A stretch of DNA of 28,518 nucleotides, from IMG/VR virus record IMGVR_UViG_3300031705_000034, positions 1-28,518 of that record; one strand, 5' to 3'. Position 1 is the stretch's first letter. Each line of letters opens with the position of its first letter. The notes under the pieces are model-generated. The model saw only the letters and a list, made by a program, of their open reading frames with translations. It made no database searches and was not told where the DNA came from. Of the stretch, positions 1 to 28,518 are shown piece by piece. The stretch comes from a virus. The position numbers were made by a program, and so were the translations under genes.

Positions 1-585
1 GAAGCTGTTTACCTGTATTGATAACGACCCCCCGCTACCCGTACTTATAGGGTTTAATGCAGACCCTATATTTACATTTAATTGACCACTAATCCTAGTG
101 TAGTCTAGAGTTACTAAATATATTTTACCTAATTCATACCCTCCTTGATAAAAATCCCCGCTACTTCCGTTATATTTTGCATTTCCTGAGTTCCAAGTAA
201 CACCCGCCGTATTTGTCCACCCACTTAAATTTGTTGCAAAATCTCCATTTACAACTTTTTCAGATAATGTATTATTAGTATCTCCCTTAATACTAGCACC
301 ACTCTTTGTCCAATAACTGTTACCAAACGCTTCCGATTGAGTAATTAAATTTGTAGATTGTGGTTCTAATAAATACGCTCCTTTAGTATTTCCTAAATAG
401 TCAACTCTTGGAATACCACTTGCAACGGTTTCTAATAATCCCGCTTTATTTACTCTTGTTGCAGTACTTGCTCTTGAAGTTACAAATGGCAAAGGCTTAA
501 AGTTTGCGTTCTCATCATTGTATGCTAATATTGAATCTTTTTTGGTTGCCCATTGTCCGTTTCCGAACTTCATTGTATTTGCCAT
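1..585 (-). CDS. Tail fibre/spike protein, partial (runs off the left edge)
   Basis: The reading frame is open from an ATG at 585 to the window edge, giving 195 residues without a stop; the C-terminus is missing. Residues 38-85 hold a signature common in phage fibre and head-spike proteins: RASTATRVNKAGLLETV, then IPRVDY, then YLLEPQSTNLI, then a W-containing strand. Families with this signature usually continue into lectin-like beta-sandwich domains, so a receptor- or glycan-binding role at the virion surface is inferred. The start lies one base after the stop of the upstream 425-residue fibre gene, with which it shares the signature, so the two are probably translated together and are paralogues. 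The signature is clear; the binding target is unknown. Confidence 0.8.
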   Translation of the reverse strand, partial: MANTMKFGNGQWATKKDSILAYNDENANFKPLPFVTSRASTATRVNKAGLLETVASGIPRVDYLGNTKGAYLLEPQSTNLITQSEAFGNSYWTKSGASIKGDTNNTLSEKVVNGDFATNLSGWTNTAGVTWNSGNAKYNGSSGDFYQGGYELGKIYLVTLDYTRISGQLNVNIGSALNPISTGSGGSLSIQVNSF

Positions 586-586
586 A

Positions 587-1864
587 TTATTGTATTTTAT
601 AGTTTTGTGCTAAAGCCATAGCGTTAAATGAAGTGTAAGATGTTAATGTTTCTAATTCTGCGTCTGTTAATGCGGTGTTGTAGTATTGTAATTGTTTAGT
701 TAAACTATGAAAAGTAGAACCACCACCACCATCATCATAAGCTAATTCTGATAATCCAATAGGAACTGTTCCAGTTGTATCAATATTTACTTTAAAACCA
801 TTTACCCATAAAGCAAAGTCATTTTTTTTATATTTTCCAGCAGCTTTTATGTTTTCATTAACATTACTTAAAGTTTTACTTATTGAGCATTGTGTAGCTA
901 AATTATCTCTAACTTGAAAACTAAAAACATTTCCGCTTAAATAAAGGAACTTAACAGAACTTGCACTTGTTCCATTAGATATTGAAAACTGTTTTGTACT
1001 ATCATCAAAAGCACTAATCTCCGCAAATAAAACACCTTCTGAATCGTTAAACGTAGAAGCATTACCCGCATTGTTAGCAGTTTCAGCTAAACGAGTAACT
1101 TGTGAAGATGTGGTTGGGATGTAGCTTGTTGGAAAAGAACTTTGTTCAAATTGAACACCCCAAAAGTAAACCCCTAAACTCGATGCCCCTTGATAAGAAT
1201 ATTGATTTGAAGAATTACCTATTGCTAATTGTATTATTGTATTTCCGTAATTAGTAGTAGCAGTAACCCTTAAAGAACACCTATACCAACCATTTCCATA
1301 ATTTTCTATTTTAGAAACTCCATTTGATGTATATGGTATAGTTCCATCTTCTAAATTAAATACTGCGTTTTGCCAAGAACCAGTATAAGATCTAATTACA
1401 CCTTGTCCAGTAGTTCCATCAGATTTAAAAAATGCAGAAGCAGTATAATCTAATCCACTTGTAATACTACCAGAATAACTACCAGTAATTAAATGTTCTC
1501 CGCTATTATTATTATCTAAAACCCTATCAGCATTTAACGTTCCATCTGGAGAAATTATTTGATTTCTTAATACAGAAACACCAGTTTCAGTACCACTAAA
1601 TTGGGTGCTATTAGGCACTCTGTTTGTTGAACTCGCTTCCAAAAGTAAACTCGGACAACCATTAACAACACCATCTATTAAAGGATAGTTTAATCTCGGT
1701 GTATTACCTGTTACTGTTTCTATTAAGCCATCTTTATTAATTCTTGTTGCATTAGAACCCCTTGTAACGTCAAAATCTCCTACTCCGTCTGAAGGTAATA
1801 CTGAATAGAGTTTACCATCTTTATACCCTGAAGGTATCATTGCTAATTTTGGTATAATTGCCAT
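587..1864 (-). CDS. Tail fibre protein with lectin-like (LamG/ConA-type) C-terminal domain
   Basis: This 425-residue protein carries the fibre signature at residues 34-82 (TRGSNATRINKDGLIETV, TPRLNY, CPSLLLEASSTNRV). A second block near residues 235-262 (FWGVQFEQSSFPTSYIPT, then VTRLAE) is typical of phage carbohydrate-binding beta-sandwich proteins. The last 150 residues resemble a concanavalin-like fold, with a glycine run and a final helix-like segment (LTDAELETLTSY) common at the end of such domains. It probably binds a host surface glycan. Its ATG overlaps the stop of the coiled-coil gene by one base (TAATG), and its stop is followed after one base by the next fibre gene, so all three are likely co-translated. 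No enzyme motif was seen. Confidence 0.8.
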   Translation of the reverse strand: MAIIPKLAMIPSGYKDGKLYSVLPSDGVGDFDVTRGSNATRINKDGLIETVTGNTPRLNYPLIDGVVNGCPSLLLEASSTNRVPNSTQFSGTETGVSVLRNQIISPDGTLNADRVLDNNNSGEHLITGSYSGSITSGLDYTASAFFKSDGTTGQGVIRSYTGSWQNAVFNLEDGTIPYTSNGVSKIENYGNGWYRCSLRVTATTNYGNTIIQLAIGNSSNQYSYQGASSLGVYFWGVQFEQSSFPTSYIPTTSSQVTRLAETANNAGNASTFNDSEGVLFAEISAFDDSTKQFSISNGTSASSVKFLYLSGNVFSFQVRDNLATQCSISKTLSNVNENIKAAGKYKKNDFALWVNGFKVNIDTTGTVPIGLSELAYDDGGGGSTFHSLTKQLQYYNTALTDAELETLTSYTSFNAMALAQNYKIQ

Positions 1865-2949
1865 TATTTTATAATTTTTAAATATTCATTCATTACGCAT
1901 TCTCTGCTTTCAATAGTTCCACTATCATCTCTAACCCTATCAGAATAATCCATTGCAAAACTTACTGATTTAAATATATTTTCAGTATTTAATTCGTTTT
2001 CTGTTTTATCAACTTTTAAATCTAAAGCCGATTGTGTTGCTATTGATATTGGTTTATTTGCATCTGAAGTATTATCTGCATTTAGCAATTCTATTGCAAC
2101 GTGGTTAACGTCTGAAACCTTTGCATTGTTTGTTGTTATATCACTTGCTTGTTGTGTTGTGATTCCAACTTTAGAATTGTTTGTAACAATATCACTTGCT
2201 TGTTGAACTGTAATACCTACTTTTGAAGTATTATTTACTACACTTACATTATTTGATACTAAATAATCAGTATATCCAACCTTTGCATTGTTAGCTATTA
2301 TTTCGTTGGCTTGTCCGCTTGTTATTCCAACTTTATCATTGTTTAAAACGATATCGATCGCTTGTTGCGTTGTAATACCAACTTTAGCGTTGTTGGCAAT
2401 TATCTCGTTAGTTTGCGAAGTAGTAATTCCAACCTTTGCGTTGTTAGTAACAATATTACTTGATTGAGTTGGTGTTATACCAACTTTAACATCATTTAAA
2501 GCAACTCTTATATCTAAATTATCAATATTAGATTGCAAAGTGTTATCATTTGCTAACCTTGTAGAAGATTCTGTGTTTAAATTGTCCTGAATTGTATTAT
2601 CATTAGCCAATCTTGTTGCCGCTTCACTATCAATATTTGATTGTAAAACATTATCGGCGTTTAACCTTGTTGTTGCCTCTGAATTAATATTTGACTGCAA
2701 TAAATTATCCGCATCAATTCTCGCTTGCGTTTCTGTATTTAATAATTGATTTGTAGCATCTGAAACGGGTTTATTCGCGTCTGAAGTATTATCTACATTA
2801 AACAATTCTAAAGTAACGTGATTAATATCTGAAACCTTTTGAGTATTGCTAACAATTTGATTTGCTTGGTCTACTGTTATTCCGGTCGTTGTAACCTGAA
2901 CCGTTATTTCTTGCGGGTAATCTTCAACTATTACTGTAATATTATCCAT
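1864..2949 (-). CDS. Repeat-rich tail fibre/baseplate protein (predicted fibrous)
   Basis: This 361-residue protein is dominated by short repeats. Four copies of an 18-residue unit (such as TRLNADNVLQSNIDSEAA) occupy roughly residues 75-147. Seven copies of a 17-residue unit (such as KVGITTQQASDIVTNNS, one variant of 20) occupy roughly residues 153-275. Two copies of a larger module (VSDxNHV, then DNTSDANKP) bracket the repeats. Such repeats are usual in trimeric phage fibre shafts. The C-terminus carries SDRVRDDSGTIESRECV, a motif seen twice more in the 745-residue tail protein at 23.9-26.1 kb. It overlaps the preceding 118-residue gene by 8 bases and the next fibre gene by one base. A shaft or adaptor linking baseplate to receptor-binding fibres is inferred. 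Confidence 0.75.
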   Translation of the reverse strand: MDNITVIVEDYPQEITVQVTTTGITVDQANQIVSNTQKVSDINHVTLELFNVDNTSDANKPVSDATNQLLNTETQARIDADNLLQSNINSEATTRLNADNVLQSNIDSEAATRLANDNTIQDNLNTESSTRLANDNTLQSNIDNLDIRVALNDVKVGITPTQSSNIVTNNAKVGITTSQTNEIIANNAKVGITTQQAIDIVLNNDKVGITSGQANEIIANNAKVGYTDYLVSNNVSVVNNTSKVGITVQQASDIVTNNSKVGITTQQASDITTNNAKVSDVNHVAIELLNADNTSDANKPISIATQSALDLKVDKTENELNTENIFKSVSFAMDYSDRVRDDSGTIESRECVMNEYLKIIK

Positions 2950-3298
2950 TTGTTACGTCTTGAATTACTTTGATTGTGCCTTGTATGTATGTTCTTACAA
3001 CTCCATTTGTAAACGTCATTTGTACATCGAAATAATAAATATCAGGCGCCCAATCAATTAAAAAAGGATCTATTGAGAAAACACCATTAACGGCATTGGA
3101 TATTGTTACACCGTTACCATCGGTAATTTCTTTTTGAATGCCACCTATTTTTGAGTTATATCGAAATTGAATCTTAATACTAACACCGGTTAAATCAATA
3201 GGCGAACTATCTTCTGTATTTAAAAGCGTAAATTGCACCCCATCATAAGTATCGCCTCTATATTGGTTATCTATTTGAACTATTGCCGCTACACTCAT
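2942..3298 (-). CDS. Small beta-rich baseplate/tail protein (BppU N-terminal-like)
   Basis: This 118-residue protein is predicted to be almost entirely beta-strand, with an Ig-like pattern: a DGVQFTLLN strand, DLTGVSIKIQFRY, GVFSIDPFLIDWAPDIYYFDVQM and a final GTIKVIQDVT strand. The pattern DLTGxxIxxQ followed by a YYFDVQ strand is reminiscent of N-terminal domains of baseplate upper proteins and related tail proteins. It is the first gene of the fibre block and has its own late-type promoter at 3324-3331, about 25 bases upstream of the start. It overlaps the fibrous protein downstream by 8 bases. The structural role is inferred from fold pattern and context; the exact family is uncertain. 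Confidence 0.6.
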   Translation of the reverse strand: MSVAAIVQIDNQYRGDTYDGVQFTLLNTEDSSPIDLTGVSIKIQFRYNSKIGGIQKEITDGNGVTISNAVNGVFSIDPFLIDWAPDIYYFDVQMTFTNGVVRTYIQGTIKVIQDVTNG

Positions 3299-3323
3299 TT
3301 TTTTATTTTATTTTTAATTATAG

Positions 3324-3354
3324 CAAAAATACAAAAAGTTATGTAACTGAAAAT
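3324..3354 (-). promoter_or_regulatory. Late-type promoter for the fibre block
   Basis: On the minus strand the sequence reads TTTTTGTATTTTTGC, whose TATTTTTG (3324-3331) fits the Bacteroidota -7 element TAnnTTTG and the late motif seen before other structural genes here. A weak TTTT lies about 19 bases upstream. The spacer includes the dyad AGTTAcaTAACT. It sits between the holin stop (3379) and the ATG at 3298. Confidence 0.55.
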
Positions 3355-3368
3355 TGAATCTAAACTAT

Positions 3369-3384
3369 AAGTAAATATTTACTT
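3369..3384. repeat. Perfect 16-bp palindrome at the end of the holin gene
   Basis: AAGTAAATATTTACTT is its own reverse complement. It covers the stop codon of the holin gene (3379-3381) and lies just upstream of the promoter at 3324-3354. No T-run follows it on the minus strand, so it is not a standard terminator; an operator or weak hairpin is possible. Confidence 0.5.
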
Positions 3385-3855
3385 TTTCCAACTCTTTACA
3401 ATTTTTTCAGCAGAACGAGCGCCAAAATAACCACCATAAACCAAAAGCAATAATGAACTCAATAAATCAATCCACTTTTCGCTGATTTTAAAGCCCTCTA
3501 AAGAACTGTCAAGTATTATGTAAATAAATAGGGTTAAAGTTAAAAACGCAAGCGTTAAAGGCCTTATATTTTGCGTTAAAAAGCTATCTGTATTATTGTC
3601 GGATTCCCAACGTTTAGAAACTTCATTCATTTCTAACATATCATATTCCAGCTCCTTCAATAAAAGTTCTTTATCTTTTGGATCAATATTTGAATCGCCT
3701 TTTATTTTATCGGCTAAAACTTTCAAAGATTTAATTCCCGTAATACTTCCGGCAACGTTTAAAATTTCCGGAGCAATGTTTTTTCCTTGTTTCAATAACC
3801 AATTTAATGCGGCGCCAACCCTTGTTTTTCCGTTTTTATCTTTAAAATCGCCCAT
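3379..3855 (-). CDS. Holin-like membrane protein (3TM holin family)
   Basis: This 158-residue protein has a charged helical N-terminal half (residues 1-95) followed by two clear membrane segments, residues 99-116 (PLTLAFLTLTLFIYIILD) and 129-145 (IDLLSSLLLLVYGGYFG), and a basic tail (KIVKSWKK). The stretch KRWESDN followed by LTQNIRPLTLAFLT is characteristic of the 3TM holin family (Pfam Phage_holin_3-like). Holins permeabilise the inner membrane so that the endolysin can reach the cell wall. It lies 2 bases downstream of the endolysin gene, in keeping with a lysis cassette. A second small membrane protein upstream of the endolysin could be the true holin or an antiholin, so the division of labour is uncertain. 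Confidence 0.8.
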   Translation of the reverse strand: MGDFKDKNGKTRVGAALNWLLKQGKNIAPEILNVAGSITGIKSLKVLADKIKGDSNIDPKDKELLLKELEYDMLEMNEVSKRWESDNNTDSFLTQNIRPLTLAFLTLTLFIYIILDSSLEGFKISEKWIDLLSSLLLLVYGGYFGARSAEKIVKSWKK

Positions 3856-3857
3856 AA

Positions 3858-4241
3858 TTATTCTTTTAAACCCCAGCGGGCTTTTGTTCCTCTTATATCA
3901 ACGTGAGTAAATGAATTATATCGGCCCAATCCTCCCATTTTAAATAAATTCTTTTCCATTAATTCACTAACTGCATCCGCCACTTCATTAGGTGATAATT
4001 GAAACACTTGTAAATCCGCTGCTTTACCTAATAAATGCTGCGAATTTTTAACGCCATTAACACTTTTGTTTTTTGATTCACAACGAAATGCATTTGTTAT
4101 TTTAATAGGCATATTTAAAAAATCTCTTAAAACTTGTAAATTATCAGCCAATTCAATAATATTTGATTTTACATCTTCAGGCATTTTGCATCCGCAATTG
4201 CATTCAAATTCAGACATTGAAAAATTACAAGTTAATTTCAT
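3858..4241 (-). CDS. Endolysin, peptidase M15 family (D-Ala-D-Ala carboxypeptidase-like)
   Basis: This 127-residue protein matches the small single-domain M15 peptidases of phages. The zinc-binding signature SxHxxGxAxD appears as SQHLLGKAADL (H69, D76), and the second ligand is H113 in FTHVDIR. The N-terminus contains SEFECNCGCKMP, a Cys-rich opening common in this family. It should hydrolyse peptide cross-links in peptidoglycan at the end of infection. There is no signal peptide, so release through a holin is expected; membrane-protein genes lie directly on both sides. Its ATG immediately follows the stop of the 57-residue membrane protein. Length and motifs are complete, and the call is firm, although the exact bond cleaved cannot be read from sequence. 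Confidence 0.92.
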   Translation of the reverse strand: MKLTCNFSMSEFECNCGCKMPEDVKSNIIELADNLQVLRDFLNMPIKITNAFRCESKNKSVNGVKNSQHLLGKAADLQVFQLSPNEVADAVSELMEKNLFKMGGLGRYNSFTHVDIRGTKARWGLKE

Positions 4242-4415
4242 TTATTTTTCTTTTTCTTTTAACTTTTTATTTTTATATGATTCAATTATTTTTTGAAAAG
4301 TATATATAATAGAAGCTAATAAAAGTATAATTTTTAAACCGTTTTCAACTGCGGAAAAACTTATTCCAAAAGTTAAGGCATTTATAAAGGCTAATTTCAA
4401 ATCGTTATTACTCAT
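4242..4415 (-). CDS. Small single-pass membrane protein in the lysis cassette
   Basis: This 57-residue ORF starts at an ATG at 4415, just downstream of the tail-terminator gene, and its stop abuts the endolysin ATG with no gap. It has one hydrophobic segment at about residues 26-43 (GLKIILLLASIIYTFQKI) and a strongly basic C-terminus (SYKNKKLKEKEK). Size, single membrane span, charged tail and position before the endolysin suggest a holin, antiholin or spanin-like component. No family can be assigned from sequence alone. The short N-terminal part is polar with a weakly hydrophobic stretch (FINALTFGISFS), so a second weak span is possible. Confidence 0.65.
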   Translation of the reverse strand: MSNNDLKLAFINALTFGISFSAVENGLKIILLLASIIYTFQKIIESYKNKKLKEKEK

Positions 4416-4420
4416 TTTGG

Positions 4421-4861
4421 TTAATTTATTTGTTCTATTCTGTTCGATATTTCAATAACGGCCCTAAAATATGTATAATCACTGAAATCATCTTGTAGGT
4501 ATTTAACGCCTTCATTTACTGAAGTAAAAACTTTAAAACCTTCTGAAGTTAAATCAACGTAACTAATTGAACGCGTTCTAATTAAATTTAAACATTGCGA
4601 AACCATCAAATTAACATCCAATTCACCACCATCATCTGAATAAAATCTTGTAATACATTCAATTCTCGTTATTGTTTCTGTAATAAATGAAGTTTGGTTT
4701 TCATCTATTTCATTAGTTGAAACGCCATAAACCCGAATCATTGGATAAACTGCATCGGTTGGAATTCTACTGTAAACCGGCACAATTGAACCGTTTAAAG
4801 TAATTGCATCGGTTAATTTTGCAATAATTCCGCGCCTTAATAAATGAATTGCTTCTAACAT
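4421..4861 (-). CDS. Tail terminator/completion protein (DUF3168-like)
   Basis: This 146-residue protein resembles tail completion proteins of siphoviruses. It has an N-terminal helix (AIHLLRRGIIAKLTDAI), then VYSRIPTDAVYPMIRVYG, a strand with ITRIECITRFYSDDGG, and a helix (LMVSQCLNLIRTR) before final beta-strands (DDFSDYTYFRAVIEISN). This alpha/beta order matches the DUF3168/tail-terminator fold, in which a hexamer caps the tail tube and joins it to the head connector. Its position, last in the series connector, head closure, gp10-like, terminator, is the canonical order and supports the call. Unusually, the next genes are lysis genes rather than the major tail protein. Confidence 0.75.
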   Translation of the reverse strand: MLEAIHLLRRGIIAKLTDAITLNGSIVPVYSRIPTDAVYPMIRVYGVSTNEIDENQTSFITETITRIECITRFYSDDGGELDVNLMVSQCLNLIRTRSISYVDLTSEGFKVFTSVNEGVKYLQDDFSDYTYFRAVIEISNRIEQIN

Positions 4862-4866
4862 ATATA

Positions 4867-5313
4867 TTATTTTATTGCTTTGTTTAATTCGTTATTTAAT
4901 CGAACTAATAAATTTTTTAAACCAACACGCGCAGAACTAAAAAAGAAAGGCCTTGGCGGTAAATTAACATTTTTTAATCCCTTGCCTTTAAATTGTTCGG
5001 CATAACTTGCGGGAATTCCAAGTTCTAACATATCATCCAATCTAACTTGCCCACCCGTTCCAAATTCAATATATGGCGCATAATGCGCGCCCGCTATAAC
5101 CTCAACGGTTTTTCCTTTTAACTCGGTTCTAATTGATTGCCTCAATGTTCCTCCGCTTTCTTTTGCAACCGGCGCAGCTTGTTTTGCTTTTTTTGCAATA
5201 TCAAATGCCGTTTTACCTAACTCATTAGATAAAGTTTTTTTATCAAAAGCGCGTAAATTATTCAACTTTGATTTAAGTTTTGCCAAATCCGATTGATTAA
5301 TTTTTACGCTCAT
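4867..5313 (-). CDS. HK97 gp10-like head-tail joining/tail protein
   Basis: The 148-residue sequence matches the HK97-gp10-like family: an N-terminal helical stretch (LAKLKSKLNNLRAFDKKTLS), then AFDIAKKAKQAAPVAKESGGTLR, a strand with EVIAGAHYAPYIEFGTG, and a C-terminal PPRPFFFSSARVGL followed by a helix. The APxxxGxLRxSI and APYIEFGTG blocks are the hallmark of this family, which takes part in neck and tail assembly. It begins one base after the head-closure gene and ends 5 bases before the tail-terminator gene. Length is normal for the family. The family call is firm; its exact place in the neck or tail is inferred from synteny. Confidence 0.85.
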   Translation of the reverse strand: MSVKINQSDLAKLKSKLNNLRAFDKKTLSNELGKTAFDIAKKAKQAAPVAKESGGTLRQSIRTELKGKTVEVIAGAHYAPYIEFGTGGQVRLDDMLELGIPASYAEQFKGKGLKNVNLPPRPFFFSSARVGLKNLLVRLNNELNKAIK

Positions 5314-5640
5314 TTATTTTGATTTTGTCGCGGTTAACTTTGTCAAAAAATCTAATTCAGAATCAAACTTTTCGTTAATTCTGTAATTTTGCGAACCATT
5401 ACCAACAATAAAAATATCGCCTATTATAATTAAATCGGCGGTTTTCTTACGCATTAAAATTTCAATCTTTGTTTCGTGTTCACGCTTGCCAAAATTGTCG
5501 CTTATTTCGCCGCTAATTTGCTTTAAATCGCACCAAACAGATGCAACGTCCGACAAAGTAGAATTGAAACCACCAAAACCATCATCGGTTTTAACTAATC
5601 TTTTAATTGTAATCTTTGAATTTAGTTTTCCGCTTTGCAT
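5314..5640 (-). CDS. Head closure/head-tail adaptor protein
   Basis: This 108-residue protein fits the phage head-tail adaptor family (SPP1 gp16/HK97 gp9-like, Pfam PF05521). The family pattern is visible: GKLNSKITIKR near the start, DGFGG, WCDLKQISG with an E-rich stretch, EHETKIEILMRK, and NGSQNYRINEKFDSELDFLT. These small beta-barrel proteins close the connector channel after packaging. It directly adjoins the gp10-like gene and lies one base downstream of the connector gene, which is the expected order. Length is normal and no oddity was seen. Confidence 0.8.
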   Translation of the reverse strand: MQSGKLNSKITIKRLVKTDDGFGGFNSTLSDVASVWCDLKQISGEISDNFGKREHETKIEILMRKKTADLIIIGDIFIVGNGSQNYRINEKFDSELDFLTKLTATKSK

Positions 5641-5641
5641 T

Positions 5642-6160
5642 TTATAGAAACATTGCTTTATATGATGTTAATATTGTTTTTGATGACGTTGGAATTTCTG
5701 AAATTTCTTTTGAACTTCCTGAATCAAAATCGGCGCGGTTATCATAATATGTTGAAATCAATTGCAACATCGCTTGTTTTATTAACGAATCATTTATTCC
5801 CGCCGTTATATATGTAATTTTAACACGTTCAGCCGAACCACCGTCCAATTCAATCGTTTCATTGTCTAAACCTAAAATTTCATAATCAGTTGTAACAATT
5901 CCATTTACTGTAATTTCAACAATACTTGAAACCGGGCCAAATGGTAAATCAAAAATTCCATTTGTAGAATCTAAATAGTAAGTTCTATTTTTAGAAACAA
6001 TATCGCGAGAAATATAGTTTTCAGACCAAATTCGCGCTTGGGAAATCATTGCTGTAATTATATTATCATCCGCATCCGTATCAATTCGAACAAAATCTTT
6101 TACAGATTGGCCGGTTAATATTTCATTCCCAATTGTTGAATTTATTTTAATTTGTCGCAT
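5642..6160 (-). CDS. Head-tail connector protein (gp6/gp15-like)
   Basis: This 172-residue protein has the pattern of gp6-like connector proteins: an N-terminal IGNEILTGQSVKDFVRID, then DDNIITAMISQARIWSENYI, a beta region DLPFGPVSSIVEITVNG, VKITYITAG, and a C-terminal helix AMLQLISTYYDNR. The LxxVKxxLRID opening followed by D(D/N)xxIxxxIxxAR and a PFGPVxSI segment is typical. The protein forms a ring under the portal and provides the interface for the head-closure protein. It follows the small 63-residue gene by one base and leads the neck operon. Confidence 0.82.
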   Translation of the reverse strand: MRQIKINSTIGNEILTGQSVKDFVRIDTDADDNIITAMISQARIWSENYISRDIVSKNRTYYLDSTNGIFDLPFGPVSSIVEITVNGIVTTDYEILGLDNETIELDGGSAERVKITYITAGINDSLIKQAMLQLISTYYDNRADFDSGSSKEISEIPTSSKTILTSYKAMFL

Positions 6161-6161
6161 C

Positions 6162-6353
6162 TTATTTGATTTCTATATTTTCAACTTTTAATTCCTTTGT
6201 TTCGAATTTCGCTTTATTTATCTTTTTAGATATTTTAACGGCCAAACCTTTTTGGATCCAAACTTTTGCAATATTTTCAGGCAAATTTATTTTATCGCCT
6301 TCATTATATCGTTTTCCGTTTCGTAAAATTGATTGTTTAATTTTTATATTCAT
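6162..6353 (-). CDS. Small head-tail region protein, function unknown
   Basis: This 63-residue basic protein opens with IKIKQSILRNGKRYNEGDKINL and then ENIAKVWIQKGLAVKI. The pattern of a strand, then 'G..Y..GD.I.L...IA..WI..GLA', is often seen in small proteins encoded next to connector genes in HK97-like phages; the function is not established. The C-terminal third is rich in K and E. It starts 15 bases downstream of a late-type promoter element (6368-6375) and a strong terminator (6375-6409), so it is the first gene of the neck operon. Confidence 0.65.
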   Translation of the reverse strand: MNIKIKQSILRNGKRYNEGDKINLPENIAKVWIQKGLAVKISKKINKAKFETKELKVENIEIK

Positions 6354-6367
6354 AATATAAATTTTTG

Positions 6368-6375
6368 TAAAGATA
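6368..6375 (-). promoter_or_regulatory. Late-type promoter for the neck/lysis operon
   Basis: On the minus strand TATCTTTA (6368-6375) is followed by CAAAAATTT, matching the motif TATnTTTACRAAAATTT that also precedes the protease and portal genes. It directly abuts the T-run of the terminator at 6375-6409, whose loop TTTATT lies at the -33 distance. The ATG at 6353 follows 15 bases later. Confidence 0.55.
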
Positions 6376-6409
6376 AAAAAAAAGTACCACTAAATAAATA
6401 GCGGCACTT
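6375..6409 (-). terminator. Rho-independent terminator after the PD-(D/E)XK nuclease gene
   Basis: Minus-strand hairpin with 10-bp arms AGTGCCGCTA and TAGTGGTACT (two G-U pairs) around the loop TTTATT, followed by a run of T. It ends the nuclease transcription unit and insulates it from the neck operon. Confidence 0.85.
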
Positions 6410-6435
6410 TTAAACAAAAACAAATATGTAAAACA

Positions 6436-6798
6436 TTACAAGACTGCAAAGTTATTGAATTTTTTTAAATGTTTCCCTTTTTTTTCTAAAACAATTGAAG
6501 TTCTTTTAACATCATTTTTAAAAATATAAAATCCGTTATGGCTTTCAATCCATACGGCGAAATAATCAACCTCATCAATTGGATATGATTTTTTTTTTGT
6601 ATTCCTTAAAAAACATCTTACTTTATCACCTTTTCCAGAAGCTGATTTTATTTGAATCTTTTTAAGACCGTTTTTTGAATCAGTGATGCAATCATAAGGC
6701 GATGAATGCAAAAGAGGAAATGAAACGTTTATATTGTGTTTCATTGCCGTAATTGCAAATTTATATTCAGCAATACATCCTATTGAATTAAAATCCAT
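6436..6798 (-). CDS. PD-(D/E)XK endonuclease (PDDEXK_5/I-Ssp6803I-like), possible moron
   Basis: I place the start at the ATG at 6798 (120 residues); an upstream in-frame TTG at 6813 overlaps the terminator T-run and is unlikely. The sequence opens with SIGCIAEYKFAITAMKHN, then FPLLHSSPYDCITDS and KKIQIKSASG. This is the order of a PD-(D/E)XK nuclease core with E11, D36, Q49 and K51; Q in place of the middle acid is known in the I-Ssp6803I-type family of group I intron endonucleases. It likely cleaves or resolves DNA. It is isolated between terminators at 6812-6842 and 6375-6409 with its own late-type -7 element, so it looks like a self-contained cassette inserted in the structural region. 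No intron was found around it. Confidence 0.75.
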   Translation of the reverse strand: MDFNSIGCIAEYKFAITAMKHNINVSFPLLHSSPYDCITDSKNGLKKIQIKSASGKGDKVRCFLRNTKKKSYPIDEVDYFAVWIESHNGFYIFKNDVKRTSIVLEKKGKHLKKFNNFAVL

Positions 6799-6802
6799 TT
6801 CG

Positions 6803-6810
6803 TAAACATA
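6803..6810 (-). promoter_or_regulatory. Late-type promoter fused to a terminator, upstream of the nuclease gene
   Basis: The minus strand reads TTTTGTATGTTTACGAAATG: the -7-like TATGTTTA (6803-6810) directly follows the T-run of the terminator at 6812-6842 and lies only 4 bases before the ATG at 6798. This matches the late motif. The spacing predicts a leaderless or nearly leaderless message. Confidence 0.45.
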
Positions 6811-6811
6811 C

Positions 6812-6842
6812 AAAAAAAACCGCCTTCAATAAAGAAAACGGC
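6812..6842 (-). terminator. Rho-independent terminator upstream of the nuclease gene
   Basis: Minus-strand arms CCGTTTTC and GAAGGCGG (two G-U pairs) enclose the loop TTTATT and are followed by eight T residues. It ends the small-gene operon that finishes at 6873. Confidence 0.85.
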
Positions 6843-6872
6843 TAACTAACAAAACAAAGTAATAATTAATTT

Positions 6873-7022
6873 TTAAAAAACATCTTCTTTTTTACTAAAA
6901 AATATTGTTAAACCTAAAACGCAAAGAAATATTCCGGCCCATAAATCCCAAAAAATCAAAAATTGTCTAATTCCAAAAAACATAAATGACATAAATAAAA
7001 TAATCTTAATTCTTTTTTCCAT
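6873..7022 (-). CDS. Small membrane protein, function unknown
   Basis: I place the start at the ATG at 7022 (49 residues, opening MEKRIKIILF), 5 bases after the stop of the zinc-ribbon gene. An in-frame ATG at 7076 would add 18 residues but overlaps that gene in another frame. Two hydrophobic segments are visible, about residues 6-15 (KIILFMSFMF) and 22-41 (IFWDLWAGIFLCVLGLTIFF), ending in SKKEDVF. No family is recognised. It is the last gene of the tiny-gene cassette, followed by the terminator at 6812-6842. An unrecognised membrane accessory function is all that can be inferred. Confidence 0.55.
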   Translation of the reverse strand: MEKRIKIILFMSFMFFGIRQFLIFWDLWAGIFLCVLGLTIFFSKKEDVF

Positions 7023-7026
7023 AATA

Positions 7027-7149
7027 TTATAAATTATCGTTTCGCCAACATTTTGCAGAACAAAAGCCGGGTTCATCTATTGGTTTTTCGCAAACATTGC
7101 AAGTAAATTCTTTGTCATCTGCCGGATTATAATCATCAAAATAACTCAT
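7027..7149 (-). CDS. 40-residue zinc-ribbon-like small protein
   Basis: The ORF runs from an ATG at 7149 to a TAA at 7027 and lies between two neighbours without significant overlap. The sequence contains CNVCEKPIDEPGFCSAKC, a Cys4 arrangement (CxxC, 10 residues, CxxxC) that should bind one zinc ion. The N-terminus is acidic (FDDYNPADDKEF). Such tiny Cys4 proteins are frequent in the accessory regions of Bacteroidota phages; function is unknown. It is two bases downstream of the DUF3310-like gene. Confidence 0.65.
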   Translation of the reverse strand: MSYFDDYNPADDKEFTCNVCEKPIDEPGFCSAKCWRNDNL

Positions 7150-7151
7150 AA

Positions 7152-7367
7152 TTATATTTTATATTTCATTTCGTTTTCTAAATAATACAATTCGCGTTCT
7201 AAATAATCAATAGCCTTTTCAAGATCTTGAATTTCATTTTCTTTTTTTCCGGCACGACAAACGTACTTTATAACATTGCCTAAATTAAAGTTTAGTTCAT
7301 AATGCTTTATTACGTCTATTAAATCGTAATCTGTTCCACTTTCGTAATGTTTTGGTGTATTGCTCAT
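7152..7367 (-). CDS. DUF3310-family protein
   Basis: This 71-residue protein matches the DUF3310 family: TPKHYESG near the start, then LIDVIKHYELNFNLGNVIKYVCRAGKK, and LEKAIDYLERELYYLE. The conserved GNxxKYxxRAGKK followed by DLxKAxxYLxRE is the family signature. These proteins are common in phage genomes and have been annotated as nucleotide-kinase-like, but their activity is not settled. The start codon fits the family N-terminus exactly. The upstream 71-residue basic ORF overlaps this gene's first 71 bases in another frame. Confidence 0.85.
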   Translation of the reverse strand: MSNTPKHYESGTDYDLIDVIKHYELNFNLGNVIKYVCRAGKKENEIQDLEKAIDYLERELYYLENEMKYKI

Positions 7368-7512
7368 AATATAATTTTAAGGTTCTTAAAACGCTTCTTT
7401 TTAGCCTTTTAAATAATGTTTGATTTTGTATTTCTTTTAATTGCGCTAAACTATGAATAAAAATTCTTTTTCTTTTATGAATTATATATAATTTAGTTGA
7501 ATCTTTTTCCAT
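7297..7512 (-). CDS. Basic small protein overlapping the DUF3310-like gene, function unknown
   Basis: The ORF begins at an ATG at 7512, 11 bases after the stop of the 111-residue gene, and encodes 71 residues. It is strongly basic (many K and R, such as KRKRIF and RFNRRNKAL). The final 71 bases lie inside the next gene in a different frame, which is longer than the usual phage overlap, so the C-terminal third may be fortuitous. No family is recognised. The position in the gene series supports it as real; its small size leaves doubt. Confidence 0.45.
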   Translation of the reverse strand: MEKDSTKLYIIHKRKRIFIHSLAQLKEIQNQTLFKRLKRSVLRTLKLYYEQYTKTLRKWNRLRFNRRNKAL

Positions 7513-7522
7513 AGCGCAAATT

Positions 7523-7858
7523 TTATTCTATTTCTTTTATAGTAACTTCATTATTTGCCAGCCATTCGTCAAAACGATTTTGCCTTGTAACAATTAAATC
7601 AATCCGGCCCATATCCTTCATAATTTCTTCGCTAATCTTTTCAGAAACTTTTTCTTTAAATCCCTGAACTAAATAATCCAATTGCTTTAAATCTCTTTTG
7701 TATGGCGTTCCGAAAATATATTGATTCTTAAAAACTTTGTTTAATAATTCTCTTTGTACCGTAAAATTTTGCGTAATAATTTGACCGTTTAAAGAATGAA
7801 TCCCGGTTCTATTTAATTTAATAGATAATTCGAATTGAAAATGCGTTGAATTATCCAT
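7523..7858 (-). CDS. Hypothetical protein in the small-gene cassette
   Basis: I place the start at the ATG at 7858 (111 residues), one base after the upstream stop; the in-frame TTG at 7867 is less likely. The N-terminal half has alternating strand patterns (HFQFELSIKLNRTG, QIITQNFTVQREL); the rest is predicted helical (LDYLVQGFKEKVSEKISEEIMK). Nothing in it points to an enzyme, and I do not recognise a family. It belongs to the run of tiny genes between the capsid gene and the head-tail connector genes. Confidence 0.65.
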   Translation of the reverse strand: MDNSTHFQFELSIKLNRTGIHSLNGQIITQNFTVQRELLNKVFKNQYIFGTPYKRDLKQLDYLVQGFKEKVSEKISEEIMKDMGRIDLIVTRQNRFDEWLANNEVTIKEIE

Positions 7859-7859
7859 T

Positions 7860-7988
7860 TTAAACAACTTTTACGTTACCGTTTGCGTAATGCTCGCAGA
7901 TTATACCTGTTGACAATATAATTGTCTTAATAGGCTTAATATTAAGTTTTACTAATTGCGCGATAATTTTTCTTTTAATTCCTTTCAT
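7860..7988 (-). CDS. 42-residue hypothetical protein
   Basis: The ATG at 7988 follows an A/C-rich leader (AAAACAAACAAG) of the type seen at most starts in this phage. A longer frame from 8066 would run back across the end of the preceding gene and through the GGGGT...ACCCC hairpin, so the short form (MKGIKRK onward) is preferred. The protein is basic at the N-terminus with a hydrophobic middle (PIKTIILSTGIICEHY). No family is recognised. It ends one base before the next ATG. Confidence 0.45.
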   Translation of the reverse strand: MKGIKRKIIAQLVKLNIKPIKTIILSTGIICEHYANGNVKVV

Positions 7989-8028
7989 CTTGTTTGTTTT
8001 AATGGGGTTTTTACACCCCGTTGTTTTT

Positions 8029-8268
8029 TTAAAATCTGTTCTTGTGCTCCTTAATAGCGTCTTCAATCATATAGTTGGAAGATGCCATTGCTTTAATCGA
8101 ACCCAAAGTTAAACCCGTATACCCATCCGCATCAGTTATAGAACCATTAACTCTTATAGTGTAAGAAAATCCTTTGTAATCTTGTAAAGAAACTTCACAA
8201 GTTACTGTGTAACCGTCTTTAATTTCAACCCCTTCATATTCTCCCGCTGATGTTTTAGATAATTTCAT
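8029..8268 (-). CDS. Hypothetical protein, first gene after the capsid operon
   Basis: I place the start at the ATG at 8268 (79 residues, MKLSKTSAGEYEG), not at the in-frame ATG at 8310. The 14-codon extension would lie across a promoter-like TAGATTTG and an A/C-rich leader (AACAAAACAAACAAA). The protein is predicted mainly beta with a C-terminal helix (IKAMASSNYMIEDAIKEH). No family is recognised. It is the first gene of a transcription unit that begins just after the capsid-operon terminator. Confidence 0.6.
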   Translation of the reverse strand: MKLSKTSAGEYEGVEIKDGYTVTCEVSLQDYKGFSYTIRVNGSITDADGYTGLTLGSIKAMASSNYMIEDAIKEHKNRF

Positions 8269-8294
8269 AATATATTTGTTTGTTTTGTTCCCTA

Positions 8295-8302
8295 CAAATC
8301 TA
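8295..8302 (-). promoter_or_regulatory. Promoter -7 element for the small-gene cassette
   Basis: Minus-strand TAGATTTG followed by T matches TAnnTTTGY. It lies 26 bases before the ATG at 8268 and about 90 bases downstream of the capsid-operon terminator, where a new transcription unit would be expected. The -33 region is only a run of T. Confidence 0.5.
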
Positions 8303-8387
8303 CAACGCATTATTGAATTAAAAAAATATTTTTACTTTTATTTTAAAGTTTTTTTTCATTTTGTTTGTTAACCCCTATAAATAAAGG

Positions 8388-8425
8388 GCAAAAAAAAAGG
8401 CCCGAAAATTAATTCAGGCCCTTCA
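8388..8425 (-). terminator. Rho-independent terminator after the major capsid gene
   Basis: On the minus strand AAGGGCCTGAA pairs with TTCGGGCCTT around the loop TTAATT (ten pairs, one bulged G, one G-U), followed by a run of nine T. It lies 20 bases after the capsid stop and closes the head operon. Confidence 0.88.
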
Positions 8426-8444
8426 AAATATAAAATTTTAATAA

Positions 8445-9626
8445 TTATGCAGTTTCTAAAGCCGCTTTTGCAACTGTAAAAGTTCCATTTACAAACGCAT
8501 TTGGTAAATAGTTTGTTAATGCTACTCTTTCAGATACTCTAACGGTAACGAATCCATCTCTTACGTTTGTTCCGTCTTCTCTAAAGAATTCAACATTTAC
8601 GCCATCACGAACCCAAAGTTGTGTTCCAACTCCAAAGTTTCCAATTAAGAATGTACCCGCAGCGATTGCAGTATTTAAAACAACTTTAACACCCATAAAT
8701 GAAGGTTGTAACCCACCATAAACCTGGTCTTTAATATAGTTGTTTGTAGTATCTTTTAATAATAATATTTTATGAAAATCACTTGGATTTAATAAAATAG
8801 TATCTGCATTATAGTTAGATAAAGCTAATTGATTTAATGACGCAACAATTACATCAAATTCATTTGCGCTTTCAACTGTTCCAGCTAAAGATCCCGCAGC
8901 AAAGTCTGCAGCATCACCAATGATTCCGCTTAATTGCGCACCGGTACCCGCACCGCTTAATATTTGAGCATCTTCAACCTCTAATAATTTTTCCGGCGCA
9001 CGCGCTGAAAGGTAAGAAGTTAATTGAGGCGTATCAGCTAACATTTCTTCAGAAATTCTGAAGTAAGTTCCGATTTTTCTCACGTTTGCATCACTTGCAG
9101 TCATATCGAAATCAGATTGTGTCAATGTAACACCTTCAGCCGTTGCAGCAGCACCGTTTGAATATCCTGATTCTTTTACAAATCTTACAACATCGCTTTG
9201 AGTTGAACCCATTGCTAAAAGTTGTCTAATGTGAACCGGTCTTGTTGGGTCAAATTTATATCCCGCTACTCTGTCAGCCGGTATAACTTCACCCGTAAAA
9301 TCAGCACCAACAGTCATATCAGCTTTGATTTCAAAAGATGCACTTCTTGAATTTCCTTTTGATATTCCTTCGATTGCACCGTTTTCGATTGCTTCATTTA
9401 AAGCGCCTTTAAAAGACATTCTTTTTGAAGCGCTGAAATGTTTCTTGTTTGAAACTTCCATTGCGTCGATACGCTCATTAAATTTGTTAGTGATTTCAGT
9501 AATTTCACCTTTTACAATTTCGTTTGCTTTTAAAACAACTTCACTTTGTGATTTGTTTGATTTTTCAATTTTAGAATCAATTGCTTCATTGAATTGATCT
9601 AATTGGTTTTTTAAATTTTCGTCCAT
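8445..9626 (-). CDS. Major capsid protein, HK97 fold
   Basis: This 393-residue protein has the expected two-part structure. Residues 1-100 are helical and charged, like an HK97 delta/scaffold domain removed during maturation. From about residue 100 the HK97 fold follows (GADFTGEVIPADRVAG, PVHIRQLLAMG, TYFRISEEMLADT, APEKLLEVEDAQILSGAG, a Gly-rich segment, ILLNPSDFHKILLLKD, GVKVVLNTAI, LIGNFGVGTQLWVRDGVNVEF, VTVRVSERVAL). It lies 2 bases downstream of the prohead protease, as is typical. It is the last gene before a strong terminator. The cleavage site cannot be fixed from sequence but should lie near residues 85-105. Confidence 0.93.
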   Translation of the reverse strand: MDENLKNQLDQFNEAIDSKIEKSNKSQSEVVLKANEIVKGEITEITNKFNERIDAMEVSNKKHFSASKRMSFKGALNEAIENGAIEGISKGNSRSASFEIKADMTVGADFTGEVIPADRVAGYKFDPTRPVHIRQLLAMGSTQSDVVRFVKESGYSNGAAATAEGVTLTQSDFDMTASDANVRKIGTYFRISEEMLADTPQLTSYLSARAPEKLLEVEDAQILSGAGTGAQLSGIIGDAADFAAGSLAGTVESANEFDVIVASLNQLALSNYNADTILLNPSDFHKILLLKDTTNNYIKDQVYGGLQPSFMGVKVVLNTAIAAGTFLIGNFGVGTQLWVRDGVNVEFFREDGTNVRDGFVTVRVSERVALTNYLPNAFVNGTFTVAKAALETA

Positions 9627-9628
9627 TT

Positions 9629-10318
9629 TTAGTTTTTTAACGAGTTAATTAAATATTTATACACTTCAGAATCATTGTTTTTTACTTCAACATTCGGCAA
9701 AGTGATTTTATCAACCGGCTTTGTGAATTCAATAAATAATGATTTCAATTTTAAAATTTCCGCTTCAATGGCAAAACCCATATCATCCGAAATTTGTCCT
9801 TTTTTTAATAATTTTGCTAAATTATCGTAGCGCTTTGAAAGTTTATCCAAATCCACGTTTCCTTTGACGTCTAATATCTTTGCCTGGTCGTTTGCTGCTA
9901 ATGTAACCGCACTAATTTCATAAAGTTTAACTTCATTTATTTCGCGATAATCGCCACGATCCTTGCCTTGGATTGGTAAAATTCCAACACTATTTTCAGT
10001 AATTACGCCGGATTTCATAAGTTCCACAACGTCTTTTCCTAATTGAGTTTTAGCAATTTGCGCAACAAAAACCAAACCTTTGTCATCTTCATACAATTCC
10101 AACATTTTACCAATTGGTTGGTTCATATCGTGCTGGTATAAATACTTAACACGTTCACCATTTTCGGCAATTGTCTTTTTATAAGCGCCTTTAGTTATAA
10201 TATCATTGTCGGAATCTTTATTTCCAAAGATACTTCCGTAACCTTTAATAATTCCGGCGTTTTCATCCGCATCAATTAGTTCATTGATTGGAGCCGCTTT
10301 GTAAAGAATTTGATTCAT
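9629..10318 (-). CDS. Prohead maturation protease, HK97 family (S78/U35)
   Basis: This 229-residue protein shows the HK97 prohead protease signatures: GYGSIFGNKDSDNDIITKGAY, then VKYLYQHDMNQPIGKM with the presumed catalytic H63, and MKSGVITENSVGILP with the presumed catalytic S110. These serine proteases are packaged in the procapsid and remove the capsid delta domain before expansion. After residue 150 the chain is a helical, charged extension (LDKLSKRYDNLAKLLKKG). The gene is preceded by a late-type promoter motif (10333-10340) and followed after 2 bases by the capsid gene, so the two form one unit. Confidence 0.92.
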   Translation of the reverse strand: MNQILYKAAPINELIDADENAGIIKGYGSIFGNKDSDNDIITKGAYKKTIAENGERVKYLYQHDMNQPIGKMLELYEDDKGLVFVAQIAKTQLGKDVVELMKSGVITENSVGILPIQGKDRGDYREINEVKLYEISAVTLAANDQAKILDVKGNVDLDKLSKRYDNLAKLLKKGQISDDMGFAIEAEILKLKSLFIEFTKPVDKITLPNVEVKNNDSEVYKYLINSLKN

Positions 10319-10332
10319 AAAAAAAATTTTTG

Positions 10333-10348
10333 TAAATATACGGTTTTT
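10333..10348 (-). promoter_or_regulatory. Late-type promoter for the protease-capsid unit
   Basis: Minus-strand GTATATTTACAAAAATTT matches the shared late motif; the -7-like element TATATTTA is at 10333-10340, 14 bases before the ATG at 10318. No TTTG is seen at -33. It starts just after the stop of the 58-residue gene. Confidence 0.5.
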
Positions 10349-10353
10349 GATTT

Positions 10354-10530
10354 TTAGTTTTGATTTGATTCAAATGGTTCGAAAACAATATCGTTATTTT
10401 GTTCCGGCAATGGTTTACTATGATTATTAGTACCAAATAAAAAAATTTCATCAGGTATTCCTTTCGTAAATGCTTCGCATTCGTTTCCTAAAATATGATG
10501 TTTACACATCAAACATAAATTTGTTATCAT
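10354..10530 (-). CDS. 58-residue Cys-containing protein next to the head genes
   Basis: The ATG at 10530 overlaps the stop of the MuF-type gene (ATGA), which supports translation by coupling. The sequence has CLMCKHHILGNECEAFTKG followed by IPDEIFLFGTNNHSKP and IVFEP. The pattern CxxCKH, GxxCEAFPxGIPDEI, G..DHxxP, FEP is one I know from small phage proteins encoded beside portal and minor head genes; its function is not established. The three Cys plus His could bind a metal. Length is typical. Confidence 0.7.
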   Translation of the reverse strand: MITNLCLMCKHHILGNECEAFTKGIPDEIFLFGTNNHSKPLPEQNNDIVFEPFESNQN

Positions 10531-12128
10531 ATTGCGCCTATTATTTTTAAAGTATCTTCAAACGCCTTTATAAAACCGCTTGGAATGTTTGTATTTGTTT
10601 GTATTGCTGCGCCTACTTCGGCCCATAATTCGCCAATCGTACTTCCGCCATATTCAGAAACTTGGTACCATTCATTTCGTAATATATTATTTTTTATTAA
10701 TTGCTCACTAAAAACATTTCTCGCTCCATAGGTATAATCTACAATGTGAAACGATTCGTGTGCGGTTGTTGTATATAGTGACCTTTCGCCTTCAATAGTC
10801 CATCTTTTAGTGCTTTTTAGCTTTTGTATTTTATCTCTATAATACGCCGCTCTTTCTGCATTTAAATCCGGGCGGTTTAATATTTCCTCCCATTGTTTCA
10901 ATCGATATTCTTTATTCCTTAAAAATATTTCTGCATTCTTTTTACTTAATTTATCGGCCGATTTTGAATAACTTTTTTGTAATCTTAAATATTGCGGATT
11001 GCTTGGAACTCCATTTTCTAATCTATAACCCGCAACGCCCCAACTTCCGCTCCTTTTAGTTTGAAATCCAATATCATTTTTAACTTTAGATTTATATTTT
11101 CCTAAAACATCTTCTAAAGCATTTAAAATTTCATTTTGTTTTTTTAATGTAAGGCCTTTAAAATTTACACTATCAGCAAACTTCAACATTCGTTCCTCGG
11201 CTTCTTGTAAAGTTTTAGCCGGAATAAATGCAGTATTTTCACCCGCACCAACCAACGTTGAACTAATAGCCGAAGCAACATCAGCTAAACCAAACCCGGT
11301 TGAAGCTGCGCCACCTAATCCAAAATTTATATCTGTTATTTCTCCAACCGCTTGCGCTCCTTGTTTCGGAAATGGCGCAATACTACATCGGCAGTTTATA
11401 ACTTCAGCAGCCGGCCCGCTTGGATCACCTGGGTACATCATTAAAGAACCCCCAACCATAAACGGTTCATTGTATGGTATTGGTTCACTTGCACCCGCTT
11501 CGGAATGCGTGCTTCGCGTTCTGTCGTCAAACGATGCAATCCATTCCTTCATCATTTGTGCGCCCGGAAATATAGTTGTAGCGGATTCCATTGTTGCAAA
11601 GTTAGCCGCGTTGGTTGCTTCCGTTCGAACTAAACGTTCCGATTGATATTTTGAATATCTATTGAATTGGCTTTTTAAAATACGGCCCTTTTCTGTATTT
11701 CCTAACGTCATAAATTCAGGATCACGCATTAAATTTTGCGTCACCTGAATAAGTGTTTTTTTTGCAGTTCCTGAAACTAAAGTAACTCTTTGCGCACCAA
11801 TAGCGGAACCAAATGAAGCAAATTTATTTGTCCATTGATCAGCATATTGATTCGGATTAACGCCTTTAGATAAATATTTATCATAATTCTTTGCATACCA
11901 TTTTGCAAATTGCAATCCAATATCTGAATATAAATCCCGGTATATTTTAAGCAAATCTTTGTCTTCAAATAACAATTGAAAATTCGTTTGGCCTTCAGCT
12001 AAAAAAGAAATAACGCCTTTATTATATTCGCTTTTATAATATCGCTTTACTTTTGATAATTGGCTTTTTTCTGCTTTGTCTAATTCCTTTTCAAATGCGG
12101 TTTGCCACTTATTTCTGTTTATCTTCAT
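10527..12128 (-). CDS. MuF-type minor head protein fused to an HExxH metallopeptidase-like domain
   Basis: I place the start at the ATG at 12128 (533 residues, MKINRNKWQ), overlapping the portal gene by 20 bases; an in-frame TTG at 12137 is less likely. Residues 1-250 form the head morphogenesis (Mu gpF/SPP1 gp7) region: a helical N-terminus, RLVRTEATNAANFATM, KEWIASFDDRTRSTHSEAG, and the zinc-like ending INCRCSIAPFP. After a Gly/Ala linker, residues 305-445 are helical and charged. Residues 453-461 read TTTAHESFH (HExxH at 457-461), and GELWAEVGA (E500 or E504) could supply the third zinc ligand. The N-terminal part should act in head assembly; the C-terminal part looks like a zincin effector or processing peptidase delivered with the virion. 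No immunity gene is apparent nearby. Confidence 0.85.
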   Translation of the reverse strand: MKINRNKWQTAFEKELDKAEKSQLSKVKRYYKSEYNKGVISFLAEGQTNFQLLFEDKDLLKIYRDLYSDIGLQFAKWYAKNYDKYLSKGVNPNQYADQWTNKFASFGSAIGAQRVTLVSGTAKKTLIQVTQNLMRDPEFMTLGNTEKGRILKSQFNRYSKYQSERLVRTEATNAANFATMESATTIFPGAQMMKEWIASFDDRTRSTHSEAGASEPIPYNEPFMVGGSLMMYPGDPSGPAAEVINCRCSIAPFPKQGAQAVGEITDINFGLGGAASTGFGLADVASAISSTLVGAGENTAFIPAKTLQEAEERMLKFADSVNFKGLTLKKQNEILNALEDVLGKYKSKVKNDIGFQTKRSGSWGVAGYRLENGVPSNPQYLRLQKSYSKSADKLSKKNAEIFLRNKEYRLKQWEEILNRPDLNAERAAYYRDKIQKLKSTKRWTIEGERSLYTTTAHESFHIVDYTYGARNVFSEQLIKNNILRNEWYQVSEYGGSTIGELWAEVGAAIQTNTNIPSGFIKAFEDTLKIIGAI

Positions 12129-13557
12129 ACGTTGCAACCTTAATTCCTTTTATTTCTTGTTTAGGTGTTTCAGTTTGTTTTAAAAACTTATTTACATCAA
12201 CATCAATAGGTTTAATCGGTTCATCGATTTGATTAGAGTTCACCGGGATTAAATTAGCCGGAATAAAATAATCATTTAATACCTCACTTTCTTCATCAAC
12301 CCCGTAAGACATAACAGAACGTTTTTCGTTTGGTGTTAACCACCACGCTTTCAATAATTGGTCAACTACTTTGTCCGCCTCTTCTTGTAGTTCAGGAATA
12401 ACAGTAAAATCAAACTCAATACATACATTCCCGTATTTTGGGGCCAACCAACGATTTAATTCGTCTTTTATTTTAAGTAATTCAGGAATAACGGCATTTT
12501 GATATAAGGCTTTTTTAGCCTCGCGCATATTGTTGTAAGAACTTGAATCAGTATTATTTAATAATTGAACCGGAACGTTGTAAACGTTACATAAATCCTT
12601 TACAGATGCGTTATATTGTTCGATTAAAGATATATCCGCCGCATTTAAACCAAAGTTAACCCACGATAATTTCTTTGGTGTTATAATAACATCACCGGCA
12701 TTTTCAGAACCTTGGAATTGCCTTCTGAATTTATCTTTTAATTGTTGCGCTTGCACTTCATTTAAATCACCCTCTTCGGACATCAATAACCCTCGGGCCG
12801 TTTGGTTCTGTAAATATTTAACTCCCGTCTGAACCGCTTCATTGTTTGTTGTTAATGAACGTAATCCGGCACGCAATGGCGATTGCCCATATAAATGCGA
12901 ACCCGTTCCGTCATAATACGGGTTAAAATCTTTTATATGGCATATTTCAGATGCGGGAACTTCAAAATTCCCGTTATAATTAACCTTGTAACTTCGAACT
13001 GGTTCCATAATACCGCCCGAAACAATTTCCATTACTTGCGAAGGCATTACATACATTTCAGTAAATTTACCTTGCTTTGGCCCTGAATCCGGCCCAATTC
13101 CATAGATATATCTGTTTCCCGTTAATTTACCAAATGAAATTGCTTCAGTAAGAAACGAATTCCAAGATTGCCCGGGATTCGGACGTTCCAAAAGTTGGTG
13201 CAAATCTGTATCTTGTAATTCAACTAATGATTTCTTTTGTAATAATGCCGCTTTGTTAATTGTGGTACTGTCAATAGTTCCACTTGTTAAAGATTTATAG
13301 CGTTTATAATTATTTTTATCTTTAATTTCATAAACTTGAAACGGAATTGTTGTTGCCGCTTTAGAAATTAAATTAATTAACGAATAAATAGTTGCATTCT
13401 TTTGATAACCCTCGGTTATATATGAATCATCATTTTCAGAATTCCAAACAATTGAATCACCTAACCAATTATAAATCGCCTTGTTATAATTTAAATTTGT
13501 GTTTTGTGTTTGGTTTTTTCCTAAAATTGATTTTAATTTATCTACAAATGAAGCCAT
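12109..13557 (-). CDS. Portal protein, HK97 family
   Basis: This 482-residue protein matches the HK97-type portal family (PF04860). Visible markers are YSLINLISKAATTIPFQVYE near residue 55, DTDLHQLLERPNPGQSWNSF near 120, FGKLTGNRYIY, EICHIKDFNPYYDG, GQSPLRAGLRSL, NQTARGLLMS, and the late block VYNVPVQLLNN with SSYNNMREAKKALYQNAVIP and LNRWLAPKYG. The dodecameric portal forms the packaging and ejection channel at one capsid vertex. The length is normal. It follows the large terminase gene, separated by a late-type promoter, and overlaps the MuF-type gene. Confidence 0.93.
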   Translation of the reverse strand: MASFVDKLKSILGKNQTQNTNLNYNKAIYNWLGDSIVWNSENDDSYITEGYQKNATIYSLINLISKAATTIPFQVYEIKDKNNYKRYKSLTSGTIDSTTINKAALLQKKSLVELQDTDLHQLLERPNPGQSWNSFLTEAISFGKLTGNRYIYGIGPDSGPKQGKFTEMYVMPSQVMEIVSGGIMEPVRSYKVNYNGNFEVPASEICHIKDFNPYYDGTGSHLYGQSPLRAGLRSLTTNNEAVQTGVKYLQNQTARGLLMSEEGDLNEVQAQQLKDKFRRQFQGSENAGDVIITPKKLSWVNFGLNAADISLIEQYNASVKDLCNVYNVPVQLLNNTDSSSYNNMREAKKALYQNAVIPELLKIKDELNRWLAPKYGNVCIEFDFTVIPELQEEADKVVDQLLKAWWLTPNEKRSVMSYGVDEESEVLNDYFIPANLIPVNSNQIDEPIKPIDVDVNKFLKQTETPKQEIKGIKVATYEDKQK

Positions 13558-13582
13558 ATTTTATTTTAGTGTAAAATTTTCG

Positions 13583-13598
13583 TAAAAATACAAAATTA
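13583..13598 (-). promoter_or_regulatory. Late-type promoter upstream of the portal gene
   Basis: The minus strand reads TTTTGTATTTTTACGAAAATTT, best matching the late motif with -7-like TATTTTTA at 13583-13590. A second, overlapping TAATTTTG at 13591-13598 fits the standard TAnnTTTG element. It lies between the terminase stop (13608) and the ATG at 13557. Confidence 0.55.
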
Positions 13599-13607
13599 AT
13601 AATTGTT

Positions 13608-14963
13608 TTAAACTATGAAAAAATTATTGATTAAGTTTCTTTCAATAGCATAAGAAGTAACATCAATGTGCTCATCGTGTTTTGCGTTCGGAAAGGTACT
13701 TACTTGCTGCAAATATGCTTCATTCCAGTTGTCCTTCACTAAATAAACCCGGCCACCTTCAATAAATGGCGAAGATGCGCGCGCTCGTTCTATTTTTGAA
13801 TATCTAACAAAGTTTGTTTTAAGTTCTGAAACATTGAAATTAGTTTCACGCCTTAACAATTGAACTAATGATTTACCGGATGCTTTAGGTTCGACTAATA
13901 TTTGCGTAACATTCACCCCGCACGACTTAACAAAATTACCAATAAAGGATTTCAATTCAGGCATTTCCAAATATTTATCAATGCTTTTGTAAATATATAA
14001 ATTATCGCCACTTTTACCGCTTATTTGAATCCCAGTTGGATCATTCTTTGTGTCTTTAGTGTAGGCGCCATCAATATACATTTCCCAAACAACATCACCC
14101 GGAACCTCTGCTTTATTAATGCTTTGAAACCAACCCTTTCTCCATTCGCCACCTTCAGGCGGTGAAGGAATTTGCAAATATTGGCCCGAGAATGTATATC
14201 TGTCGGCTTGCCTAATTGCTTCGAGTTCATCAAACGAATGCTTTTCCGGCCACAAAGGAACGTTTTCATCATCCAATGCAGATAGTTTTAAATGATGCCA
14301 TTGTTCACCTGATCCGCCATCTAATAAATATCCGGATAAATCTTCCTCGTGTAATCGCTGCATAATTACTATAATAGGGACATCACGACTATTAACTCTC
14401 GAACGAATAGTTGTATTGTATCGGTTATTAATAAAAGACCTTCTAACGTCCGATAAAGCATCATCAGGCTTCAACGGGTCATCAATTATAATAGCGCCAC
14501 CACTTCCGGCACCAAATCCCGTAATTGCACCCCCTGAAGATGTTGCGTACACTCCGCCTCCTTCGGTTGTGTACCATTTTTTTTGGCTTTGTGAATCTTT
14601 TTTTAATCCTATATTCCAAACACGTTGGAACGCATCCGAATTAATATATTCTTTTGTTGCCGAACTATTATCCAACGCCAGCGCATCCGAGTAAGATAAA
14701 TGAATAAATTTTGATGAAGGCCTTTTGGCTAAACTCCAAGCAATAAACATTTTTACCGCCAATTCTGTTTTTCCATACCTTGGCGGAATGTTAATTATCA
14801 AACGTTTGATTTCGCCATTACTTACTTTTTCAAGTGTATCAGCCAACGTTTTATGAAATTCAGCCGCTTCGAATCGTTTCCCGGTGTTTTCTTTAAAAAT
14901 GTAACGCGTAAAGAATAACAAGGAATTTTCGCATTTTTCCCTAATTATTTCGTTAATACTCAT
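13608..14963 (-). CDS. terL: Terminase large subunit
   Basis: This 451-residue protein has both terminase domains. ATPase: Walker A at residues 61-67 (PRYGKTE, preceded by INIP), then HLSYSDALA, and Walker B at about 157-162 (AIIIDD). An IVIMQRLHEEDLSG block follows, the region usually containing motif III. Nuclease (RNase H-like): MYIDGAYTKDTKNDPTG with the first acidic residue, ILVEPKASGKSLVQLLR, and a C-terminal HDEHIDVTSYAI. It drives ATP-dependent DNA packaging and cuts the concatemer. It overlaps the small terminase gene by 11 bases. Length and motifs appear complete. The packaging mode (headful or cohesive ends) cannot be read from the sequence. Confidence 0.95.
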   Translation of the reverse strand: MSINEIIREKCENSLLFFTRYIFKENTGKRFEAAEFHKTLADTLEKVSNGEIKRLIINIPPRYGKTELAVKMFIAWSLAKRPSSKFIHLSYSDALALDNSSATKEYINSDAFQRVWNIGLKKDSQSQKKWYTTEGGGVYATSSGGAITGFGAGSGGAIIIDDPLKPDDALSDVRRSFINNRYNTTIRSRVNSRDVPIIVIMQRLHEEDLSGYLLDGGSGEQWHHLKLSALDDENVPLWPEKHSFDELEAIRQADRYTFSGQYLQIPSPPEGGEWRKGWFQSINKAEVPGDVVWEMYIDGAYTKDTKNDPTGIQISGKSGDNLYIYKSIDKYLEMPELKSFIGNFVKSCGVNVTQILVEPKASGKSLVQLLRRETNFNVSELKTNFVRYSKIERARASSPFIEGGRVYLVKDNWNEAYLQQVSTFPNAKHDEHIDVTSYAIERNLINNFFIV

Positions 14964-15327
14964 CGTTTAAAATATCTTCTATTTTCTTTTGTGCTTCAGA
15001 TGAAAGTTTGGTTGTTGATACTTCGGCCGTCATTTCAACTTCACGCCTTTCAATGTACCCACGTTTTTTCCCTTTAGTTTTTAAGTAGAAGATTGTTGCC
15101 GTTGTGTTACCGTCTTTAATTTGTTTGTGCAATTGCGATTCTGCGAAATCTAAAGTAATGTTTTGAATATCATCTACTGCGGCCCTGAATTCACTATCGC
15201 GATTGTAATGCCCGTAAAAAGTTGATCTATTGCATCCAACTATTTTGCAAGCCGTTGTAATGATTCCAAGCGATTGTTCCAGCGCATCTAAAAGACTCCT
15301 TTTTAATATGTTTGTTTTTGCTGCCAT
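14953..15327 (-). CDS. Terminase small subunit-like DNA-binding protein
   Basis: This 124-residue protein has an N-terminal helix-turn-helix (LEQSLGIITTACKIVGCNRSTFYGHYNRD), a helical middle (AVDDIQNITLDFAESQLHKQIKDGN) and an ending with TATIFYLKTKGKKRGYIER. The order HTH, E-rich helix, then NxxAxxFYLKTKGKKRGW is characteristic of small terminase subunits in Bacteroidota phages. The subunit recognises the packaging site and delivers DNA to the large subunit, whose gene it overlaps by 11 bases. The promoter -7 element lies 4 bases before the ATG, suggesting a leaderless transcript. Confidence 0.85.
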   Translation of the reverse strand: MAAKTNILKRSLLDALEQSLGIITTACKIVGCNRSTFYGHYNRDSEFRAAVDDIQNITLDFAESQLHKQIKDGNTTATIFYLKTKGKKRGYIERREVEMTAEVSTTKLSSEAQKKIEDILNDEY

Positions 15328-15331
15328 ATCG

Positions 15332-15363
15332 CAAAGTTAAATAAATTAACGGATATAAAAAAA
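15332..15363 (-). promoter_or_regulatory. Promoter for the packaging operon, overlapping a terminator T-run
   Basis: Minus-strand TAACTTTG (15332-15339) fits TAnnTTTG. The T-run of the upstream terminator lies about 19 bases upstream, at the -33 position. Only CGAT separates the element from the ATG at 15327. Confidence 0.6.
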
Positions 15364-15383
15364 CCCTTTATTTCTAAAGGGAA
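15355..15383 (-). terminator. Rho-independent terminator with GAAA tetraloop
   Basis: Minus-strand CCCTTTA pairs perfectly with TAAAGGG around GAAA, followed by seven T. It separates the early/replication region from the packaging operon. Confidence 0.9.
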
Positions 15384-15427
15384 AACCGTTGCCCAAATAC
15401 ATACGGTAATTTAAATCAATACGTCTA

Positions 15428-15604
15428 TTAACTTGGTTTGTTTAAAATTGAATTCTGTTCCTCTGAAACTTTATCTAAAAATAAAATTTTTTGTTTTAAT
15501 ATTTCAATTTCAATTTCTTTTTCTAATAATTCTAAACTATTATAAAGCCATAAATTATCAGATGATTTTGCATAATCTTGTAAAAATTTTAATGCTTCTT
15601 TCAT
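15428..15604 (-). CDS. Small helical protein, function unknown
   Basis: This 58-residue ORF runs from an ATG at 15604 to a TAA at 15428 and is preceded by an A/C-rich leader (AAAAACAAATAAA). It is predicted to be a nearly continuous helix (MKEALKFLQDYAKSS, then LELLEKEIEIEILKQKILFLDK), possibly coiled-coil. No family is recognised. It follows the 73-residue gene and precedes the terminator at 15355-15383. Confidence 0.55.
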   Translation of the reverse strand: MKEALKFLQDYAKSSDNLWLYNSLELLEKEIEIEILKQKILFLDKVSEEQNSILNKPS

Positions 15605-15647
15605 TTTATTTGTTTTTATAATGGGCCGAATTAACGGCCCGATTCTT

Positions 15648-15869
15648 TTATATATATAATTCTTTTTCTGTCCATCTTAAACCTATTTCAGTTTTTGCGC
15701 TAATTGGCTCAATTGTTCTACTTTCAACATTCATTATATTAATCCAATTCCCAAATTCATCTGTGTACGAATCTAAAATTATTGCTTCTAAATTATTGTT
15801 TGCCATATCGTTGTAAAATACGATTGTTCCAATTGAAAGTTCTGAAAAAGTTTTTGTTAAAGTATTCAT
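15648..15869 (-). CDS. Hypothetical small beta-rich protein
   Basis: This 73-residue protein reads as a small beta-barrel (IGTIVFYNDMANNNLEAIIL, then GNWINIMNVESRTIEPIS, then IGLRWTEKELYI). I do not recognise the family. Its ATG at 15869 is downstream of a strong early-type promoter with both -33 TTTG and -7 TATATTTG, so it is probably expressed early as the first gene of a two-gene unit ending at the terminator at 15355-15383. Confidence 0.6.
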   Translation of the reverse strand: MNTLTKTFSELSIGTIVFYNDMANNNLEAIILDSYTDEFGNWINIMNVESRTIEPISAKTEIGLRWTEKELYI

Positions 15870-15911
15870 AATATTTTCTTTTATTTATTTTGTTACGTCT
15901 TATTGACACTA

Positions 15912-15963
15912 CAAATATAAAAGAATTTTTTCAATTACCAAACTTTTTAAAAGAATTTTTTCA
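15912..15963 (-). promoter_or_regulatory. Early-type promoter with two copies of the shared spacer element
   Basis: On the minus strand TTTG (15939-15942) is followed after exactly 19 bases by TATATTTG (15912-15919), a full Bacteroidota promoter. The spacer contains TTGAAAAAATTCTTTTA, shared with the promoters at 22.6 and, less exactly, 18.9 kb. A second copy of the core (TGAAAAAATTCTTTT, 15949-15963) lies 30 bases upstream without its own -7 element, as expected of a tandem operator. Confidence 0.75.
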
Positions 15964-15979
15964 TTTATTTACGAAAACT

Positions 15980-16375
15980 TTACGAAAACTTAAAATGCTT
16001 GGCTATTGATTCAGGTAAAGTATAGCAGTATTTTGGTATTTTATCAGTATTACCAAATTCAGTTGTTTTAGGTAAATTTAACACTTTAGGCAGTGTTTTT
16101 ATAATTACATCAATGTAATCGGATATGTTAAAAATCCAAACCCCCTTTTCATCTGTAACAACGTAAAGAAGTTTTTTGCCTTGAATAACTGATTGCTGAA
16201 AGTTCGAATAAAGTTTCATTGATTCGATTAACTTGTCGCTATAATATTTTTTTCTGTTTTTTATTTCAACTAAATAACTATCATCTGAAGCATCAAAATA
16301 ACTAAATTGATTTTTTGCCTTAACTAAATTTAGGCCTTTTGAATTTAGAAATTCTATTGTAGATTCTTCAGTCAT
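15980..16375 (-). CDS. Putative PD-(D/E)XK-fold nuclease, small
   Basis: This 131-residue protein opens with a helix (ESTIEFLNSKGLNLVKAK), then FSYFDASDDSYLVEIKNRKKYY, a helix (DKLIESMKLYSNFQQSVIQG), and strands KKLLYVVTDEKGVWIFN. The order helix, strand with D28 or D32, strand with VEIK (E37, K39), helix, strand is that of a PD-(D/E)XK nuclease core. The last third (LPKTTEFGNTDKIPKYCYTL) is unassigned. It follows the ParB-like gene. The stop codon lies inside an 11-bp tandem duplication (AAGTTTTCGTA, twice). The fold call rests on the motif pattern alone. Confidence 0.55.
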   Translation of the reverse strand: MTEESTIEFLNSKGLNLVKAKNQFSYFDASDDSYLVEIKNRKKYYSDKLIESMKLYSNFQQSVIQGKKLLYVVTDEKGVWIFNISDYIDVIIKTLPKVLNLPKTTEFGNTDKIPKYCYTLPESIAKHFKFS

Positions 16376-16386
16376 TGATATTTATT

Positions 16387-16830
16387 TTAACGTCCGCACA
16401 ATTCGCAAACGTGTTTATCATCATCATCTGTTTCATCTTTTGGTTGTTCATCATCTAAAGGTAAATCAAAAACCGGTAAATCAACGCCCCATTCAATTAG
16501 TTGTTTTACATCCCATTCATTTGCTAAAATATCCCAATCCCATTCACCAAATCCGGAATTGTCTTTTATTATGAATTCCCTTTTTTGCGCTTCAGTCAAT
16601 CCGCTTTCAATATGAATTGGAATTTCAAACATCCCGGCCGATTTGCACGCTTTTAAGCGCATATTTCCGCCAAGTATTGTCATTGTTTCATCAACTACAA
16701 TTGGCCTAATATTCATCATCCAAGGTGATTTCTTAATTGACTGAACTAATAGTTTAAATTTTGGATCTTTAATAAAACGCGGATTGTTTGGCGTTTCTTT
16801 AATCGTTTTTAGATTTACAATTTTACGCAT
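16387..16830 (-). CDS. ParB-like nuclease-domain protein, orphan
   Basis: This 147-residue protein has the phage ParB/Srx fold signature: NLKTIKETPNNPRFIKD, then VQSIKKSPWMMNIRPIVV, GGNMRLKACKSAG at residues 54-66, then KREFIIKDNSGFGEWDWDILANEWD and LIEWGVDLP. Proteins of this kind are often fused to, or encoded beside, a DNA methyltransferase; none is present here. After an acidic linker (residues 125-139) the protein ends in HVCELCGR, a lone CxxC at the very C-terminus, either half of a zinc site completed by a partner or a remnant of a longer domain. A role in DNA modification or processing is possible but not shown. Confidence 0.8.
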   Translation of the reverse strand: MRKIVNLKTIKETPNNPRFIKDPKFKLLVQSIKKSPWMMNIRPIVVDETMTILGGNMRLKACKSAGMFEIPIHIESGLTEAQKREFIIKDNSGFGEWDWDILANEWDVKQLIEWGVDLPVFDLPLDDEQPKDETDDDDKHVCELCGR

Positions 16831-16838
16831 AAGATTTT

Positions 16839-16973
16839 TTAATATCTAAATTGCAACTGCATAAAAATTAAATAAATATTTATTTCATTAAATTCAAAAC
16901 CGGGTTCGTGATTATAATATTGCCAACCCAACAACATCGCATTCGGTGCAATTAGAATTAAATTTATTTCCAT
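16839..16973 (-). CDS. 44-residue conserved-looking small protein
   Basis: The ORF runs from an ATG at 16973 to a TAA at 16839, filling the gap between the 79-residue gene and the ParB-like gene. It contains LILIAPNAMLLGWQYYNHE, then FEFNEINIYLIFMQLQFRY. The G-WxYY, then FNExNxYLxFxQLQFR pattern is one I associate with a small protein common in flavobacterial phages. It is hydrophobic and might contact the membrane. Function is unknown. Confidence 0.65.
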   Translation of the reverse strand: MEINLILIAPNAMLLGWQYYNHEPGFEFNEINIYLIFMQLQFRY

Positions 16974-16985
16974 TTTTTATTCATT

Positions 16986-17225
16986 TTATACAGTCCAATA
17001 TTTCTTGTAAATATACAAATAAAGTTCCCAACACTTATTGCAAGCATCGGTGTTTGTGTAAAAGATAGGCGAACAATTTATTTTATCATTGTCGTTTATT
17101 TCAACTTTTAAACCTTTTTTAGTTGGTTTTACATAAACCTTTATATTATTTTTTAAACACCATTGCATCGCTTTGTAGTGGTGTTCTGTAACTTCTTTAA
17201 ATCTTTGAATCTTTTTTTTAGGCAT
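16986..17225 (-). CDS. Hypothetical protein downstream of the primase-helicase
   Basis: This 79-residue basic protein starts within the stop of the primase-helicase gene (TAATG overlap), so it is translationally coupled to it. It has VTEHHYKAMQWCLKNNIKVYVKPTKKG, a strand, and CNKCWELYLYIYKKYW. The CxxC with nearby aromatic residues is the only motif. No family is recognised. Coupling suggests a role in DNA replication, but this is inference only. Confidence 0.6.
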   Translation of the reverse strand: MPKKKIQRFKEVTEHHYKAMQWCLKNNIKVYVKPTKKGLKVEINDNDKINCSPIFYTNTDACNKCWELYLYIYKKYWTV

Positions 17226-18898
17226 TAAAATGGTACGTTATCGGTTATAACTTCAAATTTTTTATTCTGCAAACTAATATCTTTATAAATACCGCCGGAA
17301 TCAAAATCAGGTGCAATTTCAAATTCACCCAATTGGCCGTTTTCTTTACGCTTTACCTTTTCAATATACATTTTTACGATATCGGATTTGTATTGCGTTT
17401 TTTGGCCAATACATCTAAAAACTATCATTCCGTTATAAGCCTTGTTAAAGAAATCAGCAGATCCGGAAATATCATATAAAGTTGGTTTTTTATAGTTCCC
17501 ATTTTCCGATTCAATTTTTCGCGGGTGCGCCACTAAGAATAAATGCGTGTTTGTTTGTTGGCAAAATTGCGTAATTAGTGAAAGCGCTTTTCCGATATAT
17601 GAATGATCACGTTGGGCCGAATGGTCTAACATATTCCAGGGATCAATCACTACAACGTTAATTCCTTTTTGAAATACTAATTCACGAAATGCATTTAAAA
17701 TTCCTTCTAAAGATAAATTTTCTAAATCTATTTTAATCCAAAAGAAATGGTCTTCGATAAAATCTTTAGTATTATTTAAATCAGTATTATCACAATTTTT
17801 TTCATTTAATTTATTTGCAATTCTTTTAATATGGCCCTCATAAGGAAATGATTCAGGCGCAAACATAGCGCAACGCATACCGTAATTAACCGCCATATTG
17901 CAACAAATTTGGTCTACAACGTCCGATTTCCCGGAATTTGGTATTCCCGTTACAACTGTCCATTCACCTAATGCAAGTTTAAAATAAGAATCTGAATTTG
18001 GTAAACCTATTGAATAATTTTTAACGCCGTTCTCATTATAATTTAAAACATTCTGCCAAATATCATTGATATTTAAAACGCCCTCTAAAGGGAAGTTTTT
18101 AGAATCTTTTATAAAATCCCTTAATGCTTGCGCACCTTTATCAATTAAAACCTCGTTAGCATCCTTAAAATCGCCAAATTCAACATATTTACAACGGTAC
18201 GCGCCAAACCTTCGGGCCAATTCATTACGTAATTCCAAACCGGCTTCATCATTATCGGTACATAAAACAATTTGTTTTTTTTCTTTAAAGTATTCAAAAC
18301 AATTATCTAAATACTCTAAACGTGCATTTCCTTTTGATGCGCCATTTGGTACACTACAAACAGAATAAATTCCGCATTCGTGCAATGAAAGCGCGTCCAT
18401 TTCGCCTTCAACAATATAAACAGTGTCCATTTCTTTTATGTTATCCAATCCATAAAAAATAAGTTCAGCACCTGAAACCATTTTAAAATTCTTTTCTGCA
18501 TCCCTAAACTTAACGTTTACCAATTCTTTTTCCCGGTAATAATTAAAATTTACTGCGCGGCGTTCTTTACCAACTTGCGGGAAATATTCTTTTGATTCGC
18601 CGATTTTCCAATGAACCAAAGTTGATTCAGAGATTTTACGTGATTCAAACCAAGCAATTAATTCTTTGCTTAAACTAACATCAATTTTTCTTGGCTTAAT
18701 AAATTCGGGTTTCTTTTGGAATTTAGTTGTTCCACTCCAACCGCAGTTGTGGCAATTAAATAAACCTTGGTCAATATCTACCGATAAAGATTTATCACGT
18801 TTATTTTTTCGCGTGTCGCTACATTTTGGGCATTTTGTTTTTGTTTTACCGGCGTTTTTATTGCCGACATCAATATTAAAATCGTTGAATGTTTTCAT
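17225..18898 (-). CDS. Primase-helicase (T7 gp4/Twinkle-like)
   Basis: This 557-residue protein carries all three parts of a bifunctional primase-helicase. A zinc ribbon uses C23, C26, C49 and C52 (CPKC, then CHNC). A TOPRIM domain shows E165 in VEGEMDALSL, D215/D217 in LCTDNDEAG and KDANE at 245-249. A RecA-like helicase shows Walker A GIPNSGKSD at 318-326, FAPESFPYEGH, Walker B near 415-423 (VVVIDPWN), and H459-region LFLVAHPRK. It should prime and unwind at the replication fork. It is preceded by an early-type promoter (18919-18926) and coupled to the next small gene. Length is typical. Confidence 0.93.
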   Translation of the reverse strand: MKTFNDFNIDVGNKNAGKTKTKCPKCSDTRKNKRDKSLSVDIDQGLFNCHNCGWSGTTKFQKKPEFIKPRKIDVSLSKELIAWFESRKISESTLVHWKIGESKEYFPQVGKERRAVNFNYYREKELVNVKFRDAEKNFKMVSGAELIFYGLDNIKEMDTVYIVEGEMDALSLHECGIYSVCSVPNGASKGNARLEYLDNCFEYFKEKKQIVLCTDNDEAGLELRNELARRFGAYRCKYVEFGDFKDANEVLIDKGAQALRDFIKDSKNFPLEGVLNINDIWQNVLNYNENGVKNYSIGLPNSDSYFKLALGEWTVVTGIPNSGKSDVVDQICCNMAVNYGMRCAMFAPESFPYEGHIKRIANKLNEKNCDNTDLNNTKDFIEDHFFWIKIDLENLSLEGILNAFRELVFQKGINVVVIDPWNMLDHSAQRDHSYIGKALSLITQFCQQTNTHLFLVAHPRKIESENGNYKKPTLYDISGSADFFNKAYNGMIVFRCIGQKTQYKSDIVKMYIEKVKRKENGQLGEFEIAPDFDSGGIYKDISLQNKKFEVITDNVPF

Positions 18899-18918
18899 TT
18901 GTTTTGTTTTTGTTTTGG

Positions 18919-18950
18919 CTAAAGTAAAAGATTTTTTTTAATTACATAGG
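18919..18950 (-). promoter_or_regulatory. Early-type promoter for the primase-helicase gene
   Basis: Minus-strand TACTTTAG (18919-18926) differs from TAnnTTTG at one base. The preceding AAAAAAAATCTTTTACTTTAG matches the 22.6-kb promoter at 18 of 21 positions, so both likely share a regulator. Confidence 0.5.
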
Positions 18951-18956
18951 TTTTTT

Positions 18957-19304
18957 TTACAAAAGTTTATCAAAAAAAACAATTCCTTTTTTTCTTGCAA
19001 TATCAATATTTTCAATAAATTTATTTATAAACTCACTGATTAAAATGTTATCGGCTTCATTTAAATTTGCCAATTGTTTGATCATTCTTTCTTTTCTTTT
19101 TGATGCGTTTTGAAAAAAATCTTCATTGTAACCCATAACGAAATCAACTGAAGTATTAATTTGTTTTTCTAAAGCCTTGCGGAATAAATTCGCTTTATTT
19201 TTGACCGGCCCTCTTAAATGGTAATCATCCATTGTTGCCAAGGTTAAATCCAATAATAATAAAAGTTCCAATCCGCTTTTTAATTCTTTGTTTTGTTTGT
19301 TCAT
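18957..19304 (-). CDS. Hypothetical helical protein
   Basis: This 115-residue protein is predicted wholly helical: LELLLLLDLTLATMDDYHLRG, VKNKANLFRKALEKQI, then FFQNASKRKERMIKQLANL and EFINKFIENIDIARKKGIVFF. The leucine-rich first helix and regular charge spacing suggest a helical bundle or oligomer. I do not recognise a named family. It lies between the replication initiator and primase-helicase genes with an A/C-rich leader (AAAACAAAAACAAA), and probably serves in replication or host takeover. Confidence 0.65.
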   Translation of the reverse strand: MNKQNKELKSGLELLLLLDLTLATMDDYHLRGPVKNKANLFRKALEKQINTSVDFVMGYNEDFFQNASKRKERMIKQLANLNEADNILISEFINKFIENIDIARKKGIVFFDKLL

Positions 19305-19448
19305 TTTGTTTTTGTTTTTAATGTTTAATATTTAATATTTTGTAAAAGCTAATAAATGATTTTTAAGGGTGTATATTTTAAAATCTATATCATTGCACCT
19401 AAAATTATTAAAAGTACCGCTAAACGTCTTTAAATATATTCTAAAGCG

Positions 19449-19604
19449 TTATTTGCTATTTGTATTCTCGTAATATATTTTTATATATTCTTGACATTCT
19501 TTTTTAGTGCCTTGAAATTGAACAATACTTTTTAATGAATCTATAACCTGAAATTCATTTTTGTATTTGTATAAACCTAATATTTGATATTTATTTATTT
19601 CCAT
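19449..19604 (-). CDS. 51-residue hypothetical protein
   Basis: The ORF starts at an ATG at 19604, within a 13-bp tandem duplication that repeats the same ATGGAAATAAATAA start context also used by the replication initiator gene. Its sequence (MEINKYQILGLYKYKNEF, then VIDSLKSIVQFQGTKKECQ) reads like a small alpha/beta protein. After its TAA the same frame stays open for another 38 codons, to 19332. No family is recognised. Confidence 0.5.
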   Translation of the reverse strand: MEINKYQILGLYKYKNEFQVIDSLKSIVQFQGTKKECQEYIKIYYENTNSK

Positions 19605-19619
19605 TATTTATTTCCATTA
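19592..19619. repeat. 13-bp tandem duplication of a start-codon context
   Basis: The minus strand carries AATAATGGAAATA twice in direct succession, giving ATG codons at 19617 and 19604. The first opens only an 8-codon frame; the second opens the 51-residue ORF. Confidence 0.7.
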
Positions 19620-19620
19620 T

Positions 19621-20553
19621 TTATTTATTTATAATTACATATTCTTTTAATTCATCAAATTCGTTTGTGTGCATTAATTGCTTAATATGAAATTCAAATA
19701 AGTTTCCGCCTTTTGTTTTTGCTCCCAATTCTTTGTTTCCGTCCGCAGCACTATTGTAAATAAAATATTCAATAATTCCCTTTACTTTTAAATAACCAAC
19801 CGGTTTTGATTTTGCCTTTTGGTTTAACATAAAACGATCAATGTATTTAATTCCGTTTTTGTCTAAATTTCTAAATTTCAAAATACTTAAAAAATTAGTT
19901 TGCCAAAATTCATCATTTCGAAGTGTTTTTGTAACTTCATAAACATCGTGCAAACTGTATTTATCAATTCTTTGAAGTTTATCCAAACAGTCCAGCCATT
20001 TGTTTTTTTGAGTTTCGCCTTTTGGTTTATACTGAATAGGAAATAATTCTACAAAATGCGGAAATGCCTTCAATGTTATTTCATTGTATAAAGGCGTTTT
20101 TAATTTTGTGGCACTTTGTACATTAGTATTTCTTTTATTAGTTATTACATTAGTGTTTATAGTATTACTTTGTTGCGGATTAACCGGGCCCGGTTTTACC
20201 GTCGCGGTTTTACCGTCGCGGTTTTTCCGGTTGCGGTGGTTTTTGGTTGCCTTGTTGGGTTTGTCATTCAAATAATAGTTGTATCCGGCAAATTTACCGC
20301 CATTTCGCATCTCTTTTCGCACCAAAAAACCTTCATCAATTAATTCCTTTATCCTTTTATTAATGGCATCTTTTCCGTCTTTAAAATGGCCGCAAATGAA
20401 CTGAACAGTCATTTCTGTTTTTGCCTCGTGTGAGAAAAGCCAACAATATAATCCGGTTGCACTTGCTGAAATATCTTTGTGCCTAAAAATATTATTGGGA
20501 ACAATTGTAAAAAAAGAGAATTTTTTCGGTTTGTAAATTTTATTTATTTCCAT
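19621..20553 (-). CDS. Replication initiator-like winged-helix protein with internal origin repeats
   Basis: This 310-residue protein has an N-terminal winged helix (VPNNIFRHKDISASATGLYCWL, then TVQFICGHFKDGKDAINKRIKELIDEGFLVRKE, then YNYYL) typical of phage replisome-organiser/RepA-like proteins. Residues 100-155 form a low-complexity polar linker. Residues 155-310 form a helical C-terminal domain (FVELFPIQYKPKGE, NKWLDCLDKLQRIDKYSLHDVY, FWQTNFLSILKFRNL). The linker DNA contains G+C-rich 14-bp iterons followed by an A+T-rich stretch, the same plan as the lambda O gene. It should bind the origin and help load the replicative helicase encoded downstream. The gene has its own promoter and a leader of about 90 bases with inverted repeats. 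Confidence 0.8.
   Translation of the reverse strand: MEINKIYKPKKFSFFTIVPNNIFRHKDISASATGLYCWLFSHEAKTEMTVQFICGHFKDGKDAINKRIKELIDEGFLVRKEMRNGGKFAGYNYYLNDKPNKATKNHRNRKNRDGKTATVKPGPVNPQQSNTINTNVITNKRNTNVQSATKLKTPLYNEITLKAFPHFVELFPIQYKPKGETQKNKWLDCLDKLQRIDKYSLHDVYEVTKTLRNDEFWQTNFLSILKFRNLDKNGIKYIDRFMLNQKAKSKPVGYLKVKGIIEYFIYNSAADGNKELGAKTKGGNLFEFHIKQLMHTNEFDELKEYVIINK
20116..20181. other. A+T-rich segment beside the iterons (candidate unwinding element)
   Basis: Coding residues around 126-150 of the initiator, this segment is strongly A+T-rich and repeats ACTAATGTA twice (minus strand). It lies directly beside the G+C-rich iterons, as the unwinding region does in lambda-type origins. Function is inferred from placement. 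Confidence 0.4.
20182..20240. other. Candidate replication origin: iteron array inside the initiator gene
   Basis: On the plus strand TTTTACCGTCGCGG occurs twice in exact tandem (20194-20207 and 20208-20221), followed by a degenerate copy (to 20236) and preceded by the perfect 14-bp palindrome AACCGGGCCCGGTT (20182-20195). Each exact copy contains the dyad ACCG...CGGT when read with its flank. The 14-bp period is out of frame with the codons, so the copies encode different residues; the repetition is therefore a property of the DNA rather than the protein. Confidence 0.6.
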
Positions 20554-20568
20554 ATTTTAAAAAGAATA

Positions 20569-20641
20569 ACCCTATCAAATCAGCGGTCGCGGGCGCATCA
20601 TCAATAGGGTATCTATTAATTTTTTATATTGTTACCGCGAC
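20569..20641 (-). promoter_or_regulatory. Structured 5' leader of the initiator gene with two competing inverted repeats
   Basis: In the transcript direction GTCGCGG (20641-20635) can pair with CCGCGAC (20592-20586), while ACCCTAT (20610-20604) can pair with ATAGGGT (20575-20569). The two stems interlock, so they form either a pseudoknot or alternatives. The CCGCGAC core is the same as in the iterons, so the initiator could also bind here and regulate its own gene. Confidence 0.45.
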
Positions 20642-20650
20642 ATAACAATG

Positions 20651-20683
20651 CAAATATAAATATTTTAACTATAAATTATAGTT
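20651..20683 (-). promoter_or_regulatory. Promoter of the initiator gene with a 17-bp palindromic operator candidate
   Basis: Minus-strand TATATTTG (20651-20658) is a perfect -7 element. In place of a -33 TTTG lies AACTATAAATTATAGTT (20667-20683), a perfect palindrome with 8-bp arms and one central base, which also spans the stop codon of the upstream 81-residue gene. This placement is ideal for repression or activation. Confidence 0.6.
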
Positions 20684-20914
20684 ATTTTTTATTGAATCAC
20701 AAAAAACACGTAAATCATTGAAGATTTTTTTTAAATCTTTTAAATCAATAATTGAATCCTCGTATCTCTGCCAAAGTAACTCGATTAACAAATCAAATTC
20801 AACCCTTGTTGTCTTACCTACATAGTCGTAAGTAACCGGAAGATCTTCGGGCGTTGATTGTGTCCATCTAATTTTTTGGTTTGTGTCATCAAAATAAACA
20901 TCGTTGTATTTCAT
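20669..20914 (-). CDS. Hypothetical protein, 81 residues
   Basis: The sequence begins with a beta-like part (YNDVYFDDTNQKIRWTQS, then PVTYDYVGKTTRVEFD) and ends in helices (LLIELLWQRYEDSIIDLKDLKKIFNDL). It is acidic overall. No family is recognised. It lies between the VRR-NUC gene and the initiator promoter; its stop codon lies inside the palindrome at 20667-20683. It is the last gene of the recombination unit that begins at 22.6 kb. Confidence 0.6.
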   Translation of the reverse strand: MKYNDVYFDDTNQKIRWTQSTPEDLPVTYDYVGKTTRVEFDLLIELLWQRYEDSIIDLKDLKKIFNDLRVFCDSIKNNYNL

Positions 20915-20927
20915 TTTTTACTAAATT

Positions 20928-21302
20928 TTAAACTTCATTATTAAAATAATTATCAATTGTTTTTACGCAATCTTCAAAATTATTATGCCATTCAACCTTC
21001 CAATTGCTATTTTCAAGCCATTTAAGCCATTCTTTTTGGTTTGGTGTAGGTTTATTATACTTATATTTTAATTCAATCGCTAATCCGTTCTTTTTATCGT
21101 TTGGTGTAAATATTAATAAATCAGGAATTCCGGGTTTTGCACCTAAATATTTCATTTTATATTGTTCAAATGGCGTTCGCTTTCCTTCATTCATTGGATG
21201 CGTGAAAATTGCCTTTGGATATTGCATAATAATATAATTCATTACGGCCCTTTGCAATAAATCTTCACCTTTTAAATATTTTTCAAATGGATTTCTTTTC
21301 AT
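20928..21302 (-). CDS. VRR-NUC domain nuclease
   Basis: This 124-residue protein is a stand-alone VRR-NUC nuclease: EDLLQRAVMNYIIMQYP, then FTHPMNEGKRTPFE, AKPGIPDLLIF with D61, LAIELKYKYNKPTPNQKEWL with E77, K79 and Q89, and a final EWHNNFEDCVKTIDNYF. These are the motifs of this PD-(D/E)XK subfamily, found in phages, restriction enzymes and FAN1. It probably cleaves branched or flapped DNA during replication or recombination. Its gene lies 13 bases after the DnaA-like gene. Confidence 0.9.
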   Translation of the reverse strand: MKRNPFEKYLKGEDLLQRAVMNYIIMQYPKAIFTHPMNEGKRTPFEQYKMKYLGAKPGIPDLLIFTPNDKKNGLAIELKYKYNKPTPNQKEWLKWLENSNWKVEWHNNFEDCVKTIDNYFNNEV

Positions 21303-21315
21303 TATATTTTTATTT

Positions 21316-21699
21316 TTATAACTCTTTTTTTAATTTGTCAACTTCAACAAGTAAAAGATTCTTTGCAATTTTAAGAAATTTATACTTAATTAACACTTTT
21401 TTTTTCATTAAATCTTCAACACTTAATTCATTAAATACTATTTTACGCAACTTTTCGAATTCATTTTTAAAATGTAAATCGCAATTCAGCCAATTTTCAA
21501 AATTATTCATTGAATAGATAACCGAACTATGATCACGATTTACAATTTCACCAATTCGTGTTGTTGTGTGCCTTGTCTTTTTTCTTGCAAGCCAATAAAA
21601 TGCAGCTCGTGCCATTACTATTTCACGCCTTCTTGAATTTTGCGTAATATCAACATCAAAATGATTGTTAACCCTCTTTATTAAATTATTTAAAACCAT
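21316..21699 (-). CDS. DnaA domain IV-like DNA-binding protein
   Basis: This 127-residue protein contains RREIVMARAAFYWLARKKT, then TTTRIGEIVNRDHSSVIYSM (residues 24-63). This closely follows the DnaA C-terminal DNA-binding domain: the basic loop, the helix RxxAxYLxR, and the signature 'IG..fgRDHsTV'. The AAA+ ATPase of DnaA is absent, so it cannot be an initiator by itself. It may bind DnaA boxes in phage or host DNA, either to compete with host DnaA or to recruit factors. The C-terminal third (residues 80-127) is a charged helix. It lies between the exonuclease and VRR-NUC genes. Confidence 0.82.
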   Translation of the reverse strand: MVLNNLIKRVNNHFDVDITQNSRRREIVMARAAFYWLARKKTRHTTTRIGEIVNRDHSSVIYSMNNFENWLNCDLHFKNEFEKLRKIVFNELSVEDLMKKKVLIKYKFLKIAKNLLLVEVDKLKKEL

Positions 21700-21701
21700 A
21701 T

Positions 21702-22463
21702 TTATAAAACTAAACTACCATCATTATTAAATTCATTCCAATTGTAACCCGAAATAATACCCGTTTCAACGTATATTTTCCAATCGTTAAAGGCCCTTTT
21801 CCAACCCTTGCGGCCTTGTTCAATCATTTCACTACTTAACCCGTAAACCTCAACTGAAAATGGGTAATTTGTTTCAACGGCAATGAATCGAAAATTTTTA
21901 GCCGGAACCCCTAACATATCAGAATAGAATGCCGCTTGTAAATGATAACCATATTTATAAACATCTCTTTTAAATGCCATTGGTGCATTATCTTGGCAAG
22001 TCTTAACGTCTGAAATAAAGTTTTCAATTCTATTTAATGCGTCCGGCCTTATTCTTACATCAATGTTTTCGTATTGTCTGTAATGCGATAATTCGATTTC
22101 ACCTTTGCAATACTTTTGCGCCAATTCGTGATTTCTAAAATTATTTAATATTTTGGTAATTTTATCGTGTTCATCAGCCGCCAATAACAATTTCCCTTCG
22201 GCTTTTTTTGTTTCAATTTCGAATGCTTCTTTTCCGGCTTTTGTGCGCCTATCTATTTTTGGCATAACGTGATAATCTTTATAATACAATTCGGGTTCTA
22301 ACATAGCGCAATGCACCGCAGAACCTAAAGCCATTGCCGAAGATTCAAACCTTTTTTGATTTAAAAAGTGATAAACCGATTTTTTAAATATTGTTTTTAA
22401 TCCTGAAGCGCTTATTCCTGGAGATGAATGATAAATTTCATTCGAATCAAATTTAGTTTTCAT
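21702..22463 (-). CDS. RecE-like exonuclease, PD-(D/E)XK
   Basis: This 253-residue protein matches the phage RecE/exodeoxyribonuclease VIII-type nuclease family: YHSSPGISASGLKTIFKKS, ALGSAVHCAMLEPE with H51, VRIRPDALN with D141, ISDVKTCQDNA with D152 and K154, and YGYHLQAAFYSDM. It should resect double-stranded DNA ends to give single strands for the ERF annealing protein encoded just upstream, forming a Red-like recombination pair. Its start overlaps the 44-residue coiled-coil ORF. Domain motifs are complete. Confidence 0.9.
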   Translation of the reverse strand: MKTKFDSNEIYHSSPGISASGLKTIFKKSVYHFLNQKRFESSAMALGSAVHCAMLEPELYYKDYHVMPKIDRRTKAGKEAFEIETKKAEGKLLLAADEHDKITKILNNFRNHELAQKYCKGEIELSHYRQYENIDVRIRPDALNRIENFISDVKTCQDNAPMAFKRDVYKYGYHLQAAFYSDMLGVPAKNFRFIAVETNYPFSVEVYGLSSEMIEQGRKGWKRAFNDWKIYVETGIISGYNWNEFNNDGSLVL

Positions 22464-22587
22464 TTTGTTTGTTTTGTGTTTCGCTTAATATATAATTGTT
22501 TTGTTCTTTTACTGTTTGCTCTAATTCAGTTATTTTTTTCTCCAATGCCTGAACTCTAAATTCTAAAAATTCAATTAATTTATCCAT
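22453..22587 (-). CDS. 44-residue coiled-coil protein upstream of the exonuclease
   Basis: The ORF starts at an ATG at 22587 after an A/C-rich leader (AAACAAAACAAATT) and overlaps the exonuclease start by 11 bases. It reads as one amphipathic helix (DKLIEFLEFRVQALEKKI, then ELEQTVKEQNNYIL) with a heptad-like pattern. It is the first gene after the early-type promoter at 22.6 kb. It may act as a coupling peptide or a small oligomerising accessory protein; function is unknown. Confidence 0.55.
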   Translation of the reverse strand: MDKLIEFLEFRVQALEKKITELEQTVKEQNNYILSETQNKQNEN

Positions 22588-22617
22588 AATTTGTTTTGTT
22601 TTATTTGTTTAACACTT

Positions 22618-22648
22618 CAAAAGTAAAAGAATTTTTTCAATTAACCTA
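22618..22648 (-). promoter_or_regulatory. Early-type promoter for the exonuclease unit
   Basis: Minus-strand TACTTTTG (22618-22625) fits TAnnTTTG. The spacer AATTGAAAAAATTCTTTTA is the one found at 15.9 kb, and GTTAGG stands where GTTTGG is found there. It directly follows the terminator at 22657-22690. Confidence 0.65.
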
Positions 22649-22656
22649 ACTTTATT

Positions 22657-22690
22657 TAAAAAAAAATGCGATTCAATTAAGAACCGCACT
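22657..22690 (-). terminator. Rho-independent terminator after the SSB-like gene
   Basis: Minus-strand TGCGGTTC pairs with GAATCGCA (one G-U) around TTAATT, followed by nine T. It closes the HTH-ERF-SSB unit. Confidence 0.88.
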
Positions 22691-22712
22691 AATTTCATTT
22701 AAAATTAACTAC

Positions 22713-22976
22713 TTAAAAAGGTAAATCATCCTTTACAGTTTGCCCAACTTCAGATCCTTGAGTTTTAGGTTTCCAAGTATTTAATTCGGCATAACATTTT
22801 CCGCTTTGGCCACGTTTTAAATCGATATTAACCCAACCATTGTTGGCGTTTGCTTTTATAAAGCCAATCGCTTCATCAACCTTTAATGAAACCGATGCCA
22901 ATACAAATTCCGGCGCTGAATCATTTCTTTTTACTAAAAAACCATCTGCAAAAACTTTTTCTGTTTGTGTACTCAT
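22713..22976 (-). CDS. Small SSB-like protein with acidic DDLPF C-terminus
   Basis: This 87-residue protein is mostly beta-strand (KVFADGFLVKRN, EFVLASVSLKVDEAIGFIK, GWVNIDLKRGQSGKCYAELNTWKP) and ends in KDDLPF. The acidic tail with terminal Pro-Phe is the hallmark of bacterial single-strand DNA-binding proteins, where it recruits replication and repair partners. The body is shorter than a normal SSB fold (about 110 residues before the tail), so it may be a divergent OB protein. It lies 8 bases after the ERF gene, supporting a role with the annealing protein. Confidence 0.7.
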   Translation of the reverse strand: MSTQTEKVFADGFLVKRNDSAPEFVLASVSLKVDEAIGFIKANANNGWVNIDLKRGQSGKCYAELNTWKPKTQGSEVGQTVKDDLPF

Positions 22977-22984
22977 AATATTAC

Positions 22985-23536
22985 TTATTTATTTAAATTA
23001 AACTTACTGATTATTTTTTCTTTATATTCTTTTTTCATCTTAAAAGTATTCAAAACCTTTTGGGCCTGAACTTCCGTTGATTTTAATGTTGCATTCAATT
23101 GCGCTTCAGTCAACCATTTGCGATCATCTGCTTTAACTTCTTTTAAAGGTGTTTTCTCGTGTGTATTTGTAAAATCCGAATCCTTACTGTCGTCAATTAA
23201 AAAACATCCATTTAACGCATATTTCCGCGAATAGCTGCTGCTACTTCCAAAAGATTGGGCAATATCCATTCCCTTACGGTTTGGATCAATTCCCGCTTGC
23301 GCCATTGTATGAATTTGATTTTCGCCATCCGATATAATCACCGTAGATTCTACAAATAAAATATTTCCTAATTCTTTTATCTCATCCGAAATTGTCAGGG
23401 TGCATTCGTATTTTTTTAAAAGCGGTTTAACGGCTTCCAAAATATCTTCACAACTTCTGTAATTGTATTTACCAAAATTATTTCTTTGGTTTTTTGGCGC
23501 TTTTAATTCTGCCTGAATTTGTTGTAATTTTTTCAT
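22985..23536 (-). CDS. ERF-family single-strand annealing protein
   Basis: This 183-residue protein matches the ERF superfamily: LQQIQAELKAPKNQRNNFG, YNYRSCEDILEAVKPLLKK near residue 25, then LTISDEIKELG, VESTVIISDG, and the conserved AQAGIDPNRKGMDIAQSFGS followed by SSYSRKYALNGCFLIDD. These proteins anneal complementary single strands and act with a phage exonuclease, here encoded 0.5 kb downstream. After residue 130 the tail is variable and ends in a basic helix. The leader before the ATG is the A/C-rich AAAACAAAAACAAAAACA. It follows the HTH gene. Confidence 0.92.
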   Translation of the reverse strand: MKKLQQIQAELKAPKNQRNNFGKYNYRSCEDILEAVKPLLKKYECTLTISDEIKELGNILFVESTVIISDGENQIHTMAQAGIDPNRKGMDIAQSFGSSSSYSRKYALNGCFLIDDSKDSDFTNTHEKTPLKEVKADDRKWLTEAQLNATLKSTEVQAQKVLNTFKMKKEYKEKIISKFNLNK

Positions 23537-23552
23537 TGTTTTTGTTTTTGTT

Positions 23553-23750
23553 TTAAATGTTTAAGTTTTCAGAAATTCCCGACAAAATAAAATCATTGTG
23601 TTGCAAAATAATAATTTCCGCAATCGTGAACGTCATCGGGTTTTTTAATCGTGATTTTAATGTTGGCATTGTGCAACTTAATAAAGTACAAACGTCATAG
23701 CGTTTTAAATTTAAACGCTTCATTTCGTTTTTGAATTTTTGTTCGAACAT
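23553..23750 (-). CDS. Small HTH protein, Cro-like
   Basis: This 65-residue protein is little more than a helix-turn-helix: KNEMKRLNLKRYDVCTLLSC, then TMPTLKSRLKNP and FTIAEIIILQ. The spacing fits a Cro/C1-type HTH with recognition helix around residues 28-36. It is the first gene of the early region, preceded by a promoter of the early family and by a terminator, which suggests a regulator of this region. No partner repressor transcribed in the opposite direction was found. Confidence 0.75.
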   Translation of the reverse strand: MFEQKFKNEMKRLNLKRYDVCTLLSCTMPTLKSRLKNPMTFTIAEIIILQHNDFILSGISENLNI

Positions 23751-23773
23751 ATTTTTTGTTGTTTTATTTACTG

Positions 23774-23800
23774 CGAAATTAAAAATAAATTTTCAATAAA
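23774..23800 (-). promoter_or_regulatory. Probable promoter for the HTH-ERF-SSB unit
   Basis: Minus-strand TAATTTCG (23774-23781) is one base from TAnnTTTG. It aligns in phase with the early-type family through ATTGAAAA upstream and AGT downstream, but with a more diverged spacer. The match is weaker than at 15.9 and 22.6 kb. Confidence 0.45.
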
Positions 23801-23814
23801 AAAAACATTTAAGC

Positions 23815-23855
23815 AAAAAAAACCGCCTAAATGTAAATAAATACAAATAAGCGGC
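23815..23855 (-). terminator. Rho-independent terminator after the tail-tip gene
   Basis: Minus-strand CCGCTTATTTGTA pairs imperfectly with TACATTTAGGCGG around TTTATT, followed by eight T. It lies about 30 bases after the stop at 23883. Confidence 0.85.
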
Positions 23856-23882
23856 TGACAAACAAAACAAAAAAAATTTCTT

Positions 23883-26120
23883 TTAATCTGTTATTCTAAC
23901 TGTAATATCTAAATCGTTGTCATCATTTGGAACGTGTGCCAAAACCTTATAATTATTGGATTTAACGGCATAGGTTAACCCGTCAATTATAGAACTTTGT
24001 TCATCCTCTAAAACGCCAAGCCAATTAAACCAAATTTTATTGTGCAATGATAACGGCGTTGGGTTTTCACCCCTAAATGAACCTTCATATCTAATACAAA
24101 AATCCCTAAAATCGTTCATTATATTTTGATTTGTAATGTTTGATATATTATTAAATTTTATAGTATTTCCATTAATAAAATTATTATCTCTGGTTCGGTA
24201 CCAATTATTTATTCTTGTTGGCGCATTATCTTTAAAAAAAATTAAATTATTAAATTTTCGTTTTGTACTATAATTTAAATCATTTGTTCTTTTTGCTTTT
24301 ATTTTTAAAGTTGAAGATAAAACATCCGGCTCAATAAAAATAAATTCTTGAAATCTTGAACCTTCTTGGTAAATTCCAACATTATCGAAATAGGTGTTTT
24401 CATAACTTTGAGGCGATGGACTTGCGGTTCTTGTACTCCAAATTTCAATTTCAAGTTCTCCATTGATAATTACCGGAGTTGTTGTTGGTGTTTTTAAAGT
24501 TTTTGTAATTGTTTGCCAAGTATTACTCTGTTCGGCTCCTACTCTATTTAAAAAATCATTATTTTGAAACTCATTTGTGCCATCGTTCCAGTATTTTGTG
24601 TTGTTTGAATCAAAATATTTTATTTTAAAACCGACCGAAACGTTTGTTAAAATTTCAGACGCTTCAATAAAAAAAGAAAATGTAAATTTTGTATTTGATA
24701 AAACTTGACTATTTAAAGTCTTTAACGTTAAACTCGGATTAAAAGGGTTTGGATAAGGTATTTTTTCAGACGTAAAACATTTAAAATCAATAGTTGTATT
24801 TTTAACTAATTTCATTGAAAAATTTCCTTGTTTTGAAATTTCGTTTTCTACAATTTCCGCATTTGTTCCGTTTATATTCCAATTAAAATCACCGTATTCA
24901 AATCCGTTATTATTGTTCCAATATGTTTTACTATATTGAGATGTTGAAAAAGACCTTTCAACTTCCGAAAACGGTTGCAAATATTCCCTTCTTAAATCGT
25001 TATTTATGGGCTTTAACTGTTTTGGCGCAACTTTTAAAACTGAAACATTTTCAATCCCTTGAGAAATACCTAAATAATTAAACCTTTCAGAATTTAAAAA
25101 CTCATTATTGATCCCTTTTAGTCTATTTGTAATCAGCTCCCGAATGTTATTAGGCGGATTTGAGTTTTCATTTTGTTCTAAAATATAATCTTTTACAGAT
25201 TTATCAAATATGTTTGAATTCTCTACAATATACCATTTCCCGAATGATTGAAAAATTCTCATATTGTACATTGTCAACAATTTAATTAGTTGATCTTTTG
25301 CCGTATAAAGTTCTGATCCATTTGTTAATTCATCTAAATAATTTGAGAAACTTGTAACATTTGGATATTTTTCATATGTTACTACTGAATCAATTGTTTG
25401 TTTAAAAGTTAAATCATTTATAAAAACAATATTTAAATCCAAATCTAAATTTTGCAATATTTTTGAAATTCTTTCTATATCTGAAGTTGAATTGGTGGAA
25501 TATTCATTATCATCAATAGAAATAGGCGAACTATAATTTCCTAAAGTTCCCAATCCGTCAAATGCATTCAATGAAATACCAAAAGGATAACTCATCATTG
25601 ATTCCTTGAACCTGTCAACAACCAAAAAACCAACCCAATAATCGGCCCAAATATTAAATTTTTCGTCACTTATAGCGCTTGAAACACAACCTAAAGATTC
25701 AACCCTTCCGTTGTCATTATTAACGCGCTCATTGTAATATGTTGATGTTGTGTAAAAATCACCTAAAAATGAATCAATACATTCTAATGATTCATAAATT
25801 CCGCCATCTGCAACAATTCGGTCGGAAAATGTTTCTGAAATACTTTTTGAATATGAAACCTTTACTTTGTATTCACGTTCATCAAATCGGTAAAAATCAT
25901 CATATTGAATTTCATCGGTAACAATTAAATTTAATTTACAACTCGAACCAATTAACGGTTTATAAAAATCATCGGATGAATTCCATTTAATTACAACCGG
26001 TTCGGCACCTCCAACCATCGGCAAAATTTCACCGATATAATCTTTTTTTAATATTTCAACTTTTTTTCCATATCCTAAAACATCGGAAAATTCTAATCTA
26101 TATTTTACGCCGTATGCCAT
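23883..26120 (-). CDS. Tail-tip/baseplate hub-type protein with internal carbohydrate-binding-like domain
   Basis: This 745-residue protein directly follows the tape-measure gene, the usual place for a distal tail/hub protein. The N-terminus (YRLEFSDVLGYGKKVEILKKDY, then VGGAEPVVIKWNSSDDFYKPLIGS) is a beta-rich tail-protein pattern I associate with Bacteroidota phages. Residues 90-145 contain two copies of a motif of the form RVxxDxGxxESxxC. Residues 390-590 read like an inserted beta-sandwich (FNWNINGTNAEIVEN, GNFSMKLVKN, then WQTITKTLKTP and ENTYFDNVGIYQEG), similar to carbohydrate-binding modules that hold sugar in surface polysaccharide. No catalytic motif was seen. Confidence 0.7.
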   Translation of the reverse strand: MAYGVKYRLEFSDVLGYGKKVEILKKDYIGEILPMVGGAEPVVIKWNSSDDFYKPLIGSSCKLNLIVTDEIQYDDFYRFDEREYKVKVSYSKSISETFSDRIVADGGIYESLECIDSFLGDFYTTSTYYNERVNNDNGRVESLGCVSSAISDEKFNIWADYWVGFLVVDRFKESMMSYPFGISLNAFDGLGTLGNYSSPISIDDNEYSTNSTSDIERISKILQNLDLDLNIVFINDLTFKQTIDSVVTYEKYPNVTSFSNYLDELTNGSELYTAKDQLIKLLTMYNMRIFQSFGKWYIVENSNIFDKSVKDYILEQNENSNPPNNIRELITNRLKGINNEFLNSERFNYLGISQGIENVSVLKVAPKQLKPINNDLRREYLQPFSEVERSFSTSQYSKTYWNNNNGFEYGDFNWNINGTNAEIVENEISKQGNFSMKLVKNTTIDFKCFTSEKIPYPNPFNPSLTLKTLNSQVLSNTKFTFSFFIEASEILTNVSVGFKIKYFDSNNTKYWNDGTNEFQNNDFLNRVGAEQSNTWQTITKTLKTPTTTPVIINGELEIEIWSTRTASPSPQSYENTYFDNVGIYQEGSRFQEFIFIEPDVLSSTLKIKAKRTNDLNYSTKRKFNNLIFFKDNAPTRINNWYRTRDNNFINGNTIKFNNISNITNQNIMNDFRDFCIRYEGSFRGENPTPLSLHNKIWFNWLGVLEDEQSSIIDGLTYAVKSNNYKVLAHVPNDDNDLDITVRITD

Positions 26121-26132
26121 TTTTTTGTTTTA

Positions 26133-28472
26133 TTAAAATAATCTGTCGGCCGTTTCTTGCGCCCTTTGAATTGCAATCAATAAATCTTGCCCTTCCAATC
26201 TAATTTGTCCGCCTACATTTATATTTTGTGAACCGCCACTGTTTCCGATCATCCCTTGCAATTTATTTAATGGCGCTATAACTTCCGGATTTGATTTTGC
26301 ACCCGGATATTCACCAACCAATCCCATAGTTGGCCCCGAAACGATTCCACCGTCTGCAAATTTTGCAAAACTTCCACTAATTAAAGCGGTTGCACCGGCT
26401 AATAATGCCGGTAATACAAAAGCGGCTGCCGGGCCAAATGATGCTGCCGTTTGTGTTGCTGCGGTTGATGCTCCGGATAAAGCAATTTTTAAATTACTTG
26501 AAACTACTTTTAAGGCATCTTTTGCTAATGTACCAACAAATGCACCCATTGCAGATTGCGCACCGCCAAACATATTGGTAATTGCACCACCAATTGCACC
26601 AAAAGAATTATCAATCGCCGAACCTATTCGTTGCATTCTTTGAGAAGCCTCTTCTTGCGCCGTCATAAAGCTTAAAAAACGTTGTTTTTTACCCTCGTAA
26701 TCTTGGGTTTCTAATTGTGCGTTTGCAGCGTTGTTTTCTAATATTTTAACGGTTTCCGCTTCATTCATAACGTCCTGAATTCCCGCCATTTCCAAAGAAT
26801 TACCAACAACGGCTTCCCTTCTTTGCGCTTGTCCGTCTGTTAAAACTTGTAAAAGTTCAGTATTTTTCTTTTTTTCTGTTTCAACTTCTGAATTATCTGA
26901 ATTAGCAGAATCTTCTAAAGCCTTCGCCGTTGCTTTTAAGGCTTTTTCTTTTTGCTTTAAAGCTAAAATTTCTGATTTTAAAATTTCTACATTTTTCAAA
27001 GTTTGCCCGCCATAGCCTTCAGCAATTTTTTGTTGTTCAGAAGCTAATTTTTTTCTTTTTTCTGCAATCTTTTCCTCAATTTCTCCAATGTTTAAAGATT
27101 CTTTTAATGCATCTTTTTGTGCCTTTGTGTAGGAATATATAGCTATTCCAATTGCAGCAATAGCAGCCGCAACGGCTAAAATTGGGTTTGCAATCATTGC
27201 TGCAGTTAATAATCTAAAACCTGAAGCCACAATTGGCAACAAAGGGCCTAATGCAGAAAGTCCAACCGCTAATTTTCCAAAAATTATAATCAACGGGCCG
27301 GCTATTGCTAAAATTCCGGCAAATCCTACAATTGCATTTTGCATTGTTGGCGATAATGATTTAAATTTATCTGACATACTTGTCAAAAAACCCGCTATTT
27401 TTTCAACCGCCGGAACCAATGCAACCAAAATAACATTTCCCACTTCAATTAAAGACGCTTTCATTGCATTCAATGATTTTGTCATTTTAAAAGACGCTGA
27501 TTGTGATGTTTTTTCAAACGCTTCATCAGTCGCGCCCATTGATTTGGTTAATGAATCGAAAATTTGTCTATTGCTTTCTAATCCCGCACCCGTTAAATCC
27601 AAAACCCCTTTTAATGCTCTAATGTTTGGGAATATTGCCGTTGTATCTTGGCCGGTTTGTTTTAATCCGTTTTGTAACATTTCCAATGTTGCCAAAAGAC
27701 CTTGTTCACTTAATGATTTTTGAACACTATCAGTTGACATTCCCATTTTTTGAAATGCCATTTCCGCATCAGTTGTCGGCTTCTTTAAAGAAGCTAATAT
27801 TGCGTTTAATTGCGTTGCACCTTCAGCGGCATTTGTTCCCGTTCTCGACATTGCAGCCATTGCTGCAGCAACTTCATCAAATCGAACCCCCATATTGGAA
27901 GCGATAGGAATAACGCCACCCATTGCCCCAGCTAATTGTGAGGCCTCCAATTTACCTTCACGAACCGCCGCCGTTAATATATCCGTTGCACCCGAAGCGC
28001 TTAAATTTTCGGAACCATACGCGTTTAATGCTGAAGTAGATAAATCAGCAATCGTTTTTGTTTCACCTAATCCAACCGCAGCCGCTTTTAAAGACGCTTC
28101 TAAAACGCCCATTGCTTCTTCACCACGTAAACCTGCCGAAGTTATAAAAAACAACGCTTCAGCGGCTTCATTTGCGCTTTTACCGGTATCAACTGCCATT
28201 CTTTTAGCAGTATCACCCATTTTAGCAACTTCATCCGCACCAACTCCAACAAGGGCCGTTATTGACGTCATAGATTTATCAAAATCAAACGCCATTTTAA
28301 CAGATGCAGCACCAACCGCAACCAATGGCAAAGTCAATTTTGTTGTCATTGATTTTCCAACGTTTTGCATCTTTGATCCGAACGCTGAAAGTTTTGAACT
28401 TGCCGAAGATAATGCCGAATTTAACTTTGAACTATCACCGGAAATGTTAACTTTTAATTCTTGTTGTGCCAT
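26133..28472 (-). CDS. Tape measure protein
   Basis: I place the start at the ATG at 28472 (779 residues, MAQQELKVNI); an in-frame TTG at 28499 lies inside the promoter -7 element. Residues 35-335 match the TP901-type tape measure core: VGKSMTTKLTLPLVAVG, FDKSMTSITALVG, ALFFITSAGLRG, AMGGVIPIASNMGVRFDEVA, ALKGVLDLTGAGLESN. Residues 380-448 are strongly hydrophobic with several possible membrane spans. Residues 460-535 are a predicted coiled coil, and the end is Gly/Ala-rich with FADGGIVSGPTMGLVGEYPG. At the usual 0.15 nm per residue the tail would be about 115 nm long. It is first in the tail unit, with its own late-type promoter. Confidence 0.93.
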   Translation of the reverse strand: MAQQELKVNISGDSSKLNSALSSASSKLSAFGSKMQNVGKSMTTKLTLPLVAVGAASVKMAFDFDKSMTSITALVGVGADEVAKMGDTAKRMAVDTGKSANEAAEALFFITSAGLRGEEAMGVLEASLKAAAVGLGETKTIADLSTSALNAYGSENLSASGATDILTAAVREGKLEASQLAGAMGGVIPIASNMGVRFDEVAAAMAAMSRTGTNAAEGATQLNAILASLKKPTTDAEMAFQKMGMSTDSVQKSLSEQGLLATLEMLQNGLKQTGQDTTAIFPNIRALKGVLDLTGAGLESNRQIFDSLTKSMGATDEAFEKTSQSASFKMTKSLNAMKASLIEVGNVILVALVPAVEKIAGFLTSMSDKFKSLSPTMQNAIVGFAGILAIAGPLIIIFGKLAVGLSALGPLLPIVASGFRLLTAAMIANPILAVAAAIAAIGIAIYSYTKAQKDALKESLNIGEIEEKIAEKRKKLASEQQKIAEGYGGQTLKNVEILKSEILALKQKEKALKATAKALEDSANSDNSEVETEKKKNTELLQVLTDGQAQRREAVVGNSLEMAGIQDVMNEAETVKILENNAANAQLETQDYEGKKQRFLSFMTAQEEASQRMQRIGSAIDNSFGAIGGAITNMFGGAQSAMGAFVGTLAKDALKVVSSNLKIALSGASTAATQTAASFGPAAAFVLPALLAGATALISGSFAKFADGGIVSGPTMGLVGEYPGAKSNPEVIAPLNKLQGMIGNSGGSQNINVGGQIRLEGQDLLIAIQRAQETADRLF

Positions 28473-28496
28473 AATATTATTAAAAATGTAGTTAGA

Positions 28497-28514
28497 CAAA
28501 AATACAAAAAAAAA
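28497..28514 (-). promoter_or_regulatory. Late-type promoter at the right edge, upstream of the tape measure gene
   Basis: The minus strand reads CGTC, a run of nine T, then GTATTTTTG (-7-like element at 28497-28504). The T-run preceded by CGTC looks like the tail end of a terminator whose hairpin lies outside the window, as in the fusion at 6.8 kb. Confidence 0.5.
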
Positions 28515-28518
28515 GACG

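Follow-up and report, generated by a model that had tools for sequence, protein, structure and literature searches.

Where does an uncultured phage begin to copy its DNA, and can that starting site lie within the gene for the very protein that would bind it? The question is raised by a virus record that consists of a linear contig of 28.5 kb with ~32% GC, whose main genes lie on the minus strand; we call this whole stretch of 28,518 nucleotides the window. A first-pass annotation had proposed a lambda-O-like intragenic origin, with repeats and an A+T-rich segment inside the replication initiator gene. Our analysis supported this reading, in that relatives also carried linker repeats and the contigs scanned contained no rival array. 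From sequence comparison we infer initiator binding and origin activity at positions 20107–20237, which very probably constitute the replication origin of the phage inside its own initiator gene.

The initiator gene (19621–20553, minus strand) encodes 310 aa, with a winged helix at approximately residues 20–95, a disordered linker at residues 101–153 and a C-terminal domain at residues 155–310. The N-terminal winged helix was indicated by a match to HTH_36 above the cut-off, together with PHROG initiator profiles and an AlphaFold2 model. Several PHROG families were matched (replication initiation, DnaD-like helicase loader, and O-like); the matches to ‘replication initiation O-like’ (9.5e-8 to 5.8e-5) were weaker than those to the initiation and DnaD-like families, a comparison that applies at the level of profiles only. 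In the AlphaFold2 model, which was built on a 16-sequence alignment, linker residues 101–153 had pLDDT values below 50, both domains were mostly at 70–90, and pTM was 0.37. The fold matched phage HTH initiators in BFVD. Against the PDB, the top fold matches (primosome DnaB and RctB domain 1) were weak and not significant (best E = 0.015), and a search of the PDB by sequence gave HTH regulators and chance matches only.

The linker of the initiator gene contains four iterons, which are adenine-joined hyphenated dyads of the form ACCG-N3/4-CGGT at 14–15 bp spacing. On the coding strand their order is ACCGCAACCGGAAAA, ACCGCGACGGTAAA, ACCGCGACGGTAAA, ACCGGGCCCGGT, and each dyad is perfect or imperfect. 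Iteron 1 lies at 20223–20237, iteron 2 at 20209–20222, and iteron 3, an exact copy of iteron 2 in another reading frame, at 20195–20208; iteron 4 (20183–20194) is the core of a 14-bp palindrome at 20182–20195 (all minus strand). The first-pass annotation had reported two exact tandem 14-bp copies of TTTTACCGTCGCGG, which we found at 20194–20207 and 20208–20221, and a degenerate third copy, which is TTTTTCCGGTTGCGG at 20222–20236. It had also reported a perfect palindrome, AACCGGGCCCGGTT (20182–20195), as an element apart from the repeats. The palindrome is indeed perfect, but it is not separate: because the coding strand resolves into four units, it is the fourth iteron. The array falls within the predicted disordered linker of the AlphaFold2 model, between the winged helix and the C-terminal domain as had been claimed, and the central copies do encode different residues (NRDGK and TATVK). 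The candidate target of the initiator is the ACCGNNNCGGT array, which we term class A iterons.

Simulated dinucleotide-matched sequences and synonymous recoding both make it unlikely that the array arose by chance. A tandem-repeat scan (period 10–40, at least 14 matches) recovered just two exact repeats in the window, among them the array; sequences simulated with matching dinucleotide composition gave 0.02 on average. The repeat score of the window was 22, exceeding 200 of 200 synonymous recodings (mean 7.0, maximum 13). At 63% GC, the iteron stretch of 57 bp ranks 2nd among 28,461 stretches of this length, in a contig of 32% GC. The A+T-rich neighbor noted in the first pass is likewise present, as a 22% GC stretch that adjoins the 63% GC array.

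A TA-rich segment at 20107–20169 (minus strand), which is a candidate DNA unwinding element, contains more TA steps than synonymous recoding yields (z = 3.7). This excess was seen in 18 of 18 genes tested (z = 2.2–5.9), spanning every N-terminal class tested. The isoleucine codon ATA made up 119 of 129 inside the A+T segments versus 251 of 781 elsewhere, and the leucine codon CTA 26 of 33 inside versus 65 of 846 elsewhere. Because CTA is less A+T than TTA, codon choice favors TA steps, which melt easily, rather than A+T content per se. Many of the genes are closely related, so these codon counts are not independent, and the agreement class by class is the stronger point. An alternative reading of the segment as TAN trinucleotides (DnaA-trio-like) was rejected, as it is inseparable from codon structure.

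We compared 56 dereplicated initiator genes, whose sources were viral contigs, genome contigs, and the phi18:3 region. The class A linkers examined had four to five ACCG-N3/4-CGG dyads at 14–15 bp, and a few included one degenerate unit. Because the search pattern for units prescribes their first and late bases, agreement among units at those positions carries no independent weight. Spacing of 15 bp was commoner than 14 bp, and in most relatives it is in frame. The 14-bp out-of-frame period described in the first pass therefore holds for the lineage of the window but is not general. The dyads occupied frames 1,1,0,2 in the window, L002 and L004; frames 0,0,0,2 in L003 and L009–L019; frames 0,0,0,0 in L020–L027; and frames 2,2,2,2 in L066. 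That is, because the dyads are read in different frames across phages, they are encoded as NRDGK, KTATV or KPAPV, which are unrelated peptides. The first-pass annotation had proposed testing whether the repeat core is kept while the residues vary, and this it clearly is: the ACCG..CGG units occurred in all three frames among different phages.

It had also held that homologs lacking linker repeats would count against its reading; repeats were found in every N-terminal class, although that of L057 was weak and did not rise above synonymous recoding. They were mostly class-specific in sequence, with an A+T segment alongside wherever tested. The class C linker has a different dyad, TATTGAAGAAAACTTCAAT, at 22/24 bp spacing and in two reading frames. 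The N-terminal half of class C gave no BLAST match to class A apart from a handful of chance alignments, which were short or at 20% identity, whereas its C-terminal half was up to 99% identical to class A. The linker repeat of L029 is ACCACGTGTGGT, and 11-bp repeats occur in the linkers of L059 and the cultured phage phi18:3. Four 12-bp in-frame copies are readable in the L094 linker, but they were not above recoding in the 111-nt stretch scored. Repeat scores were above 200 of 200 recodings in L020, L038, L059, L068, phi18:3 and L115, as in the window, whereas the in-frame repeats of some class A and class C linkers were matched by recoding in several percent of trials. Of 12 related contigs, 7 contained the class A pattern, as a single array each; the others include other iteron classes.

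Two natural recombinant pairs were informative. In each, the winged helix, iterons, and A+T segment were replaced as one block between flanks that are 88–95% identical. Pair L024/L039 is ~94% identical on either side of the block that was exchanged (485 and 379 nt, leader included), with C-terminal domains that are 99% identical and N-termini and iterons that are unrelated. The flanks of pair L066/L068 are 88% and 91% identical, and again N-termini and iterons are unrelated. The swapping of iterons together with the winged helix strengthens the case that the initiator binds its own iterons, as the sequences suggest. The claim that selection acts on the DNA is now backed by the frame changes, the TA-step codons, the block swaps, and the class-specific linker repeats.

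The first-pass annotation could also have been contradicted by iterons elsewhere, but no competing array was found in the two contigs scanned, each of which may be incomplete: the window and a 33-kb contig from a 98% identical relative. The rest of the latter contig contained no dyad array. GC skew was one-signed across the window and the 33-kb relative, with no inflection; because the main genes all lie on one strand, skew has no power to locate an origin here. The window contains 2 DnaA boxes (TTWTNCACA) versus 6 expected, and none is near the array. The DnaA-box cluster that characterizes a DnaA-dependent (oriC-type) origin is therefore absent at this site.

We propose that initiator dimers would use the N-terminal winged helix to bind the four dyads, as suggested by dyad symmetry and co-swapping, and that the bound dimers may pack into an O-some-like complex, upon which the adjoining TA-rich DNA would melt. 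The conserved C-terminal domain would then recruit the phage’s own Toprim primase-helicase, encoded nearby (17225–18898, minus strand; identified by profile matches). In lambda, the C-terminal half of O binds the helicase loader P, which brings in the host's DnaB. No lambda P-like loader was found among the replication-region proteins searched, and in almost every locus of sufficient length a Toprim primase-helicase gene lay downstream of the initiator gene, whatever the N-terminal class; these two results make the constant C-terminal domain the likely helicase contact. The winged helix, iterons and A+T segment would together form a swappable specificity cassette, with the C-terminal domain and helicase held constant.

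Other roles for the array must be weighed against an origin. A DNA-binding protein whose cognate sites lie within its own gene could repress that gene, and iteron proteins of plasmids often autoregulate; the iterons might then be operators, with the origin elsewhere. We consider this unlikely, as the sites are >300 bp inside the gene and away from the promoter, a TA-rich segment with its own codon selection always adjoins them, and neither the window nor the relative’s 33-kb contig offers another array. Autorepressor and origin roles could, however, coexist.

The repeats might instead lack any function as DNA, being neutral products of slippage or a repetitive protein linker of the KTATV type. 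The 15-bp in-frame repeats of most relatives fit this account, as do the several relatives in which recoding attained the observed score in some trials. It is nonetheless largely refuted, and we regard it as highly improbable: the units are kept through frame changes that yield unrelated peptides, seven linkers (those of the window, L020, L038, L059, L068, phi18:3 and L115) beat every recoding, TA-step codons are chosen alongside, and the repeats co-swap with the winged helix. Least probable of all is that the array serves packaging, partition or recombination and is located in the initiator gene by coincidence. Repeat arrays can form such sites, and a ParB-N-like protein is encoded at 16387–16830 (profile match), but the array changes with the winged helix, whereas the flanking genes stay 88–95% identical in the recombinant pairs, and the large terminase gene is 5 kb from it. 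We thus retained the intragenic origin as the preferred reading.

Upstream of the initiator gene is a conserved 5′ leader (20569–20646, minus strand) that is not part of the origin itself. It comprises hairpin 1 (20631–20646) and hairpin 2 (20569–20610), whose 8-nt loops are complementary and have seven complementary bases in common. The element TATATTTG at 20651–20658 (minus strand) fits the flavobacterial −7 promoter box, for which the consensus is TAnnTTTG (PMC9723704); such a box preceded the leader in 20 of 22 cases. Leaders were found in the window, L002–L025, L066, L068, L096, L102 and L104; they stand before class A genes and one class C gene (L068). Across 22 sequences, 97% of cells pair, and 24 cells changed on both sides; shuffles gave 5.9 such cells and slid controls no more than 3. 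In the viral collection, 33 of 33 matches to a strict leader pattern lay before an initiator gene. Rfam gave no match to the leader, its folding energy was mildly unusual (z = −1.5 to −2.3), and an intrinsic-terminator scan, which takes loops of 3–8 bases only, detected none in it.

We considered whether the CCGCGAC sites in this leader (20586 and 20635) were extra initiator-binding sites, and rejected the idea. They lack the ACCGNNNCGG dyad; they show compensating pair changes instead (GTCGTGG/CCACGAC in L002, GTCGAGG/CCTCGAC in L021); and they also precede the class C initiator L068, whose iterons differ greatly. Indeed, L066 and L068 have the leader in common and different winged helices. 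Covariation makes the hairpin and loop structure of the leader well supported, and its function is perhaps, at a guess, the tuning of initiator output. We gave about an even chance to the fuller proposal that this is an undescribed cis-acting leader RNA with kissing loops that regulates the amount of initiator, in which the 7-mers would be parts of the RNA and not origin sites, and which would be partly independent of the cassette.

Profile searches identified the neighbors of the initiator as genes of replication and recombination, encoding the Toprim primase-helicase, a VRR-NUC nuclease, a protein that consists of the DnaA C-terminal DNA-binding domain, and an ERF annealing protein. The third of these (127 aa; 21316–21699, minus strand) matched Bac_DnaA_C (E = 1.5e-13) with no match to an ATPase domain. 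Many relatives keep this gene upstream of the initiator, and phi18:3 likewise has a DnaA-like gene annotated close to its initiator. DnaA boxes are scarce in the window. Besides the array, the window has one exact tandem repeat, an A+T repeat of 13 bp (19591–19626) where the small gene that follows the initiator starts; nearly three units are present, ATGGAAATAAATA on the minus strand, which resemble the first codons of the initiator itself. A TAAAAGAATTTTTTCA-type sequence occurs twice, 30 bp apart, between two genes at 15918–15967, and is found in L002 as well. In the 33-kb contig of the nearest relative (L143:5388–5432), 3.8 copies of AACACCAACAAC with a 12-bp period were the strongest tandem repeat in the rest of the contig, and these could encode an Asn/Thr-rich linker. 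In the genome collection, initiator relatives were found in four MAG contigs only, binned as Flavobacteriaceae (one), Woesearchaeota, Rhodobiaceae and Ignavibacteria. The host, on which these bins conflict, is taken to be a low-GC bacterium, probably a flavobacterium.

For this uncultured group, origin and initiator specificity are therefore indicated from sequence alone. A compact rule, that winged-helix initiators have repeats in their linker, could locate origins in other metagenomic phages, and the natural swaps and frame changes make co-evolution of initiator and origin inside one gene testable, with phi18:3, which grows on Cellulophaga baltica, as a cultured test case. The covarying leader also hints that phage replication is controlled by an RNA absent from Rfam. 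The literature searched, mostly as titles and abstracts and including few subscription journals, gave no account of an intragenic origin in these phages.

The closest models are known systems. In lambda, four hyphenated-dyad iterons joined by adenines lie mid gene O with an A+T-rich region on one side; O dimers bind the iterons, and the neighboring A+T-rich region is destabilized (PMC6022878; PMC7466680). The origin described here resembles that of lambda in its location within the initiator gene, its four dyad iterons and its A+T-rich side, and the initiators are similar in size (299 aa for lambda O, 310 aa here). In contrast, the lambda repeats are 18–20 bp versus a period of 14–15 bp, and lambda uses a P-type loader, whereas here a Toprim primase-helicase gene is nearby and no P-like gene was seen. 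The system would act in the manner of the lambda ori, but we do not class it as lambda O/P. Lambda, P22 (gene 18) and L (gene 18) have different iterons, each inside its own initiator gene (PMC8022706). The oriL of SPP1 has direct repeats and an A+T-rich unwinding element in gene 38, bound by gp38 (PMC6316719), and is alike in placing both inside the initiator gene; SPP1, however, has a second origin (oriR), a gp39 loader, and a gp40 DnaB-type helicase, whereas only a single array was seen here. The gp006 protein of Cellulophaga phage phi18:3, which is annotated as a DnaD-like helicase loader, has a related C-terminal domain (37% over 99 aa) and four 11-bp tandem repeats in its linker, but its N-terminal domain and iteron sequence are unrelated and its genome is 71 kb. 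The best reading is an origin like those of lambda O, P22 gp18, and SPP1 gp38, the principle of which is already known.
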